A stretch of DNA of 64,000 nt, taken from Paenirhizobium daejeonense. Lineage in GTDB: Bacteria; Pseudomonadota; Alphaproteobacteria; Rhizobiales; Rhizobiaceae. Positions 1 to 64,000 of this stretch are shown piece after piece; position 1 is the first letter of the stretch; each line of letters starts with the position of its first letter. The translations under genes and the position numbers were made by a program. The notes beneath the pieces are model-generated. The model worked only from the letters and a program-made list of their open reading frames with translations, had not been told where the DNA came from and did no database searches. Where the stretch lies: positions 124,001 to 188,000 of the forward strand of contig NZ_JACLAL010000002.1 of the NCBI RefSeq assembly GCF_014280875.1, given 5' to 3'.

Positions 1-1
1 C

Positions 2-1168
2 TTCCGCGTCATCCATCAGGGCGAGGAAGTCGCAAACCTGCCGATCAAGGAGCTCGGCGACCAGGCACCGGAATACGACCGTCCGTGGATCGAGCCGAAG
101 GCCCCGGCCCCGCTCGCTGAAAACGACGTTCCACAGGCCGATGTCGCCGAAGCGCTGGTCAAGCTGGTCGGCTCCGCCAACAACTCCTCGCGCCGGTGGG
201 TCTATGAACAGTACGACACGCTCATCCAGGGTAACTCGCTGCAGCTTCCGGGCGGCGACGCCGGCGTGATCCGCGTCGACACCCACCCGACCAAGGCGCT
301 CGCCTTCTCATCCGACGTCACGCCGCGCTATGTCGAAGCCGATCCGTTCGAAGGCGGCAAGCAGGCTGTCGCCGAATGCTGGCGCAACATCACCGCAACC
401 GGCGCACTGCCGCTTGCCGCCACCGACAACCTGAACTTCGGCAATCCGGAACGCCCTGAAATCATGGGCCAGCTCGTATTTGCCATCAAAGGCATCGGCG
501 AGGCCTGTAAGGCGCTCGATTTCCCGATCGTCTCGGGCAACGTCTCGCTCTACAACGAGACCAACGGTCAGGCGATCCTTCCCACCCCGACCATCGCAGG
601 CGTCGGCCTGATGAAGGACTGGTCGAAGATGGCCCGCATCCGCTTCGCCGCCCAAGGTCAGGCGATCCTGCTCGCCGGCGCTCCGTCGGGCTGGGGCACG
701 CATCTGGGGCAGTCGGTCTATCTCCGCGATATCCACGGCCGCACCGATGGCCCGGCTCCGCATGTCGACCTCGCCCATGAGAAGAAGGTCGGTGAATTCG
801 TTCGCGGCCTTATCGAAGCCGGTCTCGCGACCGCTGTTCACGATTGCTCCTCCGGCGGGCTCGCACTGGCCGTCGCTGAAATGGCGATTGCATCGGGCAT
901 CGGCGCGACGATCAACGCGCTCGAAAGTGCCGATCCGATCCCGGTCTTCTATGGTGAGGATCAGGGCCGCTATGTCGTGACCGTTGACGAAAAGAACGTC
1001 GATGCAGTTCTGGTCCGGGCCGAAGCAGCGGGTGTTTTCTGCCCTTGGATCGGCCGCACCGGCGGTAACAACGTCGTGCTGGGCAAGGCCCGCGGGGTCG
1101 CAATTGAGGAATTGCGCTCGGCCTATGAATCGTGGTTCCCTGACTTCATGAATGGCGAAGTGGCCTGA
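2..1168 (+). CDS. purL: Phosphoribosylformylglycinamidine synthase PurL, C-terminal part (cut by window start)
   Basis: PurL makes FGAM from FGAR, ATP and ammonia or glutamine in purine synthesis. In alphaproteobacteria it is the roughly 740-residue subunit that works with PurS and PurQ. The open frame runs from the first base of the window, so 388 C-terminal codons are present and the N-terminal half lies upstream. Family signatures visible are the segment [14 protein letters not shown], the [10 protein letters not shown] segment and the late [18 protein letters not shown] motif of the second AIR-synthase-related domain, followed by [13 protein letters not shown] at 266 opens a shorter frame, but coding continues upstream in the same frame, so it is not the start. 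The gene is followed 32 bp later by the BolA-like gene on the same strand. Identity is secure. Confidence 0.95.
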
Positions 1169-1200
1169 ACGGCCGCTTCCAAAAAGCAGGGAGAACCACA

Positions 1201-1434
1201 ATGGCTATGAAACCGGGCGATATCGAAGACATGATCAGGGCCGGCATTCCCGGTGCCAAGGTAGTGATCCGGGATCTGGCAGGCGATGGCGACCATTACG
1301 CTGCCGAAGTCGTTGCGGAAGCCTTCCGCGGCAAGACGCGCGTTCAGCAGCACCAGATGGTCTATGACGCCCTGAAGGGCAACATGGGCGGAGTGCTGCA
1401 CGCGCTGGCGCTGCAGACCTCCATTCCGGACTGA
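1201..1434 (+). CDS. BolA/IbaG-family protein
   Basis: A 77-residue protein with the compact BolA fold pattern: an N-terminal helix (DIEDMIRAGIPGAKVVIRDL), a GDGDHYAAEVVAEAF strand region and the characteristic RVQQHQMVYDALKG segment before the C-terminal helix. BolA proteins bind monothiol CGFS glutaredoxins and share a [2Fe-2S] cluster with them, acting in iron sensing or cluster trafficking. A CGFS glutaredoxin gene lies 350 bp downstream on the same strand, which supports this role. GGGAG sits at the usual distance before the ATG. The short length and the HxMVY signature place it nearer IbaG/BolA2-type proteins than long BolA, but the subgroup is not certain. Confidence 0.9.
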   Translation: MAMKPGDIEDMIRAGIPGAKVVIRDLAGDGDHYAAEVVAEAFRGKTRVQQHQMVYDALKGNMGGVLHALALQTSIPD

Positions 1435-1453
1435 ACGCGGGCGGGGAAGCGAT

Positions 1454-1675
1454 ATGGCCGATCTGATCAAGGAAGTGGTGGAGAATGTCGTTCAGGGCGT
1501 TCTGAAGGAAATCCTGAAGAAAACCACAAAAAAAGGAGCGACACGCCGAACCAAGCGGCAGACGCGCTCCTCCACCACCGGACGCTTTACCAAGAAGACC
1601 ACTAGCAAGCCTGCGAAGAAGCAGGTCAGCCGCCGCCGTAGTGCGACCAGCCGCAGCCGGCAGCGCAAGAGCTGA
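1454..1675 (+). CDS. Small Lys/Arg/Ser/Thr-rich basic protein of unknown function
   Basis: A 73-residue protein that starts with a short amphipathic segment (about residues 1-22) and then becomes a very basic tail of KK, RR and SR repeats with Thr and Ser, ending in RSRQRKS. The composition resembles histone-H1-like or nucleic-acid-binding tails, but no domain is recognisable. It has a purine-rich ribosome site (GGGGAAG) and lies 19 bp after the BolA-like gene and 108 bp before grxD, so it is probably co-transcribed with these iron-sulphur genes. The run of lysine codons AAAACCACAAAAAAAGGA near 1520-1540 is prone to slippage but the frame is intact. Function cannot be assigned; low complexity could also mean a poorly conserved open frame. 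Confidence 0.6.
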   Translation: MADLIKEVVENVVQGVLKEILKKTTKKGATRRTKRQTRSSTTGRFTKKTTSKPAKKQVSRRRSATSRSRQRKS

Positions 1676-1783
1676 TCCCGTTCGTTCGGCGCGCTGATTG
1701 CACTGGCAAATGCGGCATGCACTTGCTATCTAGAAGAAACGTTTAAACAGCGGCCCTTGAAACCGCGTGTGAAAGGAAATCCC

Positions 1784-2116
1784 ATGAGCGTTCACGATTT
1801 CATCGACAATGAAGTAAAGACCAACGACGTGGTCGTCTTCATGAAGGGCACCCCGCAGTTCCCGCAGTGTGGTTTCTCTGGCCAGGTCGTCCAGATTCTC
1901 GACTACCTCGGCGTCGCCTACAAGGGCGTGAACGTGCTGGCAGACAGCGAAATTCGCCAGGGCATCAAGGACTATTCCAACTGGCCGACGATCCCGCAGC
2001 TTTACGTCAAGGGTGAGTTCCTCGGCGGCTGCGACATCGTCCGGGAGATGTTCCAGGCCGGCGAGCTGCAGAAACATTTCGAAGACCAGGGCATCGCCGT
2101 TCGCGGCGCAGCCTGA
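1784..2116 (+). CDS. grxD: Monothiol glutaredoxin, Grx4/GrxD type (CGFS)
   Basis: A 110-residue monothiol glutaredoxin that carries and delivers [2Fe-2S] clusters in the cytoplasm rather than acting mainly as a disulphide reductase. Family motifs are [19 protein letters not shown] with the CGFS active site, the cis-proline segment [14 protein letters not shown], and the glutathione-binding GGCDIVREM. An in-frame GTG-type extension begins at 1757, but the ATG at 1784 with AAAGGA just upstream gives the usual family length. It follows a BolA-like gene and a small basic protein on the same strand, and its likely partner is that BolA protein. A rho-independent terminator follows. Confidence 0.95.
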
Positions 2117-2166
2117 TCATCACCTGACCCGCATAAAGCGGGAATTCATTTCCGTTTCGATTTGAA

Positions 2167-2203
2167 AAGGCGTTGCCATCAGCAACGCCTTATCGTTGTT
2201 TTT
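2167..2203 (+). terminator. Rho-independent terminator after grxD
   Basis: A perfect 10-bp stem (AAGGCGTTGC / GCAACGCCTT) around the 5-base loop CATCA is followed by a T-rich tail (ATCGTTGTTTTT). It lies between grxD and the MFS gene and should end the purL-grxD direction transcript. Confidence 0.85.
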
Positions 2204-2215
2204 AGGGCACGCATC

Positions 2216-3463
2216 ATGACTAAAACGTTACAGTCCGTCCCCGCCAATCTTAGAGGCATGGGACGAGCGGAATTCATCGCCATGATGGCCTTCCTGATGG
2301 CGCTCAATGCTCTTGCCATTGATATCATGCTGCCGGGCCTGCCACAGATAGGCGCTTCACTCAACGTCCAGAACGAAAACCACCACCAATATGTGGTATC
2401 CGCCTATCTGATCGGCTTCGGCATCGCCCAGCTCTTCTACGGCCCGATCGCCGACCGTTTCGGCCGTCGTAATCCGATGCTGTTCGGCCTCGGCATCTAT
2501 GTGCTGTCATCCCTGATGGTGGTGCTGGTGCCGTCTTTCGGCACACTGCTCGCGCTGCGCTTCATCCAGGGCATCGGTTCGGCTGCGACCCGCGTCATTA
2601 CAATCTCCATCGTGCGCGACGTGTACGGCGGCCGCCAGATGGCGGAAGTCATGTCGCTCATCATGATGGTGTTCATGATCATCCCGGTCGTTGCACCCGG
2701 TACCGGTCAGGTCATCATGGTGTTCGGTCACTGGCACTGGATTTTCGTGTTCATGGCCGCTGCGGCGCTCGTCGTCGGCCTGTGGATGTATCTGCGCCTT
2801 CCTGAAACACTGCACGCGGACGATGTTCGCCCCTTTACCGCGAAGTCCATCTTCCAGGGCTTCCGGATCGTGCTCACCAATCGTGTCTCGCTCTGTTACA
2901 CGATCGCCAGTACATTCATCTTCGGCGCACTGTTCGGCTTCATCAACTCGGCACCGCAGATCTATCTAGGCATCTACGGACTGGGAGCGCTATTCCCCGT
3001 GGCATTCGCGGGAGTTGCGCTGTTCATGGCGCTTTCCTCCTTCGTCAACGCCCGTCTCGTCGGCCGATTCGGCATGCGGCGCCTTTCGCATGCTTCGCTG
3101 CTGGGCTTCATCACCATCAACACCGTCTGGCTGGTGGTGCAGGTGTTGGGACCCCAACCCATGCCCTTCCCGCTGTTCATCGTGTTCTTCGCGCTGGCGA
3201 TGTTCCAGTTCGGCTGGATCGGCTCGAATTTCAACTCGCTCGCCATGGAGCCGCTCGGCCACGTCGCCGGCACGGCCTCGTCCGTCCTCGGGTTCATGGG
3301 CACCGTCGGTGGCTCCCTGATCGGCGCGATCATAGGGCAGTCGTTCAACGGCACAGCGCTGCCGCTGGTGGCCGGCTTCTTCAGCGTTTCGCTGATCGGC
3401 CTCGTCTTCGTGCTGATCGCCGAACGCGGCCAGCTGTTCCGGCCGCACAACAAGCCGGTGTAA
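2216..3463 (+). CDS. MFS multidrug transporter, Bcr/CflA type
   Basis: A 415-residue inner-membrane protein with about twelve hydrophobic segments. The N-terminal half carries the DHA1 drug/H+ antiporter signature: ALAIDIMLPGLPQIG in the first helix, then the loop motif GPIADRFGRRNPML and the RFIQGIGSAATRVI helix. These features match the Bcr/CflA branch (bicyclomycin and related drug exporters). An open frame extends upstream to 2162 through the terminator, so the ATG at 2216, preceded by AGGG, is chosen. It stands alone between two terminators, facing the inositol-monophosphatase genes. Substrate cannot be read from sequence. Confidence 0.9.
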   Translation: MTKTLQSVPANLRGMGRAEFIAMMAFLMALNALAIDIMLPGLPQIGASLNVQNENHHQYVVSAYLIGFGIAQLFYGPIADRFGRRNPMLFGLGIYVLSSLMVVLVPSFGTLLALRFIQGIGSAATRVITISIVRDVYGGRQMAEVMSLIMMVFMIIPVVAPGTGQVIMVFGHWHWIFVFMAAAALVVGLWMYLRLPETLHADDVRPFTAKSIFQGFRIVLTNRVSLCYTIASTFIFGALFGFINSAPQIYLGIYGLGALFPVAFAGVALFMALSSFVNARLVGRFGMRRLSHASLLGFITINTVWLVVQVLGPQPMPFPLFIVFFALAMFQFGWIGSNFNSLAMEPLGHVAGTASSVLGFMGTVGGSLIGAIIGQSFNGTALPLVAGFFSVSLIGLVFVLIAERGQLFRPHNKPV

Positions 3464-3484
3464 GAGCCTCCGGGCAGAGAAAAG

Positions 3485-3520
3485 AAAGGCGCGGGAACCG
3501 AATGGCTCCCGCGCCTTTTT
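3485..3520. terminator. Bidirectional terminator between MFS and inositol-phosphatase genes
   Basis: A perfect 12-bp stem (AAAGGCGCGGGA / TCCCGCGCCTTT) with a 10-base loop. It has T runs on both strands and sits between two convergent genes, so it can serve both. Confidence 0.85.
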
Positions 3521-3541
3521 CAGTTACATACCCGAAGACTT

Positions 3542-4363
3542 TCAGACATTGAAGATCTTCTCGCGCAACTCGTTCCAGCTTGCCTCGTCAGAAGCGACGA
3601 GAATGCCGCCTTCGAAATCATAGGGACGGTACGCCGTTCGATCGAGCTTGCGTACATAGGCGCCGGCTTCAGCCGAAATCAGCGTGCCAGCCAGATGGTC
3701 CCAGGGCATCAGCTTGCGATACTGCAGAAAATGCAGGTGTCCCGCGGCAAAGGCACGATATTCATGCGCCGAGCAGCGATAACTGGTGAAGAGCCGGACA
3801 TCGGCGAGATTGGCAAGCGTCTGCCGCTTCGCCTCGCGCTCCATATAGGTCACTGCCGCGATGCCGACCATCTGCGAAAGCGGCACGGACGGAGCGACCG
3901 CCATCTGCTCCTGCTGACCGTCCGGCCGGCAGAGCCATGCGCCGGAGCCCTTCTCGGCAAGCAGCCAGTCATTGCCCATCGGATCGTAGATCAGCCCGGC
4001 AACCGTCTCGCCCTTACGCACGACGGAAAGCATGACGCCGAATAGCGGCAGGCCCGCCGCATAGTTGAAGGTGCCGTCGATGGGATCGACGATCACCGCC
4101 AGCTCGGCATCCTCGATCTTGCCGAGCAGGCCGGGATCGGCAGCGACCGCCTCCTCGCCGATGAAGACGGCTTCGGGCATCAAGGCCTCGACACGCGCGC
4201 GGATCACCCGCTCCGCGGCCTCATCCGCCTCGGTGACCAGATCGATCGCCTCCGACTTCATCCGCACATCATCCGTGCCGAGATTTCTGAAGCGTGGCAG
4301 GATTTCGGTTTCCGCCGCCTCCTGCAGCAGATTGGCGAGTGCGGCGATATCGAGACTTTCCAT
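3542..4363 (-). CDS. Inositol monophosphatase family protein (copy 1, distal)
   Basis: A 273-residue Mg2+-dependent phosphatase of the IMPase/SuhB/CysQ superfamily. Metal-binding motifs are intact: GEE at residues 69-71, DPIDGT at 93-98 and WDH at 221-223. The substrate could be inositol phosphate, a nucleotide or another small sugar phosphate; the motifs do not decide. AAGGAA precedes the ATG. It is the last gene of a tight minus-strand run (glsA, ttcA, copy 2, copy 1), 28 bp after its paralogue, which points to a tandem duplication. Confidence 0.9.
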   Translation of the reverse strand: MESLDIAALANLLQEAAETEILPRFRNLGTDDVRMKSEAIDLVTEADEAAERVIRARVEALMPEAVFIGEEAVAADPGLLGKIEDAELAVIVDPIDGTFNYAAGLPLFGVMLSVVRKGETVAGLIYDPMGNDWLLAEKGSGAWLCRPDGQQEQMAVAPSVPLSQMVGIAAVTYMEREAKRQTLANLADVRLFTSYRCSAHEYRAFAAGHLHFLQYRKLMPWDHLAGTLISAEAGAYVRKLDRTAYRPYDFEGGILVASDEASWNELREKIFNV

Positions 4364-4391
4364 GACGGTTCCTTCGGGCTTCAGATTCTTG

Positions 4392-5219
4392 TTATGAGGC
4401 GAATATCACTTCGCGCAGGATCATGTCGCGGCAATCCTTGTCGGGAGCGGAAATGATGCCGCCACTCGTGTCTCCCGGCAGATAGGGCGTGCCATCGAAC
4501 CTGGAGGTCACGCCACCCGCTTCGGCGTGGATCAGCACACCCGCGAGATGGTCCCACGGCATGAGGCTGTGATGGCCGATGAAGTGCACCTTGCCGGTCG
4601 CCACCATCCAGTATTCGTAGGCCGAGCAGTTATAGCCGAAAGCCATCTTCGTCTTGGCGAGATTGCCGGCGATCCGGCGCTTTTCCTCATAGGCGAGGTC
4701 GTTAACCGAGATCGTTCCAACCATATCCGAAAGCGCAACCGGCCCTGCGACCCGGATCGGGTTACGCCTGCCATCGGCCCCGAGAAAGTGAGTCCCCGCC
4801 CCCTTAACCGCAAGGAGAGTATCGCCGAGAACCGATTCATGAATGAGGCCTGCGACGGTCTCGCCCTTACGGACCACGGCGAGGTTCGTGCCGTAGATCG
4901 GCAAACCGGCCTGAAAATTGAAAGTTCCGTCGACTGGATCGATGACGAAGGCAAGCTCCGCCTCGCGCAGACGCCCGACGACGCTCCTGTCGCTCTCATA
5001 GGCTTCCTCGCCAACGATCAGGGCGTCCGGCCAACGTTCGAGCAACTGTTCGGTGATGAATTTCTCGGCCAGCAGGTCGGCATCGGTAACCAGATCGATC
5101 GACGACTTCTTCTCGCTCACCTGACCGTCTTCCAGATGACGGAACCGGGGGCGTATTTCCGCTCCCGCCGCCTCCTTCACGATATCAAGCACAAGATCGA
5201 GGTGGGCGTCGTCAAACAT
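4392..5219 (-). CDS. Inositol monophosphatase family protein (copy 2, proximal)
   Basis: A 275-residue paralogue of the adjacent downstream gene, with collinear motifs GEE (70-72), DPVDGT (94-99) and WDH (222-224) and the shared central phrase AVVRKGETVAGLI. Both proteins also share the unusual MPWDHLAG context near the end. The copies are clearly diverged elsewhere, so the duplication is old and the two probably differ in substrate. GGAAAG precedes the ATG. It lies 48 bp after ttcA in the same direction. Confidence 0.9.
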   Translation of the reverse strand: MFDDAHLDLVLDIVKEAAGAEIRPRFRHLEDGQVSEKKSSIDLVTDADLLAEKFITEQLLERWPDALIVGEEAYESDRSVVGRLREAELAFVIDPVDGTFNFQAGLPIYGTNLAVVRKGETVAGLIHESVLGDTLLAVKGAGTHFLGADGRRNPIRVAGPVALSDMVGTISVNDLAYEEKRRIAGNLAKTKMAFGYNCSAYEYWMVATGKVHFIGHHSLMPWDHLAGVLIHAEAGGVTSRFDGTPYLPGDTSGGIISAPDKDCRDMILREVIFAS

Positions 5220-5267
5220 GGATATTCTTTCCGGAAACTGTTGGCAGAGGAAAGATCTCCCGCTGCA

Positions 5268-6155
5268 CTACTCGGATGACGACTGCGTGACAGCGAGACC
5301 GGAAAAATCGAAGAGCTTCGGGTCGAGAAGGTGCGAGGCGTCCACATGACCGAGTGCACGGAGCATCGCGTCCTTGCGTCCCGGCATCTTTGCCTCGATC
5401 CCCGCCAGCATCTCCTTCATCGCATTGCGCTGCAGCCCGTCCTGAGACCCGCAGAGATCGCAGGGAATGATTGGAAATGCCATGGCCTCGGCAAAGCGCG
5501 CCATGTCGTCTTCCGCCGCATAGGCAAGCGGCCGCAGCACCATCAGATCACCCTCGTCGTTCAGGAGCTTCGCCGGCATCGTCGAGAGACGACCGCCATG
5601 GAAGAAGTTCATGAAGAAGGTCTCGAGGATATCCTCGCGATGATGACCGAGCACCAGCGCGTCGCAGCCCTCCTCGCGGGCGATGCGATAGAGATTGCCG
5701 CGCCGGAGACGCGAACAGAGCGAACAATAGGTCCCGCCATGCGGAACCTTCTCCTTCACCACGGAATAGGTGTCCCGATATTCGATGCGATGCGGCACAC
5801 CGATCGAGGACAGATAGTCCGGCAGGATGTGCTTCGGGAAATTCGGCTGGCCCTGATCGAGATTGCAGGCGATCAGCTCGACCGGCAGCAGACCGCGCCA
5901 TTTGAGATCGAGCAGGATGGCGAGCAGGCCGTAGGAATCCTTGCCGCCCGAAAGACCGACCAGCCAGCGCTTCTGGCCGTTCAGCATGTCGAAATCCGAA
6001 AATGCCTGGCGCACCTGACGAATCAGGCGCTTACGCAGCTTGTTGAAGCTGACGGAACGCGGTGCGGCGGCGAAGACCGGATGGGCGCCCGCCGAAAGAT
6101 CGTCGTCTTCGACGGCGTCGGCTGCAAAAGTTTCGGCGGATGGCAGGACGTTCAT
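5268..6155 (-). CDS. ttcA: tRNA 2-thiocytidine(32) synthetase TtcA
   Basis: A 295-residue member of the PP-loop ATPase family that thiolates cytidine 32 of certain tRNAs using an iron-sulphur cluster. The PP-loop SGGKDS is at residues 69-74. Two CxxC pairs typical of TtcA are present: C144/C147 in [13 protein letters not shown] and C232/C235 in PCDLCGSQ. The motif [15 protein letters not shown] is also diagnostic. The first 35 residues are acidic and poorly conserved, so a start slightly further inside cannot be excluded. It sits between glsA and the inositol-phosphatase pair with short gaps. Confidence 0.93.
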
Positions 6156-6216
6156 GGGCTGGCTCCGGTGCGCTCATGGCGCTCGTCACTGCAAATGCCT
6201 GTTTGGATCGACAAGA

Positions 6217-7143
6217 TCAAGTCCCGAAGACCGACCAGCCGGTGCGCGTGGCAAGCATTTCCAGCGCCACCGAGCCGAGCGCGGAGTTGCCGACCTTGTT
6301 CAGCCCCGGCGACCAGACCGCAATTGACGCCTTGCCCGGCGCAATCGCCAGGATGCCGCCCCCGACGCCACTCTTGCCCGGCAGGCCGACATGATAGGCG
6401 AAGTCGCCGGAACCATCATAATGGCCGCAGGTTAGCATTAGCGCGTTGATGCGCCGCGCACGCTTCGGCGAGACGACCGAAAAGCCGGTGAGCGGATTGG
6501 TTCCACGATTGGCAAGGTAAAGACCGGCATGGGAAAGCTGCACGCAGCTCATCGCCAGCGCGCACTGGTGAAAATAGACGCCAAGCGTGTGCTCGACCGG
6601 GTGCTGCAAGTTGCCAAAGCCGCGCATGAAGTTAGCGAGCGCAAAGTTCCGGAAGCCCGTCTCCTGCTCCGAACGTGCCACCTTCTCGTCGATGGTGACG
6701 GAATCGTCATCGGCTATGAAACGCATGAACCGCAGGAACTCGCCGATGGCCTCCCGCGGCTTGTGGCCGGCCAGCACCATGTCTGTGATTACGATGGCGC
6801 CCGCATTGATGAAGGGATTGCGCGGAATGCCGTGCTCGTGTTCGAGCTGGACGATGGAATTGAACGAAGAGCCCGACGGCTCCCGGCCAACCCGCTTCCA
6901 CACGGATTCCCCGGCCTTGCCGAGCGCCAGCGTCAGCATGAAGACCTTGGAGATGCTTTGGATCGAGAAGGACGTATCCGCGTCGCCCGCAGTATAGGTG
7001 GTGCCGTCCACGGTCGTGATCGCGAGGCCGAACTGCTTCGGATCGACACGCGCCAGTTCCGGAATGTAATCCGCCACCTTGCCCTCGCCGAGCCGGGGCT
7101 GAAGGTCGCGTACGATATCGTCAACGACTGCCTGAAGATCCAT
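6217..7143 (-). CDS. glsA: Glutaminase A
   Basis: A 308-residue serine-dependent beta-lactamase-like glutaminase that hydrolyses glutamine to glutamate and ammonia in the cytoplasm. Signatures are [16 protein letters not shown] with the catalytic SISK (S-x-x-K), the EPSGSSFNS substrate segment, NPFINAGAI, and [14 protein letters not shown] near the C terminus. A longer frame runs upstream to 7473 through the rpsD terminator, so the ATG at 7143 with GAGAGGAAG before it is the start. It begins the likely operon glsA-ttcA-two IMPases. Confidence 0.93.
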
Positions 7144-7206
7144 GGCTTCCTCTCGATGCAAAGCGCGGCGAACGACATATTCAACGGGGAATGCTGCGGC
7201 GCAAAT

Positions 7207-7234
7207 AGAAAAAGCCGCCCCGAGGGGCGGCTTT
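7207..7234 (-). terminator. Rho-independent terminator of rpsD
   Basis: On the minus strand a perfect 11-bp stem (AAAGCCGCCCC / GGGGCGGCTTT) with the 2-base spacer TC is followed by TTTTTCT. It lies just downstream of the rpsD stop codon and before glsA. Confidence 0.88.
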
Positions 7235-7256
7235 CCACAATCCGCTCTCGCAGAAA

Positions 7257-7874
7257 TTAGCGAGAATAGAATTCGACGACGAGCTGCGGCTCCATGACGA
7301 CCGCGTACGGTACGTCGGACAGGCCCGGAACGCGAGCGAAGGTAGCAACCATCTTGTTGTGGTCGACTTCGATGTAGTCCGGAACGTCGCGCTCGGCGAG
7401 AGAAACCGATTCCAGAACGGAAACGAGCTGCTTGGACTTCTGACGAACTTCGATCACGTCGCCCGGCTTGCAACGGTAGGAACCGATGTTGACGCGAACA
7501 CCGTTAACCGTGACGTGGCCATGGTTGACGAACTGACGGGCAGCAAAGACCGTCGGTACGAACTTGGCGCGGTACACGATTGCGTCCAGACGCGATTCGA
7601 GCAGGCCGATCAGGTTCTCGGAGGTATCGCCCTTGCGACGGTTTGCTTCGTCGTAGGTGGCGCGGAACTGCTTCTCGCGCAGGTCGCCGTAATAACCCTT
7701 CAGCTTCTGCTTGGCGCGGAGCTGAACACCGAAGTCGGACAGCTTGCCCTTGCGGCGCTGACCGTGCTGGCCCGGGCCGTATTCGCGACGGTTAACCGGG
7801 GACTTCGGACGGCCCCAGATATTTTCGCCCATACGGCGGTCAATTTTATACTTGGATGAAGAGCGCTTGCTCAT
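7257..7874 (-). CDS. rpsD: 30S ribosomal protein S4
   Basis: A 205-residue primary 16S rRNA-binding protein of the 30S subunit. It opens with [21 protein letters not shown], has the basic [18 protein letters not shown] segment, and contains the S4 RNA-binding domain ([17 protein letters not shown] ... [20 protein letters not shown]). Length and ends match the alphaproteobacterial form, which lacks the N-terminal zinc cysteines of other S4 proteins. AAGGAAA lies before the ATG. It stands alone with its own leader and terminator, as is common for rpsD in this group. Confidence 0.97.
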
Positions 7875-7899
7875 CGTATTTCCTTCTCAACAAGTTAGG

Positions 7900-7919
7900 C
7901 CGGTTTGTTGCCAAACCGG
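7900..7919 (-). promoter_or_regulatory. GNRA-capped hairpin in the rpsD leader
   Basis: Read on the minus strand the sequence is CCGGTTTG-GCAA-CAAACCGG: a perfect 8-bp stem closed by a GCAA tetraloop, ending about 25 bases before the rpsD start codon. S4 is known to autoregulate translation in other bacteria through leader RNA structure. This hairpin is a candidate, but no similarity to a described S4 operator is claimed. Confidence 0.4.
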
Positions 7920-8209
7920 TCGAGGAAACACGCCCTCCTCTGAACGTCGTTTTGGACGCTCTGACAGGTTTCTCACGTAAGCGTACGGACGAAACCACGG
8001 GACATGTCAAAACAAACACCGGGCGTTACGGCCCGGCGTTGGTGGGCTCAATAGCGACGGATCACGGGAAAGTCAACGGCTGGTGCTTGAACTAATTGTG
8101 CCGATGACCATTTCGAGGGAACGCAGCACCGGGCCCCTCTGACGCGAGTGCCGGATTCCCGTGATGTCGGAGCTGCTATCACCAACCGTTCCGGCAAAGG
8201 AAAGCCTCG
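7920..8209. other. Intergenic region between divergent rpsD and terC
   Basis: With the rpsD leader hairpin this is a 335-bp gap that must hold the rpsD promoter (leftward) and the terC promoter (rightward). I see AAAGGAAAG as the terC ribosome site. I do not see a convincing manganese (yybP-ykoY) riboswitch before terC, nor any open frame with a ribosome site. Confidence 0.4.
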
Positions 8210-9208
8210 ATGGATTTTCTTTGGACAGACTTCTTGGGGACCGCCATATGGATGTGGCTCTCCTTCCTGGCCCTTGTCATACTTCTACTCGCCCTCGACC
8301 TGGGCGTCCTGCACAAAAAGAACGCCGAGATCGGCATCCGCGAAAGTTTCCTGCTTTCCGCCTTTTACATGTCGCTCGGACTTGCCTTCGGCGGATGGGT
8401 CTGGTGGCAATCCGGCCAGCAGGCCGGCCTTGAATATCTGACAGGTTTCGTCGTCGAGAAAAGCCTGGCGATGGACAATATCTTCGTCATCGCCATGATC
8501 TTCGGCTATTTCGCCATTCCCCGCGCCTACCAGCACCGGGTTCTGCTCTGGGGAATTCTGGGCGTCATCGTCTTGCGCGGCATCATGATTGCCGCCGGTG
8601 CCTCTATCGTCGAGAACTACCACTGGGTTCTGTACCTTTTTGCCGCCTTCCTGATCATCACCGGCATCAAGATGCTGCTTACCGCCGACAAGGAATATGA
8701 TGTCTCGGGCAATCCGCTGCTGCGGTTCCTGCGCAAACATCTGCCGATCACGGAAAAACTCGAGGGGCACCGCTTTGTCGTCCGGCGGGAAGACGTCTTT
8801 TCCGGCAAAATGAAGATCTATTTCACCCCGCTCTTCCTGGCGTTGGTCATGGTCGAACTCGCAGACCTCGTCTTTGCGGTCGATTCCATTCCGGCGGTGT
8901 TTGCCATCACCACCGATCCCTTCATCGTCTACACCTCGAACATCTTCGCGATCCTCGGCCTGCGGGCGCTGTATTTCGCGCTGTCGGCGCTCATTCACCG
9001 CTTCGCTTATCTGAAGTATGCACTCTCCGTGGTGCTGATCTTCATCGGTTCGAAGATCTTCGTGGCCGACATGCTCGGGCTGGCAAAGATCCCCCCCATG
9101 GTCTCGCTCGGCGTGACCCTCGCCATCCTCGGTGCTGGTATCCTCGGATCGCTCTGGGCAACCCGCAACGAGGACAAGGCAGGCGCAAACACGCTGGCTC
9201 AGGAATAG
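8210..9208 (+). CDS. TerC/Alx family integral membrane protein
   Basis: A 332-residue inner-membrane protein with about nine hydrophobic helices. Conserved acidic and polar residues of the TerC family appear in VEKSLAMDNIFVIAMIFGYF and VMVELADLVFAVDSIPAVFAITTDPFIVYTSNIFAILGLR. TerC/Alx proteins are linked to manganese or other metal export and to tellurite or pH stress, but the transported species here is not shown by sequence. AAAGGAAAG precedes the ATG. It is a single-gene unit closed by a hairpin terminator. Confidence 0.9.
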   Translation: MDFLWTDFLGTAIWMWLSFLALVILLLALDLGVLHKKNAEIGIRESFLLSAFYMSLGLAFGGWVWWQSGQQAGLEYLTGFVVEKSLAMDNIFVIAMIFGYFAIPRAYQHRVLLWGILGVIVLRGIMIAAGASIVENYHWVLYLFAAFLIITGIKMLLTADKEYDVSGNPLLRFLRKHLPITEKLEGHRFVVRREDVFSGKMKIYFTPLFLALVMVELADLVFAVDSIPAVFAITTDPFIVYTSNIFAILGLRALYFALSALIHRFAYLKYALSVVLIFIGSKIFVADMLGLAKIPPMVSLGVTLAILGAGILGSLWATRNEDKAGANTLAQE

Positions 9209-9230
9209 CGACCCTCTCGAAACAGGAGGT

Positions 9231-9262
9231 GCGGCGCAGTCATGCGCCGCTTCCTCGTCTTG
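9231..9262 (+). terminator. Hairpin terminator after terC
   Basis: An 8-bp GC-rich stem (GCGGCGCA / TGCGCCGC) with loop GTCA is followed by TTCCTCGTCTT. The T tract is interrupted, so efficiency is uncertain. Confidence 0.6.
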
Positions 9263-9362
9263 GTGCGCCCCCGGCGTTTCGGCCGATCACTTCCGAGCAT
9301 TCACGACAGCCCTCCGAAGGGCTATAGCTAGACGGTTTCCATATTTTCAATCCGGATAGCTC

Positions 9363-10601
9363 ATGATCGATACCGTCCTTGAACGCTTTCTTCGCTACGT
9401 CGTCATTGACACCCAATCTGATCCCGCCTCGTCGGCGCAGCCTTCCACCGAAAAGCAGAAAGATCTCGGCCGCCTGCTGGTCGATGAACTGCTGGCAATC
9501 GGCCTTTCGGACGCCCATCTCGACGAACACGGCAATGTCTACGCCACCATTCCGGCCAATGTCGAAAAGCCGGTGCCGGTCATCTGCTTCTGCTCGCATA
9601 TGGATACGGCACCCGACTTCACCGGCGCCAATGTTCGCCCCCAGATCGTCAGCAACTATCAGGGCGGCGATATAAGGCTGACGGGAGACAAGAGCCAGGT
9701 CATCCGTGTTGCCGACCACCCCGAACTGAAACACCAGATCGGCCACGACATCGTCACCACGGACGGCACGACGCTTCTTGGCGCCGACGACAAGGCCGGT
9801 GTCGCCGAGATCATGACGGCTGCGCAATACCTCATGGATCATCCCGAGATCCGCCGGGGCAAGATCCGCATCCTCTTCACCACCGACGAGGAAATCGGCC
9901 GCGGCGCCGACAAGGTCGATCTTGAGAAACTGGGAGCAGCCTTTGGCTACACGCTGGACGGCAGCACCGTCGGAGAAATCGAAAACGAGACCTTTTCAGC
10001 CGATGGCGTCGACATCGTCATCTCCGGCGTCGCCATTCACCCGGGCACCGCCAAGGGCAAGATGGAAAACGCGATCAAGATCGCCAGCGAAATCGTCGCT
10101 CGTCTGCCGAAGGACATTGCGCCCGAAACCACCGAGGGCAAGCAGGGCTTCATCCATCCGGTCGATATCAGCGGCTCCATGGAGAAGGCCCACATTTCCC
10201 TCATCATCCGCGACTTCGTGGAAGAGGGGCTGAAGACCAAGGAAGCCCTGCTCGAAGACATCACCAGAGAGGTGATGAAGGCCTATCCCGGCTCGACCTT
10301 CACTTTCACCATCAAGGAACAGTATCGCAACATGAAGGTCGTCCTCGACCGACATCCGATGGTGGTCGACAATCTGGTGGAGGCGGTACGGCGCATCGGC
10401 CTGACGCCGGAACTGCACAGCATCCGCGGCGGTACCGACGGCTCGCGTCTGTCCTTCATAGGCCTGCCCTGCCCCAATATCTTTACCGGTGGCCACGCCT
10501 ATCACTCGCCGTTGGAATGGGTGAGCCGGCAGGACATGGAGAAATCGGTCGAAACGATCGTCGAACTGGTCAAGGTCTGGGAGGAACGTACGCCGGGCTA
10601 G
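9363..10601 (+). CDS. pepT: Peptidase T (M20 tripeptidase)
   Basis: A 412-residue zinc aminotripeptidase that removes the N-terminal residue from tripeptides in the cytoplasm. M20B features are in order: SHMDTAPD with ligands H79 and D81, GADDKAG with bridging D141, and TTDEEIGRG with general base E175 and ligand E176. Later come the dimerisation segment and RGGTDGSRLSF, and the final ligand in TGGHAYHSPLEW. The ribosome site is weak. Its TAG stop codon is also the first bases of a downstream palindromic repeat. Confidence 0.93.
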   Translation: MIDTVLERFLRYVVIDTQSDPASSAQPSTEKQKDLGRLLVDELLAIGLSDAHLDEHGNVYATIPANVEKPVPVICFCSHMDTAPDFTGANVRPQIVSNYQGGDIRLTGDKSQVIRVADHPELKHQIGHDIVTTDGTTLLGADDKAGVAEIMTAAQYLMDHPEIRRGKIRILFTTDEEIGRGADKVDLEKLGAAFGYTLDGSTVGEIENETFSADGVDIVISGVAIHPGTAKGKMENAIKIASEIVARLPKDIAPETTEGKQGFIHPVDISGSMEKAHISLIIRDFVEEGLKTKEALLEDITREVMKAYPGSTFTFTIKEQYRNMKVVLDRHPMVVDNLVEAVRRIGLTPELHSIRGGTDGSRLSFIGLPCPNIFTGGHAYHSPLEWVSRQDMEKSVETIVELVKVWEERTPG

Positions 10602-10658
10602 AGCAATTCCAGCGAAGGTGGGGACCGGCTTTGCGTCCGGAATTGCGGAAATGCTCTA
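10599..10658 (+). repeat. Imperfect palindromic intergenic repeat (rhizobial dispersed type)
   Basis: Outer arms TAGAGCA (10599-10605) and TGCTCTA (10652-10658) enclose AATTCCAGC...GTCCGGAATTGCGGAAA. The core phrase GAGCAATTCC ... TTTGCGTCCGGAATTGCG resembles a palindrome scattered in intergenic regions of many rhizobial chromosomes (recognised from memory). Only one copy is evident in this window. It may form a long imperfect hairpin in the pepT 3' end. Confidence 0.6.
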
Positions 10659-10720
10659 ATGTCTCCGACACGCTGGAATTCGGGCTGAAACGATCCGGCG
10701 CAAAACGGAAAGGAACATAT

Positions 10721-11143
10721 ATGAACGATCCTTTCGCTCTGGAGCGCTTCGTGCTGGCGCAAGGCCCGGTTTATGACCATGTGCTCGCCGAACTTCGTAA
10801 CGGGCGCAAGACGAGCCACTGGATGTGGTTCGTCTTCCCGCAGGTGAACGGGCTTGGTACCAGTCCCATGGCCCAGAAATACGCGATCTCCTCGCTCGAA
10901 GAGGCAACGGCCTATCTCGACCACCCGGTTCTGGGGCCGAGACTCTGGGAATGCTGTAATATTCTCATGACGACCGAAGGGCTGAGCGCGGAGGATATCT
11001 TCGGTTATCCCGACGTGCTGAAGCTGCGCTCGTCGATGACACTGTTTTCGAAGGCAGCACCCGCACCCAACATCTTCGGTGGCATATTGGAAAAATATTA
11101 CGGCGGTGAGCCGGACCCGGGAACCCTGCCCCTGATCAGGTGA
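10721..11143 (+). CDS. DUF1810 family protein
   Basis: A 140-residue soluble protein with the DUF1810 pattern: DPFALERFVLAQ at the start, KTSHWMWFVFPQ, LGTSPMAQKYAISSLEEATAYLDHPVLGPRL, then FGYPDVLKLRSSMTLFS and GILEKYYGGEPDP. The family is widespread, of unknown biochemical role. A longer frame begins at 10517 inside pepT; the ATG at 10721 with AAAGGA gives the family start. It follows pepT in the same direction with the palindromic repeat between. Confidence 0.88.
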   Translation: MNDPFALERFVLAQGPVYDHVLAELRNGRKTSHWMWFVFPQVNGLGTSPMAQKYAISSLEEATAYLDHPVLGPRLWECCNILMTTEGLSAEDIFGYPDVLKLRSSMTLFSKAAPAPNIFGGILEKYYGGEPDPGTLPLIR

Positions 11144-11179
11144 ACCGCATGCCAACCCGCCTGTCAGTCGACAGCATGC

Positions 11180-12703
11180 CTATTCGGCTGCCGAAGGAAC
11201 GTCCGCTCCGTCATCGGTGGCATTCGGATCGCCAGGCTGGGTTTCTGCCTGGAGATCGGGGAAGGCAACGATGCGTTTGCCGGCAAAGTCGGTATGGACG
11301 ACCACCAGCCCCTGCTCCTCGAAATAGCCGAGAAGCCTGCGGGCACGGCGGGCGGAATGCGTTCCATAAGCCTTGGCGATACGCAGATCGGAAGGACAGG
11401 CCTCGCCCCGGATCGCTGCCTTCGCCATCAACAGGAACACGCCCTGCAAATCGTCGGAAACGCCGGCGGAAAGCGAAAGCGCTGTCGCCCAGGCTTCGCT
11501 GGCTGCCGTTTCCTCGTCTACCCCTGCCCGCGCAATCGCCACCCGACGGCGAAACTCGCCCATCGCCATCGGCGGACCGGGCACGCGGCGCATGCGAGCG
11601 CGAACGAGGAACTCCTGATAAAGAACGGAATCAGTGCGATAGGCCGCCTGCGGATCTGCAAGGATTTCCGAGAGAACCGCAGCAAGGCGCTCTTCCCGCT
11701 CCTCTTCCGAGATTTCCGGCGTGCTGCCTGCCCTGCTTTCGGTCGCGACCGGCTGGGTCGCTGCCGGGGTCGAACGGGAAAGTTCGGCAAGGATATCGGT
11801 GGTCGGGCGCGGCGCGGGCGGCGCACGGCGCACGATCGGACGGGTGAACTCTTCCGGGTCCGGCGTGAAGATCAGATCCTCAACATCCTGCGGCGCATCC
11901 GGCAGCGGCATCAGCTTCGGGCTCGACGAACGCGCCGAAGTCTCAACATTGCCGATGACGATCGGCAGCGGACGACGGGACAGCGCCGGGCCGAGTGCTA
12001 CGAAATTGCCCCGCTTCAGGTCGCGGAACATTTCCGCCTGCCGGCGATCCATGCCCAGCAGATCGGCTGCGCGCGCCATATCGATATCGAGGAAGGTTCG
12101 GCCCATCAGGAAGTTGGAGGCCTCCGCGGCCACATTCTTGGCAAGCTTGGCGAGACGCTGCGTGGCGATGACGCCGGCGAGCCCGCGCTTTCGGCCACGA
12201 CACATCAGGTTGGTCATCGCGCCGAGCGACATCTTGCGAGCATCCTCGGAGACGTCTCCGCCGACGGAAGGCGCAAACATCTGCGCCTCGTCCACCACAA
12301 CAAGCACCGGGAACCAGTATTCGCGCTCGGCGTCGAACATGCCGTTGAGGAAGGCAGCGGCAGCCCGCATCTGCTGCTCGATATCGAGTCCCTCGAGCGT
12401 CAGGACGCAGGAGACACGATGCTGTCGGATGCGGTTGGCGATCCCTGCAAGCTCTGCCTCGGTCCGCTCCCCGTCCACGACGACGTGGCCGTACTTGTCT
12501 GAAAGCGTCACGAAATCGCCTTCCGGATCGATGATGACCTGCTGCACCCAGGGGGCAGACTGCTCCAGCAGGCGACGCAGCAAGTGTGACTTGCCCGAGC
12601 CGGAATTGCCCTGCACCAAAAGGCGCGTGGCCAAAAGCTCCTCGATATCGAGCTTGGCCGGCTGACCGCCAGACACCGTTCCCATATCGATCCCGACCTG
12701 CAA
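11180..12703 (-). CDS. HerA/DUF87-type P-loop ATPase
   Basis: A 507-residue ATPase of the HerA/FtsK clade. The Walker A motif GNSGSGKS is at residues 32-39, Walker B VLVVVDEAQ at 133-141, and the sensor-like segment GVIATQRLAKLAKN follows. The first 260 residues form the motor. A Pro/Ala/Arg-rich linker follows at about 280-330, and the C-terminal part (about 350-480) is helical and may be a winged-helix-like region (IAKAYGTHSARRARRLLGYFEEQGLVVV). HerA relatives translocate DNA with the NurA nuclease, or act in phage defence or conjugation. No nuclease partner is adjacent, so the role here is open. A second start at M7 is possible. Confidence 0.85.
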   Translation of the reverse strand: MQVGIDMGTVSGGQPAKLDIEELLATRLLVQGNSGSGKSHLLRRLLEQSAPWVQQVIIDPEGDFVTLSDKYGHVVVDGERTEAELAGIANRIRQHRVSCVLTLEGLDIEQQMRAAAAFLNGMFDAEREYWFPVLVVVDEAQMFAPSVGGDVSEDARKMSLGAMTNLMCRGRKRGLAGVIATQRLAKLAKNVAAEASNFLMGRTFLDIDMARAADLLGMDRRQAEMFRDLKRGNFVALGPALSRRPLPIVIGNVETSARSSSPKLMPLPDAPQDVEDLIFTPDPEEFTRPIVRRAPPAPRPTTDILAELSRSTPAATQPVATESRAGSTPEISEEEREERLAAVLSEILADPQAAYRTDSVLYQEFLVRARMRRVPGPPMAMGEFRRRVAIARAGVDEETAASEAWATALSLSAGVSDDLQGVFLLMAKAAIRGEACPSDLRIAKAYGTHSARRARRLLGYFEEQGLVVVHTDFAGKRIVAFPDLQAETQPGDPNATDDGADVPSAAE

Positions 12704-12880
12704 TTCCCCAACCTCGAAAAGTGCGAATCCTTAATGCCGCCGAAGCGGCGCATCGGATCATGCCATAACAAAAATGTTGCGGACGCGCGCGTCAGGAAAA
12801 AATTAACCCACAGGGGAAATGTGCGCGGACATCCGGCCCGGCGCGCCGCATTCAACGGAACACAGCGCGTTGGGATCGGA

Positions 12881-14185
12881 TCAAATGTCTGGTTCGGATG
12901 CAGGCGAGACCAGAAGCTTATCGATGCGGCGACCGTCAAGGTCGATGACCTCGAACTTCCAGCCATCCTTGACGAAGCTCTCGCCCAGCTCAGGAATGCG
13001 TTTTAGTTCGGCGATCACAAATCCGGCAACGGTCGTGTAGTCAGGATCGGCTTCTGTCGTCACCCGGATCTTGTCGACGAATTCATCGATCGGCGTCCAG
13101 CCGGCCACCAGGAATGAGCCATCGTCGCGGCGAACCAGCGACGGCTCCTCTTCGTCCCCCTCCTGGAACGCGCCGGTAATCGCCTCAAGAATATCTCCGG
13201 ATGTAACGATACCCTCGAAATGCCCATACTCGTCGTAGACCAGTGCCATGTGGAGCGGCGTCTTGCGCATCGCCTGGATGATATCCATCGCGCTCGCAAG
13301 GTCCGACACGATCGGCACTTCGCTGATGATGGTGCGGATATCCAGCGGCGTGTTGCCGGCCGTGATCGCATCGTAAACGTGCTTCACGAACAGGACGCCT
13401 ATGATCTCGTCCGAATTGCCATTGCGAACCGGAAGACGGGAATGTTGCGTCTTGCGTAGCGTCTCCCGAATTTCCTCAGGCGTGTCCTCGATATCAACCA
13501 CCTCGACATCGCGGCGCGGCGTCATAAGACCTCGAGCAGTCCGATCCGCCAGGCGCATGACGCCCGAGATCATCGCCTGTTCTTCGGTTTCGATGACGCC
13601 TGCGCTCTGCGCTTCCGCAAGCACCGTCTTGATCTCTTCGTCGGTCACCGTACCGGTAGACGCACCGCTCTGACCGAGCAGGCTAAGGACAAGCTTGCCC
13701 GAAGCATCAAGCAGCCAAACCAGCGGCGCCGCGACCCGGGAAAGCATCAACATCGTCCCGGCCACCTTCGAGGCAACGCTCTCAGGATTGCGCAACGCGA
13801 TCTGCTTCGGCACCAATTCACCGACAATCAAAGAAAGATAAGTAATGATAACAACAACGGAGCCGACACCAAGAGCATTGGCGGCGCCATTGGATAATCC
13901 CTGTAATTCAAGCCATTCCGACAGACGGGCACCGAGCGTGGCGCCTGAAAAGGCGCCCGACAGAACGCCGACGAGAGTAATGCCAATCTGTACGGTGGAC
14001 AAAAACCTGCCCGGGTTTTCGGCAAGCCTGATAGCCACTGCCGCGCCCGCATTACCCTGTTCGGAAAGAACCCTCAGGCGAGCAGCCCTTGAGGACACAA
14101 CAGCCAATTCCGACATAGCAAGAACGCCGTTCAACAGAGTCAGAAAAACGACGATCAAAATTTCCGTTAACAAAACGAGAATCAA
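12881..14185 (-). CDS. CNNM/CorC-family membrane protein (DUF21 + CBS pair + CorC_HlyC)
   Basis: About 434 residues. The order is a DUF21 transmembrane region with four hydrophobic segments (ILIVVFLTLLNGVLAMSE, then STVQIGITLVGVLSGAFSG and later), a pair of CBS domains (GLMTPRRDVEVVDI and HMALVYDEYGHFEGIVTSGDILEAI) and a C-terminal CorC_HlyC domain (DEFVDKIRV ... FEVIDLDGRRIDKLLV). These proteins, often named hemolysins, are now linked to magnesium/cobalt efflux. No ATG precedes the first helix; I place the start at a TTG (14185) beside AGAGGAG. A second TTG lies 12 bases further in, so the exact start is uncertain. Confidence 0.85.
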   Translation of the reverse strand: MILVLLTEILIVVFLTLLNGVLAMSELAVVSSRAARLRVLSEQGNAGAAVAIRLAENPGRFLSTVQIGITLVGVLSGAFSGATLGARLSEWLELQGLSNGAANALGVGSVVVIITYLSLIVGELVPKQIALRNPESVASKVAGTMLMLSRVAAPLVWLLDASGKLVLSLLGQSGASTGTVTDEEIKTVLAEAQSAGVIETEEQAMISGVMRLADRTARGLMTPRRDVEVVDIEDTPEEIRETLRKTQHSRLPVRNGNSDEIIGVLFVKHVYDAITAGNTPLDIRTIISEVPIVSDLASAMDIIQAMRKTPLHMALVYDEYGHFEGIVTSGDILEAITGAFQEGDEEEPSLVRRDDGSFLVAGWTPIDEFVDKIRVTTEADPDYTTVAGFVIAELKRIPELGESFVKDGWKFEVIDLDGRRIDKLLVSPASEPDI

Positions 14186-14345
14186 AGCTCCTCTACACCG
14201 GCTAAGCGTCCGGCAACGAGGAGGATCTCTAGCATAGAAGCTACCGCCTTCCAAACAGGAACCCTGTCGCACCCAAGAATTGACAGCCCTTGAATGGCAG
14301 GGGCAGGAGGAGCGGTTAAAGTCACTGGGACCCCTCGGGAAAGAT

Positions 14346-14372
14346 GTGCCCGGCGACCACATTACCGGGCAC
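14346..14372 (-). terminator. Stem-loop after the DUF1127 gene
   Basis: An 8-bp stem (GTGCCCGG / CCGGGCAC) with an 11-base loop lies 12 bp past the stop of the minus-strand DUF1127 gene and is followed on that strand by ATCTTTCC. The T tract is weak. Confidence 0.5.
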
Positions 14373-14383
14373 TTCTTCGGGTT

Positions 14384-14620
14384 TCAAAACCTTGCACCCC
14401 AAGGATTGAGGCTGATCGGCTGCCGCGGGCGCTCAAGCTCCGGGAGGCCGATATCCCGACGCATGTGATTGTTGAGACCATCGACACGGTTCAATGCCCG
14501 CCGCTCCCGCCAGACAGTTGCGAGCAAAGCCCGAGCAACCCTCCAGAAGCCGAATTCGCGGCGCAGTTCCCCCACGACTTCCTTGAGGTTGAAATCAACT
14601 ATGAATTGTATTTCGCGCAT
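14384..14620 (-). CDS. Small DUF1127-domain protein
   Basis: A 78-residue protein. The second half fits the DUF1127 pattern: a helical, arginine-rich stretch ending RALNRVDGLNNHMRRDIGL, where the family signature is L..LDD..LRDIGL. DUF1127 proteins of rhizobia and relatives act as RNA-binding or regulatory micro-proteins in phosphate, nitrogen and stress control (family knowledge). The ATG at 14620 is preferred to the upstream frame beginning at 14686. Its ribosome site is weak. It is followed by a stem-loop and sits in an otherwise gene-poor region between the CorC-like gene and murI. Confidence 0.7.
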   Translation of the reverse strand: MREIQFIVDFNLKEVVGELRREFGFWRVARALLATVWRERRALNRVDGLNNHMRRDIGLPELERPRQPISLNPWGARF

Positions 14621-14741
14621 GTTTTTTCGTCCCGGCGCATTGCAGCGGCCAGGCCTTTCAAAGCTCGCGACAGATCGACGGGACACGCGAAGACGACAAG
14701 CGTCGTCGCGTCAGTCGATCACGTCAAAAAAATAGGATGTG

Positions 14742-14776
14742 AAAAAGTCCGCCAATCAGGCGCGATGCGCCTGATT
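14742..14776 (-). terminator. Terminator overlapping the 3' end of the 36-codon gene
   Basis: On the minus strand a 10-bp stem (AATCAGGCGC / GCGCCTGATT) with the 3-base loop ATC is followed by GGCGGACTTTTTC. The stem contains the last codons and stop of the small gene at 14756-14866. Confidence 0.65.
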
Positions 14777-14866
14777 CCAGGCGAGATTTTGGCCTGGCAT
14801 TCGCGGCATGATGGCCCAGTCGGCCCGTCCGCCGTTGAGGCGCATATTCGAAGAACAAATACTCAT
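14756..14866 (-). CDS. 36-residue micro-protein with a consensus ribosome site
   Basis: A 36-codon frame that begins MSICSSNMRLNGGRAD and ends NQAHRA. It is preceded by a full AGGAGG Shine-Dalgarno sequence with a 6-base spacer (AGGAGGCGCAGC-ATG) and its end is built into a terminator hairpin. These two signals together make a real gene likely. I do not recognise a family. The protein has one cysteine, no membrane segment and a tryptophan-containing tail. Neighbours are the DUF1127 gene downstream and murI upstream, all leftward, but spacing suggests its own transcript. Confidence 0.55.
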   Translation of the reverse strand: MSICSSNMRLNGGRADWAIMPRMPGQNLAWNQAHRA

Positions 14867-15002
14867 GCTGCGCCTCCTGTATCTAGATGTGGCAGATAGA
14901 GAGACCATGTCACGACATCGTCGGCCAGACAAGAGCACAATTGCGAATTGTATTCACTGCCGTGACGGCGTTGCCAAAATGCAACAAACACCAGTCTCGG
15001 CT

Positions 15003-15806
15003 TCACGACATCGTGAGACCGAATCCCTGCATTAGCCGGCGTGTGGAAAAGTCCGGCTTACCAGAGGTGAAGACCGCAAAATCGAAGCCCTCAGGATGTT
15101 CGGCACCGTCGACAAGCGGTACCAGACGACGAGCCTGACGAGCAATCGCCTCGGCCGGATCCAGCCAGTCGACCGGCCATGGAGCAAGCCGGCGGAAAAC
15201 ATTGGCAAGAAACGGATAATGCGTGCAGGCAAGCACAACGATATCCGTCTTCTCACCTTCCTTCTCTACGAAACAGGGAGAGATTTCCGCAAGCACCGCT
15301 TCATCGGGTATCGCCTCGCCGCGAATATAGGCCTCGGCCATCCTTGCGAGGTTCTCCGAACCGACGAGTCGGACATGGCACTTTGAGGCGAAGGACTGGA
15401 TGAGGTCTCGTGTATAGGCGCGCTTGACCGTGCCGGGCGTCGCAAGCACCGAAACGAGGCCGGAGCGTGTCCGTTCGGCGGCCGGCTTGATGGCCGGAAC
15501 CGTGCCGATGAATCGCATGTCGGGGAAAGCGTGGCGCAGGTCGGTGCCGGCAAGGGTGAAGGCAGTATTGCAGGCGACGACGACTGCCTCCGGATCGTAC
15601 CGTTCCAGAAGATCGCCAAAAAGCCGTACGATCCGCTCGCGAAGCGGCTGCTCTTCCCACCCGCCATAGGGAAAACCGGCATCGTCGGCGATATAGATGA
15701 AGCCGCGTTCCGGCATCAATACCCGCGCCTCGCGCAGCACGGTGAGGCCGCCAATTCCGGAATCAAAAACCAGAACCGGCTTCAGATCATGCCCCGCTGT
15801 CGTCAT
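15003..15806 (-). CDS. murI: Glutamate racemase
   Basis: A 267-residue racemase that converts L- to D-glutamate for peptidoglycan. The two catalytic cysteines are in their usual settings: C79 in VVACNTAFT and C194 in LACTHYPFL. The N-terminal [12 protein letters not shown] motif is present, as is PYGGW. The frame is open to 15842; the ATG at 15806 matches the family N terminus and overlaps the end of trmJ by 20 bp, suggesting translational coupling with that gene. Confidence 0.93.
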
Positions 15807-16614
15807 CCCCGTTATCGTCCCCATTGTCCGGCTTACCCGCACCCCGCGGGCTCTTGCGGCTGTAGCGGTCGAATGTGGCGAAAACGCCGCGAAGAACGTG
15901 GATTTCCTGCTCGGTGAAAGCGCGACGCGACAGGACCGCCCTCAGGTTTTCCACCATGCGCGGCTTCTTGCCGACCGGCCGGAAATAGCCACGGGCATCC
16001 AAGGCTTCCTCAAGCATTTCGAAGAGGCCGATCAGGTGTTCCTTGGTTGCCGGGTTTTGCACCACCGCCTGGAACCGGGTTTCGCCAAGATCCTCCATGC
16101 CGGATTTCATCCACTCATAAGACATGAGCAGCACGGCCTGGGCGATATTGAGCGAGGCAAAGGCGGGGTTGACGGGAAAGGTGACGATCTCGTCTGCCAG
16201 CGCCACTTCCTCGTTGGTCAACCCCCAGCGCTCGCGCCCGAACAGGATGCCCGTCCGTTCGCCGCCACGAAACTTGCCGCGCAGCGTTTCGGCAGCCGTC
16301 ACCGGCGAGCGCACCGGCTTGAATCCGTCGCGCTCACGCGCAGTCGTCGCATAGACAAAATTGAGATCGGAAATCGCCTCCTCAAGCGTCTCGAAGACCA
16401 GCGTCGCATCGATGACGTGATCCGCCTTGGAAGCGGCGGAGCGGGCCTTTTCGCTCGGCCATCCGTCCCGCGGATTGACGAGACGCAATTCCCACAGCCC
16501 GAAATTCGCCATGGCCCGGGCGACCATCCCGATATTCTCGCCAAGCTGCGGCTCCACGAGGATGATTACCGGTCCTTCCGCCAGAAGCGCGCGCTCGCTG
16601 TTCGTACCTGCCAT
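15787..16614 (-). CDS. trmJ: TrmJ-type SPOUT RNA methyltransferase
   Basis: A 275-residue knotted (SPOUT) methyltransferase. TrmJ methylates the 2'-O of nucleotide 32 in tRNA using SAM. The SPOUT motifs are [21 protein letters not shown] (N-terminal, shared with TrmH), [13 protein letters not shown] (motif 2) and [16 protein letters not shown] (motif 3, knot). The C-terminal 100 residues form the helical extension typical of TrmJ, ending in an acidic [10 protein letters not shown] tail. It overlaps murI. ttcA elsewhere in this window modifies the same tRNA position (C32), though the two are unlinked. Confidence 0.88.
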
Positions 16615-16689
16615 TTTTCTGTCCGAGGTTTATAGGTGGCGGCTTCACTGGCACAGGCTGCGGCAAAAATCAAAAACTCATTGCTGCGA

Positions 16690-17211
16690 TCAGGGGCTGG
16701 AAAGCCTTTCCAGCGAGGCTTTCAGCGAAAACCAGCTGCCATCAGCCCTTTCCCGTAGGACATCATCGATAACGGAGCGGCGTCCCGCCGCATCGTCCGC
16801 AACCAGAATGAACATCAAGCGCCTCTCTGATCCGGAGCCGCCGTCGCAAGGCGGCAGATAAAGCTTCGCCTCGACCATGATCCGCGTGTCGGGCCGGGTC
16901 AGATCGGCGACATGGACGTTGCCGATAGGACATCGGTTCACATCACCCGTCATCGGATCTTCCTCGAAGAGGCTGACCTGCCGGCGCATCCGTGCCGCCT
17001 TCAAGGCTGTCGTATAGGCAGAAACGAAATCCGCACCAAAATCGTTGAGCAGCTGGATCTCGGTGAAATAGGCCTGATGACCATCCTGTTGATCGAGCGA
17101 GTTCGCGACGATCCGGTCGACGTAGGTCCGAACCAGCCCAACGCGGTCATTCGCATTCGCCGGCTGAGCCAGAGCCGGCAGAAAAAACAACAGCAACCAC
17201 GTCCGTCGCAT
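16690..17211 (-). CDS. Secreted protein of unknown function (tandem pair, member B)
   Basis: A 173-residue protein with a clear signal peptide (MRRTWLLLFFLPALAQPANA, cleavage expected after ANA). The mature part has the layout: a helical DFGADFVSAYTTALKAA segment, an acidic EEDPMTGDVNRCPIGN segment with a Cys, a beta-rich middle and a late RRSVIDDVL motif. The upstream gene encodes a protein of the same length with matching phrases (ADFAKAYHEA, DPIAGGQDGCN, RQVIDDIF), so the two are diverged duplicates. GAGAGG precedes the ATG. The frame upstream of 17211 is discarded because the signal peptide begins here. Role unknown; periplasmic location inferred. Confidence 0.75.
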   Translation of the reverse strand: MRRTWLLLFFLPALAQPANANDRVGLVRTYVDRIVANSLDQQDGHQAYFTEIQLLNDFGADFVSAYTTALKAARMRRQVSLFEEDPMTGDVNRCPIGNVHVADLTRPDTRIMVEAKLYLPPCDGGSGSERRLMFILVADDAAGRRSVIDDVLRERADGSWFSLKASLERLSSP

Positions 17212-17286
17212 ACGCCTCTCACCTCTCACCAATGCAATCAGTAGCGCAAGAATGATGACCAATGCCACCGGCCGAAACTTGAACCA

Positions 17287-17808
17287 TCACTGGGCGGCAA
17301 TGGCCTTGAGATCATTCTTGATCGAACTTGAGGAATTACCGTTCTCTACGGGAAAGATGTCGTCGATCACTTGCCGGCCGTTCTCTGTCTGCACATGGAA
17401 GATCAGCACCCTGTCTTCCTTGTAGGCAGGGTCGTCACCGAAGCATTGGCGGTTTTTGAAAAGCGCCGTCACCTGCCCGTCGCCATCATCTTCGATACGG
17501 ATGTTTTCGAAGTTGCAACCATCCTGCCCTCCGGCGATGGGATCATAGTCGAAGGGGCTACCCGTGGTCTCTCCCTCGGGAAGGTCGTAGGCGGGATGCT
17601 TCGACGCTTCGTGATACGCCTTGGCGAAATCTGCACTGAACAGCCGCTTCAGACGATCATCGCTGAACACGTCGTCGTCGGAGGCAGTTTCCCCCGCCCA
17701 GTTCCCGGCGGCCACGTTGATGACCTCCTTGACCGGCGCCGTCGGGTCGGCGGCAAACGCGGAGCCGGCGGCAAAGACAAGGAGAGCGGCGAAAAGCTTG
17801 GATTTCAT
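17287..17808 (-). CDS. Secreted protein of unknown function (tandem pair, member A)
   Basis: A 173-residue protein with signal peptide MKSKLFAALLVFAAGSAFA. The mature chain is acidic, has two cysteines (in GGQDGCNFEN and NRQCFGDD) and ends with a Ser-rich stretch before NDLKAIAAQ. Its spacing of motifs parallels the downstream gene, 75 bp away. The frame extends to 17862, but the ATG at 17808 starts the signal peptide. The fold could be DUF3828-like (secreted, with the ...VIDDI... ending), but I cannot confirm a family name. Confidence 0.72.
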   Translation of the reverse strand: MKSKLFAALLVFAAGSAFAADPTAPVKEVINVAAGNWAGETASDDDVFSDDRLKRLFSADFAKAYHEASKHPAYDLPEGETTGSPFDYDPIAGGQDGCNFENIRIEDDGDGQVTALFKNRQCFGDDPAYKEDRVLIFHVQTENGRQVIDDIFPVENGNSSSSIKNDLKAIAAQ

Positions 17809-18031
17809 CGGTGATTTCCCGGCGACGGACAGACACGGCGCAAGATATCTCCGGCCGCGCAAAGCTCAAGCCCACCGGACCACCGGCTAAGGCCAAAGTT
17901 GGTATAACTTTGTGAACGAAAAGCCGTTATCCGGGCGGCGCAGCGCTTTGCGTTCCTGATCCGGAATGCTATAGCGCAGCAAGCCTAAACACTGGGACCC
18001 TCGTCCCTCCCCCCAATCAGCGAGGATATTC

Positions 18032-19246
18032 ATGAGCAAGATCAAGGTAGCCAACCCGGTCGTCGATCTCGACGGCGATGAGATGACGCGCATCATCTGG
18101 CAGTTCATCAAGGACAAGCTGATCCTGCCTTATCTTGACCTGCAGATCGAATACTACGACCTCTCCGTCGAGAACCGCGATGCCACCAACGACCAGGTGA
18201 CGGTCGACGCGGCCAACGCCATCAAGAAGCACGGCGTCGGCATCAAGTGCGCGACCATCACTCCGGACGAAGCGCGCGTGAAGGAATTCAACCTCAAGGA
18301 AATGTGGAAGAGCCCGAACGGCACCATCCGCAACATCCTCGGCGGCGTGATCTTCCGCGAACCGATCATCTGCAAGAACGTTCCGCGCCTGGTTCCCGGC
18401 TGGACCAAGCCGATCGTCGTCGGCCGTCACGCCTTCGGCGACCAGTACAAGGCAACCGACTTCAAGTTCCCCGGCAAGGGCACGCTGACCATCAAATTCG
18501 TCGGCGAGGACGGCCAGACGATCGAGAAGGAAGTCTACAAGGCTCCCGGCGCCGGCGTGGCTCTCGCCATGTACAACCTCGACGAATCGATCCGCGAATT
18601 CGCCCGCGCCTCTATGATGTACGGCCTGATGCGCAAGTGGCCGGTCTACCTGTCGACCAAGAACACCATCCTCAAGGCCTATGACGGCCGCTTCAAGGAT
18701 ATCTTCGAGGAAGTCTACCAGGCCGAATTCAAGGCCAAGTTCGACGAAATCGGCATCACCTACGAACACCGCCTGATCGACGACATGGTCGCCTCGGCGC
18801 TCAAGTGGTCCGGCGGTTACATCTGGGCCTGCAAGAACTACGACGGCGACGTCCAGTCCGACACCGTTGCCCAGGGCTTCGGCTCGCTCGGCCTGATGAC
18901 CTCCGTTCTGCTCACCCCCGATGGCAAGACCGTCGAGGCCGAAGCTGCCCACGGTACGGTTACCCGCCACTACCGCCAGCACCAGAAGGGCCAGGAGACC
19001 TCGACCAACTCGATCGCCTCGATCTTCGCCTGGACCCGCGGCCTCGCTCACCGCGCCAAGCTGGACGACAATGCCGATCTCGCGAAGTTCGCCACCACCC
19101 TGGAAAAGGTCTGCATCGAGACCGTCGAATCCGGTTTCATGACCAAGGACCTGGCGCTCCTCATCGGTCCCGATCAGCCGTGGCTCTCCACCACCGCCTT
19201 CCTCGACAAGATCGACGAAAACCTCCAGAAGGCCATGGCCGCCTGA
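18032..19246 (+). CDS. icd: NADP-dependent isocitrate dehydrogenase
   Basis: A 404-residue TCA-cycle enzyme that oxidises isocitrate to 2-oxoglutarate. It is the homodimeric, eukaryote-like IDH form usual in rhizobia: [23 protein letters not shown] at the start, [20 protein letters not shown] for isocitrate binding, [29 protein letters not shown] for the metal aspartates, and [19 protein letters not shown] for NADP. GAGGATATTC precedes the ATG. A strong terminator follows. Confidence 0.97.
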
Positions 19247-19274
19247 GGTTTAAGCCCTATCGCTTTTCAATAGG

Positions 19275-19300
19275 AAACCCGGCCTTGCGCCGGGTTTTTT
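19275..19300 (+). terminator. Rho-independent terminator of icd
   Basis: A 9-bp stem (AAACCCGGC / GCCGGGTTT) with a 5-base loop runs straight into a T6 tract. Confidence 0.9.
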
Positions 19301-19458
19301 CGTTGCGGAGCCCAAAATTTCTCTCGGCCGGAAGACTGATAGGTATCCGTCAAATACCGGCCAAATGACCGTGGCAACCTCCTCGACATGGCATCAGGCA
19401 AGGTTCGTTGACACGGCAGGAAAACGAACATATCATGAACAAAAAGAGGGGGAGTATC

Positions 19459-20085
19459 ATGAGTGAAATCGTTTTCTATACCAATCCGATGTCGCGCGGA
19501 CGCATCGTTCGCTGGATGCTGGAAGAGACGGGCGTCCCCTATCGTACTGAGATCCTCCCCTTCGGCCAACCGATGAAGAACGAGGAGTATTGCTCAATCA
19601 ATCCGATGGGCAAGGTGCCGTCGATCATCCATCGCCAAAAGGTCGTGACGGAGTGCGCGGCCATCTGCGCCTATCTCGCCGACGCTTTTCCCCAGGCGGG
19701 TCTTGCCCCGCCCACGATGGATCGAGCCGATTATTACCGCTGGATGTTCTTTGCCGCCGGTCCGCTGGAGGCCGCCGTCTCCAACCGCGCGCTTGGTTTT
19801 GTCGTGCCGGAGGAACGCCGCCGCATGATCGGATACGGTTCGTATGAGGATGTGATGGCCACGCTCCAAAGGGCCGTCAGCGGCAACACTTACATCGCCG
19901 GCGAGCGCTTCACTGCGGCAGACGTATATGTCGGTTCCCACATCGGGTGGGGGCTACAATTCGGCTCGATCGAAAGACGACCCGCATTCGTCGACTATCT
20001 CGAACGTCTGAGCCAGCGCCATGCCTATCAGCGCGCTGCAGAGCTCGACGATGCCGCGATGGCAGCCCTGGAGCAGAGCGCATGA
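19459..20085 (+). CDS. Glutathione S-transferase family protein
   Basis: A 208-residue protein with an N-terminal thioredoxin-like GST domain (IVFYTNPMSRGRIVRWML, with Ser12 the likely glutathione-activating residue; cis-Pro in GKVPSII; TECAAICAYLAD as the Glu-Ser equivalent) and an all-helical C-terminal domain containing GERFTAADVYVGSHIGWG. Such GSTs detoxify electrophiles or have specialised conjugation roles. Three in-frame ATGs are possible; 19459 has a strong GAGGGGGAG site. It is a single-gene unit between icd and the SulP gene. Confidence 0.88.
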   Translation: MSEIVFYTNPMSRGRIVRWMLEETGVPYRTEILPFGQPMKNEEYCSINPMGKVPSIIHRQKVVTECAAICAYLADAFPQAGLAPPTMDRADYYRWMFFAAGPLEAAVSNRALGFVVPEERRRMIGYGSYEDVMATLQRAVSGNTYIAGERFTAADVYVGSHIGWGLQFGSIERRPAFVDYLERLSQRHAYQRAAELDDAAMAALEQSA

Positions 20086-20475
20086 TGCCATCACGGTGTG
20101 GCTGATCGAAAAGGTTTGCCTTCATATGGCCGCTGCCGTTTTCAGACGAAGGCAAATCTCGGTCAGGAATTCGCTTTGCGCAACTCAATCGCGATCACCT
20201 GCCGACCTATTCGCGCGCATGCTTCGTTGATATGGGGTTGAAAGCCTGACCAGCCATCCTTCGCCGGCTCCTTCTTCGTCTTTTCCATCTTTTGATCATG
20301 ATGACTTCGTGGAATGAGGAAGCACCGACTGTATTTGTAGATCCCGCTTCATATTTGCTGACGTTCGTCAAATACGGAATGCCCACCGATTTGCGATTGA
20401 GCGGACTCGGGGTACCAATTGAAATCGCCGGAGACGGCGTGCGTCCTCAATCGTTCTTTGCATCGGCGGGCCATC
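20086..20475. other. Intergenic region between GST and SulP genes
   Basis: 390 bp. It contains one 9-bp inverted repeat (TTTGCCTTC at 20115-20123 with GAAGGCAAA at 20148-20156, 24-base loop) that may be a weak terminator for the GST gene. I see no other convincing gene or motif in it. The SulP frame is open from 20419, so part of this region could be coding if an upstream TTG is used. Confidence 0.35.
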
Positions 20476-22113
20476 GTGAACAATGAATTCCAGCCAAAGC
20501 TGATCAGCGTCCTTGCCGAAGGCTACAGCCTCGCCCGCCTGAAGGCGGACGCCATTGCGGGTCTGACAGTCGCAATCGTCGCCCTGCCCCTCTCCATGGC
20601 GATCGCCATAGCATCCGGCGTTACACCCGACCGGGGGCTGTTTACCGCTATCGTCGGCGGCTTTCTGGTATCCGCACTTGGCGGCAGCCGTCACCAGATC
20701 GGCGGACCAGCCGGAGCTTTCATCGTGCTGGTTGCCGCGACCGTAACGGCGCACGGTATCGAAGGCCTGCTGCTGGCAACGGCGATGGCCGGCGTCTTCC
20801 TCATGTTGGCCGGCCTGCTACGGCTCGGCGACTATGTGAAATTCATTCCCTACCCAGTAACGGTCGGCTTTACGGCCGGCATTGCGGTCATCATCTTTTC
20901 CAGCCAGATAACTGAGCTTCTTGGGCTGACCCTGCCCGCAAGGGAACCAGGGCCGCTCATTGAAAAACTGCCCGTGCTGGCTGAGGCCCTTCCGACTCTC
21001 AACCCCGCCGCGGCGGCAGTAGCATTCCTGACGATCGCCACCATTTTGATGCTTCGCCGGTTTCGTCCCTCCTGGCCGGGCCTTCTGATCGCCGTCGGCG
21101 TCGCATCCCTCGCAGCGACGCTGCTGCACCTGCCGGTGGAAACCATCGGAACGCGCTTCGGCGGCATACCCCGCAGCCTGCCGGTTCCCCATCTGCCATC
21201 GTTTTCACCCGAGCTTGCACAGGCAGTATTGCCTGACGCCATCGCCTTCGCGTTACTCGGTGCGATCGAGTCCCTGCTGTCGGCAGTCGTGGCAGACGGC
21301 ATGACAGGCCGCAGGCATCGCTCGAACATCGAACTCATCGGCCAGGGTGTGGCCAATATCGGCTCGGCCCTTTTCGGCGGCATGTGCGTCACTGGCACCA
21401 TCGCGCGCACAGCAACCAATGTCCGCGCCGGCGGCACCAGCCCATTCTCGGGCATGCTGCATGCCGTCTTCCTACTGGTCTTCATGGCTGTGGCAGCGCC
21501 GCTCGCCAGCTATATCCCGCTGGCATCGCTCGCCGGAGTATTGGCCATCGTTTCATGGAACATGGTCGAGAGGCCCGCCTTCGCCGCCCTGCTCAAGTCG
21601 TCGCGCGGCGACGCGGTCGTCCTCCTGGCAACCTTCCTGTTGGTGATCTTCCGCGACCTCACCGAAGGCATCATCGTCGGCTTCACCCTTGGCGCACTGC
21701 TCTTCATCAACCGCATGAGCAAGAGCGTCACGGTTATGCCTCATGAGGAGGAATCGGAGCACCCGCTGAAGAATACCGATTCCGACACCGTGGTCTACCG
21801 GATCGGAGGCGCCTTCTTCTTCGGGGCGGCTGCGACAGTCGGCTCGGTTCTCGACCGGATCGCGGACAGGTACAGCAATCTCGTTCTGGATTGTTCGGCG
21901 GTTTCCTTCATGGATTCGACAGCCGCCAACGTCATCGCCGGCACGATCCGCAAGGCGGAGAAAGCCGGCGTGCGCGTCTTCATCGCCGGCGCCAATCCGG
22001 ATTTCAGGCACCTTCTGGAAACTCACGAGGTAAGGAGTCCCGAGGTCGAATATGTCGAGACCATCAAGGTCGCCCGAACGCTGATCCGTGAGGCTCGCCC
22101 ACCGGAAGCCTGA
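20476..22113 (+). CDS. SulP-family anion transporter with STAS domain
   Basis: About 545 residues. The first 400 hold roughly ten to twelve membrane helices in the SulP pattern (DAIAGLTVAIVALPLSMAIAIASGVTP, QIGGPAGAFIVLV, ELIGQGVANIGSALFGGMCVTGTIARTATNVRAGG). The last 110 form a STAS domain (VYRIGGAFFFGAA ... LVLDCSAVSFMDSTAANVIAG). SulP members carry sulphate, bicarbonate or dicarboxylates; the substrate is not determined. No ATG fits; the GTG at 20476 (GGCGGG-CCATC-GTG) is preferred over the TTG at 20419. It converges on alaS. Confidence 0.88.
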   Translation: MNNEFQPKLISVLAEGYSLARLKADAIAGLTVAIVALPLSMAIAIASGVTPDRGLFTAIVGGFLVSALGGSRHQIGGPAGAFIVLVAATVTAHGIEGLLLATAMAGVFLMLAGLLRLGDYVKFIPYPVTVGFTAGIAVIIFSSQITELLGLTLPAREPGPLIEKLPVLAEALPTLNPAAAAVAFLTIATILMLRRFRPSWPGLLIAVGVASLAATLLHLPVETIGTRFGGIPRSLPVPHLPSFSPELAQAVLPDAIAFALLGAIESLLSAVVADGMTGRRHRSNIELIGQGVANIGSALFGGMCVTGTIARTATNVRAGGTSPFSGMLHAVFLLVFMAVAAPLASYIPLASLAGVLAIVSWNMVERPAFAALLKSSRGDAVVLLATFLLVIFRDLTEGIIVGFTLGALLFINRMSKSVTVMPHEEESEHPLKNTDSDTVVYRIGGAFFFGAAATVGSVLDRIADRYSNLVLDCSAVSFMDSTAANVIAGTIRKAEKAGVRVFIAGANPDFRHLLETHEVRSPEVEYVETIKVARTLIREARPPEA

Positions 22114-22145
22114 AGCTCCCGAACCAGACGCGTTCCTCCTCAAGC

Positions 22146-22177
22146 AAAAAGGGCGCGGAAACTGTCCGCGCCCTTCC
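22146..22177 (-). terminator. Terminator between SulP gene and alaS
   Basis: An 11-bp stem (AAGGGCGCGGA / TCCGCGCCCTT). It has TTTTT on the minus strand, so it is stronger for alaS, and a T-rich stretch on the plus strand that may also serve the SulP gene. Confidence 0.8.
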
Positions 22178-22226
22178 TGTATTTCGTTTCCGGAACAATC
22201 CTCCGGCAAGCGGCAAAGCCAGCCGC

Positions 22227-24890
22227 TCAGCCAGCCAATGCGGCCGCGACGGCCTCAATTGCGGCATCAGCCTTGTCGCCGTCTGGGCCGCCTGCCTGGG
22301 CCATGTCCGGCCGGCCGCCGCCACCCTTGCCGCCAACGACCGCGGCAGCAACGCGAACGAGATCCACAGCGCTGAAACGGCCCGCGAGATCGGCAGTCAC
22401 GCCGACGACTACGCTGGCCTTGCCGTCTTCGGAAACGCTGATAAGGGTGACCACGCCCGAGCCGAGCCCGGCCTTGCTTTCGTCAACGAGGCCCTTCAGG
22501 TCCTTGGCATCGACGCCCTTCAGCACCTTGCCGAGGAAGCGGGTGCCGGCCACATCCCGCGCACCTTCGTCGGCCGCAGCCTGACCGCTGCCGCCCATGG
22601 CGAGCTTACGTTTGGCGTCGGCCAGTTCGCGCTCCAGCTTGCGCCGCTCATCGACCAGTGCCTCGACGCGAGAAACAACATCGCCCGGCTGAACCTTCAG
22701 TGCCGTGGCAAGCTGCTTCACCCGCTCGTCCTGCTCGGAGAGATAGGCGCGCGCAGCTTCACCGGTGAGCGCCTCGATGCGGCGTACGCCGGCGCCAACC
22801 GCGCTGTCCGACAGAATGCGGACGAGGCCGATGTCGCCGGTTGCGGTGACATGGGTACCGCCGCAAAGCTCGACGGAATAAGGCTTTCCGGCCTTCGGGC
22901 CATGAACAGCAGTGCCCATGGACACAACGCGGACTTCATCGCCGTACTTTTCACCAAAGAGAGCCATGGCACCTTCGGCAATGGCGTCATCGACGCTCAT
23001 CAGACGGGTCGTCACCGGCGCGTTCTGGATGACGATCTCGTTGGCCATCTCTTCGACGACCTTCAATTCTTCCGCCGTGATCGGCTTCGGATGAGAAACG
23101 TCGAAACGCAGGCGCTCGGGCGCAACCAGCGAACCCTTCTGCGCCACATGGCTGCCGAGAATTTCGCGCAGTGCCTCGTGGATCAGGTGGGTCGCCGAAT
23201 GGTTGGAACGCAGGCGCGAACGGCGGGCGTGATCCACCGTCAGGACGACGGCATCGCCAACACGGATCGTACCGTCAGAAACTTCGGCAATGTGCACGAA
23301 CAAGCCTTCGCCCTTCTTCTGGACGTCGGAAACGGAAAGGCTTGCGGTGTCGCTGGCAATCTTGCCGGCATCGCCCATCTGGCCACCCGACTCGCCGTAG
23401 AACGGGGTCTGGTTGACGATCACCTGGACCGCGTCACCCGTGGAGGCGCTGTCGACGGCAACGCCGTCTTTGACAATCGCCAGCACCTGGCCTTCAGCCA
23501 CCTCGGAGGAATAGCCGAGGAACTCCGTCGCGCCATGCTTTTCCTTCAGCTCGAACCAGATGGTTTCGGTAGCCTTGTCGCCCGAACCGGCCCAATGGGC
23601 GCGCGCTTCCGCCTTCTGGCGCTGCATGGCGTCGTTGAATCCGGTGATGTCGACACCGATGCCACGGGCGCGCAGGGCATCCTGCGTCAGGTCGAGCGGG
23701 AATCCATAGGTGTCGTAGAGCTTGAAGACGGTCTCGCCATCGAGGCTATCGCCCTTTTTCAGGTCGCTGGTCGCGTCCGAAAGCAGCGAAAGGCCGCGCT
23801 CCAACGTCTTGCGGAATCGGGTTTCTTCTAGCTTGAGCGTTTCGGAAATCAGCGCCTCGGCGCGCACCAGCTCGGGATAGGCACGGCCCATCTGCTGAAC
23901 CAGCGTCGGCAGCAGCTTGTAGATAACCGGCTCACGCGCACCGAGAAGTTCGGCATGACGCATGGCGCGGCGCATGATGCGGCGAAGCACGTACCCACGG
24001 CCTTCGTTGGACGGCAGAACGCCATCGGCGATCAGGAATGCCGAGGAACGCAGGTGGTCGGCGATGACCCGGTGGCTTGCCCGGCGCTCGCCCTCGGCCT
24101 TGACGCCCGTCAGCTCGACCGAAGCCTCGATCAGCGCGCGGAACAGGTCGATGTCGTAATTGTCATGCTTTCCCTGCAGAACGGCGGCAACGCGCTCAAG
24201 GCCCATACCCGTGTCGATCGACGGACGCGGAAGATCGACGCGCTCTTCCTTCGTGATCTGCTCGTACTGCATGAAGACGAGGTTCCAGATCTCGATGAAG
24301 CGGTCGCCATCCTCTTCCGGCGAGCCCGGAGGGCCACCCCATATATGATCGCCGTGGTCATAGAAAATTTCAGAACAGGGACCGCAGGGGCCGGTATCGC
24401 CCATAGCCCAGAAATTATCGCTCGTCGGAATGCGGATGATTTTTTCGTCGGAAAGACCGGCGATCTTCTTCCACAACCCGAAAGCCTCGTCGTCGGTATG
24501 GTAGACGGTGACCAGCAGGCGATTGCGGTCGAGACCGAATTCCTTGGTGATCAGGTTCCAGGCAAGCTCGATCGCCCGCTCCTTGAAATAATCGCCAAAG
24601 GAAAAGTTGCCGAGCATCTCGAAGAAGGTGTGGTGGCGCGCAGTGTAACCCACATTATCGAGGTCGTTATGCTTGCCGCCGGCGCGCACACATTTCTGCG
24701 CCGTCGCAGCCGTGGAATACGGGCGCTGTTCAAGGCCGGTGAAGACGTTCTTGAACTGCACCATGCCGGCATTGGTGAACATCAGCGTCGGGTCGTTGCG
24801 CGGCACCAATGGGCTGGATGAAACGACTTCGTGGCCGTTGGTCTTGAAATATTCGAGGAAAGTCGACCGGATGTCGTTTACACCGCTCAT
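22227..24890 (-). CDS. alaS: Alanyl-tRNA synthetase
   Basis: An 887-residue class II synthetase. The aminoacylation domain begins [15 protein letters not shown] and holds motif 1/2 elements ([20 protein letters not shown] and [17 protein letters not shown]). The editing domain carries the zinc site [11 protein letters not shown] and the CGGTHV segment, and the C-Ala domain ends with the glycine-rich [16 protein letters not shown]. Full length for the family. The frame runs further upstream to 25034; the ATG at 24890 with AAGGG is the family start. It follows recA in the usual alphaproteobacterial order recA-alaS. Confidence 0.97.
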
Positions 24891-24980
24891 GTCACGCCCT
24901 TCATTCACGCCGGAACCCGGCCATTCGCGAAAATCAATGGCTTTTATCGTCCGGAATCCCCACTGTCCAGCCGCCCAACG

Positions 24981-25018
24981 CAAAACCGGCCGCACCTCGC
25001 AAGAGATGCAGCCGGCAA
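24981..25018 (-). terminator. Terminator after recA
   Basis: On the minus strand CCGGC-T-GCA-T-CTC pairs with GAG-G-TGC-G-GCCGG around a TTGC loop, with two symmetric mismatches, then TTTTGCGTT. It separates recA from alaS. Confidence 0.6.
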
Positions 25019-25045
25019 ACAAATCAAAACGCAAAAATGACGAGC

Positions 25046-26128
25046 TTAATCGTCTGCGCCATCACCGTCGTTTGCATCCGGGCCACCATTCTGCAGGCTT
25101 TCGGCAATGAGGCCGGCATTCTGTCGCAGCGCCATTTCGATTTCCTGGGCAAGCGCCGGATTGTCACGCAGGAACATCTTGGCGTTTTCACGCCCCTGCC
25201 CCAGACGCTGGCTGTTATAGGAGAACCACGCACCCGACTTCTCGACGATACCGCCCTTGACGCCAAGATCGACCAGTTCGCCGGTCTTGGAAACGCCTTC
25301 GCCATACATGATGTCGAACTCGACCTGCTTGAAGGGAGGCGCCATCTTGTTCTTGACGACCTTGACGCGGGTCTGGTTGCCGATGACCTCTTCGCGCTCC
25401 TTGACCGCACCGATACGGCGGATGTCGAGGCGCACGGAGGCATAGAACTTCAGCGCATTGCCGCCGGTGGTGGTTTCCGGCGAACCGAACATGACGCCGA
25501 TCTTCATGCGGATCTGGTTGATGAAGATGACCATGCAGTTCGAGCGGGAGATCGAAGCGGTCAGCTTGCGCAGCGCCTGACTCATGAGACGAGCTTGAAG
25601 ACCCGGCAGGTTATCGCCCATTTCGCCTTCGATTTCAGCGCGCGGGGTGAGAGCCGCGACCGAGTCGATGACGAGTACGTCGACGGCACCGGAACGTACG
25701 AGCGTATCGGTGATTTCAAGAGCCTGCTCGCCGGTATCGGGCTGGGAGATCAGAAGGTTCTGCAGGTCGACACCGAGCTTGCGGGCATAAACCGGATCGA
25801 GCGCATGTTCCGCGTCGACGAAGGCGCAGATGCCGCCCTTCTTCTGGGCTTCTGCAATCGTCTGCAACGCAAGCGTCGTCTTGCCGGAGCTTTCCGGACC
25901 ATAAATTTCGATAATGCGTCCCTTCGGCAGACCGCCGATGCCAAGCGCGATGTCGAGACCGAGAGAGCCAGTCGAAACCGTTTCGATTTCAACCGCGCTC
26001 TCGTTCGAGCCGAGCTTCATGATAGAGCCCTTGCCGAACGACCGTTCGATCTGAGAGAGCGCTGCTTCCAATGCCTTGCTTTTGTCCACCGATTTGTCCT
26101 CTACGAGCCGCAAAGAATTCTGTGCCAT
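25046..26128 (-). CDS. recA: RecA recombinase
   Basis: A 360-residue ATP-dependent strand-exchange protein and co-protease for LexA. Walker A GPESSGKT is at residues 77-84, Walker B is LVIDSVAAL, and the L2/DNA-binding region contains [26 protein letters not shown]. The acidic C-terminal tail ([12 protein letters not shown]) is typical. The ATG at 26128 has AAAGGTGG. A GAAC-N7-GTAC motif about 60 bases upstream is a likely SOS box. The psuK gene is divergent. Confidence 0.98.
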
Positions 26129-26187
26129 TCTATCCACCTTTAGGTTATTGAAGCCGCATAGGCAATGAAGCAGCCGGTGGACTGTAT

Positions 26188-26202
26188 GTACACGTTTTGT
26201 TC
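26188..26202 (-). promoter_or_regulatory. Probable LexA (SOS) box of recA
   Basis: Plus strand GTAC-ACGTTTT-GTTC, minus strand GAAC-AAAACGT-GTAC: the direct-repeat GTTC-N7-GTTC form bound by alphaproteobacterial LexA, with one base changed in one half. It lies 60 bp before the recA ATG, where such sites occur. A second related element, GTTC-N10-GAAC at 26267-26284, is nearer psuK and is less convincing. Confidence 0.55.
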
Positions 26203-26370
26203 CGTTTTTGCAATCCCCTCTCAACCACATGAATCCATGGGGAATTTCTCGATGTGTACTTTTTATGTTCTACCTGTGAAGAACAACGGAACCCCGGGTT
26301 TCCAAGCACCTCTGAATATCCCCGGAGGCCTGCTCGATTCGTCGTTTTCCAACGCGCCGACGACGCTGCC

Positions 26371-27315
26371 ATGACGGTCGATATCCTTGTCATCGGCGGT
26401 GCCCATATCGACCGTCGGGGCCACCTTTTCGGCCAGACGAAGATGGGGGCGAGCAACCCGGGCCGCTGGATGGAAGAGCCCGGCGGCGGCGGTTTCAACG
26501 CGGCCTGCAACCTCGCTCGTCTTGGTCACTCAGTGCGCCTGATCTCGCCTCGCGGCGGCGATGCGGCTGGCGAACAGGTCTCGGCGGCAGCGGAACGTCT
26601 GGGCATCGACGACTGCCCCGTTGTTTTCCTCGACAGGGCGACGCCGAGCTATACGGCCATACTCGAAGACGATGGCAATCTCGTGATCGCGCTGGCCGAC
26701 ATGGCGCTCTACGATCTCTTTTCGGCGCGCCGTCTGCGTGCGCGCACAACACGGGAAAGCCTCGCCAGCACCCGGACGATTCTCTGCGACGCCAACCTGC
26801 CGGCTGAAACCCTCACGGCATTGGGGAACTTCGCCGCATCGAATGGTGTGCCGCTCTCGGCAATCGCGATCTCCCCCGCCAAGGCAACGAAACTGATTCC
26901 CGGCCTGCATAACCTCGACCATGTCTTCATGAACGCCAACGAGGCCGAAGTGCTTGCGGGCCAGCGCGCCACGGACCCCGCCGAATGGCCCCTTCTCCTC
27001 AGGAAGGCAGGCCTGAAAGGGGGAGCGATTACCGCTGGCGGCAGCATGACCATTGCTTTCGATGGAGACGAAGTCATGGCTCTGTCACCTCCGCCAGTCT
27101 CCGACATCGCTGATGTCACCGGCGCCGGCGACGCCTTCGCCGCCGGCTTCCTGTCGGCGCAGCTTGAAGGCGCCGATCTCGGTCTTGCCCTGCGCATAGG
27201 CACTGCGGCTGCGGCGATCACACTGCTTTCACCGTATGCGACAGCCGAAAGCCTGTCCGTAGATTTTCTCGCCACACATCTGGCTCTTGTGCCGGAACCC
27301 GAAATCCTGTCATGA
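26371..27315 (+). CDS. psuK: PfkB-family sugar kinase, probable pseudouridine kinase
   Basis: A 314-residue ribokinase-superfamily protein. The N-terminal PfkB signature is GGGGFNAACNLARLG and the C-terminal signature is DVTGAGDAFAAGF with the catalytic aspartate in GAGD. The next gene, 28 bp downstream, encodes pseudouridine-5'-phosphate glycosidase, so the kinase probably phosphorylates pseudouridine. Together they recycle pseudouridine from RNA breakdown to uracil and ribose 5-phosphate. The frame opens at 26254, but the ATG at 26371 begins the conserved VDILVIGGAHIDR strand. Its ribosome site is poor. Confidence 0.85.
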   Translation: MTVDILVIGGAHIDRRGHLFGQTKMGASNPGRWMEEPGGGGFNAACNLARLGHSVRLISPRGGDAAGEQVSAAAERLGIDDCPVVFLDRATPSYTAILEDDGNLVIALADMALYDLFSARRLRARTTRESLASTRTILCDANLPAETLTALGNFAASNGVPLSAIAISPAKATKLIPGLHNLDHVFMNANEAEVLAGQRATDPAEWPLLLRKAGLKGGAITAGGSMTIAFDGDEVMALSPPPVSDIADVTGAGDAFAAGFLSAQLEGADLGLALRIGTAAAAITLLSPYATAESLSVDFLATHLALVPEPEILS

Positions 27316-27343
27316 CAAAGCCTGGACAATACGGATATCAGTG

Positions 27344-28270
27344 ATGACCAAAGCCATCTCGCCTCTTCTTCCCATCGTCTATTCCGGCGAAGTGACCGCA
27401 GCCAAGGCGCGCAACGCGCCGATCGTGGCTCTGGAATCGACTATCATTACTCACGGCATGCCCTATCCCGGCAATCTGGAGATGGCGCGCAGCGTTGAAG
27501 CCATCATTCGCCAGCAGGGAGCCGTTCCGGCGACCATCGCCGTGCTTGACGGCGTGCTGCATATCGGGCTGGAAGCGGCTCAGATCGAGGCGCTGGCCAA
27601 ATTCAAGGGTGCGATGAAGCTATCTCGAGCAGACATCGCCTTTGCAATCGCGGAACGACGCACTGGAGCGACTACGGTTGCCGCAACGATGATTGCCGCC
27701 GCGCGTGCAGGCATTTCGGTATTCGCCACCGGCGGCATCGGCGGTGTACATCGTGGCGCCGAGGAGACTTTCGACATTTCCGCAGACCTGGAGGAGCTTG
27801 CCCGCACCGCCGTCATCGTTGTCTCGGCCGGCCCAAAGGCCATTCTTGATATTCCGAAGACGCTTGAAGTGCTGGAAACCCGCGGCGTGCCGGTCGTTAC
27901 CTATGATAGCGAGGACTTCCCGGCCTTCTGGTCGCGTACGTCTGGCCTTCCGAGCCCGCTGACACTGCCAAGCCCTGCAGCAATTGCGAACTTCCAGAAG
28001 ATGCGTAAACAGCTGGGTCTCGACGGCGGCATGCTGATTGCCAACCCCGTGCCGCTTGCCGACGAAATCCCGCGCGAGGAAATGGAAATCTATATCGGCC
28101 GAGCGCTTGCCAACGCGGAACGCGAGGAGATAACAGGCAAGAACGTCACCCCATTCCTGCTCGATAACCTCTTCCACCTGACGAACGGTCGCAGCCTGAA
28201 AACAAATATCGCTCTGGTCGAAAACAATGCCCGTCTCGCCGCCGAAATCGCCGTCGCGATGAACGATTGA
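27344..28270 (+). CDS. psuG: Pseudouridine-5'-phosphate glycosidase
   Basis: A 308-residue enzyme that cleaves the C-C glycosidic bond of pseudouridine 5'-phosphate. Family phrases are PIVALESTIITHGMPYPGNLE, GLHI-type VLDGVLHIGLE, KLSRADI, GATTVAATMIAAARAGI, FATGGIGGVHRGAE, and the metal/ribose region NPVPLADEIPREEME plus the late GKNVTPFLLDNLF. Full family length. The ATG at 27344 overlaps nothing and follows psuK closely, forming a two-gene operon. Confidence 0.95.
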   Translation: MTKAISPLLPIVYSGEVTAAKARNAPIVALESTIITHGMPYPGNLEMARSVEAIIRQQGAVPATIAVLDGVLHIGLEAAQIEALAKFKGAMKLSRADIAFAIAERRTGATTVAATMIAAARAGISVFATGGIGGVHRGAEETFDISADLEELARTAVIVVSAGPKAILDIPKTLEVLETRGVPVVTYDSEDFPAFWSRTSGLPSPLTLPSPAAIANFQKMRKQLGLDGGMLIANPVPLADEIPREEMEIYIGRALANAEREEITGKNVTPFLLDNLFHLTNGRSLKTNIALVENNARLAAEIAVAMND

Positions 28271-28293
28271 ACCAGGAAAGCCGGACGAATTGC

Positions 28294-28325
28294 AAATGGC
28301 GGCACCTCCGGTTTCGCCATTTTTC
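28294..28325 (+). terminator. Rho-independent terminator of the psuKG operon
   Basis: An 8-bp stem (AAATGGCG / CGCCATTT) with a 13-base loop is followed by TTTTC. It separates psuG from the convergent LuxR-type gene. Confidence 0.75.
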
Positions 28326-28342
28326 ATCCTGCGACAGGCATC

Positions 28343-29101
28343 TCAGACGAACCCGATCTTAATGGCCGTTTGCAGCGCCTGCTCCAGCCGTTCGCATCCT
28401 AACTTGCGACAAAGCGAGTTGACGAGATAGTTGACCGTGCGGGTCGAAAGAGACAGGCGTTGCGCCATCTCGGCCGTATCGAGACCGGCCGCAGCCATCT
28501 CCAGACACAGAATTTCGAGATTGGACATGCCCGTCGGGGGGCCATCCAGACGCTTCTCCAGCATTCCCGCGCGATCGAGTATATGAATGGCGAGGAAGCA
28601 GAAATCCTCGATTTCCGCCGCGGTAAGGGGCGGCCGACGGCCCAGAAGACTCAAGACCTGCCTGCGACCATCAAGAGTCGGCAGAGAGAAATAAATGCCC
28701 GTCAGCATATCTTGCCGGACAAGCAGCTGTATGAGTTCCAGAATCTGCGGCTTGAGATCGTCCCGGCAACGTAATTCATCGATCGACCACTGGAAAAGCT
28801 GCTGGCCGGAAGTTGCCAGAACCGTCTCCGGCGCAAGCGGGAGGCCACCGATGGCATCGAAACCGTCGAGAAATTCATCTCTGACACTATAGAGCAACAA
28901 TCGCCCCCGCAACGTGTCATCACTTCTCGATAGCGTGGCGAAAAGCTGATAAAAGCGGAACTCGAAACGCTCCTGCAACAGCAGCATACAAGCATCGATA
29001 TCGGCAAGACTGCCGCATAGTTGAATACGAGCCAGGATCTCGTTCCTGTCGGCAAACTCGCCCATGTCAATCAAATCCCGCACTCTGCTCAACTGAATCA
29101 C
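28343..29101 (-). CDS. LuxR-family transcription regulator
   Basis: About 252 residues. The last 65 form a LuxR/GerE helix-turn-helix (LEILCLEMAAAGLDTAEMAQRLSLSTRTVNYLVNSLCRKLGC). The N-terminal 180 residues could be an autoinducer-type or related sensory fold but lack the tryptophans and DPxY motif of AHL receptors, so ligand binding is unproven. The start is set at a GTG just after GGGAGG; the spacing is short, and an ATG at 29065 is an alternative. It is flanked by psuG and cckA, with no synthase beside it. Confidence 0.75.
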   Translation of the reverse strand: MIQLSRVRDLIDMGEFADRNEILARIQLCGSLADIDACMLLLQERFEFRFYQLFATLSRSDDTLRGRLLLYSVRDEFLDGFDAIGGLPLAPETVLATSGQQLFQWSIDELRCRDDLKPQILELIQLLVRQDMLTGIYFSLPTLDGRRQVLSLLGRRPPLTAAEIEDFCFLAIHILDRAGMLEKRLDGPPTGMSNLEILCLEMAAAGLDTAEMAQRLSLSTRTVNYLVNSLCRKLGCERLEQALQTAIKIGFV

Positions 29102-29177
29102 ACCCTCCCGATGGACAGCATATCGGTCCGGCCATGTTATGGTGAGTCAATTGTGATGAGGGGGCATCCGTCCGTCA

Positions 29178-29196
29178 CAAAACAGGACAAATCCTG
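29178..29196 (-). terminator. Possible short terminator of cckA
   Basis: On the minus strand CAGGA-TTTG-TCCTG is followed by TTTTGTG, directly after the cckA stop. The stem is only 5 bp, so support is modest. Confidence 0.4.
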
Positions 29197-29204
29197 CAGA
29201 CACA

Positions 29205-31826
29205 TCAATTCGGACTATCGAGCATCTCCCGCACGGCAACAGCCAATTGCTTGAGCGAGAAGGGCTTGGGCAGGAAGCCGAACTTTGCATCAGCCGGCAG
29301 ATTTCGCGCGAAAGCGTCCTCCGCGTAGCCCGAGACAAAGATGAACTTCAGTGAAGGATACTTCTTGCGCAACTCCCCAAGCAACGTCGGACCATCCATC
29401 TCCGGCATGACCACGTCGGAGACGACAATGTCGACGGCACCGTCGAGTTCGTCCATGATCTCCAGTGCTTCGACGCCTGAACCTGCCTCGTGCACGGTAT
29501 AGCCGCGCGTCTCCAGCATCCGCTTGCCGCCCCGCCGCACGGCCTCCTCGTCCTCGACGAGAAGAACGACGGCAGACTTACCGGTCAGGTCATCCGGTTC
29601 GGTCGCCTGCGGCGCCTGCGCCTGCGCCGCAACTGCACCGCCTTGTGCGGCGTCCCCGGTGACGACGGAACCGTCGATCTGATGAACGACCTCGACCACA
29701 TGATGCGGCAGGAAGATACGGAAGACTGTACCCTTGCCCACCTCTGATTCCGGGTAGATATAGCCACCAGACTGCTTGACGATGCCGTAAACCATCGCGA
29801 GACCGAGGCCTGTACCCTTTCCCACTTCCTTTGTAGTGAAGAACGGTTCGAAGATCTTGTCCATGATTTCGGGCGCGATACCCGTTCCGGTATCGGCAAC
29901 TTCGACAAGCACCAGTTCTTCTTCCGGCAGACCACGATAATGGAACGCGGCAGCTTCGGAAGAGGAAACATTTCGGGTCGTGATGGTGATCGTACCACCT
30001 TCGGGCATGGCATCACGGGCATTGACGCAAAGATTGATCAGCACCTGCTCGAATTGCGAAAGGTCGGTCTTCACCGGCCATAGATCACGTCCGTACTCAA
30101 CCTTCAGCTTGACGTTCGTACCCGATATCAGGCGATCCACCAGCATTCGCAAGTCGCCGATGACATCGGTCAGGTTGAGGACCGTCGGCCGCATCGTCTG
30201 CTTGCGCGAGAAGGCGAGCAGTTGCCTGACCAGGACGGCCGCACGGTTGGCGTTCCGCTTGATTTCCATAAGATCGGCAAAGCTTGCATCCGAAGGCCGG
30301 GCCTGAAGCAGCAGGTGGTCGGAGGAAAGCAGGATGGCTGTCAGAACGTTGTTGAAATCGTGCGCGATACCGCCTGCGAGCGTGCCGACGGCATTCATCT
30401 TCTGCGTCTGCGCCATCTGCGTTTCGAGCGCTTTCTGATCAGTCACATCGACAGCGTAGACGATCGCGGCCTCTTCCGGCGCCTCGTCGCTCTGGTCGAT
30501 CACCGCGTTGACATAGAAGCGGAAATGCCGCGCATCACTTTCGGGATGGCGACTGTCGAGCGGTGCGATATCGACCTGCCGATCCTTTGCAGCCGCCAGC
30601 GCCTGACGGAAATGCTCCCGCTCGCTTTCGTGAATGACAACCTCGAGCTTGCCCCCGCGATCGACATAATCACGACCGACTACATCAGAGAAGAGCTTCA
30701 TGAACGGCGCATTGGTGCGTAGAATGCGCCCCTCGCCATCGACGGAAGCGATCGCCATCGGCGTATTGTTGAAGAAGCGAGTAAAGCGCATCGAGGCGAC
30801 CGAAGCCGACTGGTCGCTACCGTTGCCATCCTGCCGCGCAAGGACGATGGAACGGCTTTCTCCGGGGGCTCCGTCCCGCGCCGAGCGTACCCGGTGGACA
30901 AGATGCACCGGAAGGCTCTGGCCGTTGGCCTTCCTCAGATCGAGGTCCAGTGTCTCCGTCTTCGACAAACCGGGCTCGGCCTGCACGGAATTGACCAGCG
31001 CCATGCCCTCGCCCGCCACCAGATCGGCAATGGTCATGGAACCCGGCATGAACTGTGTGAGGTCGATGCCGAGCCATTCCGCAAGGGTGGCATTGAGATA
31101 ATAGATTTCGCCCTTGCGGCCGGCGGAGAAGAAGCCGGCAGGCGCATGGTCGAGATAGTCGATGGCGTGTTGCAGCTCCTTGAAGAAGCGCTCCTGATCA
31201 TCCCGCTCCGAGGTGATGTCGGTGATCTGCCAGACATGCAGCTTCTGCGCCCGCGCTTCATTCGCCAAAAGCCGGGCCTTGAGACGATACCAATGCGCGC
31301 CCGAACCGTTTCCTGTGTGGACGCCGAGCGGCTTCAGCAGGCGGAACTCTTCATAGCCTTCCCGGCCCTCGCGCAATCCATTGGTCAGCCGGTAGAGGGC
31401 CTCCGACGATTCCCGGTAGCGTGACAGAAGGGCTTCGAGCGCCTGAACCTCGGTCGCCTTGGTGGCGCCGGTCATACGACCATACGCACCATTGGCATAG
31501 ATTACGCGTCCATCGGCGTCGGTAATCAGCGTGCCTTCCGGCAGGCTTGCGAGAAAATTGCGCGCAAGCGAATCCGACCGGGACTGCGGCATGACCTCGA
31601 CGAAGCCGATCGCCGCCGAGACGAGGAAAAAGATACCGGTCATGGCAAGCACGCCAAGAATGCCCAGCACGATCTCGTTCTCGAGCTGGTCTTTGAACAA
31701 GACGAACGCGACAGCCGCGCAAACGAGCACGAGGGCGAGCAGGATAATGCGGAACGCCGTTCCGGAACGGGTGCCGCGGTCCACGAGGGGACCTTCGTAC
31801 TCGCCGGCCTGCTGCAGTCTTGTCAT
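29205..31826 (-). CDS. cckA: CckA cell-cycle hybrid histidine kinase
   Basis: An 873-residue inner-membrane kinase/phosphatase at the top of the CckA-ChpT-CtrA/CpdR phosphorelay controlling the alphaproteobacterial cell cycle. Order: two membrane helices (about 25-45 and 52-77), PAS-like domains (about 90-200, 210-330 and 345-460), HisKA with GGIAHDFNN and phospho-acceptor H489, HATPase_c with the N box NARDAM (602-607) and DTGTGI (645-650), and a C-terminal receiver with acceptor D804 and K854. The [11 protein letters not shown] context is characteristic of CckA. The ATG has AGAGGC upstream. The FliO-like gene is divergent. Confidence 0.93.
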
Positions 31827-32070
31827 GTATGCCTCTTGCGTGGGTCCACTCCGTGGGAATCGGACACTTCAAATCTTCTTTAGCAATTTGCACCTGCCGC
31901 AAAAAGCTCCGAAAGACCTGATTGGCAGGCTCAATGCACAGCAATCCCACAGGAGCGCCGCAATTTTATCGGATGATGCCTCAGCCAGCACCATCTCGGC
32001 GTGTCTATGCCGTGCTGCATTGCTAAAACAATCGTCTTCTGCCAGAAAGCGAAAAAAGGGAGAGCGCGAC

Positions 32071-33252
32071 ATGCTTGATGAACTGGTCACCGCTTATGGG
32101 AACCGTTTCCTGGTTGCGGCACTGGGGGTCAGCCTGGCGCTTTTGTGTCTTTTCATCGTCCTCAGGTTGCTACGCAATCGCGCGCCGTCGCCCTTCGTGC
32201 GCGGTGGACGCAACCGACAGCCCCGGCTTCAGGTCCTCGATGCGGCAGCCGTCGATGCCAGACGCCGGCTCGTCCTCGTTAGACGTGACAATGTCGAACA
32301 TCTCGTCATGATCGGTGGTCCGACCGACATCGTCATCGAGAGCGGAATAGGCGACGACCGCGCCTATCTTTCGGCCGTTCCGGTCCCGGCCTCCGTGGAG
32401 AGCGCGGAAACGGCAGCGCGCATCGCTCCGCAAATGGAACCCCAGCACATACTGCCGCAGGAGCAGCCGGCTGCCGCCGCAGAACCGGCGCGGAGACCGA
32501 CGCCTGTGGAACAGCCAACGGCTCAGCCAGCAAGATCAGAACCCCTCGCCGCAAGGCCTCAACCGCAGCAGCCCGTTCGCGCACCTGCCCCCCGGCCGGA
32601 ACCCGTCGCACCGGCAACCGCAGCCACCTTGACGGAAGAATTCGTTGCACCAGCTGCGAAACCGCAAGCGAACACAGCTTCCGCCATGACGACGCCAATC
32701 GCGGAAGCCCCGCAGGTTCACCCTGCGCCAGCCGCAGCAGCAAGCTCCGCCCACGCCGATATTGCATCGGCCTATGTGCCGGTTGCAGCACCGGTGCCTG
32801 CTGCGCCCGCAGCGCAGGCCACGCCACCCGTCGTGCCCGCTGTCCAGCCAGAACAGACCGCAGCGCAGGCATCGAACCCGGTGGTTCACGCGGAAGACGT
32901 TCTGGAGGCGGCCCGACAGCGCGTTCTTCCCCCGAGCGTGGAAAGCCCGGTAACGGCGAGCGCCAAGCCTTCCCACGCGGACGAACAACAACCCAAAAAG
33001 GAACTGAGCGACTTCGAACGTGTTCTTGAAGAAGAGATGGCGCTTCATCTCTCGGCGAACGAAACAGCTGCCAGGACGCAATTCGACGTCGCCCCGATCG
33101 TGCCGGATACCCGCCCGAGCCGTCCGATCGCGCCTCCCGTCATCGTTACCCCGCCGCCGGGCGCTCCTGCGGCAGCCAATCGCGAAGAACCCAATCTTCA
33201 GACGGAAATCGCACGTATTTTTGGCGAGATGTCGGTCAACCGGAACAACTGA
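32071..33252 (+). CDS. FliO-like membrane protein with long Pro/Ala-rich tail
   Basis: A 393-residue protein with a short periplasmic N terminus, one membrane helix (about residues 12-35) and a small cytoplasmic domain (about 50-105: LQVLDAAAVDARRRLVLVRRDNVEHLVMIGGPTDIVIE) that fits the FliO fold, where the rhythm R.L.LVR.....H.L.IGG is diagnostic. Residues about 130-300 are Pro/Ala/Gln-rich and look disordered. A conserved helix (LSDFERVLEEEMALHL) and a terminal LQTEIARIFGEMS follow. FliO supports the flagellar export gate, but no flagellar genes are near, and the tail is far longer than in FliO, so an envelope role outside flagella is possible. GGGAGAG precedes the ATG. Confidence 0.75.
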   Translation: MLDELVTAYGNRFLVAALGVSLALLCLFIVLRLLRNRAPSPFVRGGRNRQPRLQVLDAAAVDARRRLVLVRRDNVEHLVMIGGPTDIVIESGIGDDRAYLSAVPVPASVESAETAARIAPQMEPQHILPQEQPAAAAEPARRPTPVEQPTAQPARSEPLAARPQPQQPVRAPAPRPEPVAPATAATLTEEFVAPAAKPQANTASAMTTPIAEAPQVHPAPAAAASSAHADIASAYVPVAAPVPAAPAAQATPPVVPAVQPEQTAAQASNPVVHAEDVLEAARQRVLPPSVESPVTASAKPSHADEQQPKKELSDFERVLEEEMALHLSANETAARTQFDVAPIVPDTRPSRPIAPPVIVTPPPGAPAAANREEPNLQTEIARIFGEMSVNRNN

Positions 33253-33440
33253 CCCCATGGGCAGAAGCATGCGCAGCACCAAGTCGCCCATTAGGCGCAA
33301 AGCCGTTCATGCCGTCACAAACGCGCCTGCGTCCCGCCAAGTCCTCATTCTGACAGTTGGCTAGCATCAAAAAACCATCAGCATACTAAAGGCACCGCGG
33401 CCGAAGGTGGACGCGCCGCACAGCCCTCTGGATAGAACGG

Positions 33441-33467
33441 AAAATGCCGGCGCTAGGCCGGCATTTT
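33441..33467. terminator. Bidirectional terminator between FliO-like gene and dksA
   Basis: A perfect 11-bp stem (AAAATGCCGGC / GCCGGCATTTT) with loop GCTAG. Short T runs on both strands serve the convergent genes. Confidence 0.75.
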
Positions 33468-33526
33468 CCCAAACGGCGAAACGCCGCTAAACTTTCTGCT
33501 TTTCCAAGTTCCTGCGCGTGGCAGCA

Positions 33527-33946
33527 TCACTCGTCGCGGTAGACTTTTTCGCGGCGCTCATGGCGCTCCTGCGCTTCAATCGACAATGTCGCGATGGGAC
33601 GGGCATCCAGGCGCCGCAGGCCGATCGGCTCGCCGGTTTCCTCGCAATAGCCGTAGGTGCCATCATCTATGCGTTGCAGGGCTGCGTCGATCTTCGATAT
33701 CAGCTTGCGCTGGCGATCGCGGGCTCTGAGTTCGATGGCGCGGTCTGTTTCGGAGGAGGCCCGATCGGCGAGATCGGGATGATTGGCACTTTCCTCGGCA
33801 AGGTGCCCGAGTGTTTCCCGTGCTTCCCGGAGGATGTCGTTCTTCCATGCGATGAGTTTTGCCCGGAAGTATGCCCTCTGGTTTGCGTTCATGAACTCAT
33901 CGGTTTCCGAGAGAACATAATTGCTAAGATCGATCTTCTCACTCAA
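33527..33946 (-). CDS. dksA: DksA/TraR-family RNA polymerase-binding factor with a degenerate zinc site
   Basis: A 139-residue transcription factor that enters the RNA polymerase secondary channel and works with ppGpp. The coiled-coil tip motif DxxDxA is intact (D58, D61, A63). The C-terminal globular motif YGYCEETGEPIGLRRLDARPIATLSIEAQERHERREKVY is present, but only one of the four zinc cysteines remains (C101); the others are T104, S122 and A125. This cysteine-poor form is seen in rhizobia. A TTG start at 33946 with AGGAG at good spacing gives the expected MSEKIDLSNY N terminus; an upstream ATG at 33967 lacks a ribosome site. Confidence 0.92.
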   Translation of the reverse strand: MSEKIDLSNYVLSETDEFMNANQRAYFRAKLIAWKNDILREARETLGHLAEESANHPDLADRASSETDRAIELRARDRQRKLISKIDAALQRIDDGTYGYCEETGEPIGLRRLDARPIATLSIEAQERHERREKVYRDE

Positions 33947-34228
33947 CGCGATTCTCCTGAAGAACATCTCAATGAGCGGGTGTATAACCTTTCGTTAAAA
34001 CAGGTTCAAGCCTTCCGACCGTTTTCAAGGTATTTTTAAATCTGTCATATTTTTCAGCTAAGGGCATATTTTTTATGCACTATTTCATTTAGCGCCTCGA
34101 ACGCCTCTGCAAGTCACGGTTGACGGAACTCAATGCTCGCCCGCCATCGGCCTTTAGCAGCAGTTGACGGGCATCCCTGTCAGCGGCTAGGTCAGTGCCT
34201 GAAGTCCAGTCGCGGAAAATCTCACCGG

Positions 34229-34738
34229 ATGTCTCTCGTAACCCCGCCCCCTGATCGTATCTATCTGTTGCGGCATGCGAAATCCGGCTGGGCGCTACCC
34301 GGTCAACGTGATTTCGACCGTTCGCTCGATGATGCGGGCTATGCCGAGGCCGAGCTCGTCGCCGACGCGGCCGCCGAAAAGAACTACCGTCCGGACCTGC
34401 TGATTTCCTCGACCGCGGTTCGTTGCCGCCAGACAGCCGATGCCATGCAGCGGGCATTTCCCGGCGAAATGGAATGCCGTTTCGTCGATGATCTCTACAA
34501 TGCCCCGGCGGACAACTACCTCGAAATCCTCTCGGCGCTGCAGGGATATGGCTCCGTGATGCTGGTTGGCCACAATCCCGCGATCGAGGAAGTGCTGATT
34601 TCGCTCGCCGGCATGGACGCGGCCAACCGTGTCATTCCCGAGGGTTACCCGACCGCCGGGCTTTCGGTTCTCGATCACACCACTCCGGCCGCAGATGGCG
34701 AAAAGCCGTGGCTCCTCACGGATTTTCTCGTCGGCTGA
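34229..34738 (+). CDS. SixA-like histidine phosphatase
   Basis: A 169-residue member of the histidine phosphatase (phosphoglycerate-mutase-like) superfamily. The phospho-accepting RHG-type motif is RHA at 15-17 (IYLLRHAKSGW), followed by ISSTAVRCRQTADAM and the second catalytic histidine in MLVGHNPAIEE. SixA-type enzymes dephosphorylate phosphohistidine proteins, including HPt domains. It lies 94 bp before the ycjX-type gene. The ATG at 34229 has only a weak ribosome site; a longer frame begins at 34133. Confidence 0.85.
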   Translation: MSLVTPPPDRIYLLRHAKSGWALPGQRDFDRSLDDAGYAEAELVADAAAEKNYRPDLLISSTAVRCRQTADAMQRAFPGEMECRFVDDLYNAPADNYLEILSALQGYGSVMLVGHNPAIEEVLISLAGMDAANRVIPEGYPTAGLSVLDHTTPAADGEKPWLLTDFLVG

Positions 34739-34832
34739 CATACACTCCCGTCGGAAAGGATAGCGCGTCGTCTTCCGGGCGTCGATCCGGCAACCTATAT
34801 TATGCGCTGCAGACCATTGCGGGAAAAGACAA

Positions 34833-36308
34833 TTGCCTCCTTCGCTGACCAGCATTTCCGATGAAGCAGCCATCGTATTCGACAATATCGCGGACCGGGC
34901 CGCCAATCTCGTCAACCCGACGCTCCGGCTCGGCGTGACCGGCCTGTCGCGCGCAGGAAAAACTGTCTTCATCTCCTCGTTGGTTCACAACCTGCTGCAT
35001 GGCGGACGCCTACCCCTGTTCGAGCCCCAGCGATCAGGCCGCATTTCGAATACACGCCTGGAAGAACAACCCGACGACGCAATTCCCCGATTTCAGTACG
35101 AAGACCATATCCGCGCATTGGTGAAGGATCGCGTCTGGCCTGATTCCACCCGCGCCATCTCCGAACTGCGGGTCACGATCGATTACAAGAGCGCCAGCGG
35201 CTGGAACCGGCTTTTTTCGCCGGGCCGGCTTTCGATCGATATCGTTGATTATCCCGGCGAATGGCTGCTCGACCTGCCGCTGCTCGGACAGGATTTTCGC
35301 GAGTTCAGCGAAAGGACCGCAACGCTGGCCAGAACCGGCATCCGGGCGGAACTCGCACGCGACTGGCTAGCCCACAGCGCGGCAACCGTCATGGACGCCC
35401 CAGCCGACGAGATGACTGCACGCCGGCTGGCCGAAAGCTTCACCGCCTATCTCAAGGCCTGCAAGTCGGACGAACGATCGCTTTCAACCCTGCCACCTGG
35501 CCGCTTCCTCATGCCCGGCGATCTCGAGGGGTCACCGGCTCTCACCTTCGCCCCACTTCCCGATATGCCCGACACCCCGGCGCCGAAAGGCTCGCTGCGG
35601 GCAATGATGGAGCGTCGCTACGAGGCCTACAAGACGGTCGTCGTCAAACCCTTCTTCCGGGAGCATTTCGCCCGCCTCGACAGGCAGATCGTGCTGATCG
35701 ACGCGCTGCAGGCGATCAATCGCGGACCGGAAGCCGTGCTGGATCTGGAGCGGGCGCTGGCCGACGTTCTCGCCTGCTTCCGCCCCGGCTCCAACAACCT
35801 GCTGACATCGCTGATCCGCCGGAGGATCGACCGCGTTCTCGTCGCGGCCACCAAGGCCGACCACCTTCATCATGAAAGCCATGACCACCTGCAGGCTTTA
35901 ACCCGCCGGCTGGTCGAGCGCGCCATTCACTCGATCGGCATGGCCGGTGCCGGTATAGACGTGATGGCTCTCGCTTCCGTCCGCGCGACACGGGAAGCCA
36001 CTGTCCATCGCGACGGGCATGAACTGCCTGTCATCGTCGGCACCCCCATGGCAGGAGAGACCATCGGCAGCGAACATTTCGACGGCAACCGCAAGACCGC
36101 CGTCTTTCCGGGCGACCTGCCGGAAAACCCCGAAGCCTTTTTCCGCGCGCTAGACGATCCGGCGGCGTCCCATCACCTGCCGGAGCTGAACATCGTGCGT
36201 TTCCGCCCGCCCATGCTGGAAGAGACCGGCGGCGGCATAACCCTTTCGGTGCCCCATATAAGGCTCGACCGCGCGATGCAGTTCCTGTTCGGAGACCGTT
36301 TGGCATGA
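34833..36308 (+). CDS. YcjX-family P-loop ATPase/GTPase
   Basis: A 491-residue P-loop protein. The Walker A GLSRAGKT is at residues 37-44 and the DYPGEWLLDLPLLGQDF segment resembles a G3 switch. LVAATKADHLHHE resembles the TKxD base-recognition motif, supporting nucleotide (GTP-like) use. YcjX and YcjF are stress-linked partners of unknown mechanism. The gene starts with TTG at 34833 after GGGAAAAG, and its stop overlaps the ATG of the YcjF gene (ATGA), showing translational coupling. Confidence 0.88.
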   Translation: MPPSLTSISDEAAIVFDNIADRAANLVNPTLRLGVTGLSRAGKTVFISSLVHNLLHGGRLPLFEPQRSGRISNTRLEEQPDDAIPRFQYEDHIRALVKDRVWPDSTRAISELRVTIDYKSASGWNRLFSPGRLSIDIVDYPGEWLLDLPLLGQDFREFSERTATLARTGIRAELARDWLAHSAATVMDAPADEMTARRLAESFTAYLKACKSDERSLSTLPPGRFLMPGDLEGSPALTFAPLPDMPDTPAPKGSLRAMMERRYEAYKTVVVKPFFREHFARLDRQIVLIDALQAINRGPEAVLDLERALADVLACFRPGSNNLLTSLIRRRIDRVLVAATKADHLHHESHDHLQALTRRLVERAIHSIGMAGAGIDVMALASVRATREATVHRDGHELPVIVGTPMAGETIGSEHFDGNRKTAVFPGDLPENPEAFFRALDDPAASHHLPELNIVRFRPPMLEETGGGITLSVPHIRLDRAMQFLFGDRLA

Positions 36309-37417
36309 AGGACCCCAAATCCCCCGGCGCACCGTCGTCGACCACCTCCCCTTCCGGTCAGGCACCGAACCGCCGCCGTCCGGCTTCCTTCAGCGTCGAG
36401 CCGGACGAACCGGCTCATCCCGCGCCGCCATTGCGCCGCGCGCCGCAGAGCTTCGATCACGACGTGGACATCGTTCCGGATGAAGCGGATCCCTTCCTGA
36501 GCGTAGACCTCGCAAGCGAACAGATCCCCGTGGCCGAACCGCGCAAACGTACCTTCTCGTTCGCCCGCGTGGCCGCCGGCGCTTTCGGCATTCTGCTTTC
36601 GCTGGCGATCGGCCTTTGGGTCGACAGCCTCATCCGCGATCTCTTCACCCGCTCGGACTGGCTGGGATATACCGCCCTCGCGGTGCTTGCGGTCGGCCTT
36701 CTCGCACTTCTGATCGCCGTCGGCCGGGAGATCGCCGGGATCTACAGGCTGGACGCGGTACAAAAGCTCAAGGAAGACGCCGAACGCGCCGCGGCCGACA
36801 GAGCGAGGCCCGCGGCCCGCGCGGTCGTATCAAGGCTCGTGCGACTCGTTTCCTCCAAGCCGGAAACCGCCCGCGGCAGACGCACCCTTGCGGAAAGCGA
36901 TGAAGACATCATCGATGCGCCGCTGCTTATCGAACTGGCGGAACGCGAACTGATGGCCCCGCTCGATATCCGCGCCCGCGCGCTAATCCTCGCCGCATCG
37001 AAGCGCGTATCAGTCGTCACCGCCGTCAGCCCGCGCGCCATCGTCGATCTGTCCTACGTGCTCTTTGAGGTCGTCCGGCTGGTTCGCGCCATGGCGGAAC
37101 TCTACGGCGGCAGGCCGGGAGCCTTCGGCATGCTGCGCCTGCTGCGCGACGTCGTTGCCCATCTCGCCGTAACCGGCTCCATCGCCGTCGGCGACGGGAT
37201 TGCCCAGCAAATTCTGGGTCATGGCCTCGCCGCCCGGCTTTCCGCACGACTCGGCGAAGGTGTCATTAACGGGCTTATGACGGCCCGAATCGGCATCGCC
37301 GCGATGGACCTCTGCCGCCCCCTTCCCTTCAAGGCGTTGCGGCGTCCGGGGATCGGAGATTTCATGTCGGATCTCGCTCCGAAGTTGACAGGCAATGCTT
37401 CGGATGCGAAGGAATGA
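36305..37417 (+). CDS. YcjF-type membrane protein (DUF697)
   Basis: A 370-residue protein with an acidic, proline-rich cytoplasmic N terminus (1-80), two membrane helices (about 87-107 and 120-140) and a C-terminal DUF697 region (ALILAASKRVSVVTAVSPRAIVDLSYVLFEVVRLVRAMAELYGGRPG, then LLRDVVAHLAVTGSIAVGDGI). It is the usual partner of YcjX. Its ATG overlaps the YcjX stop by 4 bp. The role is probably in envelope or phage-shock-type stress, but this is inferred from gene pairing only. Confidence 0.88.
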   Translation: MKDPKSPGAPSSTTSPSGQAPNRRRPASFSVEPDEPAHPAPPLRRAPQSFDHDVDIVPDEADPFLSVDLASEQIPVAEPRKRTFSFARVAAGAFGILLSLAIGLWVDSLIRDLFTRSDWLGYTALAVLAVGLLALLIAVGREIAGIYRLDAVQKLKEDAERAAADRARPAARAVVSRLVRLVSSKPETARGRRTLAESDEDIIDAPLLIELAERELMAPLDIRARALILAASKRVSVVTAVSPRAIVDLSYVLFEVVRLVRAMAELYGGRPGAFGMLRLLRDVVAHLAVTGSIAVGDGIAQQILGHGLAARLSARLGEGVINGLMTARIGIAAMDLCRPLPFKALRRPGIGDFMSDLAPKLTGNASDAKE

Positions 37418-37551
37418 CGAGCCGTAGCCGCAGGAAAGTCGCATTGCAGCCGCGGACAGTTGAAGTCTTGACGCTCCGAGCAAGGAAGCGTTAACCACTT
37501 TTACCTTATATTTCATGCGGGTTTATTGGTTGCTCGTACCAAGGTAAGTCG

Positions 37552-38100
37552 ATGTCGCCTCGTTTCTTTTCGCCAGTCGGTCGCGTTGTCGCCGCATCCG
37601 TCGTCGCCACGATCGCAGCTGCTCCGGCAGCAGACGCAGCTTCGCGCGACAAGCGTTTTTTCCAGCAGGTAGCCGGTGTTTGGAAAGGTCCGGGCGAAAT
37701 CGTCGCGGGCAAGTACAAGGGCACCAAGTTTACCTGCAACCTGACAGGCCAGCCTGCGGAAGGCAAGGAAACCGGCATGACGCTCGACGGCACCTGCCGG
37801 GTGGGCGTGTTCTCGCAGCCGATGCGGGCCGTCATTGCCCAGGTCGACGGCAACTATAAGGGCGAGTTCCTCGACGGTGCCGATGGCAAGGGTCTCGACA
37901 TCGTTTCGGGTCAGGTCACGGGCGATCGCGTCGTCATGGGCATCAACCGCGCCAAGCTGAACGGCGCCATGGTTGCCCGAATCGAGAAGGACGCGGCGAT
38001 GAACATCACCATCTCGGTGAAGGTCGAGGATCGTATGATCCCGGTTATCGGCCTAAAGCTCAATCGTCAGGCATCAGCCATGGCGGTTGCGGAAGAATAA
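37552..38100 (+). CDS. Secreted protein of unknown function
   Basis: A 182-residue protein with an N-terminal signal segment (VVAASVVATIAAAPAADAAS, cleavage likely after ADA). The mature part is beta-rich with two cysteines (TKFTCNLTG and LDGTCRVGVFSQP), and contains VAGVWKGPGEIVAGKYKGTKF. The layout suggests a lipocalin-like or small beta-barrel periplasmic protein of a kind common in Rhizobiales, without assigned function. AAGGTAAG precedes the ATG. Terminated by a hairpin that overlaps the end of folK. Confidence 0.8.
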   Translation: MSPRFFSPVGRVVAASVVATIAAAPAADAASRDKRFFQQVAGVWKGPGEIVAGKYKGTKFTCNLTGQPAEGKETGMTLDGTCRVGVFSQPMRAVIAQVDGNYKGEFLDGADGKGLDIVSGQVTGDRVVMGINRAKLNGAMVARIEKDAAMNITISVKVEDRMIPVIGLKLNRQASAMAVAEE

Positions 38101-38132
38101 GCTTCCGCCTCACCTCCGCTACCTGAAGCATT

Positions 38133-38660
38133 TCAACCGCGCCACCAGGCGCGGTTTTCGTTTGCCACCACAATTCCACCGGCATCCGAATGACGAAGCC
38201 AGTCGGAAACCGGCCGCCCGTCCACCGGAAGGTCGGGAGCGATATCGGCAAGCGGCATCAGCACGAAGGCGCGCTCCGTCATGCGCGGATGCGGCACCCT
38301 GAGCGCCTCCTCGTCATGGCGCTCGTCGTCATAGGTCAGGATGTCGATATCGATGGTCCTCGGACCCCAGCGCTCGATCCTTTCCCGTTTCATGTCGCGC
38401 TCGATGTCGAGACAGACCGCAAGAAGAGCCTTCGCCGAAAGCGTAGTCTCGACCAAAGCGCAGGAATTGAAAAAATCAGCCTGATCCGTCTTGCCCCATG
38501 GCGGGGTACGGTAGAGACGCGACACCGCCGTGACACGGCAATCCGGGCGCGCATCCAGCCGGCGTAGCGCGAGCGCCATCGCGGCGACCGGATCCCCGAT
38601 ATTGCCACCAAGCCCCAGCGTCGCGGGACGCCAGGCGTTATTTGCTGAAGTGTTCAACAC
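38133..38660 (-). CDS. folK: 6-hydroxymethyl-7,8-dihydropterin pyrophosphokinase (HPPK)
   Basis: A 175-residue kinase that pyrophosphorylates the pterin substrate for FolP in folate synthesis. Motifs are ATLGLGGNIGDP (about 13-24), YRTPPWGKTDQADFFN (51-65) and the catalytic RWGPRTIDIDIL (97-108), then RVPHPRMTERAFVL. It starts with GTG at 38660 and overlaps the end of folB by 23 bp. Its final codons lie inside the terminator hairpin of the converging gene. Confidence 0.93.
   Translation of the reverse strand: MLNTSANNAWRPATLGLGGNIGDPVAAMALALRRLDARPDCRVTAVSRLYRTPPWGKTDQADFFNSCALVETTLSAKALLAVCLDIERDMKRERIERWGPRTIDIDILTYDDERHDEEALRVPHPRMTERAFVLMPLADIAPDLPVDGRPVSDWLRHSDAGGIVVANENRAWWRG
38135..38163 (+). 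terminator. Terminator after the secreted-protein gene
   Basis: A perfect 9-bp stem (AACCGCGCC / GGCGCGGTT) with loop ACCA is followed by TTCGTTTG. It overlaps the last nine codons of folK on the other strand. Confidence 0.7.
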
Positions 38661-39009
38661 TCACCTGTACATAATCGAGAATGCCGGGAACCGGTGCGCT
38701 GGGCTTGCGGACCGTGATCCGCGCACGCTTGATCGGCGAAAACCTGACGCAGAGTTCCTTGGCGATCGTCAGCGCCAGCGCTTCGATCAGCAGTTTCCTG
38801 TTGGTCGTGACGATCTCCTCGATCACCTTGAAGACGATCCCGTAATCCACGGTGCCATCGAGATCGTCATTCTCGGCAGCCTCCGCGCCGGCCACGTCGA
38901 ACTCTGCATCGACATAGAAACGCTGACCGAGAAACTCCTCCTCAGGATAGACGCCATGCCGGGCGAAGAAGGCGCAATTTTTCAGCGTGATCGTATAGAT
39001 ATCGGTCAT
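38638..39009 (-). CDS. folB: Dihydroneopterin aldolase
   Basis: A 123-residue aldolase that converts dihydroneopterin to 6-hydroxymethyl-dihydropterin and glycolaldehyde. The family pattern is ITLKNCAFFARHGVYPEEEFLGQRFYVDAEF, DDLDGTVDYGIVF and LLIEALALTIAKEL, with a late ARITVRKPSAPVPG. The ATG at 39009 (AAGGGA upstream) is chosen over one nine bases earlier. It overlaps folP by 4 bp and folK by 23 bp, so folP-folB-folK form a coupled operon. Confidence 0.93.
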   Translation of the reverse strand: MTDIYTITLKNCAFFARHGVYPEEEFLGQRFYVDAEFDVAGAEAAENDDLDGTVDYGIVFKVIEEIVTTNRKLLIEALALTIAKELCVRFSPIKRARITVRKPSAPVPGILDYVQVSVEHFSK

Positions 39010-39875
39010 TGGACGCATTCCCTTGCAGCCTTCCGGCCAGCAGCCATCATAGCATCGGCGACACGCAGGGCGTCCCTGTTGATCGCGACATTGTGCACCC
39101 GGAAAACCGAAGCGCCCTTCAGCCGAAGAAGCGCGGTCGTCGCAGCAGTAGCAGCATCCCGATCCATCGGTTCGCGGCCCGTCACCGTACCAAGGAACCT
39201 CTTGCGGGACGTCCCGACCAGCAGCGGATAGCCAAGCGCCGAGACTTCCTCAAGCCGAGCCATCAGCTCGAAATTCTCTTCAGCCGTTTCCTTGGCAAAA
39301 CCAAAACCCGGATCGAGCGTGATCGCTTCACGAGAAACACCCCCTGCCGCCGCGATCTCCAACGAGCGTTCGAGGAAAGCAAGCTGGTCTGCGATCACGT
39401 CGGCGAGCTTCATCCGATCCCGCCCTGTATGCATGATGCAGAGACCGGCGCCGGTATTCGCAGCCACTTCGGCGATATCCGGCTCTCGTTGCAGGCCGAA
39501 AACATCGTTGACGATATGCGCACCCGCCGCGACAGCAACCCGCGCCGTTTCAGCGCGATAGGTATCGATGGAGATCAGAGCGTCGGTTTCCTTCGCCAAC
39601 CGCTCGATCACCGGCACAACCCGATCCTGCTCCTCCGCCGCACTGACGGGATCGCCACCCGGACGGGTGGATTCGCCGCCGATATCAAGGATATCGGCAC
39701 CTTCAACGATACAGGAAAGCGCGTGCTCGACGGCCTTATCGACACTGAAGTGCCGGCCGCCATCGGAAAAGGAATCGGGCGTAACGTTGACGATCGCCAT
39801 CAGCCGGCCCTTTTCTCCGAGTAGAAGACTCCGTCCATGGGCAAGGTGCCAGTTCGTGACATTCTCTGAAACCAT
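39006..39875 (-). CDS. folP: Dihydropteroate synthase
   Basis: A 289-residue TIM-barrel enzyme that joins pterin pyrophosphate with p-aminobenzoate; it is the sulphonamide target. Motifs are MAIVNVTPDSFSDGG (26-40), DIGGESTRPGG, HIVNDV and LVGTSRKRFLG. It is the first gene of the leftward folPBK operon. Confidence 0.95.
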   Translation of the reverse strand: MVSENVTNWHLAHGRSLLLGEKGRLMAIVNVTPDSFSDGGRHFSVDKAVEHALSCIVEGADILDIGGESTRPGGDPVSAAEEQDRVVPVIERLAKETDALISIDTYRAETARVAVAAGAHIVNDVFGLQREPDIAEVAANTGAGLCIMHTGRDRMKLADVIADQLAFLERSLEIAAAGGVSREAITLDPGFGFAKETAEENFELMARLEEVSALGYPLLVGTSRKRFLGTVTGREPMDRDAATAATTALLRLKGASVFRVHNVAINRDALRVADAMMAAGRKAARECVQ

Positions 39876-39976
39876 GACCGGCCCTTTCTACTCTCAAAAA
39901 ATTGCGGGCACCGATATTGCGCTCGCTGTCGCTATGCCCCAAGGTCGCGGCGAATACAACATCGCGGATATGAAGA

Positions 39977-40603
39977 ATGACGTTTGCAAACCGGCTGGGG
40001 ATCATGGCCATAACCGCGACCATGCTGGCGCTTTTTCCACCCCAGTCGAAAGCAGAGACGATCGTCAGCAAGACCTTCAGCTACTTCTCGATTGGCGGAA
40101 GAACCGCTGAGGAACTCGATCGGGAGCTTGAGAAGCGCGGTCCTTTGACCAAGACGAGCGGCAGTCGTCACCCCGGCGCTACACAGATCAGATTCGGCGG
40201 CGAAATCACCTATCTTCCCTCTGACGGACGCTGCTCCGTCGGCGGGGTCAAGGTGACACTGAAGACAAAAATCATCCTGCCGCGCTGGAAGAACCGTAAT
40301 CGCGCCGACCGCGAACTCGGCATGATATGGGATGCCCTGTCGAGCGATATCAAGCGCCACGAGGAACGCCACGCGGAAATCGCCAGGCAGCATGCCCGTC
40401 AGCTGGAACAATCCCTGAAGCGCCTGAGGCCGGCACGCGATTGCGAAACGCTTCAGGCCAAGGTCGCGGACCTGACGACAAAGACCGTCGAAGAGCATGA
40501 CAAGGCCCAGATCGCCTTTGACCGCGTTGAAGCGGTCAATTTCGAGGACCGACTGATTCGCATCATTCAATACCGCTCCAAAGGCAAGAAGGTCGGAAAC
40601 TGA
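39977..40603 (+). CDS. DUF922-family secreted protein with HExxH-like motif
   Basis: A 208-residue protein with an N-terminal export segment (MAITATMLALFPPQSKA, cleavage after SKA). It has the DUF922 layout: a beta-rich N half (KTFSYFSIGGRTAEELDRELEKRGP), two conserved tryptophans and the helix SSDIKRHEERHAEIAR with HEERH at 128-132. This resembles an HExxH zinc-protease helix and the family is predicted to be Zn-dependent. Protease activity is unproven here. The gene is alone on the plus strand, divergent from folP. Confidence 0.8.
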   Translation: MTFANRLGIMAITATMLALFPPQSKAETIVSKTFSYFSIGGRTAEELDRELEKRGPLTKTSGSRHPGATQIRFGGEITYLPSDGRCSVGGVKVTLKTKIILPRWKNRNRADRELGMIWDALSSDIKRHEERHAEIARQHARQLEQSLKRLRPARDCETLQAKVADLTTKTVEEHDKAQIAFDRVEAVNFEDRLIRIIQYRSKGKKVGN

Positions 40604-40769
40604 GAAACAGGCCGCCTCAAACGGCAAAAAATGGCCGAACGACCTCTAAACTTGCGCAAAACTTGCACACTGCCCTGTGAATAACCGGCTATTTCTTCCG
40701 GTAGCACTTGATGAAAAGCTGAAATACAAGTGTCATGTCATTCACAGTTCATCACATTTGTAAGCGGGT

Positions 40770-40880
40770 CCCCGAGTTCTCCTGGCGCATCATGGTGCCG
40801 CAGGTGTTTCCTCCCTCGCCTGTCAAGGCGATGCGCCCACTTGCCTCGCTCTTCGCTGGCCGACGAGCGAGGCTTTTTTT
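40770..40880 (+). ncRNA. Putative trans-acting small RNA with anti-Shine-Dalgarno element
   Basis: In the 309-bp gap between the DUF922 gene and the ferredoxin gene there is a chain of RNA signals on the plus strand. They are a hairpin at 40784-40799 (GGCGC-ATCAT-GGTGCC), a single-stranded TTCCTCCC (CCTCCC at 40810-40815) complementary to a ribosome site, a perfect 6-bp hairpin TCGCCT-GTCA-AGGCGA (40816-40831), and a strong terminator (40843-40880: GCCTCGCTC / GAGCGAGGC then T7). No open frame with a ribosome site explains them. The design resembles rhizobial sRNAs that carry CCUCC loops (alpha-r14-like), but family membership is inferred. The 5' end is a guess. Confidence 0.5.
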
Positions 40881-40912
40881 GGCGTCTGTTTATTGGCGGC
40901 TCGCGCCGGGTA

Positions 40913-41233
40913 TCAGCCCTGACGTTCAGGCACGTGCACGGTCAGCCCATCGAGGGCCGCCGTCATCTTGATCTGACAGGAAAGCCTCGAATTGGGGCGC
41001 ACGTCGACGGCAAAGTCGAGCATGTCTTCTTCCATCGGGGAAGGCGAACCGGCTTTTTCGACCCATTCGTCATCAACATAGACATGACAGGTGGCACAGG
41101 CGCAGGCGCCGCCGCATTCGGCGTCGATACCGGGAACGGAATTACGCACCGCATTTTCCATGACCGTCGAGCCTTCGTCCACAGAAAGGTCGAAACGGGT
41201 TCCGTCGAATGCGATGATGGTGAGTTGTGCCAT
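40913..41233 (-). CDS. 2Fe-2S ferredoxin
   Basis: A 106-residue adrenodoxin-type ferredoxin. The cluster ligands C40, C46, C49 and C86 are spaced C-x5-C-x2-C-x36-C ([11 protein letters not shown] ... LSCQIK). The [24 protein letters not shown] block is typical of rhizobial type VI ferredoxins that feed electrons to P450s or Fe-S assembly. The frame opens at 41332; the ATG at 41233 starts the family N terminus. No redox partner is adjacent. Confidence 0.92.
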
Positions 41234-41407
41234 GATGAGATGTCCAGACGTCGCGTATTGAAAACCGGCGAAGTCATCTCCCAAATTGCCCTGGCAGTCA
41301 ACATTTTGCAGGGCGAAAGCGCATCGCAGCACGAGGACAGAGGAAGCCCGGCGCGACGCGGCGGCATGGGCGGTCGAAACGTATCGTATCCGACCGCCGC
41401 AAAACGT

Positions 41408-41779
41408 TTAGCGGCAAAGTTTGCAGATGAAGTTTTCGGCTTCTACGACCGCAGCCGCAACGGCTGCGATGGCGGCCGGTTCGTTACCACGAGCCTCCAC
41501 CTCGGTCGCAGCGACGACGACAGCATGGGCGCCAACAGCGTTCGCCGCATTCTTCAAGCGCACGGCGATGGCCTCGCGGGTCTCGATGCTCGCCGGATTG
41601 CCGAAGGCCTGCAGGCAGCCGCGGGCCTGGCGTGCGAACATCTGCAATACTTCCATTTCGAGTGCCTTGTCGCCCTTGGTCTGCTTGGCAAGGTGGACCA
41701 GGTCGATCGGACGGTTTTGAGAGGGGCAACGCCCGCCGGAATTCTCGGGGGCTTCGAATGCGATATTCAGCGCCGCCAT
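41408..41779 (-). CDS. Hpt-domain-like protein lacking the phospho-accepting histidine
   Basis: A 123-residue helical protein. The stretch ALEMEVLQMFARQARGCL followed by AIAVRLKNAANAVGAHAVVVAATEVEA fits a four-helix histidine phosphotransfer (Hpt) bundle, in which the canonical site reads A-H-x-L-K-G-A-A. Here the position of the histidine is Val73. A role as an inactive phosphorelay modulator or a diverged adapter is possible, but the family assignment rests on pattern only. AAAAGGAAAA precedes the ATG. It ends 174 bp upstream of the ferredoxin start on the same strand and is divergent from the giant coiled-coil gene. Confidence 0.6.
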   Translation of the reverse strand: MAALNIAFEAPENSGGRCPSQNRPIDLVHLAKQTKGDKALEMEVLQMFARQARGCLQAFGNPASIETREAIAVRLKNAANAVGAHAVVVAATEVEARGNEPAAIAAVAAAVVEAENFICKLCR

Positions 41780-41887
41780 GGCCAGTTTTCCTTTTCTTAT
41801 CGTTATTGGGTGCCATGATGTTTTCCACGGCGGCGTGCCTATCCAGTTAAATTCAGGCCCATTTGCGGCGGAAACCTCCCGATATGG

Positions 41888-41954
41888 TTAACGAACATTA
41901 AACATTTGTCTCAAATGATGTTTCGGGCGCTAAATTAGTTTAAATGCTGTTAAC
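41888..41954. promoter_or_regulatory. CtrA-like TTAA motifs in the 482-bp region before the giant coiled-coil gene
   Basis: The 41780-42261 region has no gene. It contains an AT-rich stretch with TTAA-N6-TTAA at 41888-41901, preceded by ATGGTTAA (reverse complement TTAACCAT, a known CtrA half-site form), and TTTA-N7-TTAAC at 41939-41954, near the CtrA consensus TTAA-N7-TTAAC. Neither is a perfect match. CckA in this window would control CtrA. Confidence 0.35.
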
Positions 41955-42073
41955 AACCAACCCTGCCGATTGGGAATGGAGGGCCGTTTAATTGTAACGG
42001 ATCGGCGAATGTGTCACTACGATACGCTCATATGGGTGAAGGGTGTAAACCTTTGCCCAATGGTCGGAAGATG

Positions 42074-42091
42074 ATAAGGAATTGTCCTTAT
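42074..42091. promoter_or_regulatory. Perfect inverted repeat upstream of the giant coiled-coil gene
   Basis: ATAAGGA-ATTG-TCCTTAT: 7-bp arms, 4-base spacer, 170 bp before the start codon. It may be an operator or a leader hairpin. No regulator is assigned. Confidence 0.3.
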
Positions 42092-42261
42092 GTGTGCTGA
42101 AAACAGGCATGGTCCGGCCTTTGTAATCCAATGGGATTTCCCTCTGGCGTGGCGGCAGCGGGAAATTCAGGTGTAAGGCGGTCGATGCCGCGCCCCTGTT
42201 GCAGGCGGCTGAGGGAGCAAGGCAGGAACCGGCCCAGTAGGCGGTAGCGAGGCGTAACCCT

Positions 42262-45200
42262 ATGGCGAACAACAAGACGGTCGAGTCGATTGACGACAGC
42301 GCGTTCCAGGCTCTCGAAGCGGCCCTGAGGATCGACTTCGACGAAGAAGAGAAGCCCGCGTCGAAAACCCGGCCGACGCCACACGCACCGGAGGCAAAAG
42401 TGTCCGAGTCCAATACCCCGCGCCCCGCTGCTGCACAGAAACAGGCGGAGCGACGGAGCGCGCGCGCCGGAGAGCTTGCTCCCGAGCCAGCGCCCAAGGC
42501 TCCCTCTTTCGAACCGGCCAACGATGCTTCGCGTCGCAGTCCCGCAGCGATCATGAAGTCGCTGGAAGGCGCCTCGATGCGCTCGGCCATCCGCAATGCC
42601 GCGATTGTCTCGGCGCTGTGGGTTATTGCCGCGATCGGTCTTTCCCAGCTTCTCTACGGCAGCCAGATCTGGCAGGCACCGACGGTGGCCGACGTCGTTG
42701 CCATGCCGGGCGTCGTCGCGATCGTGATCGGCACGATCATCCCCGTTCTTCTGTTCTTCGCATTCGCCATCATGATGGCCCGCGCCCACGACCTGCGAAA
42801 CGCCGCCCGCTCCATGGCGGAAGTGGCGCTGCGTCTTGCCGAGCCGGAAACCATCGCCTCCGAACGCATCATGACAGTCGGACAGGCCGTTCGCCGCGAA
42901 GTTTCCGCCATGAACGAAGGCATCGAGCGCACGATCGCCCGGGCAACCGAACTCGAAACCCTCGTCCACTCGGAAGTAAGCGCGCTGGAGCGCAGCTACA
43001 CGGACAACGAACTGCGTGTCCGTGGCCTCGTCCATGAACTCGGCTCCGAACGCGATGCGATCGTCAATCACGCCGAACGCATTCGCACCTCCATCGTCGG
43101 CGCCCATGAGCAACTGAAGGAAGAGCTTTCGCTCGCGACGGAAGAAATTTCCGTACGTCTGGCGACATCGGGCGAAGCCTTCGCATCCCTGATCGACACC
43201 CGTGCCGCCGCTCTGATGGAGAAATCCGACCAGGCTGCCAGCGCCATCGGCACCCTGCTCGCCGCCAAGACGGAAAACCTTGTCCAGACCCTGAGCGCTT
43301 CAGGCATTTCGCTCGCAAGCGAATTCGACACGCGCCTCAACCAGCTCACCGGTACGCTGGCCGAACGCGGACGCGAACTGCTCGGCGAGTTCGAGACCCG
43401 CGCGTCCTCGCTCGACGCCAATACTGAAAAGCTGAATGCAGCACTGAGCGAACGAGCACGCCAGCTCAACGAGACCCTGGTCGAAAGAACCCGCGAAATC
43501 GCCGAAAAGCTGACCACTGGCGAACAGGGCATCACCAATTCGCTCGGCGATGCACTCGCCAAGCTCAATGCCAGCCTCGACGAAAAGGGCCAGACCTTCC
43601 GCCAGAGCCTGCAGTCCAGCGTCGACGACGCGATCGTCGATCTCGACCTGCGTTCCGGCCTCTTCGAGGACCGTCTCGAGGCAACCATCGGTCAGGTCAA
43701 CACGGCATTCGACGAGCGCGTAGCGGAATTCGCCAGCGCCTTCGACCAGCGCGCCGGTTCGCTCGACAGCAAGCTCATGGAGAGCCTCGCCCGCATCAAC
43801 GAGACCGTCAGCGGCGGCTCTGAGGCAATCGACGGCATCCTCAGCTCCAGCATCGACCGGCTGGGCTCGACGATCACCGACCAATCCTTCGCACTGGCGA
43901 CCGCCGTTGGAACCGGGCAGGAACTCATCGACTCGGCGCTCGCCAACCGCGCGCAGGAAATCGCGGATGCCATGTCGGCGCGCGCCCAGGCGCTCACGGA
44001 AAGCCTCGAGAACGCCCAGCGCCGCATTGACGCTGTCATGGAAGAACGCGGTGGCGCACTCTATAACGCGCTTGCCGACAACCAGTCCCGCTTCGACGAG
44101 ACGCTTGCGAGCCGCGCAGAGACGATCATCAACGCGCTGTCCGGCAACCAAGACCGCTTCGCCGAAACGCTTGACACCAAGAGCCGTGAAATCGCGCAGA
44201 CCCTGGCTGAAGGTCAGGCCCGTCTGGACGAAACCTTCGACGGTCGCGCGGAGGCGATCGGCCTTGCACTTTCGCTCAACCACGACCAGCTCTCGGAAAC
44301 GCTCGAAGCCCGCAGCCGCGAAATCGCCCAGACGCTCGCCGACGGTCAGGCTCGTCTCGACGAGACCTTCGACGGCCGCGCGGAAGCCATCGGTCTTGCG
44401 CTCTCGCTCAATCACGACCAGATCGCAGAAACGCTCGAAACCCGTAGTCGCGAGATCGCCCAGACGCTCTCCGAAGGCCACGCACGTCTCGACGAAACTT
44501 TCGACGGTCGCGCGGAAGCCATCGGCCTTGCGCTTTCGCTCAACCACGACCAGATCGCAGAGACGCTCGAGACCCGTAGTCGCGAGATTGCGCAGACGCT
44601 GGCCGAAGGCCATGCCCGGCTCGACGAAACCTTCGACGGCCGCGCGGAAGCCATCGGCCTTGCGCTGTCGCTCAATCACGACCAGATCGCAGAGACGCTC
44701 GAGACCCGAAGCCGCGAGATCGTGCAGTCCATGTCCGAGGTTAAGGCAAGCCTTGACGAGAGCTTGGACGCCCGCAGCCGCGAGATTGCCCGTACCCTTT
44801 CCGAGGGACAGGCGCGTCTCGACGAAACGCTGGACGGTCGCGCGACCGCATTCGTGGAATCGATCAGCGGAACCGAGACCCGGCTCGCGGAAACGCTCGA
44901 TCGTCGTACCAGTGCAATCGTCGAGACCGTTGCCGAAGCCGACCGGCGCCTCGAAGCCACCTTCGCCGACAAGGCGGAAACGATCCGCGCGGCCTATGGC
45001 GAGCAGCAGGAGCAGCTCGACATGGCATTGGCAAGCCATACGTCCTACCTCAGCTCCACGCTGGAGGAAGCGGGCAACCACATCGAAAAGGCACTGGGCG
45101 AAGGATCAGGCCGCATCGGTCAGGCCCTGAACACGGTGCTCACCGATATCGGTCAGACCCTCTCCTCGGGCATCTCCGACATCGACGGCAAGCTCTCCGA

Positions 45201-48200
45201 CACCCATGAGCGAATCCGCTCGACGCTGGACGACCGTAGTAACGCCATCAACCTGGCGCTGAACGACGCCCGCAATCAGCTGGAAAGCACGCTCACCGAG
45301 CATGGCGCCTCCTTGGGCGCATCGCTTGCCGCCAGCGCCGGCATGCTCGAAATGACGCTTGAACAGCGCGAGGAAGCCCTGCGCCGCTCGATCGACGAAA
45401 GCGGCAAGGCTCTCGACGAACGCCTGCGTGGCACCGCCCAGTCGCTGGTCGGCCAGATCGGCAACGTCGCCGGCGAGATTACCCGCACAGCAGAGGACTT
45501 CTCCGGCCGCGTCGAACAGTCGGTCGGTGGCATGAGCACACGCCTCGACGAGACCAGCGCCCGCATCGAAACGAGCCTCGGCACGCTAGAAGACCGTATC
45601 CGCAACGGCCTGGACGGTGTCGACACCCGCGTCGCCGATGCCGGAGAGATCTTTGCCGCCAAGCTGGCCGAGAAGGTTTCCGATATCGAGAAGGTTGGGA
45701 CCGAGGCCGCCGAACGCGTCTCGCGCATCCTCGAAGAAGGCACCAACCTTGTTGCCCAGACCTTCGAAGGCCGCACCGCCCAGATTGATGAGCGCCTGTC
45801 CACCATGGATCGGGCCCTGAACATCGGTCTCGACAACGTCAACCGCACCATCGAAGGCAAGGCTGCCGGCCTCGCCACCACGCTGCGCGGCGCCGTTTCC
45901 GACGCCGCCCGCGAACTCGACGCCGAGGCACAACGTTCCGTCGACCTGCTCAACCAGAGCGGTCAGCAGTTTGCCGAGCGGATCGGCGAGCGAAGCGCCG
46001 AACTCAGCCGCGCAGTGGAAGAACGGTCCGAGGATCTGGCAAACCGCATCGCCGAGACCCAGAGCCGCCTCGCCGGTCAGGCTGCTTCGGTCGCTCAGAC
46101 CTTCTCCGAAGCCGGCGACATCATCGCCAACAAGGTTGCGGAAGCCGAGACCCTCGTAAGCAGCCAGATCCAGGCGCTTTCGGGCACCCTCTCGGAAGCC
46201 GGCAACACGCTGGAAACCCGCGCGGCGGCAATCCGCGAAGCGCTGGCCGGCAATACGGAGGAACTGGCGCAGACCATGAACACGGTCGACAAGGCGCTGG
46301 AAGCTCGCGGCAACTCGATCCGCGCAGTCCTCGACGAACGCACCCGCGAACTCAATTCGATGCTCGCCGGCCGTTCCGCCGAACTGTCGCGCCTGATCGA
46401 TGAGAAGGCGACCCCGGTCATTGCGGAATACGCAGAAACCGGCCGCGCTGCAGCCGAGCGGATCACCGAGGCCGCCCGTATCAGCGCCGAGCGCCTGCGT
46501 TCCGAAAACGAGGCCGTTGTCGCTGCAATCAGCGAGCGCGCGGACAAGGCAGTCGAGGCTCTGGGTACCGCCGAGAGCAGCATTGCAGAAAGCGCGGGTC
46601 GCCTTATCCAGCGGCTTGGCGAAAGCAATACCGGCCTCGCCGGCATGATCGAACAGGTCGCCACAAACATCGTGGCGGCAGACAGCCAACTCGGTCAGAC
46701 CACGGAACGGTTCGCCGAAGCATCGTCCAAGGCTGCCGACCTCATCTCGACCTCCAGCCGACTGCTGGATGGCAAGCTCGAGCGCCTGTCCTCGATTTCC
46801 GACGACACGCTGTCGCAGGTTACCGCCATCGTCGGCCGCTTCAGCGATCACTCCAAGGTCCTCGGCCAGGCATCCGACCTCCTGTCGGCCGCCCAGTCCA
46901 ACCTTGTCGGCACGCTTGAGGATCGCCAGCAGGCGCTGCGTGATCTGGCCGTCGGTCTGGTCAAGCGTTCCGAGGAGATCGAAACGACGATGCAGGGTCT
47001 GACCAACATGGTCGAATCCGCCTTCGAGCGCGCCGAACAGCGCTCGGGCCAGGTCGCGGGTAACCTGCGCCAGAGCATCCAGATGTCCTTTGCCGATATC
47101 GGCAAGATCCTGTCGGAGACCGAAAAACAGGCCAACGCCACGGCCGGCAGCATGCGCAACGCGCTGCTTTCTGCTGGCGAAGAGGCCAACCAGTCGATCG
47201 AGAAAACCCTGTCGGAAGCCGAAAAGCGTTCTGCCGATCTCGCCGATCGTCTGCGTGGCGGCCTCACCGCTTCGCTCTCCGACGTGGACAAGCTGCTCGG
47301 CGAAGCCGGACGCAAGTCGGATGGTGCTGCAAACCACCTGCGCGAAGCCCTTCGCCAGTCGGTCGAGGAAGCCGTCAGCCGCTTTGCCGGCGCAACAGAC
47401 GAAATCCGCCGCTCGGCCCAGGATATCCGCAAGGAACTCGACCTCACCCGCAGCGAGCTGAAGCGTGGTGCATTCGACCTGCCGGAAGAGGCCAAGGAAA
47501 GTGCCGCGGCCATGCGGCGTGCCGTTTCCGAACAGATCAAGGCGCTGCAGGATATCTCCCAGCTCGTAGGTCGCTCGACCCAGTCGCTGGAAATCTCCGA
47601 GCCGGTCGCACGTCGCCTCGCGGAAGCTCGCCCGGCCGAACAGCCGCGTCGGGCAGCCACACCGACCCCTGCCCCGCAGCCTGCACCTGTTCCGGCACCC
47701 GCGCCGGTCCAAGCGCCAGTCCAGGCACGTGCCACCGAGCCACTCGGCCTGCGTGGCAGCCTGAACGCCACCCAGGCGCCGGTGCCCGCACCGGCTCCGG
47801 CCCCGGCTGCCCGTCAGGAAACCGGCGGTTGGATCAGCGACCTGTTGCGTGGCGCATCGCGTGACGAGGAACACGGAATGGCGGCTCAGCAGCCGGCCCG
47901 TCCCGCAGCACCGGCTCGCCCGGTGGAACAGCCACCCATACAGCAACGGCAGGCGGATAACCGCAATCCGCGCCACATGGTCGAATCGCTGAACTCGCTC
48001 TCCGTCGATATCGCTCGCGCTATCGATCACGATGCCTCCGTCGAGCTCTGGCGGCGTTACCAGCGCGGCGAACGCGACGTCTTCACCCGTCGCCTCTACA
48101 CGCTGAAGGGCCAGCAGACCTTCGACGAGATCAAGCGCAAGTACGACCGCGAGCCGGAATTCCGCACCGCTGTCGACCGCTACATCAACGACTTCGAAAA

Positions 48201-48318
48201 GCTGCTCGCCGATGTCGCCCGCACCGACCGCGACAAGAGCGTCACGCAGTCCTACCTGACCTCGGATACGGGCAAGGTCTACACCATGCTCGCCCACGCC
48301 GCCGGACGCTTCAGCTAA
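42262..48318 (+). CDS. Giant membrane-anchored coiled-coil protein, GPR (growth pole ring)-like
   Basis: A 2018-residue protein. Order: acidic N terminus (1-35); Pro/Ala-rich linker (36-95); two membrane helices (about 113-132 and 149-171); a huge helical region (about 180-1780) built of SLxxRxxEIxxxLxxGxxxLxxxLxxR-type repeats resembling apolipoprotein-like coiled coil; a Pro/Ala-rich linker (about 1793-1900); and a conserved C-terminal domain from about 1905 (VESLNSLSVDIARAIDHDAS ... VYTMLAHAAGRFS). Size, topology and context match the Agrobacterium growth pole ring protein, which organises polar peptidoglycan growth. Residues 634-809 are four near-identical 44-residue repeats. The ATG has GAGG upstream. 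Confidence 0.82.
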   Translation: MANNKTVESIDDSAFQALEAALRIDFDEEEKPASKTRPTPHAPEAKVSESNTPRPAAAQKQAERRSARAGELAPEPAPKAPSFEPANDASRRSPAAIMKSLEGASMRSAIRNAAIVSALWVIAAIGLSQLLYGSQIWQAPTVADVVAMPGVVAIVIGTIIPVLLFFAFAIMMARAHDLRNAARSMAEVALRLAEPETIASERIMTVGQAVRREVSAMNEGIERTIARATELETLVHSEVSALERSYTDNELRVRGLVHELGSERDAIVNHAERIRTSIVGAHEQLKEELSLATEEISVRLATSGEAFASLIDTRAAALMEKSDQAASAIGTLLAAKTENLVQTLSASGISLASEFDTRLNQLTGTLAERGRELLGEFETRASSLDANTEKLNAALSERARQLNETLVERTREIAEKLTTGEQGITNSLGDALAKLNASLDEKGQTFRQSLQSSVDDAIVDLDLRSGLFEDRLEATIGQVNTAFDERVAEFASAFDQRAGSLDSKLMESLARINETVSGGSEAIDGILSSSIDRLGSTITDQSFALATAVGTGQELIDSALANRAQEIADAMSARAQALTESLENAQRRIDAVMEERGGALYNALADNQSRFDETLASRAETIINALSGNQDRFAETLDTKSREIAQTLAEGQARLDETFDGRAEAIGLALSLNHDQLSETLEARSREIAQTLADGQARLDETFDGRAEAIGLALSLNHDQIAETLETRSREIAQTLSEGHARLDETFDGRAEAIGLALSLNHDQIAETLETRSREIAQTLAEGHARLDETFDGRAEAIGLALSLNHDQIAETLETRSREIVQSMSEVKASLDESLDARSREIARTLSEGQARLDETLDGRATAFVESISGTETRLAETLDRRTSAIVETVAEADRRLEATFADKAETIRAAYGEQQEQLDMALASHTSYLSSTLEEAGNHIEKALGEGSGRIGQALNTVLTDIGQTLSSGISDIDGKLSDTHERIRSTLDDRSNAINLALNDARNQLESTLTEHGASLGASLAASAGMLEMTLEQREEALRRSIDESGKALDERLRGTAQSLVGQIGNVAGEITRTAEDFSGRVEQSVGGMSTRLDETSARIETSLGTLEDRIRNGLDGVDTRVADAGEIFAAKLAEKVSDIEKVGTEAAERVSRILEEGTNLVAQTFEGRTAQIDERLSTMDRALNIGLDNVNRTIEGKAAGLATTLRGAVSDAARELDAEAQRSVDLLNQSGQQFAERIGERSAELSRAVEERSEDLANRIAETQSRLAGQAASVAQTFSEAGDIIANKVAEAETLVSSQIQALSGTLSEAGNTLETRAAAIREALAGNTEELAQTMNTVDKALEARGNSIRAVLDERTRELNSMLAGRSAELSRLIDEKATPVIAEYAETGRAAAERITEAARISAERLRSENEAVVAAISERADKAVEALGTAESSIAESAGRLIQRLGESNTGLAGMIEQVATNIVAADSQLGQTTERFAEASSKAADLISTSSRLLDGKLERLSSISDDTLSQVTAIVGRFSDHSKVLGQASDLLSAAQSNLVGTLEDRQQALRDLAVGLVKRSEEIETTMQGLTNMVESAFERAEQRSGQVAGNLRQSIQMSFADIGKILSETEKQANATAGSMRNALLSAGEEANQSIEKTLSEAEKRSADLADRLRGGLTASLSDVDKLLGEAGRKSDGAANHLREALRQSVEEAVSRFAGATDEIRRSAQDIRKELDLTRSELKRGAFDLPEEAKESAAAMRRAVSEQIKALQDISQLVGRSTQSLEISEPVARRLAEARPAEQPRRAATPTPAPQPAPVPAPAPVQAPVQARATEPLGLRGSLNATQAPVPAPAPAPAARQETGGWISDLLRGASRDEEHGMAAQQPARPAAPARPVEQPPIQQRQADNRNPRHMVESLNSLSVDIARAIDHDASVELWRRYQRGERDVFTRRLYTLKGQQTFDEIKRKYDREPEFRTAVDRYINDFEKLLADVARTDRDKSVTQSYLTSDTGKVYTMLAHAAGRFS
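44161..44688 (+). repeat. Four tandem 132-bp coding repeats inside the GPR-like gene
   Basis: Units begin at 44161, 44293, 44425 and 44557, each 44 codons, and share the core RLDETFDGRAEAIGLALSLN plus REIAQTL. A fifth, diverging partial unit begins at 44689. Nucleotide identity is high between copies, so recent duplication or recombinational homogenisation is likely and copy number may vary between strains. Confidence 0.88.
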
Positions 48319-48352
48319 GCCGCTGACACCAGCAAAGGCAGAGATAGACAAC

Positions 48353-48391
48353 AAAGCCCCCGGAGCCAGTCAGGTTCCGGGGCTTTTCTTT
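48353..48391 (+). terminator. Rho-independent terminator after the GPR-like gene
   Basis: AAAGCCCCCGGA pairs with TCCGGGGCTTT (one bulged C) and is followed by TTCTTTT. Confidence 0.8.
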
Positions 48392-48552
48392 TGGTCGTCA
48401 GGTCGAGATGGAGCGCAAGCGGCTGACATGCTCGCTACGCGGCTGTAGCGAGAAGACCCAACCTCACCCGCGCCCAGCCGACTTGACTGGCTTCCGTCGA
48501 TAAAGTCTCTCTTCCCGGGAAGTTCCAGCCATCACGGCACGGGAGGGGCGCA

Positions 48553-49170
48553 TTGCCGACATCTCTGGAAATTTTCGAGAAGTATCGATCAGCCCTTGTA
48601 TCAAGACCGTTGTCGGCGGTCTGGCGAGGTCATGGTTCGGCAATTTTCCTGGAGTTCGGCCGCTTGTCTCCCCGGGTGAGACGCGACGGTGCTGCCGGAA
48701 AATCGCAGGGTGAACTCACAGTCATGATCGAGTGGAGCTGGCGGATTGAAGGTGAAGACGAGATCCTGTGCGGAAGCTGGAGCGAAGAACAAGTTTGGGA
48801 AGAGGTGTTGAAGTCACTTTTCGGTCGCCGGATTGAGGATGTTTCCTTATTCGGGCGACTTCCGGAACTCTCGATCGCGTTGGCTGGTGGACTTTTCGTG
48901 GCGTCCTTTATGACCGCCGATGGTCAGCCCCAGTGGACCATATTTGATCATCGCTCCGAGCTGCAGATGTCCCGCTTGATCGAAGTTCGCGATGGCGGAG
49001 TTTGTGAAAACCTAGAAACGAAAAACACTCCAGCCGAACTGGCCCCGATTCCAAAGTCGCCTGAATCTTCATTCAATACCGTTATTTGGAAGGCACTTCG
49101 GCACGCGTCGAGTTTTCCTCAATGCTGCCAGTGCGTGACCTCGATGAGCGCGTCACCCCGCCTCACCTGA
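48553..49170 (+). CDS. Hypothetical protein, possibly acquired
   Basis: A 205-residue soluble protein. It starts with TTG at 48553, four bases after GGGAGGGG, an unusually strong ribosome site. Visible features are VMIEWSWRIEGEDEILCGSWSEEQ, a hydrophobic LPELSIALAGGLFVASFMTADGQPQWTIFDH stretch and a polar tail. Codon use is richer in A and T than in neighbours, which hints at transfer. The pattern of a W..E....GS.S....... GRLPEL.. SF....G.P.W.. protein resembles families of small orphan proteins, but I cannot name one. It converges on the Mla operon. The last 30 residues are low quality and the true end may be disturbed. Confidence 0.6.
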   Translation: MPTSLEIFEKYRSALVSRPLSAVWRGHGSAIFLEFGRLSPRVRRDGAAGKSQGELTVMIEWSWRIEGEDEILCGSWSEEQVWEEVLKSLFGRRIEDVSLFGRLPELSIALAGGLFVASFMTADGQPQWTIFDHRSELQMSRLIEVRDGGVCENLETKNTPAELAPIPKSPESSFNTVIWKALRHASSFPQCCQCVTSMSASPRLT

Positions 49171-49276
49171 CCTTGGAGGCGAGCAAGCTCTGGCGCAGTA
49201 TTCAAAACCACGCCGGTCTAGACCGCCATCATTTCATGAAGTTGCCCCCCGAAGGTCAGCACGGGCGTTTCGCCAA

Positions 49277-49897
49277 TCAGAGCTGCGTCAGCGTCCAGTC
49301 AATGATCTCCGTGGTCACCTGACCGAAGGCGCGATCCATCGCGCGGATGTAAACGTCATTGGTCGAGCCGCCGGTCGGCACCGATGCGCTGAACGCTCGT
49401 TGGGCCTTGACTGTGCCGTTGCGGTCGTTGAGCAGCTTGGCCGAAATCTCGACCACCGCGCGGTCACTGCCGCTGGCGTCGATCTCGAAGGCGCGAATGT
49501 CGGTGATCAGTTGATAGTCGATGGCAAGCCCCTGCCCGGGCGTTCCGACGCCACCGAGCTTGCCGGTGTTCTCGAAGGCTTCCACGAGCTTCGACTGCAC
49601 CATGCGGCTCAGCTTGTCGCTCCACTGGGCATTGGAGAGATAACGGATTTCGGATCGCGAGACACGAACCAGCACTTGTTCGCTGTCGACCGCCTTGAGG
49701 GCAGAGGGGTCCGCGACCAGCAATTGCCTGTTGCGCGCCGAAGCAAATGTTTCGCTCTTCGGTGACGCCGACAGATCGAACGTGTCGTTCTTCGCCGCCG
49801 AACTGCAGGAGCTGAGCCCGCCCATGGCAACCGGCAGGACGATCGCCGCTGCAAGAAGCCCGATCCATCGACGCGCCACCGTACCGCATACCATCAT
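49277..49897 (-). CDS. Mla-type auxiliary lipoprotein (ABC-type transport auxiliary, PqiC-like)
   Basis: A 206-residue lipoprotein with signal peptide and lipobox GLSSC. The mature part fits the ABC-transport auxiliary lipoprotein family (DLSA, QLLVADPSALKAVDSEQVLVRVS, IRYLSNAQWSDKLSRMVQSKLVEAFENTG, VVEISAKLLND, then TTEIIDWTL at the end). It is last in the mlaE-mlaF-mlaD-lipoprotein operon and probably links the transport complex to the outer membrane. The ATG at 49897 with an AAAGGA region upstream gives the signal peptide; a frame extension overlaps mlaD. Confidence 0.85.
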   Translation of the reverse strand: MMVCGTVARRWIGLLAAAIVLPVAMGGLSSCSSAAKNDTFDLSASPKSETFASARNRQLLVADPSALKAVDSEQVLVRVSRSEIRYLSNAQWSDKLSRMVQSKLVEAFENTGKLGGVGTPGQGLAIDYQLITDIRAFEIDASGSDRAVVEISAKLLNDRNGTVKAQRAFSASVPTGGSTNDVYIRAMDRAFGQVTTEIIDWTLTQL

Positions 49898-49929
49898 GTC
49901 AGCCCTGTCCTTTTGGCCTTCGATCATCA

Positions 49930-51300
49930 TTATCGCCGAGTCCGTCCGTCATATTGCTTGACGTTTTCACCGCCGAAAATCAACCGCTGCGGGTCGCGAT
50001 CGAAGTTGGTGATCGCGTCGTTGAGGTCACGCATGGTCTGCCGCGTATCGGTGACGAGCGACTGGATATCCCTGAGGCCGCCATTGGAAAAACGAGCGAG
50101 ATTGTCGGCGATCGGAGTGATCCGTGCATTTAGGTTTTCAGCCATGACGCGAATGGACTCCAGCGTCTTGCGTGCTTCGGCCGTCAGCGAACTCGTGTCG
50201 TCCGAACCGAGAATGCCGTCGACCTTCTTAAGGATACCGTCAACCCGCTCGGAAGCATTGTTCAGCTTGTTGGCGAGCTGGGTGAAATCGGTGATCGCCT
50301 GATCGATGTCCTGCCGACGGTTGGTGACGCTCTGGCTGAGATCCTTGAAGCCGGAAATGGCAGTGCGCGCGTCCGCAGCCGCCACGGAAACATCATCCAC
50401 GACCCGTCCCACCTTCTGGGTGTCGATCGCATCGACCAGCGCGGTGACTTTCGTCAGCGTCTGGTCTGCATGCACCCCGAACTGCTGGAAGGTCGACGCG
50501 GTCTCCTTGAAGCCGTCGATCGCCGGCGCAATCTTCTTGGATGCCTCGGCAAAATTGGCGGTCGCTTCCTGCGTATTGGTCAGGATCTTGTCGATCTTTT
50601 CTGAATTGAGCGACCTGAACAGGTCCTCGGCTGCGGAAAGTGTCGAGTCGAGCCGTCCCGAGAGACCGGACACGGAGGTGGACAACGCGCTGACGCTCTC
50701 CAGGAACTTGTCGATGCCATCGGCATTGTCGGCAAGCGCCTTGGAGAAGGTCTCCGCATTCTTCACCGTATTGGTGAGCGGCACTCGCGAATCCTCGATG
50801 AAACCCTGCAATTCGCCGATAGCGCCATTTGCCCGCTGCAGGATCTTGTCCGCTGTCGCAAGCAGGTTGGTCACACTCGACTGGTCGGCGATGAGGACGG
50901 CCGGTTCACCGGTCGCGATCGCTTTCTCCAGAATATTCTCGCCGCCAGCATTGCCGCCGGAAAGCTCGATATAGGCGGCGCCGGTCAACCCCTGGATTTC
51001 AAGCACGGCCTTAGTGGAACTGGAAACTGGTGCATCGGCCCGCACCTCGGTGAAGGCGACGGAGAATTGTGGGTCATCCTTGTCGATGTAGAGATTGCGC
51101 ACGGAGCCGACCGCGATACCGTTGAACCGGACGGGCGAGCCGATACTCAAACCATTTGCCGAGCCGGGAATCCGGATGGCAAGCGGCGCAACCGGACCGC
51201 CGCGACCATATTCCGCCATCCAGTAGACGAAACCGAACGCCGCCGCGATGACGAGCACTGTGAAAAAGCCGACGATGGCATAATTGGCTCTGGTTTCCAT
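49930..51300 (-). CDS. mlaD: MlaD-type MCE-domain lipid transport protein
   Basis: A 456-residue protein with an N-terminal membrane anchor (about 8-28), one MCE/MlaD domain (about 40-120, beginning VAPLAIRIPGSANGLSIGSPVRFNGIAVGSV) and a long C-terminal helical region (about 150-430) with coiled-coil repeats. It binds phospholipid in the periplasm and receives it from, or passes it to, the MlaFE ATPase-permease. Single-MCE proteins of this length are typical of rhizobial Mla systems. It starts 3 bp after mlaF. Confidence 0.9.
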   Translation of the reverse strand: METRANYAIVGFFTVLVIAAAFGFVYWMAEYGRGGPVAPLAIRIPGSANGLSIGSPVRFNGIAVGSVRNLYIDKDDPQFSVAFTEVRADAPVSSSTKAVLEIQGLTGAAYIELSGGNAGGENILEKAIATGEPAVLIADQSSVTNLLATADKILQRANGAIGELQGFIEDSRVPLTNTVKNAETFSKALADNADGIDKFLESVSALSTSVSGLSGRLDSTLSAAEDLFRSLNSEKIDKILTNTQEATANFAEASKKIAPAIDGFKETASTFQQFGVHADQTLTKVTALVDAIDTQKVGRVVDDVSVAAADARTAISGFKDLSQSVTNRRQDIDQAITDFTQLANKLNNASERVDGILKKVDGILGSDDTSSLTAEARKTLESIRVMAENLNARITPIADNLARFSNGGLRDIQSLVTDTRQTMRDLNDAITNFDRDPQRLIFGGENVKQYDGRTRR

Positions 51301-51303
51301 AGG

Positions 51304-52125
51304 TCAGTCACTCACCGGATTTTGAGCCGGGGCTGCCGGCCTCTCAATGGAACGGGCGCGCTTGCCCCTGAAATACGACCTCACCCATGCATCGTCGCAG
51401 GCAAGCATATCGTCTAAGCTTCCCTCGACCAAGACCCGCTTCTGGCCCAGCACGGCGATGCGGTCACAGACTGAAAACAGGCTGTCGAGGTCGTGGGTCA
51501 CCATATAGACGGTGAGGCCAAGCGTATCGCGAAGCCGCGCGATCAGTTCGTCGAACTCGGCGGCACCGATCGGATCGAGACCAGATGTCGGTTCGTCGAG
51601 GAAAAGCAGGTCGGGATCGAGCGCAAGCGCACGCGCGAGTGCCGCTCGCTTGATCATGCCGCCGGAAAGCTCGGATGGATACTTGTCCGCCGCATCAGCA
51701 TCGAGACCTACCAGTTCGATCTTCAGATAGGCGAGTTCATCCATCAGCCACTTCGGCAGATCAAGATATTCGCGCATCGGCAACTGGATGTTTTCCTTGA
51801 CCGTCAAGGCGGAAAAGAGCGCGCCGTGCTGGAAAAGCACACCAAGACGCGTATCGAGCGTCACACGCTCGGCCTCTGACACCTTGTCATAATCCGCCCC
51901 GAGGATCTCGATCGTGCCGGAGCGCCGCGGCAGGAGCCGTAACACCGTACGCATCAGCACAGACTTTCCGGCGCCGGAGGCCCCGACGAAACCGAGAATC
52001 TCTCCACGGTAGATATCGAGATTGAGGTGATCGAGCACGACCTTCTCGCCGAAAGCTACCGTCAGGTTGCGCACGGAGAGTACCGCTTCGCGTTCCTGTG
52101 TGACGGGGGGACTATCTGCCATCAT
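51304..52125 (-). CDS. mlaF: MlaF-type ABC ATPase
   Basis: A 273-residue ABC ATPase energising phospholipid transport. Walker A GASGAGKS is at 48-55; signature LSGGM in SELSGGMIKRAALARAL; Walker B LLFLDEPTSGLDPIG; H-loop in YMVTHDLDSLF. Mla ATPases carry the same DEPTSGLDPIGA phrase. It lies between mlaE and mlaD with gaps of 7 and 3 bp. Confidence 0.93.
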   Translation of the reverse strand: MMADSPPVTQEREAVLSVRNLTVAFGEKVVLDHLNLDIYRGEILGFVGASGAGKSVLMRTVLRLLPRRSGTIEILGADYDKVSEAERVTLDTRLGVLFQHGALFSALTVKENIQLPMREYLDLPKWLMDELAYLKIELVGLDADAADKYPSELSGGMIKRAALARALALDPDLLFLDEPTSGLDPIGAAEFDELIARLRDTLGLTVYMVTHDLDSLFSVCDRIAVLGQKRVLVEGSLDDMLACDDAWVRSYFRGKRARSIERPAAPAQNPVSD

Positions 52126-52132
52126 CCCCTCC

Positions 52133-53311
52133 TCAAAAATCGATCGCTGCGTAGAACATGGCGAAAAGCCCGTCCACGAGGATGACGACGAAGATTGATT
52201 TCACCACCGCGGCCGTGACGTGCTGGCCGAGCGATTCGGCGCTGCCACCGACCTTCATGCCTTCCACCGCCGAAACGATGCCGATGATAAGCGCCATGAA
52301 CGGCGCCTTGATCATGCCCGACGCGATGGTCGAATAATCGACCGCATCATGCAAGCGCGTGGTGAAGACATCGAAGGTGATGCCGGAATAGGCCCAGGCA
52401 ACAACGGCAGCACCATAAAGGGCCGCAAAATTGGCGACGATGGTCAGAAGCGGCAGCGCGATTGTCAGCGCAACGAGCCGCGGAAACACCAGCACACCGA
52501 TCGGATTGAGACCGATGACCTTCAGCGCATCGATTTCCTCGCGCATCTTCATCGAGCCTATCTCGGCGGTGATAGCGCTGCCGGAACGGCCCGCGATCAT
52601 GATGGCCGTCAAGAGTACGCCGATTTCGCGTAATTGCAGGATGCCGACAAGATCGACGACAAAGACTTCCGCACCAAAATAGCGGAGTTGGAATGCGCCC
52701 TGCTGGGCGATGATCGCGCCGATCAGGAAAGACATGAGCACGATGATAGGAACAGCCCGCACACCCATGTGATCCAGCTGGTTGACCACTGAGGCGGGAG
52801 AAACGCCGCTACCGCGACCAAGCTTGGTCTGCGCGCCGCGCACCGCCGAGCCCAGCACGAACATCATGGCCACGAAATCCTGCCATAGATCGACCACCGT
52901 CTCGCCAATAGGACTGAAGATACGCTGGAAGAGCGGACCTTTGACGTCGTTCTGGCTCGGCTCGTTCACTTTCTCCGGCATTGCGGCAATGAGTTCCCGC
53001 ATGGCTTCGCTTCCGCCCGTCAAGGCGACGGAAACGCCTTCCGCGTGCTGCCTGGCGACAAACCGCCGGATGAGCCATGCACCCGCCGTATCCATGGCGG
53101 ATACCTGTGAAATATCAATTTCAACGATGCTTTTCTCGCCATCGGCAAGCCGGCCGGCATTGTGCAACATCGCGCCGAGACTGTTGTTACGCCATATGCC
53201 GCGCAACTCAAGCCGCCGCCCTGCCCTGTCGGGCAGATCGTGGACCTCAAAAGACGCGTTTTCTGGATTAACCGGCTTCACTATCCCGACGACTTCTACG
53301 CTTTTGGCCAT
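52133..53311 (-). CDS. mlaE: MlaE permease with N-terminal STAS domain
   Basis: A 392-residue protein. Residues about 25-120 form a STAS domain (IVEIDISQVSAMDTAGAWLIRR), as in the separate E. coli MlaB. After a linker, residues about 140-392 are the MlaE permease with five to six helices and the family phrases GVRAVPIIVLMSFLIGAII, ELGPVL-equivalent QLREIGVLLTAIMIAGRSGSAITAEIGSMK and VKSIFVVILVDGLFAMFY. MlaB and MlaE are fused here. I choose ATG 53311 with GGCGAG upstream over a GTG two codons earlier. First gene of the operon. Confidence 0.9.
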   Translation of the reverse strand: MAKSVEVVGIVKPVNPENASFEVHDLPDRAGRRLELRGIWRNNSLGAMLHNAGRLADGEKSIVEIDISQVSAMDTAGAWLIRRFVARQHAEGVSVALTGGSEAMRELIAAMPEKVNEPSQNDVKGPLFQRIFSPIGETVVDLWQDFVAMMFVLGSAVRGAQTKLGRGSGVSPASVVNQLDHMGVRAVPIIVLMSFLIGAIIAQQGAFQLRYFGAEVFVVDLVGILQLREIGVLLTAIMIAGRSGSAITAEIGSMKMREEIDALKVIGLNPIGVLVFPRLVALTIALPLLTIVANFAALYGAAVVAWAYSGITFDVFTTRLHDAVDYSTIASGMIKAPFMALIIGIVSAVEGMKVGGSAESLGQHVTAAVVKSIFVVILVDGLFAMFYAAIDF

Positions 53312-53465
53312 GCGCACTCGCCGGTGACGGCCGCCTGCGCGAAACTCGAATTCCGTGCAGTATAGCCAGACCGCTGGAGGATGAAATCCTTAACCGGCGT
53401 TAAAGATTGCAAAATTCGGCGAAGCCACAATAAAAACCGATAATGTCTGCCTTTGGGCCGTGGCC

Positions 53466-54326
53466 TCACGCCGCGCGAATGTCCTCGTCGGCTTCCTGCT
53501 TGATCGAAGCAAGCGTCAGCGGCACCGGAGCCATGACAAGCCGTCCTGCAGGCTTGGCCGCGCCCACAAGATGGCCCCAGTTGATCAGTTCGAATCGGCC
53601 ATCGGGATGTTCGGCGATTGCCGTGCAGCTTTCCACCCAGTCACCGGTGTTGATGTAGTGGATGCCGTCAATATCCTCCATGACGGCATGATGGATGTGA
53701 CCACAGATCACGCCATCGACCTCGTTACGCCTCGCTTCCTCGGCAACCACCCGCTGGAACTCACCGATAAAGTTGACCGCCTGCTTCACCTGTTGCTTGG
53801 CCCAGGAGGAGAACGACCAGTAGGGCATCCCCAGCCGGCGCCGAAATCCGGCAAGCAGGAAGTTGATCGCAATAGCTGTGTCATAGGCCCAGTCGCCAAG
53901 ATAGGCGAGCAGCCGCGCATTGCGCACCACGACGTCGAATTCGTCCCCGTGCAGGACCAGATATTTCCTGCCGTCGGCGGTCTCGTGGATCATGCGCTCG
54001 GCGACTTCGATGCCGCCGAAATGGGTGCCCGGAAAACCCCTCAGGAATTCGTCATGATTACCAGGAATGTAGACGATACGCGTCCCCTTGCGCGCCTTGC
54101 GCAAGAGCTTCTGCACGACGTCGTTGCAATCCTGCGGCCAGTACCAGCTTCGCTTCAGCCGCCAGCCATCAACGATATCGCCGACGAGAAAAATCGTGTC
54201 GGCCTCGTGTGTCCGTAGAAAATCGAGAAGAAAGTCGGTCTTCGCCGCCTTTGAACCCAGATGTACATCGGAAATGAAAAGGGTTCTGAAATGCCGCGTA
54301 TCCGTCTGCCCACTCACGGTCGCCAT
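53466..54326 (-). CDS. LpxH-like metallophosphoesterase (UDP-2,3-diacylglucosamine diphosphatase)
   Basis: A 286-residue calcineurin-like phosphoesterase. Metal motifs are ISDVHLGS (D20, H22), GDIVDGW (D50), PGNHDEFL, LHGDEFD and CGHIHHAVM, in the order of LpxH. LpxH removes UMP from UDP-diacylglucosamine in lipid A synthesis. Rhizobial homologues are annotated this way; the insertion after the HGDEFD motif (SSWAKQQVKQAV) is longer than in enterobacterial LpxH. It is upstream of the mla operon in the same direction, with a 154-bp gap. Confidence 0.82.
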   Translation of the reverse strand: MATVSGQTDTRHFRTLFISDVHLGSKAAKTDFLLDFLRTHEADTIFLVGDIVDGWRLKRSWYWPQDCNDVVQKLLRKARKGTRIVYIPGNHDEFLRGFPGTHFGGIEVAERMIHETADGRKYLVLHGDEFDVVVRNARLLAYLGDWAYDTAIAINFLLAGFRRRLGMPYWSFSSWAKQQVKQAVNFIGEFQRVVAEEARRNEVDGVICGHIHHAVMEDIDGIHYINTGDWVESCTAIAEHPDGRFELINWGHLVGAAKPAGRLVMAPVPLTLASIKQEADEDIRAA

Positions 54327-54494
54327 CCTCTTGATCTCGCCTCATGAAACCATGACTGGCTCAAACCAGACTCGTGTTTCAGGAAGATGACACGCAGGGG
54401 ATATGCCGTTTTCAGCGGAAAGATCCGGGCAAGAATGGCCGGAAACGGCCTTTGGGCACACAACGGTCACCGATACCCGAGACCGTCGGGCGGT

Positions 54495-55115
54495 TTACGC
54501 CAGCTCGGGCAGTCGGTGCCGGGAGAGAAGCCCGGCCTCCTCCCGCTCCACCCCTAGCGACACAAGAACAAGCTCGGCAACCTCGCTGCCGGCATCCCGC
54601 CAGGTCTTGTAGCCCTCCTGCACCAGCATCATGCCGGAAAGCGTCGCGCCGCCGATGATCGCCAACGCCGAATTGGCCTGTTCATGCCGGATCGCATAGC
54701 GGCCATTCTCTATCCCGAGCCTGAGGTCCTCGCCGGATGTGCCGGCAAGCAGGCCCTGAAGCGTGCGGTTGCTGAAACCGAAATGCACCATGAACCGGCC
54801 CCATTGCGGCTCTTCATGCGATCTGCGGATGAAAAGCCGAATGCCGCAGGCCAGCCGCAATGGCGGATCGTTGATCGCCTCCAGATTGCCGCGCACCTTG
54901 AGCAGCATCTCGCTCGCCAGATCCCCCGCGATATCCTCGAACAGCCTGCCTGGGTCCGGTATGGCGTTATAGACGGTTCCACGCGCGACACCCGCCTCCT
55001 CTGCAAGCTCGCTGATCGTCACCCGATCAGAACCTTTGCTGGAAAAAAGCCGCATGGCGGCATCGTAGATACGGCATTTTACATTTGGCACGTGAAGATG
55101 ATCTCCGTGGTCCAT
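54495..55115 (-). CDS. TetR-family transcription regulator
   Basis: A 206-residue repressor. The N-terminal helix-turn-helix is VTISELAEEAGVARGTVYNAIPDPGRLFEDI in a canonical TetR layout, preceded by IYDAAMRLFSSKGSD. The C-terminal ligand domain is helical. The ATG at 55115 begins the TetR domain cleanly; a GTG at 55160 is also in frame. It is divergent from the lipoprotein gene at 55466, and a perfect palindrome in that promoter is its likely operator. Confidence 0.88.
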   Translation of the reverse strand: MDHGDHLHVPNVKCRIYDAAMRLFSSKGSDRVTISELAEEAGVARGTVYNAIPDPGRLFEDIAGDLASEMLLKVRGNLEAINDPPLRLACGIRLFIRRSHEEPQWGRFMVHFGFSNRTLQGLLAGTSGEDLRLGIENGRYAIRHEQANSALAIIGGATLSGMMLVQEGYKTWRDAGSEVAELVLVSLGVEREEAGLLSRHRLPELA

Positions 55116-55352
55116 CCGTCGGCCCGAAATCGTCCGACATTCATTCCCGTTGCCAAACACATTTCAATCATCCTGATTCCGATTGTGAGAAACGACCGGT
55201 AAACACATGAATCCGGACGAAGTTCCCTATTCTTCGCGTGAACGCAACCCATCGGAAACGGCAATCCGAATATCAGATTCCCACCCTTGGACGCCAGATC
55301 ATTCACCTCGAAACGGCCAGCTTCATCTACCTGCGGCAAACGGACAAAACTG

Positions 55353-55381
55353 TTGACTTTTGAACACATGTGTTCAATCTA
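55353..55381 (+). promoter_or_regulatory. Promoter with an 18-bp palindromic operator in the spacer
   Basis: A -35 box TTGACT (55353-55358) and a -10-like AATCTA (55376-55381) are separated by 17 bases. Between them, and touching the -10, lies TTGAACACATGTGTTCAA (55360-55377), a perfect 9+9 inverted repeat. A bound TetR dimer would block RNA polymerase. It drives the 50-residue lipoprotein gene 85 bp downstream and may also act on the divergent tetR gene. Confidence 0.65.
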
Positions 55382-55465
55382 GATCGAAATTGCCTTTCTC
55401 ATCAACATCTCGTCCACGGGCCATGAGAAACCATCCTCCCGGAAGGCCCGACAAGGAGAAATTCC

Positions 55466-55618
55466 GTGAAGAAACTCATCGTCGCATTAGGCCTTGTCCT
55501 CACACTCGCCGCCTGCGCACAGACCACCAGCGAAACTACAGGCAACACCCCGGCCGCCAAGTCGAAATACGGCATCGGCCCCACTTCTCTGCCTCCTGTC
55601 ATCACGCCTTCGGTCTGA
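55466..55618 (+). CDS. Small lipoprotein, 50 residues
   Basis: Starts with GTG preceded by AAGGAG with a 7-base spacer. The protein begins with a lipoprotein signal (KKLIVALGLVLTLAAC, lipobox LAAC) and the mature peptide is rich in Ser, Thr and Pro (from CAQTTSETTG to VITPSV). It resembles entericidin-sized lipoproteins only in size. It is placed under a promoter with a TetR-type palindrome, so it is probably the regulated target. It is shorter than typical gene-finding cutoffs. Confidence 0.75.
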   Translation: MKKLIVALGLVLTLAACAQTTSETTGNTPAAKSKYGIGPTSLPPVITPSV

Positions 55619-55878
55619 GGTCCATCCTCGGACATTCGTTTTCGCCGGTGCCACCGCCCGCTCTCCCCATGCAGGGCTATATGCGACGGGACCTGCATCG
55701 TTCAAGCGCGTGCATTGGGCCGAAACAGGCACGGCAAGAAGCTGCAATGGCCAGATGGGAGCCACCATCCGGCCATTGCCTCATGAGCACCGGGTAAAGT
55801 GGTTGCGATCAGAACCGAATGGGACTTCCCCCCCGGGCCAATTGGTGTATTCAGGGATCTCGATAACCTGAAACGACG

Positions 55879-58203
55879 ATGCCGATGGACAAGATGAACG
55901 CTCCCGAAAAAAACAAGCCGCAGCCGACGACCGCAGTCGCGGACCTCGATGAACAGGCCCTGTTTTATCACCGCTATCCCCGTCCCGGAAAGCTTGAGAT
56001 CCAGGCCACCAAGCCGCTGGGCAACCAGCGCGACCTGGCGCTCGCCTATTCTCCGGGTGTTGCCGCGCCCTGCCTCGCGATCCGCGACGAGCCGGAAACC
56101 GCCGCCGATTACACGGCCCGCGGCAATCTCGTAGCCGTCATCTCCAACGGCACGGCGGTGCTCGGCCTTGGAAATATCGGGCCACTGGCCTCCAAGCCGG
56201 TGATGGAGGGCAAGGCGGTTCTGTTCAAGAAGTTCGCAGGCATCGACGTCTTCGACATCGAGATCGACGCTGCCGGCGTCGATGCGATGGTATCCACCGT
56301 CTCCGCGCTGGAACCCACCTTCGGCGGCATCAACCTTGAGGACATCAAGGCGCCGGAATGCTTCGAGGTGGAAGCCCAGCTTCGCGAGAAGATGAACATC
56401 CCCGTCTTCCATGACGACCAGCACGGCACGGCAATCATCGTCGCGGCCGCCATCCTCAACGGCCTGGAGCTCGCCGGCAAGAAGATCGAGGATGTGAAGA
56501 TCGTCGCCTCGGGCGCCGGCGCCGCAGCACTCGCCTGCCTCAACCTGCTGGTGACGCTCGGCGCACGCCGCGAAAACATCTGGGTCCACGACGTCGAAGG
56601 CCTCGTCTATGTTGGCCGCGAAGTGCTGATGGACCGCTGGAAATCTGTGTATGCCCAGGAGACTGACAAGCGCGTTCTGGCGGAATCCATCGAGGGCGCA
56701 GACGTCTTCCTCGGCCTTTCGGCTGCTGGTGTCCTGAAACCTGACCTGCTGGCGAAAATGGCTGAAAAGCCGCTGATTATGGCGCTCGCCAATCCGACGC
56801 CTGAAATCATGCCGGATCTCGCCCGCGAAGCCCGGCCGGACGCAATGATCTGCACGGGTCGTTCCGACTTCCCGAACCAGGTCAACAACGTCCTCTGCTT
56901 CCCCTACATCTTCCGCGGTGCGCTCGATTGCGGCGCGACAACCATCAACGAAGAGATGAAGATGGCCGCCGTGCGCGCCATCGCGGCACTTGCCCGCGAG
57001 GAAGTCTCGGAAGTTGCCGCCCGCGCCTATACGGGCGAAACCCCGACCTTCGGACCGAACTACCTGATCCCCTCGCCGTTCGATCCGCGCCTGATCCTGC
57101 GCATTGCGCCGGCCGTCGCGCGCGCCGCCGCCGAAAGCGGCGTGGCCAAGCGCCCGATCACCGACTTCGACAGCTATCTCGACCTGTTGAACCGCTTCGT
57201 CTTCCGCTCGGGCTTCGTCATGAAGCCGATCTTCGCGGCAGCAAAAAAGGCGCAGAAGCGGGTCATCTTCGCGGAAGGCGAAGACGAGCGCGTGCTGCGC
57301 GCAGCCCAGGTCCTGCTCGAGGAAGGTACCGGACAGCCTATCCTGATCGGCCGTCCCCAGATCATTGAGGCCCGCCTCAACCGTTTCGGACTGCGCATCC
57401 GCCCGGGCGTCGATTTCAGCCTCGTCAATCCGGAAGACGATCCGCGCTACCGTGAATATGTCGATGACTATTTCGCTCTTGTCGGCCGCGAAGGCATCAA
57501 CCCGGAAGCCGCGCGTACCATCGTGCGCACCAACAACACCGTGATCGGGGCGCTCGCCGTCAAGCGCGGCGAAGCCGATGCGCTGATCTGCGGTGTGGAA
57601 GGCCGCTACGATCGCCATCTGCGCGATGTCCACCAGATCATCGGCAAGAAGCCCGGCGTTTGCGCCTTTTCGGGCCTCAGCCTGCTGATCTCGCAGCGCG
57701 GCGCGATCTTCTTCACCGATACCTTCGTGACCTACAATCCTTCCGCAGCCGAGATCGCCGAAATGACGATCCTCGCAGCGCAGGAAATCCGTCGCTTCGG
57801 TATCACTCCGCGAGCGGCGCTGGTCGCGCATTCTAACTTCGGTTCGCGCGATTCCGAAAGCTCCCGCAAGATGCGCGCCGCGTTGAAGCTCATACGAGAA
57901 CAGGCTCCCGAACTCGAAGTCGACGGCGAAATGCAGGGCGGCTCCGCCCTTTCGGAAAGCTTGCGCAAGCGGGCGATGCCGCACAGCACGTTGACCGGTG
58001 AAGCTAACCTGCTGGTATTCCCCAATCTCGACGCCGCCAACATTTCGCTCGGCATCGTTCGCACCATGATGGACGCCCTGCATGTCGGGCCCATCCTCCT
58101 AGGAGCGGCGCTTCCGGCCCATGTTCTGTCGACGTCGGTCACCTCCCGCGGCGTGGTCAACATGGCGGCCCTCGCCGTTGTCGAGGCTTCCCAGCCCGGT
58201 TGA
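55879..58203 (+). CDS. Malic enzyme (MaeB type) with C-terminal phosphotransacetylase-like domain
   Basis: A 774-residue enzyme that oxidatively decarboxylates malate to pyruvate, supporting growth on C4-dicarboxylates. Malic enzyme features fill residues about 20-440: [64 protein letters not shown] and the nucleotide-binding [13 protein letters not shown]. The remaining 320 residues are a phosphotransacetylase-like domain ([34 protein letters not shown]) typical of rhizobial Dme/Tme. NAD or NADP preference cannot be read. ATG codons at 55879, 55885 and 55894 all fit. Confidence 0.93.
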
Positions 58204-58231
58204 TGCAAGCCGTTAAATAGTTGAAAAAGAA

Positions 58232-58258
58232 TATCCTCGCCACCGATTGGCGGGGATA
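58232..58258. other. Stem-loop after the malic enzyme gene
   Basis: TATCCTCGCC pairs with GGCGGGGATA (one G-U) with a 7-base loop. The plus strand has no T tract after it, but the minus strand does (TTCTTTTTC), so the intended direction is unclear. Confidence 0.35.
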
Positions 58259-58356
58259 ATGCGCCGACTTCCCGAAGCCGGGACATGCCCAAAATTTGGC
58301 TGGACAACCGCCTGTCCGCCGCCCAATCTCGACCCGTGTAATTTCAGGGTTTCAGG

Positions 58357-59103
58357 ATGACATACCAGGGCGGCTATTTCGACCTGCTGGACTGGCTTGA
58401 AAGCGAAAAGGGCGTTCGACCGCAACAGTTTTTCAGAAGGATACAAAAGGCCTTTGGCCTTGCCAATCTGCTCTACGCCGAAGCCACCATCACTCCCGCG
58501 GGCGTCAGATTACACCGGCTGCACCACACTTTCACGCCGGTCCTGGTGCGCGCCGTCAAGGCTCTTCCCGACCATGTCACCCGCCCCTCGATGCGGGAAG
58601 CCTTCAATGCGATCGGCATTCTCGACTGGTCGTGGTTCATTGGCCGCACCATCGAAGCGCAGACGTTGCATCAGCTTTCTGCGGCTCTCGCGATCACTCC
58701 CCATGGCGTCGTTTATCCACTGGCAGCGCGCGAGGGACGCTCGGCCCTGATGGCAGTGAATTCCAACCTTCCAGCCGCTGAATGGGCTCGCTACCGACGC
58801 CAGAACGACCCTTACCTGCATGACCTTGCCACACGATTTCACGCCCACCTCGTCACCGGCCGCACCCATAGCGCGATGTCCGGTCGGAGAAAATCAGAAC
58901 TCACTACCCGTGAACGGGAAACTCTCACCTGGGCGGCAGCCGGCAAGAGTTACTGGGAGACATCCGTGATCCTCGGCATATCGGAACGCACAGTGCGTTT
59001 CTTCATGTCGAATGCCAGGCGCAAGCTGAACGTCGCCACCAACACGCAGGCAGTCGCTGAGGCTGTCTGGCGAGGCCTGATCACCACAGCCAGTGACGGG
59101 TAG
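58357..59103 (+). CDS. LuxR-type quorum-sensing regulator
   Basis: A 248-residue protein with an N-terminal autoinducer-binding domain (about 10-165, containing LDWSWFIGRTI and RRQNDPYLHD) and a C-terminal LuxR helix-turn-helix (about 182-240: LTTRERETLTWAAAGKSYWETSVILGISERTVRFFMSNARRKLN). The LuxI-type synthase begins 131 bp downstream on the same strand, so this is its cognate receptor. The ATG is preceded by CAGG-rich sequence rather than a full ribosome site. Which named pair (Sin, Cin, Avs or other) it matches cannot be told without alignment. Confidence 0.9.
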   Translation: MTYQGGYFDLLDWLESEKGVRPQQFFRRIQKAFGLANLLYAEATITPAGVRLHRLHHTFTPVLVRAVKALPDHVTRPSMREAFNAIGILDWSWFIGRTIEAQTLHQLSAALAITPHGVVYPLAAREGRSALMAVNSNLPAAEWARYRRQNDPYLHDLATRFHAHLVTGRTHSAMSGRRKSELTTRERETLTWAAAGKSYWETSVILGISERTVRFFMSNARRKLNVATNTQAVAEAVWRGLITTASDG

Positions 59104-59160
59104 TTCGTATACTCCGGATCAGGCGGTCCGGAATGATAATCAAAAATTGCAAAGTTATAC

Positions 59161-59178
59161 ACTGTCACTACCGACAGT
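59161..59178 (+). promoter_or_regulatory. lux-box-like operator before the AHL synthase gene
   Basis: ACTGTC-ACTACC-GACAGT: a perfect 6+6 inverted repeat of 18 bp, the size and symmetry of LuxR-family boxes. It lies 56 bp before the start codon of the synthase gene and after the luxR-type gene. Confidence 0.6.
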
Positions 59179-59234
59179 TTAAATTCCTATGCAGTTCGGC
59201 ATTTTTTCCTCTCCAACCACGGAAGGAAATTGCC

Positions 59235-59876
59235 ATGATCAGGATCATTACCGCCGCGAACCGCGAAAGCCATTCAACCGAGATCGCCGAAATGCACGCC
59301 CTTCGCAAGAAGGTCTTCCACGATCTGTTGAAGTGGGACGTCTCCGTGAAGGGCGACTGGGAGATCGACCACTACGACGCCGCCAACCCGGTCTATGTCC
59401 TCTCCTATTCGCCGGAAGGCCGCCTGCGCGGCTCGCTGCGGCTGCTGCCGACGCTCGGACCCAACATGCTGGACGATACCTTTCCCATCCTGCTGGGCGA
59501 CGAACCGGAAATCCGTAGCGCCTCCGTCTGGGAATCCAGCCGTTTCTGCATAGAACCGGAGATTTCCCAGGACCGCGCCTCCAACCAGGTAACGGTGGCC
59601 GCCGCAGAACTGATGTGCGGTGTGGGAGAACTCTGCCTCGCCTCCGATATCTCGCATATCGTCACGGTGACCGACGTCTTCCTCGAACGCATGTTCCGAC
59701 GCATGGGATGCCCCGGCGAGCGCATCGGGGAGCCCCGCAAGATCGGCTCGGTCTTCGCGGTTGCCGTCGGCTGGGAAATCGACACGCAAATGCTTGCCGG
59801 CATGAAGGCCATTGCCTCCATCGACGGCCGCGTCCTCGAGGATGTTTCAGCGCTCGGCCGCGCTCGCGCCGCCTGA
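59235..59876 (+). CDS. Acyl-homoserine-lactone synthase (LuxI family)
   Basis: A 213-residue synthase that joins an acyl chain to the homoserine moiety of SAM. The family residues are in place: R24, F28 and W34 in ALRKKVFHDLLKWDV, D45 and D48 in WEIDHYDA, R69 in GSLRLLPT, and the E100/R103 pair in VWESSRFCIEP. Chain length is not determinable. GGAAGG precedes the ATG. Together with the upstream LuxR-type gene it forms a positive-feedback pair. Confidence 0.95.
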   Translation: MIRIITAANRESHSTEIAEMHALRKKVFHDLLKWDVSVKGDWEIDHYDAANPVYVLSYSPEGRLRGSLRLLPTLGPNMLDDTFPILLGDEPEIRSASVWESSRFCIEPEISQDRASNQVTVAAAELMCGVGELCLASDISHIVTVTDVFLERMFRRMGCPGERIGEPRKIGSVFAVAVGWEIDTQMLAGMKAIASIDGRVLEDVSALGRARAA

Positions 59877-60021
59877 CGCATTTCGGTCGCGCCGATACAA
59901 GGCCCGTTAACACAAATAAGTGTTCCCGGTTGGCACTTCGTCACTCGCTAATTATGGTTACATTACATATAGGCTCATCGAATATGAGCCAGAGTGGCAC
60001 GAACTAGACCGGGGACACCAT

Positions 60022-61092
60022 TTGCAGCGCGGCAAGAAACGATTTCTGCTGGCATTCGCCGCCGTGCTGGCGTGTCAGCCGATTGCCGCCCACGCCTCGG
60101 CTGTGTGCGAACAACTGCGCGACGGGCTGACGAACAGCAGCCAGATCATCGGCAACAGCAGCGAATTCCGCCGTTATTCCAGTGCCATAGCCCGGCAGAA
60201 CATCGAGATCCGCAAGACCCGTCAGGATATGCGCCGCCTGCGTTGCGACACCTCCGCTATTGTGGTGATCCGCGCCGACGGCGGCAATGACTGTTCGGAT
60301 CTTTCTTCCGCTCTGACCAGAATGGAAGAGAACAGACGCGACCTCACTTCCCGGCTGGAAGCGCTGCGCAAAAGCGGCCCGGACGAGACGACCAAGGCGC
60401 GCATTCTCGCCGCCCTCGACGTAAACGGCTGCAACAATGAACCTCCCGTCGATACCGAGGCTACATTGTCGGAAGGCCAGAACCTCGATGCCGAAGGACA
60501 GTCTTCCGCTCAAGAAGAATCCGACAATCGCATGACCTCTGCGCTCGATGAAGCGGCGGGCTACGGCAATCTACGCACGCTTTGCGTCCGTACCTGCGAT
60601 GGCGGCTTTTTCCCGATATCGTCCAATACCTCGCCTATGAACTTCCGGCGGGATGCCGACACCTGCCAACAGATGTGCCCGGGCGTTGAGACGGAGCTCT
60701 ATTATCACTCGATGATGTCAGGCGAGAGCGCCGATATGGTCTCGACCCAGACGGGCCGGCCCTATCGCGAGCTTCCAACCGCCTTTTCCTATCTGAACCG
60801 GCCGGCCGGCGAAAAATCCGCCTGCGAATGCAATCTCGGCGCCTATTACTCGAAGATGCGGGAAAGCAACACGGCCATGAGCGTCCCGGATTACAAGTCT
60901 GCCGTCATCGAGGTGAAGCCGAAGGTTCCAGCGAGCATACCGGCCCAGCAGGTATCATCGACACCCGCCGAGCGTCCCTATGATGCTGAGGACAGCAAGA
61001 TCCGGCGCGTTGGGCCATCGTTCCTCGCCCCTGATCAGGGGAATCTCGACCTTCGACATCCGGCAGCGCCCGGACCGCAGCCTCTCCAGTAA
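60022..61092 (+). CDS. DUF2865 secreted protein
   Basis: About 356 residues, starting at TTG 60022 after GGGGA (an upstream frame from 59920 lacks a signal). Export signal QRGKKRFLLAFAAVLACQPIAAHA. The N half is helical (RYSSAIARQNIEIRKTRQDMRRLRC); the C half holds the DUF2865 core CVRTCDGGFFPIS ... FRRDADTCQQMCPGVETELYYH with paired cysteines and YRELPTAFSYLNRP. The family is of unknown function, widespread in Rhizobiales and probably periplasmic. The cysteine pattern suggests disulphides. Confidence 0.85.
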   Translation: MQRGKKRFLLAFAAVLACQPIAAHASAVCEQLRDGLTNSSQIIGNSSEFRRYSSAIARQNIEIRKTRQDMRRLRCDTSAIVVIRADGGNDCSDLSSALTRMEENRRDLTSRLEALRKSGPDETTKARILAALDVNGCNNEPPVDTEATLSEGQNLDAEGQSSAQEESDNRMTSALDEAAGYGNLRTLCVRTCDGGFFPISSNTSPMNFRRDADTCQQMCPGVETELYYHSMMSGESADMVSTQTGRPYRELPTAFSYLNRPAGEKSACECNLGAYYSKMRESNTAMSVPDYKSAVIEVKPKVPASIPAQQVSSTPAERPYDAEDSKIRRVGPSFLAPDQGNLDLRHPAAPGPQPLQ

Positions 61093-61099
61093 CGAAACG

Positions 61100-61132
61100 A
61101 AGACGACCGGTCACACGGTGACCGGTCGTCTT
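61100..61132. terminator. Long perfect hairpin between DUF2865 and chemoreceptor genes
   Basis: A 15-bp perfect stem (AAGACGACCGGTCAC / GTGACCGGTCGTCTT) with a 3-base loop. It lies between two convergent genes and likely ends both. The T tracts are short (TTATCTTCC on plus). Confidence 0.75.
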
Positions 61133-61156
61133 ATCTTCCATTACGTTGACCCGCAC

Positions 61157-63028
61157 TCAGGCAGCGCGGGATACCACGCCTCGAGCGGTCTGATCCAACA
61201 GTCGGAACTGATTGACCTGACCGGCCAGTTCTTCTGCCTCCTGCGCCAGCTTATGGGCAGCAGCGCTCGTTTCCTCGACCATGGCGGCATTCTGCTGGGT
61301 CACCTGATCCATCTGGGTGATGGCCGCATTGATCTCTGACAGACCCGTCGACTGTTCATGCGCTCCGGTAACGATGGCCCTTATATCGCCATTGATTTCC
61401 ATGACATTCGCCTGGATCAGGCTCAAAATGTCGCCGGACTGATGCACCAGTGAAACGCCACTGCTGACCGCTTCGTTCGATTTTTGGATAAGGGCAGCGA
61501 TTTCCTTTGCCGCGTTGGCCGAACGCTGGGCAAGTTCACGGACCTCCTGCGCGACGACGGCAAAGCCCTTGCCCGCCTCGCCGGCCCGAGCAGCCTCGAC
61601 GCCGGCATTCAACGCGAGCAGGTTGGTCTGGAAAGCGATTTCGTCGATCACGCCGATGATCTTGCCGATCTGGGAAGAGCTCTGCTCTATATTGCCCATC
61701 GCCTCGATCGCGCTGTGTACGATCTGGTCGGATTGTTCTGCACGACGATTCGCCTCGCCGACCTTACGGCTAGCCCCGTCAGCGATAGCAGCGGCATTTT
61801 TCACGGTAATGGTGATCTGGTTCAGAGCGGCAGCGGTCTGCTCGAGAGCGGCGGCCTGCTGCTCGGTGCGCCGGGCGAGATCGTCGGAAGCGGAACGCAT
61901 TTCAGACGAACTGGAGCGGATCTCGTGCGAAATACCGGTAATGCCGGCCATCGCGGCCTGCAGCTTGCGGGCGGACTGGTTGAAGTTGTCGCGCAGCCGA
62001 TCATATTCACCATCAAGATGCGTATCGATACGCGCCGTCAGGTCACCATGGGCGAGACTGTCCAGCGCTCCGGCGAGCGCATCCACGGCCGCTTTCGTGC
62101 GTTCGAGTTCAGCCATGCGTTCGGCCTCATTCTTCGACTGCAACTGCTGCACTCGATCACGATTACGCTGCTCCTCTTGCTGAGCATTCCGGCGCGCGAT
62201 CAGGTTCTCACGGAAATTCTGGAAGGAGCGGGCGAGATCGCCGATTTCATCGACCCGCTCGGCGCCAGCCAATTCGACATCGCTGTTTCCTTCCGCGAGC
62301 GCATTCATTGCCGCAGTCACGCGATTGAGCGGAGCGAGCAGCCGACGGGAAACGAAGAAGGCCAGCAAGGCGCCGCACCCGATCATCACGACTCCGAGTG
62401 CGGCAAGCGTCAGCGCCATGGCTTCCGCCTTCGCGTGCGTTTCCGCGATGTCTGCGTCGGCCTTTGCATCCTCACGTGCAACGATCGCACCGACAATCGA
62501 ACTCGTGGCTTCTATCTCCTTCTGAAGGGCATCAGAAAAGCCGTCAAAATTGCCCATGAGCTTGTTGCCCTCGGCAGGACCAGCGGCGATGTAAGCCTTG
62601 GCCATGGCAATTCCGCCCTGGTGGAACTCCTCATAACGTTTGGTCAGCTGAACGATGGCCGGAACCAGTTCAGGAGCCGACAGACTGCCCGCCAGCACCT
62701 CAATCCGTTGCGCCTTCTGGTGAAGTCGAACGGATTCATCCTCCGCGATCTTGAACCCGTCATCGAGACCATCGAGAGCCTGTGTGGCGGAAATATCGGT
62801 CAAGGCTTCCTGCGTGCCCACGATTGCGAGCTCCACCTCCTTCTGCAGCGAAATAAGTTCGCGTAGCTGAAGATCGACCTTTCGTTCGTTGTCGTAGAGG
62901 CTGATGAGGGAATTCAACTGCCGTTGTCCCGCAATATCGGAGATGGCGAGGACCGCCGAACTCACCAACACGAGTCCGGCAATAGCGGCGGGTACCGCCC
63001 TGCCTAGGCGAATGCGCAAAAGATACAT
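61157..63028 (-). CDS. Methyl-accepting chemotaxis protein
   Basis: A 623-residue chemoreceptor. Order: membrane helix about 11-33, a helical periplasmic ligand domain of the four-helix-bundle type (about 34-203), a second helix (about 204-227), HAMP (about 228-280), and a cytoplasmic signalling domain with the hairpin tip [40 protein letters not shown] (about 461-500). It relays binding to CheA/CheW. No che genes are adjacent, so this is a dispersed receptor. The ATG at 63028 (GGAGA upstream) begins the first helix. Confidence 0.93.
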
Positions 63029-63193
63029 GAGGTCTCCAGAAGAGATATGACACCCGTGGGAAGCGGAAGGCCTGTTCATCCGGCGAGCAACTACTGCATC
63101 ATGCAATCGCAACCACCCTTACGTAACGAGAGGATTAGGTCGCAGCGCTTAATGTTTATTAAACATAAAGGCTCCCCGACGAACCATTTTTGG

Positions 63194-64000
<807 letters not shown>

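Follow-up and report, generated by a model that had tools for sequence, protein, structure and literature searches.

The window, the whole 64,000-nucleotide stretch of Paenirhizobium daejeonense DNA that was analyzed, carries on the forward strand one ATG-started open reading frame encoding 2018 aa, in agreement with the single 2018-codon gene of the original prediction, and the product of this gene has a single match within its own genome. The neighboring genes that were tested encode folate enzymes, a ferredoxin, DUF922 and DUF463/DUF697 proteins, and an Mla-like ABC cluster. The gene and its features are as follows.

42262–48318, forward strand: gpr/rgsE ortholog, 2018 aa (open reading frame; identity to the L166 and L168 proteins introduced below)
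42586–42660, forward strand: first hydrophobic segment, approximately aa 109–133, probable transmembrane helix (Kyte-Doolittle windows above 1.6)
42673–42795, forward strand: second hydrophobic segment, approximately aa 138–178, probable transmembrane helix (Kyte-Doolittle windows above 1.6)
42763–47415, forward strand: rod between two anchors, aa 168–1718, 1551 residues (anchors, composition, and phase; PF01442 in 11 stretches)
43501–45744, forward strand: 68 consecutive hendecads in a single register, aa 414–1161 (ILVMF at positions 4 and 11)
44161–44688, forward strand: four 132-bp units of 44 residues, or four hendecads, each (tandem array)
46414–46416, forward strand: codon of Pro 1385 in the motif EKAxP, 334 residues N-terminal of the rod anchor (proline positions across Rhizobiaceae rods)
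47659–47961, forward strand: Pro-rich linker, approximately aa 1800–1900 (15 and 6 prolines per 50 residues)
47959–48315, forward strand: conserved C-terminal helical domain, aa 1900–2018 (genus-wide presence, column identity, AlphaFold2)

A two-helix membrane anchor, a coiled-coil rod of 1600 residues, and a conserved C-terminal domain had been predicted for this protein, and we find two hydrophobic segments, a rod of 1551 residues with 2 prolines, and 119 conserved aa at the C-terminus. The C-terminal domain is present in 62 of the 63 genomes of the genus with a mean column identity of 95% (15 rows), and its AlphaFold2 model has a mean pLDDT of 79.7. Foldseek returned zero matches to this fold at E ≤ 0.001, and the best VIA-align 2 match, which aligns 77 residues at 3.5 Å, reaches a Z of 6.1, in the range common for helical models; no fold is assigned to the domain.

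The same layout is described for the Agrobacterium tumefaciens polar-growth organizer GPR (2115 aa, Atu1348), which has two N-terminal transmembrane helices, a PF01442-like rod, a Pro-rich region, and a C-terminus (PMC8262873). Its Sinorhizobium meliloti homolog RgsE (2089 aa) is likewise presented as large, membrane anchored, and polar with apolipoprotein domains, and as not required for growth, although the cells have an abnormal shape (PMC7327166). The GPR/RgsE family is further characterized by a polar ring of six foci and a role in polar growth. Over its full length, the protein encoded in the window is 49.8% identical to the protein at locus L166 from an A. tumefaciens MAG and 45.8% identical to that at locus L168 from S. 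meliloti 4H41, and the PF01442 profile matches 11 stretches of its long helical rod (E value 9.5e-58). The rod is shorter here, 1551 residues versus 1668 in L166 and 1627 in L168, and the repeat array differs from that of A. tumefaciens GPR. The gene also occupies the orthologous genome position: folP, the genes for DUF922 and the ferredoxin, and a small open reading frame at 41408 lie upstream, and these genes are found on the same side in 68–75 of 80 named loci including L166 and L168. The GPR-like identity proposed earlier is supported by the C-terminal domain, by hydropathy and the PF01442 architecture, by similarity along the whole protein, and by the order of the genes upstream, and with it the assignment of this gene as the Ciceribacter ortholog of GPR/RgsE. 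The C-terminal domain and topology match those of GPR, and the repeat is not fixed in sequence and copy number across distant genera.

Two other candidates were rejected. ZorA of the Zorya system matches weakly, scoring 62.6 bits compared with a curated NCBIfam cut-off of 190, and the best stretch lies in the rod and covers profile positions 343–504 of 619. A PHROG profile of phage tape measure proteins matches weakly, with its best stretch in the rod (aa 1060–1620, E value 1.4e-9), and the gene is not among phage tail genes. Tape measure proteins share with the rod a number of 11-residue units that varies by duplication gain and loss, and also have a mixed 11-11-18 pattern, but they carry Phe/Trp markers and set tail length (PMC3271669), whereas the protein here is membrane anchored and encoded at a chromosomal locus with folate genes.

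The whole rod has a period of 11, 22, and 44 residues, and the earlier claim that the repeats flanking the 132-bp units are diverged is borne out. In a self-similarity analysis (aa 186–1750, lags of 5–149) the highest value is found at lag 44 followed by 22, 88, and 11, and the hydrophobic period is 3.66–3.67 in three central rod zones. Among the 68 hendecads, ILVMF account for 88% of residues at position 4 and 94% at position 11 and for at most 15% elsewhere, giving a narrow hydrophobic stripe in which 2 of 11 positions are strongly hydrophobic. ILVMF make up approximately 24% of the rod, Trp is absent, and the net charge is −100. A single-sequence AlphaFold2 model of the rod (mean pLDDT 72.9) predicts aa 560–900 as one continuous helix.

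To compare rod lengths, 135 proteins were reduced to 116 distinct rods by dropping proteins shorter than 1,700 aa, X-containing rods, and duplicate rods. Between relatives with at least 90% rod identity, all 33 rod indels fall on a simple grid, 26 being multiples of 11 and 7 being exactly 29 residues, versus 2 multiples of 11 among 72 indels in the C-terminal part, that is, the Pro-rich linker plus the C-terminal domain. At this identity, indels of 10 residues or less constitute none of the 33 in the rod versus 70 of the 72 in the C-terminal part, although fewer small indels are expected in any structured region than in this control. Of 114 tree edges, 8 with less than 60% identity were removed; the remaining 106 nearest-neighbor edges contain 257 rod indels, of which 190 are multiples of 11 and 26 are 29 residues, and 344 indels in the C-terminal part, of which 5 are multiples of 11; the edges share proteins, and the binomial p-values treat them as independent. 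Rarer rod steps are 18, 36, 40, or 7 residues, and other off-grid indels number 4 of 48 at 80–90% identity, 11 of 85 at 70–80%, and 13 of 91 at 60–70%.

Because a sequence with period 11 could draw gaps of 11n residues, we simulated 300 off-grid duplications at 97%, 93%, and 85% identity and obtained no false multiples of 11, edges of lower identity being less protected by this result. The same rule also appears in alignment-free length differences between fixed anchors, which rules out an aligner artefact independently: on edges with at least 80% identity, the rod has 44 non-zero differences, 32 of them multiples of 11, and the C-terminal part has 51, none of which is a multiple of 11. With L095 dropped because its N-terminal anchor failed, 115 Rhizobiaceae proteins remained; in all 115, the counterpart of Pro 1385 is the sole proline of its zone, and the alignment-free distance from this conserved proline to the rod end equals 334 + 11a + 29b residues. 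The 116 rod lengths fall into the classes 0 (56 rods), 7 (21), 3 (19), 6 (9), 4 and 10 (4 each), and 8, 2, and 1 (1 each) modulo 11, and a simple periodogram of all rod lengths lacks a sharp peak at 11, the classes being smeared out by the steps of 29 residues. In 14 further groups of the order, 69 of 88 rod indels are multiples of 11 versus 1 of 100 in the C-terminal part. The partial L224 and six out-group proteins were left out of these counts, as were two-sided gaps, gaps with poor flanks, and gaps lying beyond the limits set for the two regions. The pattern is similar to that in Rhizobiaceae with some other whole-turn steps in addition, and in 5 of the 14 groups rod lengths have no common class modulo 11. 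The sequences suggest that, between relatives, rod length changes almost only by whole helical repeats, namely 11n or 29 residues.

The tandem array that includes the four 132-bp units extends over 44145–44722 with 4.4 copies and 86% matches. These units had been called nearly identical, but they are 81–90% identical in DNA and 86–98% in protein, and unit pairs have 13–25 differences per 132 nucleotides, chiefly at third codon positions. Each unit is closest to the unit at the same position in the sister genome G019 (94–98%) and at most 90% identical to its own neighbors. This grouping by position rules out recent homogenization in the window's genome, and the expansion here is, therefore, not recent. 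Recent change in unit copy number is a real process in relatives: Rhizobium cremeum (G006) has 7 units, the rod of G026 has two units that are 97% identical, and rods of the Agrobacterium vitis group have 88-aa units. The predicted recent expansion holds for relatives in the clade and not for the window's gene, and counting copies across relatives, as had been proposed, gave a variable number.

Within one genus the rod ranges from 1328 to 2024 residues, and the natural series contains 66 distinct rod lengths. As the one control tried for long coiled coils in these genomes, SMC was searched in 63 genomes, and in the 61 that remained after G036 and G048 were left out for fragmentary matches its match span is 3,420 nt (37 genomes), 3,423 nt (23), or 3,426 nt (1); free length is, therefore, not seen in SMC, and because its length is nearly constant, SMC is no control for step size. 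In published work on SMC arms, the coiled coil functions only at certain lengths and natural lengths are stepped by approximately 100 residues on a heptad basis (PMC5344682), whereas the steps of the GPR rod are 11 and 29 and its total length is free. These comparisons suggest that total rod length is free and helical register is kept. By published description, the rod can be likened to DivIVA, Scy, and FilP, which are hendecad coiled-coil organizers of polar growth and division in Gram-positive bacteria (PMC9858780).

In our reading, the rod is a hendecad coiled coil locked in register rather than an absolute ruler. The best explanation, which we consider probable, is a GPR/RgsE ortholog whose hendecad rod is an in-register strut with selection acting on the core over absolute length. 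Two hydrophobic helices would fix the protein in the inner membrane, the bulk of GPR being cytoplasmic according to published predictions, and the approximately 1550 residues of 11-residue helical repeats would lead to the conserved C-terminal domain. Several rods, parallel and in register, could then make up an uninterrupted coiled-coil strut within the polar scaffold, in which selection would keep the core (Leu – small – Ile/Leu) unbroken. Between relatives, resizing often adds or removes a unit that resembles the adjacent one. A chain whose shortening misses the 11/29 grid might still self-assemble and would upset assemblies in which it is mixed with normal chains. In published work, GPR variants with 20-residue deletions interfere with the wild type, and on their own they give paired foci and at least partial complementation; the register reading may explain this dominant-negative behavior. 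The same work reports that two 20-residue deletions are unequal in severity and that deletion of an off-grid 263-residue region still gives paired foci, so register alone is an insufficient explanation.

The main rival to the register reading, which we regard as unlikely but the best placed of the alternatives, is tandem-repeat mutation alone, in which a diverged repeat with a 33-bp register (87 bp near the end) is resized by slippage or unequal crossing-over with near-neutral length and no selection on phase. On edges with at least 80% identity, 24 of 60 events of 11n have a neighbor DNA identity of at least 0.75 and 12 of 13 events of 29 have at least 0.76, the background medians being 0.35–0.58, and for 21 of the 33 closest-pair events the match ranks within the highest 5% of those at random rod positions. 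Because the usual event adds or removes a unit that resembles its neighbor, mutation alone could yield much of the 11n pattern. However, 16 of the 60 events of 11n are less than 0.6 identical to their neighbor, the small indels that abound in the C-terminal part are missing from the rods of the closest relatives, and steps of 18, 29, 36, and 40 residues come close to whole helical turns but misfit the 33-bp register.

We find it improbable that the rod is a ruler that sets a polar distance (ring diameter or tip offset) tuned between species by unit number. At a helix rise of 0.1485 nm per residue, the 1551-residue rod would be approximately 230 nm long, comparable with the published ring width of 200 nm, and its length is easily altered by repeats; however, drift over the 1328–2024 range inside one genus, unlike SMC, with helical register kept weakens the case for tuning of a polar spacing by copy number. 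No less doubtful is a lipid-handling, amphipathic lipid-binding helix. Exchangeable apolipoproteins have a wide lipid-binding face formed by proline-punctuated 22-mers. The protein shares their PF01442 sequence profile, and its sole PDB sequence matches at E ≤ 0.01 are to apolipoprotein A-IV (8e-06 and 7e-04), but the shared 11/22 period can by itself give profile matches, and the narrow stripe, ILVMF content, lack of Trp, 2 prolines, and net charge of the rod argue against such a helix. The lipid-transport-like ABC cluster adjoins the gene here, and MlaE/MlaD-like genes occur in 49–50 of the 80 loci; this cluster was not found within 10 kb downstream in A. tumefaciens (L166), A. pusense (L142), or A. 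vitis (L100), and in S. meliloti (L168) and S. fredii (L153) only an ATPase match at 31–32% was obtained. A rod of this type folded back on itself is the proposal of the GPR authors.

The window's gene is an ordinary member of the GPR/RgsE family, and the new element is the family-wide length rule. The word "repeat" does not occur in the main text of the GPR paper (PMC8262873), and among the matches listed in the open-licence literature none joins a growth pole ring to tandem, hendecad, or 11-residue repeats. Polar growth of rhizobia and agrobacteria involves GPR/RgsE, and the length rule bears on how a 2000-residue helix organizes the pole by favoring a coiled coil that is continuous and in register rather than apolipoprotein domains that fold back. 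The 66 natural rod lengths provide a series to compare with ring size, and published GPR deletion phenotypes may reflect register as well as domain function. More tentatively, and at somewhat less than even odds in our judgment, GPR/RgsE rods across the order would be register-locked homo-oligomeric hendecad coiled coils that tolerate changes in length only by whole-turn repeats (11n, 29n, and a few related steps), and the published deletion "domain" phenotypes would largely be register phenotypes. If so, deletions of 20–21 residues would interfere by throwing chains out of step with wild-type ones, whereas removal of 22 residues at that site would have almost no effect.

The long gene predicted here is a real open reading frame, and its proposed likeness to GPR, the polar-growth organiser of Agrobacterium, is supported by the whole-length identities, the Pfam match and the upstream genes described below.

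42262-48318, + strand, open reading frame with an ATG start, 2018 aa

The protein is its own sole match in a protein search of its genome (G000, where the window lies on contig 12), and PF01442 (Apolipoprotein) matches it in 11 stretches (E 9.5e-58). Its C-terminal 119 aa are present in 62 of the 63 genus genomes, G000 included; the closest relative by C-terminal match in this set is G019 (100% over 119 aa), with G026 likewise at 100%. The G019 rod has the same sequence as that of Ciceribacter sichuanensis S101 (L092), and 248 of 6057 positions distinguish the G000 and G019 genes. A contig scan found relatives encoded by at least 535 stretches, the best 80 of which (92-100% identity) include an Agrobacterium tumefaciens MAG protein (L166) and a protein of Sinorhizobium meliloti 4H41 (L168), with whole-protein identities to ours of 49.8% and 45.8%, respectively; upstream genes are common to the three loci. 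GPR of A. tumefaciens is described with 2115 aa, two N-terminal TM helices, and PF01442 over approximately 75% of the length (PMC8262873), and RgsE of S. meliloti as a GPR homologue of 2089 aa (PMC7327166). Because of the whole-length identity and the common upstream genes, we take GPR and RgsE, on sequence grounds, as orthologues of this protein; the gene encodes a known kind of protein. An antisense open frame of 922 codons (45586-48354, - strand) overlaps the gene and probably arises incidentally from GC-rich repeat codons. The gene is adjoined by an Mla-like ABC cluster (49277-53317, - strand) encoding a PF03886 auxiliary lipoprotein, MlaD, an ABC ATPase, and an MlaE permease; MlaE/MlaD-like genes were found in 49-50 of 80 named loci.

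The C-terminal domain turned up in 233 of the 249 order genomes and 64 of the 190 class genomes that were sampled, the class-level proteins being mostly shorter than those of the genus. Outside the order it lies in open frames of approximately 700-1100 aa (L202-L204 and other class-level matches), others being longer, and from this range rod length differs several-fold. The domain is all-helical in an AlphaFold2 model (mean pLDDT 79.7), for which we found no convincing PDB match; no Pfam family was found for this domain or for the first 181 residues.

The rod of the protein has two prolines, no Trp, and a net charge of -100.

aa 168-1718, rod between two conserved anchors, 1551 residues
aa 414-1161, 68 consecutive 11-residue units in a single register
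46414-46416, conserved proline codon (motif EKAxP), 305-407 residues before the rod anchor across 115 rods

ILVMF make up approximately 24% of aa 191-1760, and the family-averaged hydrophobic period is 3.66-3.67 residues in three central rod zones; a hendecad repeat has a period of 11/3. In the hendecads of aa 414-1161, ILVMF occupy position 4 in 88% and position 11 in 94% of the units and the other positions in at most 15%, and position 8 is A, G, or S in 49%. Across windows spanning aa 411-1092, the hydrophobic phase keeps within 23 degrees, and beyond them it drifts; AlphaFold2, run on the single sequence of aa 560-900, models one helix over residues 2-340 of that segment (mean pLDDT 72.9). 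In each of the 115 Rhizobiaceae proteins, the zone 250-480 residues ahead of the rod anchor contains a single proline, and this EKAxP proline is possibly a fixed kink or hinge. Among the further groups described below, a proline lies 242 residues from the anchor in g3 and others occur in g85, and the searched zone is proline-free in all the rest.

From the genus genomes and named loci, 135 proteins of at least 1700 aa gave 116 distinct rods; one (L095) failed the anchor and was dropped, leaving 115 in a minimum spanning tree, of which we used the 106 of 114 edges (nearest-neighbour pairs) with rod identity of at least 60%. These edges carry 257 rod indels, whose size is a multiple of 11 residues in 190 cases and exactly 29 in 26; in the C-terminal part (Pro-rich linker and C-terminal domain) of the same proteins, 5 of 344 are multiples of 11. 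On the 52 edges with at least 90% identity, the rod has 33 indels, 26 of them multiples of 11 and the other 7 of 29 residues, with none shorter than 11. The C-terminal part of these pairs has 72 indels, 70 no longer than 10 residues and 2 that are multiples of 11. On remoter edges, other sizes account for 4 of 48 rod indels at 80-90% identity, 11 of 85 at 70-80%, and 13 of 91 at 60-70%. Alignment-free, the anchor-to-anchor length differs on 44 edges of at least 80% identity, in 32 cases by a multiple of 11 (binomial p 3e-24 against an expectation of 1/11, edges treated as independent), and the C-terminal part gave 0 of 51. The proline-to-anchor distance takes only the values 305, 334, 345, 356, 363, 367, 378, 385, 389, 392, 400, and 407, and equals 334+11a+29b in 115 of 115 proteins; the chance that all ten distinct positive offsets of at most 73 fall within the 13-value set is approximately 5e-10, the set having been written after the data were seen. 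Of 300 alignments of simulated off-grid duplications, made as a control on the aligner, 297 recovered the duplication exactly and none gave a false multiple of 11. Rod length is quantised across the family; this is the new point of our analysis, and no report of it for the GPR/RgsE family was found in the open-licence papers searched.

Beyond this set, 14 further groups of the order (73 complete proteins; g3 is in the same family) were analyzed by counting single-sided gaps with well-aligned flanks. Among 88 rod indels, 69 are multiples of 11 and four are multiples of 29 (29, 29, 58, 87); the rest are 18 (four), 7 (one), and ten others (36 twice, 40 twice, 65 twice, 69, 80, 91, 318), the single 7 being the only indel shorter than 11 residues. 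In the C-terminal part, 1 of 100 is a multiple of 11. Nine groups have every rod, or every rod save one, in a single class modulo 11 despite unequal lengths; g3, f28, g37, g43, and g85 have no common class. The g3 steps include 29 and 36, and the g43 rods (L266-L269) are 1387, 1427, and 1467 residues long, in steps of 40, the main step in this genus and in no other place seen. The non-11 steps lie near integral numbers of helical turns, although only the smaller ones carry weight because, beyond approximately 60 residues, nearly every length can be made up from 7s and 11s.

The original prediction also described recently homogenised 132-bp repeats within the rod.

44145-44722, tandem array with a period of 132 bp

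The array is real, yet older and less uniform than claimed. Its four units at 44161-44688 share 81-90% DNA identity and 86-98% protein identity, differing mostly at third codon positions; "nearly identical" comes closer to the truth for protein than for DNA. Each of units 1-4 best matches the same-numbered G019 unit (94-98%) and is less similar to its own neighbours (at most 90%). Because of this pairing by position, the array is, judging from the unit sequences, older than the G000/G019 split, and the G000 and G019 units give no sign of homogenisation since then; recent expansion or conversion in this genome is not borne out. In the clade, expansion nevertheless goes on: G006, whose rod is identical to that of Rhizobium cremeum W16 (L094), has seven units, among which units 2-7 resemble each other most (95-98%), and G026 has two units 97% alike. 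Elsewhere in the genus, array units are 55, 88, and 132 residues long. A second array, of 29-residue units, lies near the rod end in four of the genus genomes scanned, and its copy steps account for many non-11 rod lengths. In L057 (from G043), for example, it spans aa 1535-1639 with 3.6 copies, reaching 91% identity at lag 29.

Mutation alone, as gain and loss of tandem units, could explain much of the 11-residue pattern without selection because extra segments often resemble their DNA neighbours in pairs of at least 80% identity. On these edges, neighbour DNA identity is at least 0.75 in 24 and below 0.6 in 16 of 60 events of 11n, and 0.76-0.93 in 12 of 13 events of 29, the background medians being 0.35-0.58; for 21 of the 33 events in the closest pairs, the neighbour match ranks among the highest 5% for random rod positions. 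Tandem-unit gain or loss is thus a common event in the rod. The lack of small rod indels, the steps that are not multiples of 11 yet lie near whole turns, and the constant core register suggest selection, although sequences alone do not separate it from tandem-unit mutation.

An alpha-helix rises approximately 0.15 nm per residue, which gives approximately 255 nm for 1,700 residues. The Conclusions of the GPR paper state that 1,700 helical residues would reach 600 nm and hence must fold (PMC8262873); because 600 nm is the length expected of a chain stretched out in full, not of an alpha-helix, the fold-back argument as worded there is weakened. The same paper reports that 20-residue deletions in A. 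tumefaciens GPR interfere with the wild-type protein, for which mixed multimers are one explanation offered, and gives the small deletions as 413-433 or 434 and 1,100-1,120, that is, 20-22 residues (PMC8262873). The small A-IV-4 deletion interferes most strongly of any deletion in that assay; expressed alone, both small-deletion proteins form paired foci, and complementation is significant for A-IV-1cc and partial for A-IV-4cc (PMC8262873). Deletions of 20 or 21 residues do not fall on the 11/29 grid, and neither do the domain spans 232-494 (263) and 1,036-1,381 (346); for any deletion that proved to be 22 residues long, the register argument would fail. Chains out of step with the wild type yet mutually in step would give the reported behaviour, and we infer from these phenotypes a link to rod register. 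Against this link, the two small deletions are unequally severe, and both assays show paired foci for the A-IV-4 domain deletion (PMC8262873).

The genus rods vary between 1328 and 2024 residues, while the SMC match span, from a control coiled-coil protein, is 1140-1142 codons in 61 of the same genomes. Rod length is free; register is not. Such drift is not expected of a strict ruler, but a strut that needs an unbroken coiled coil may show it.
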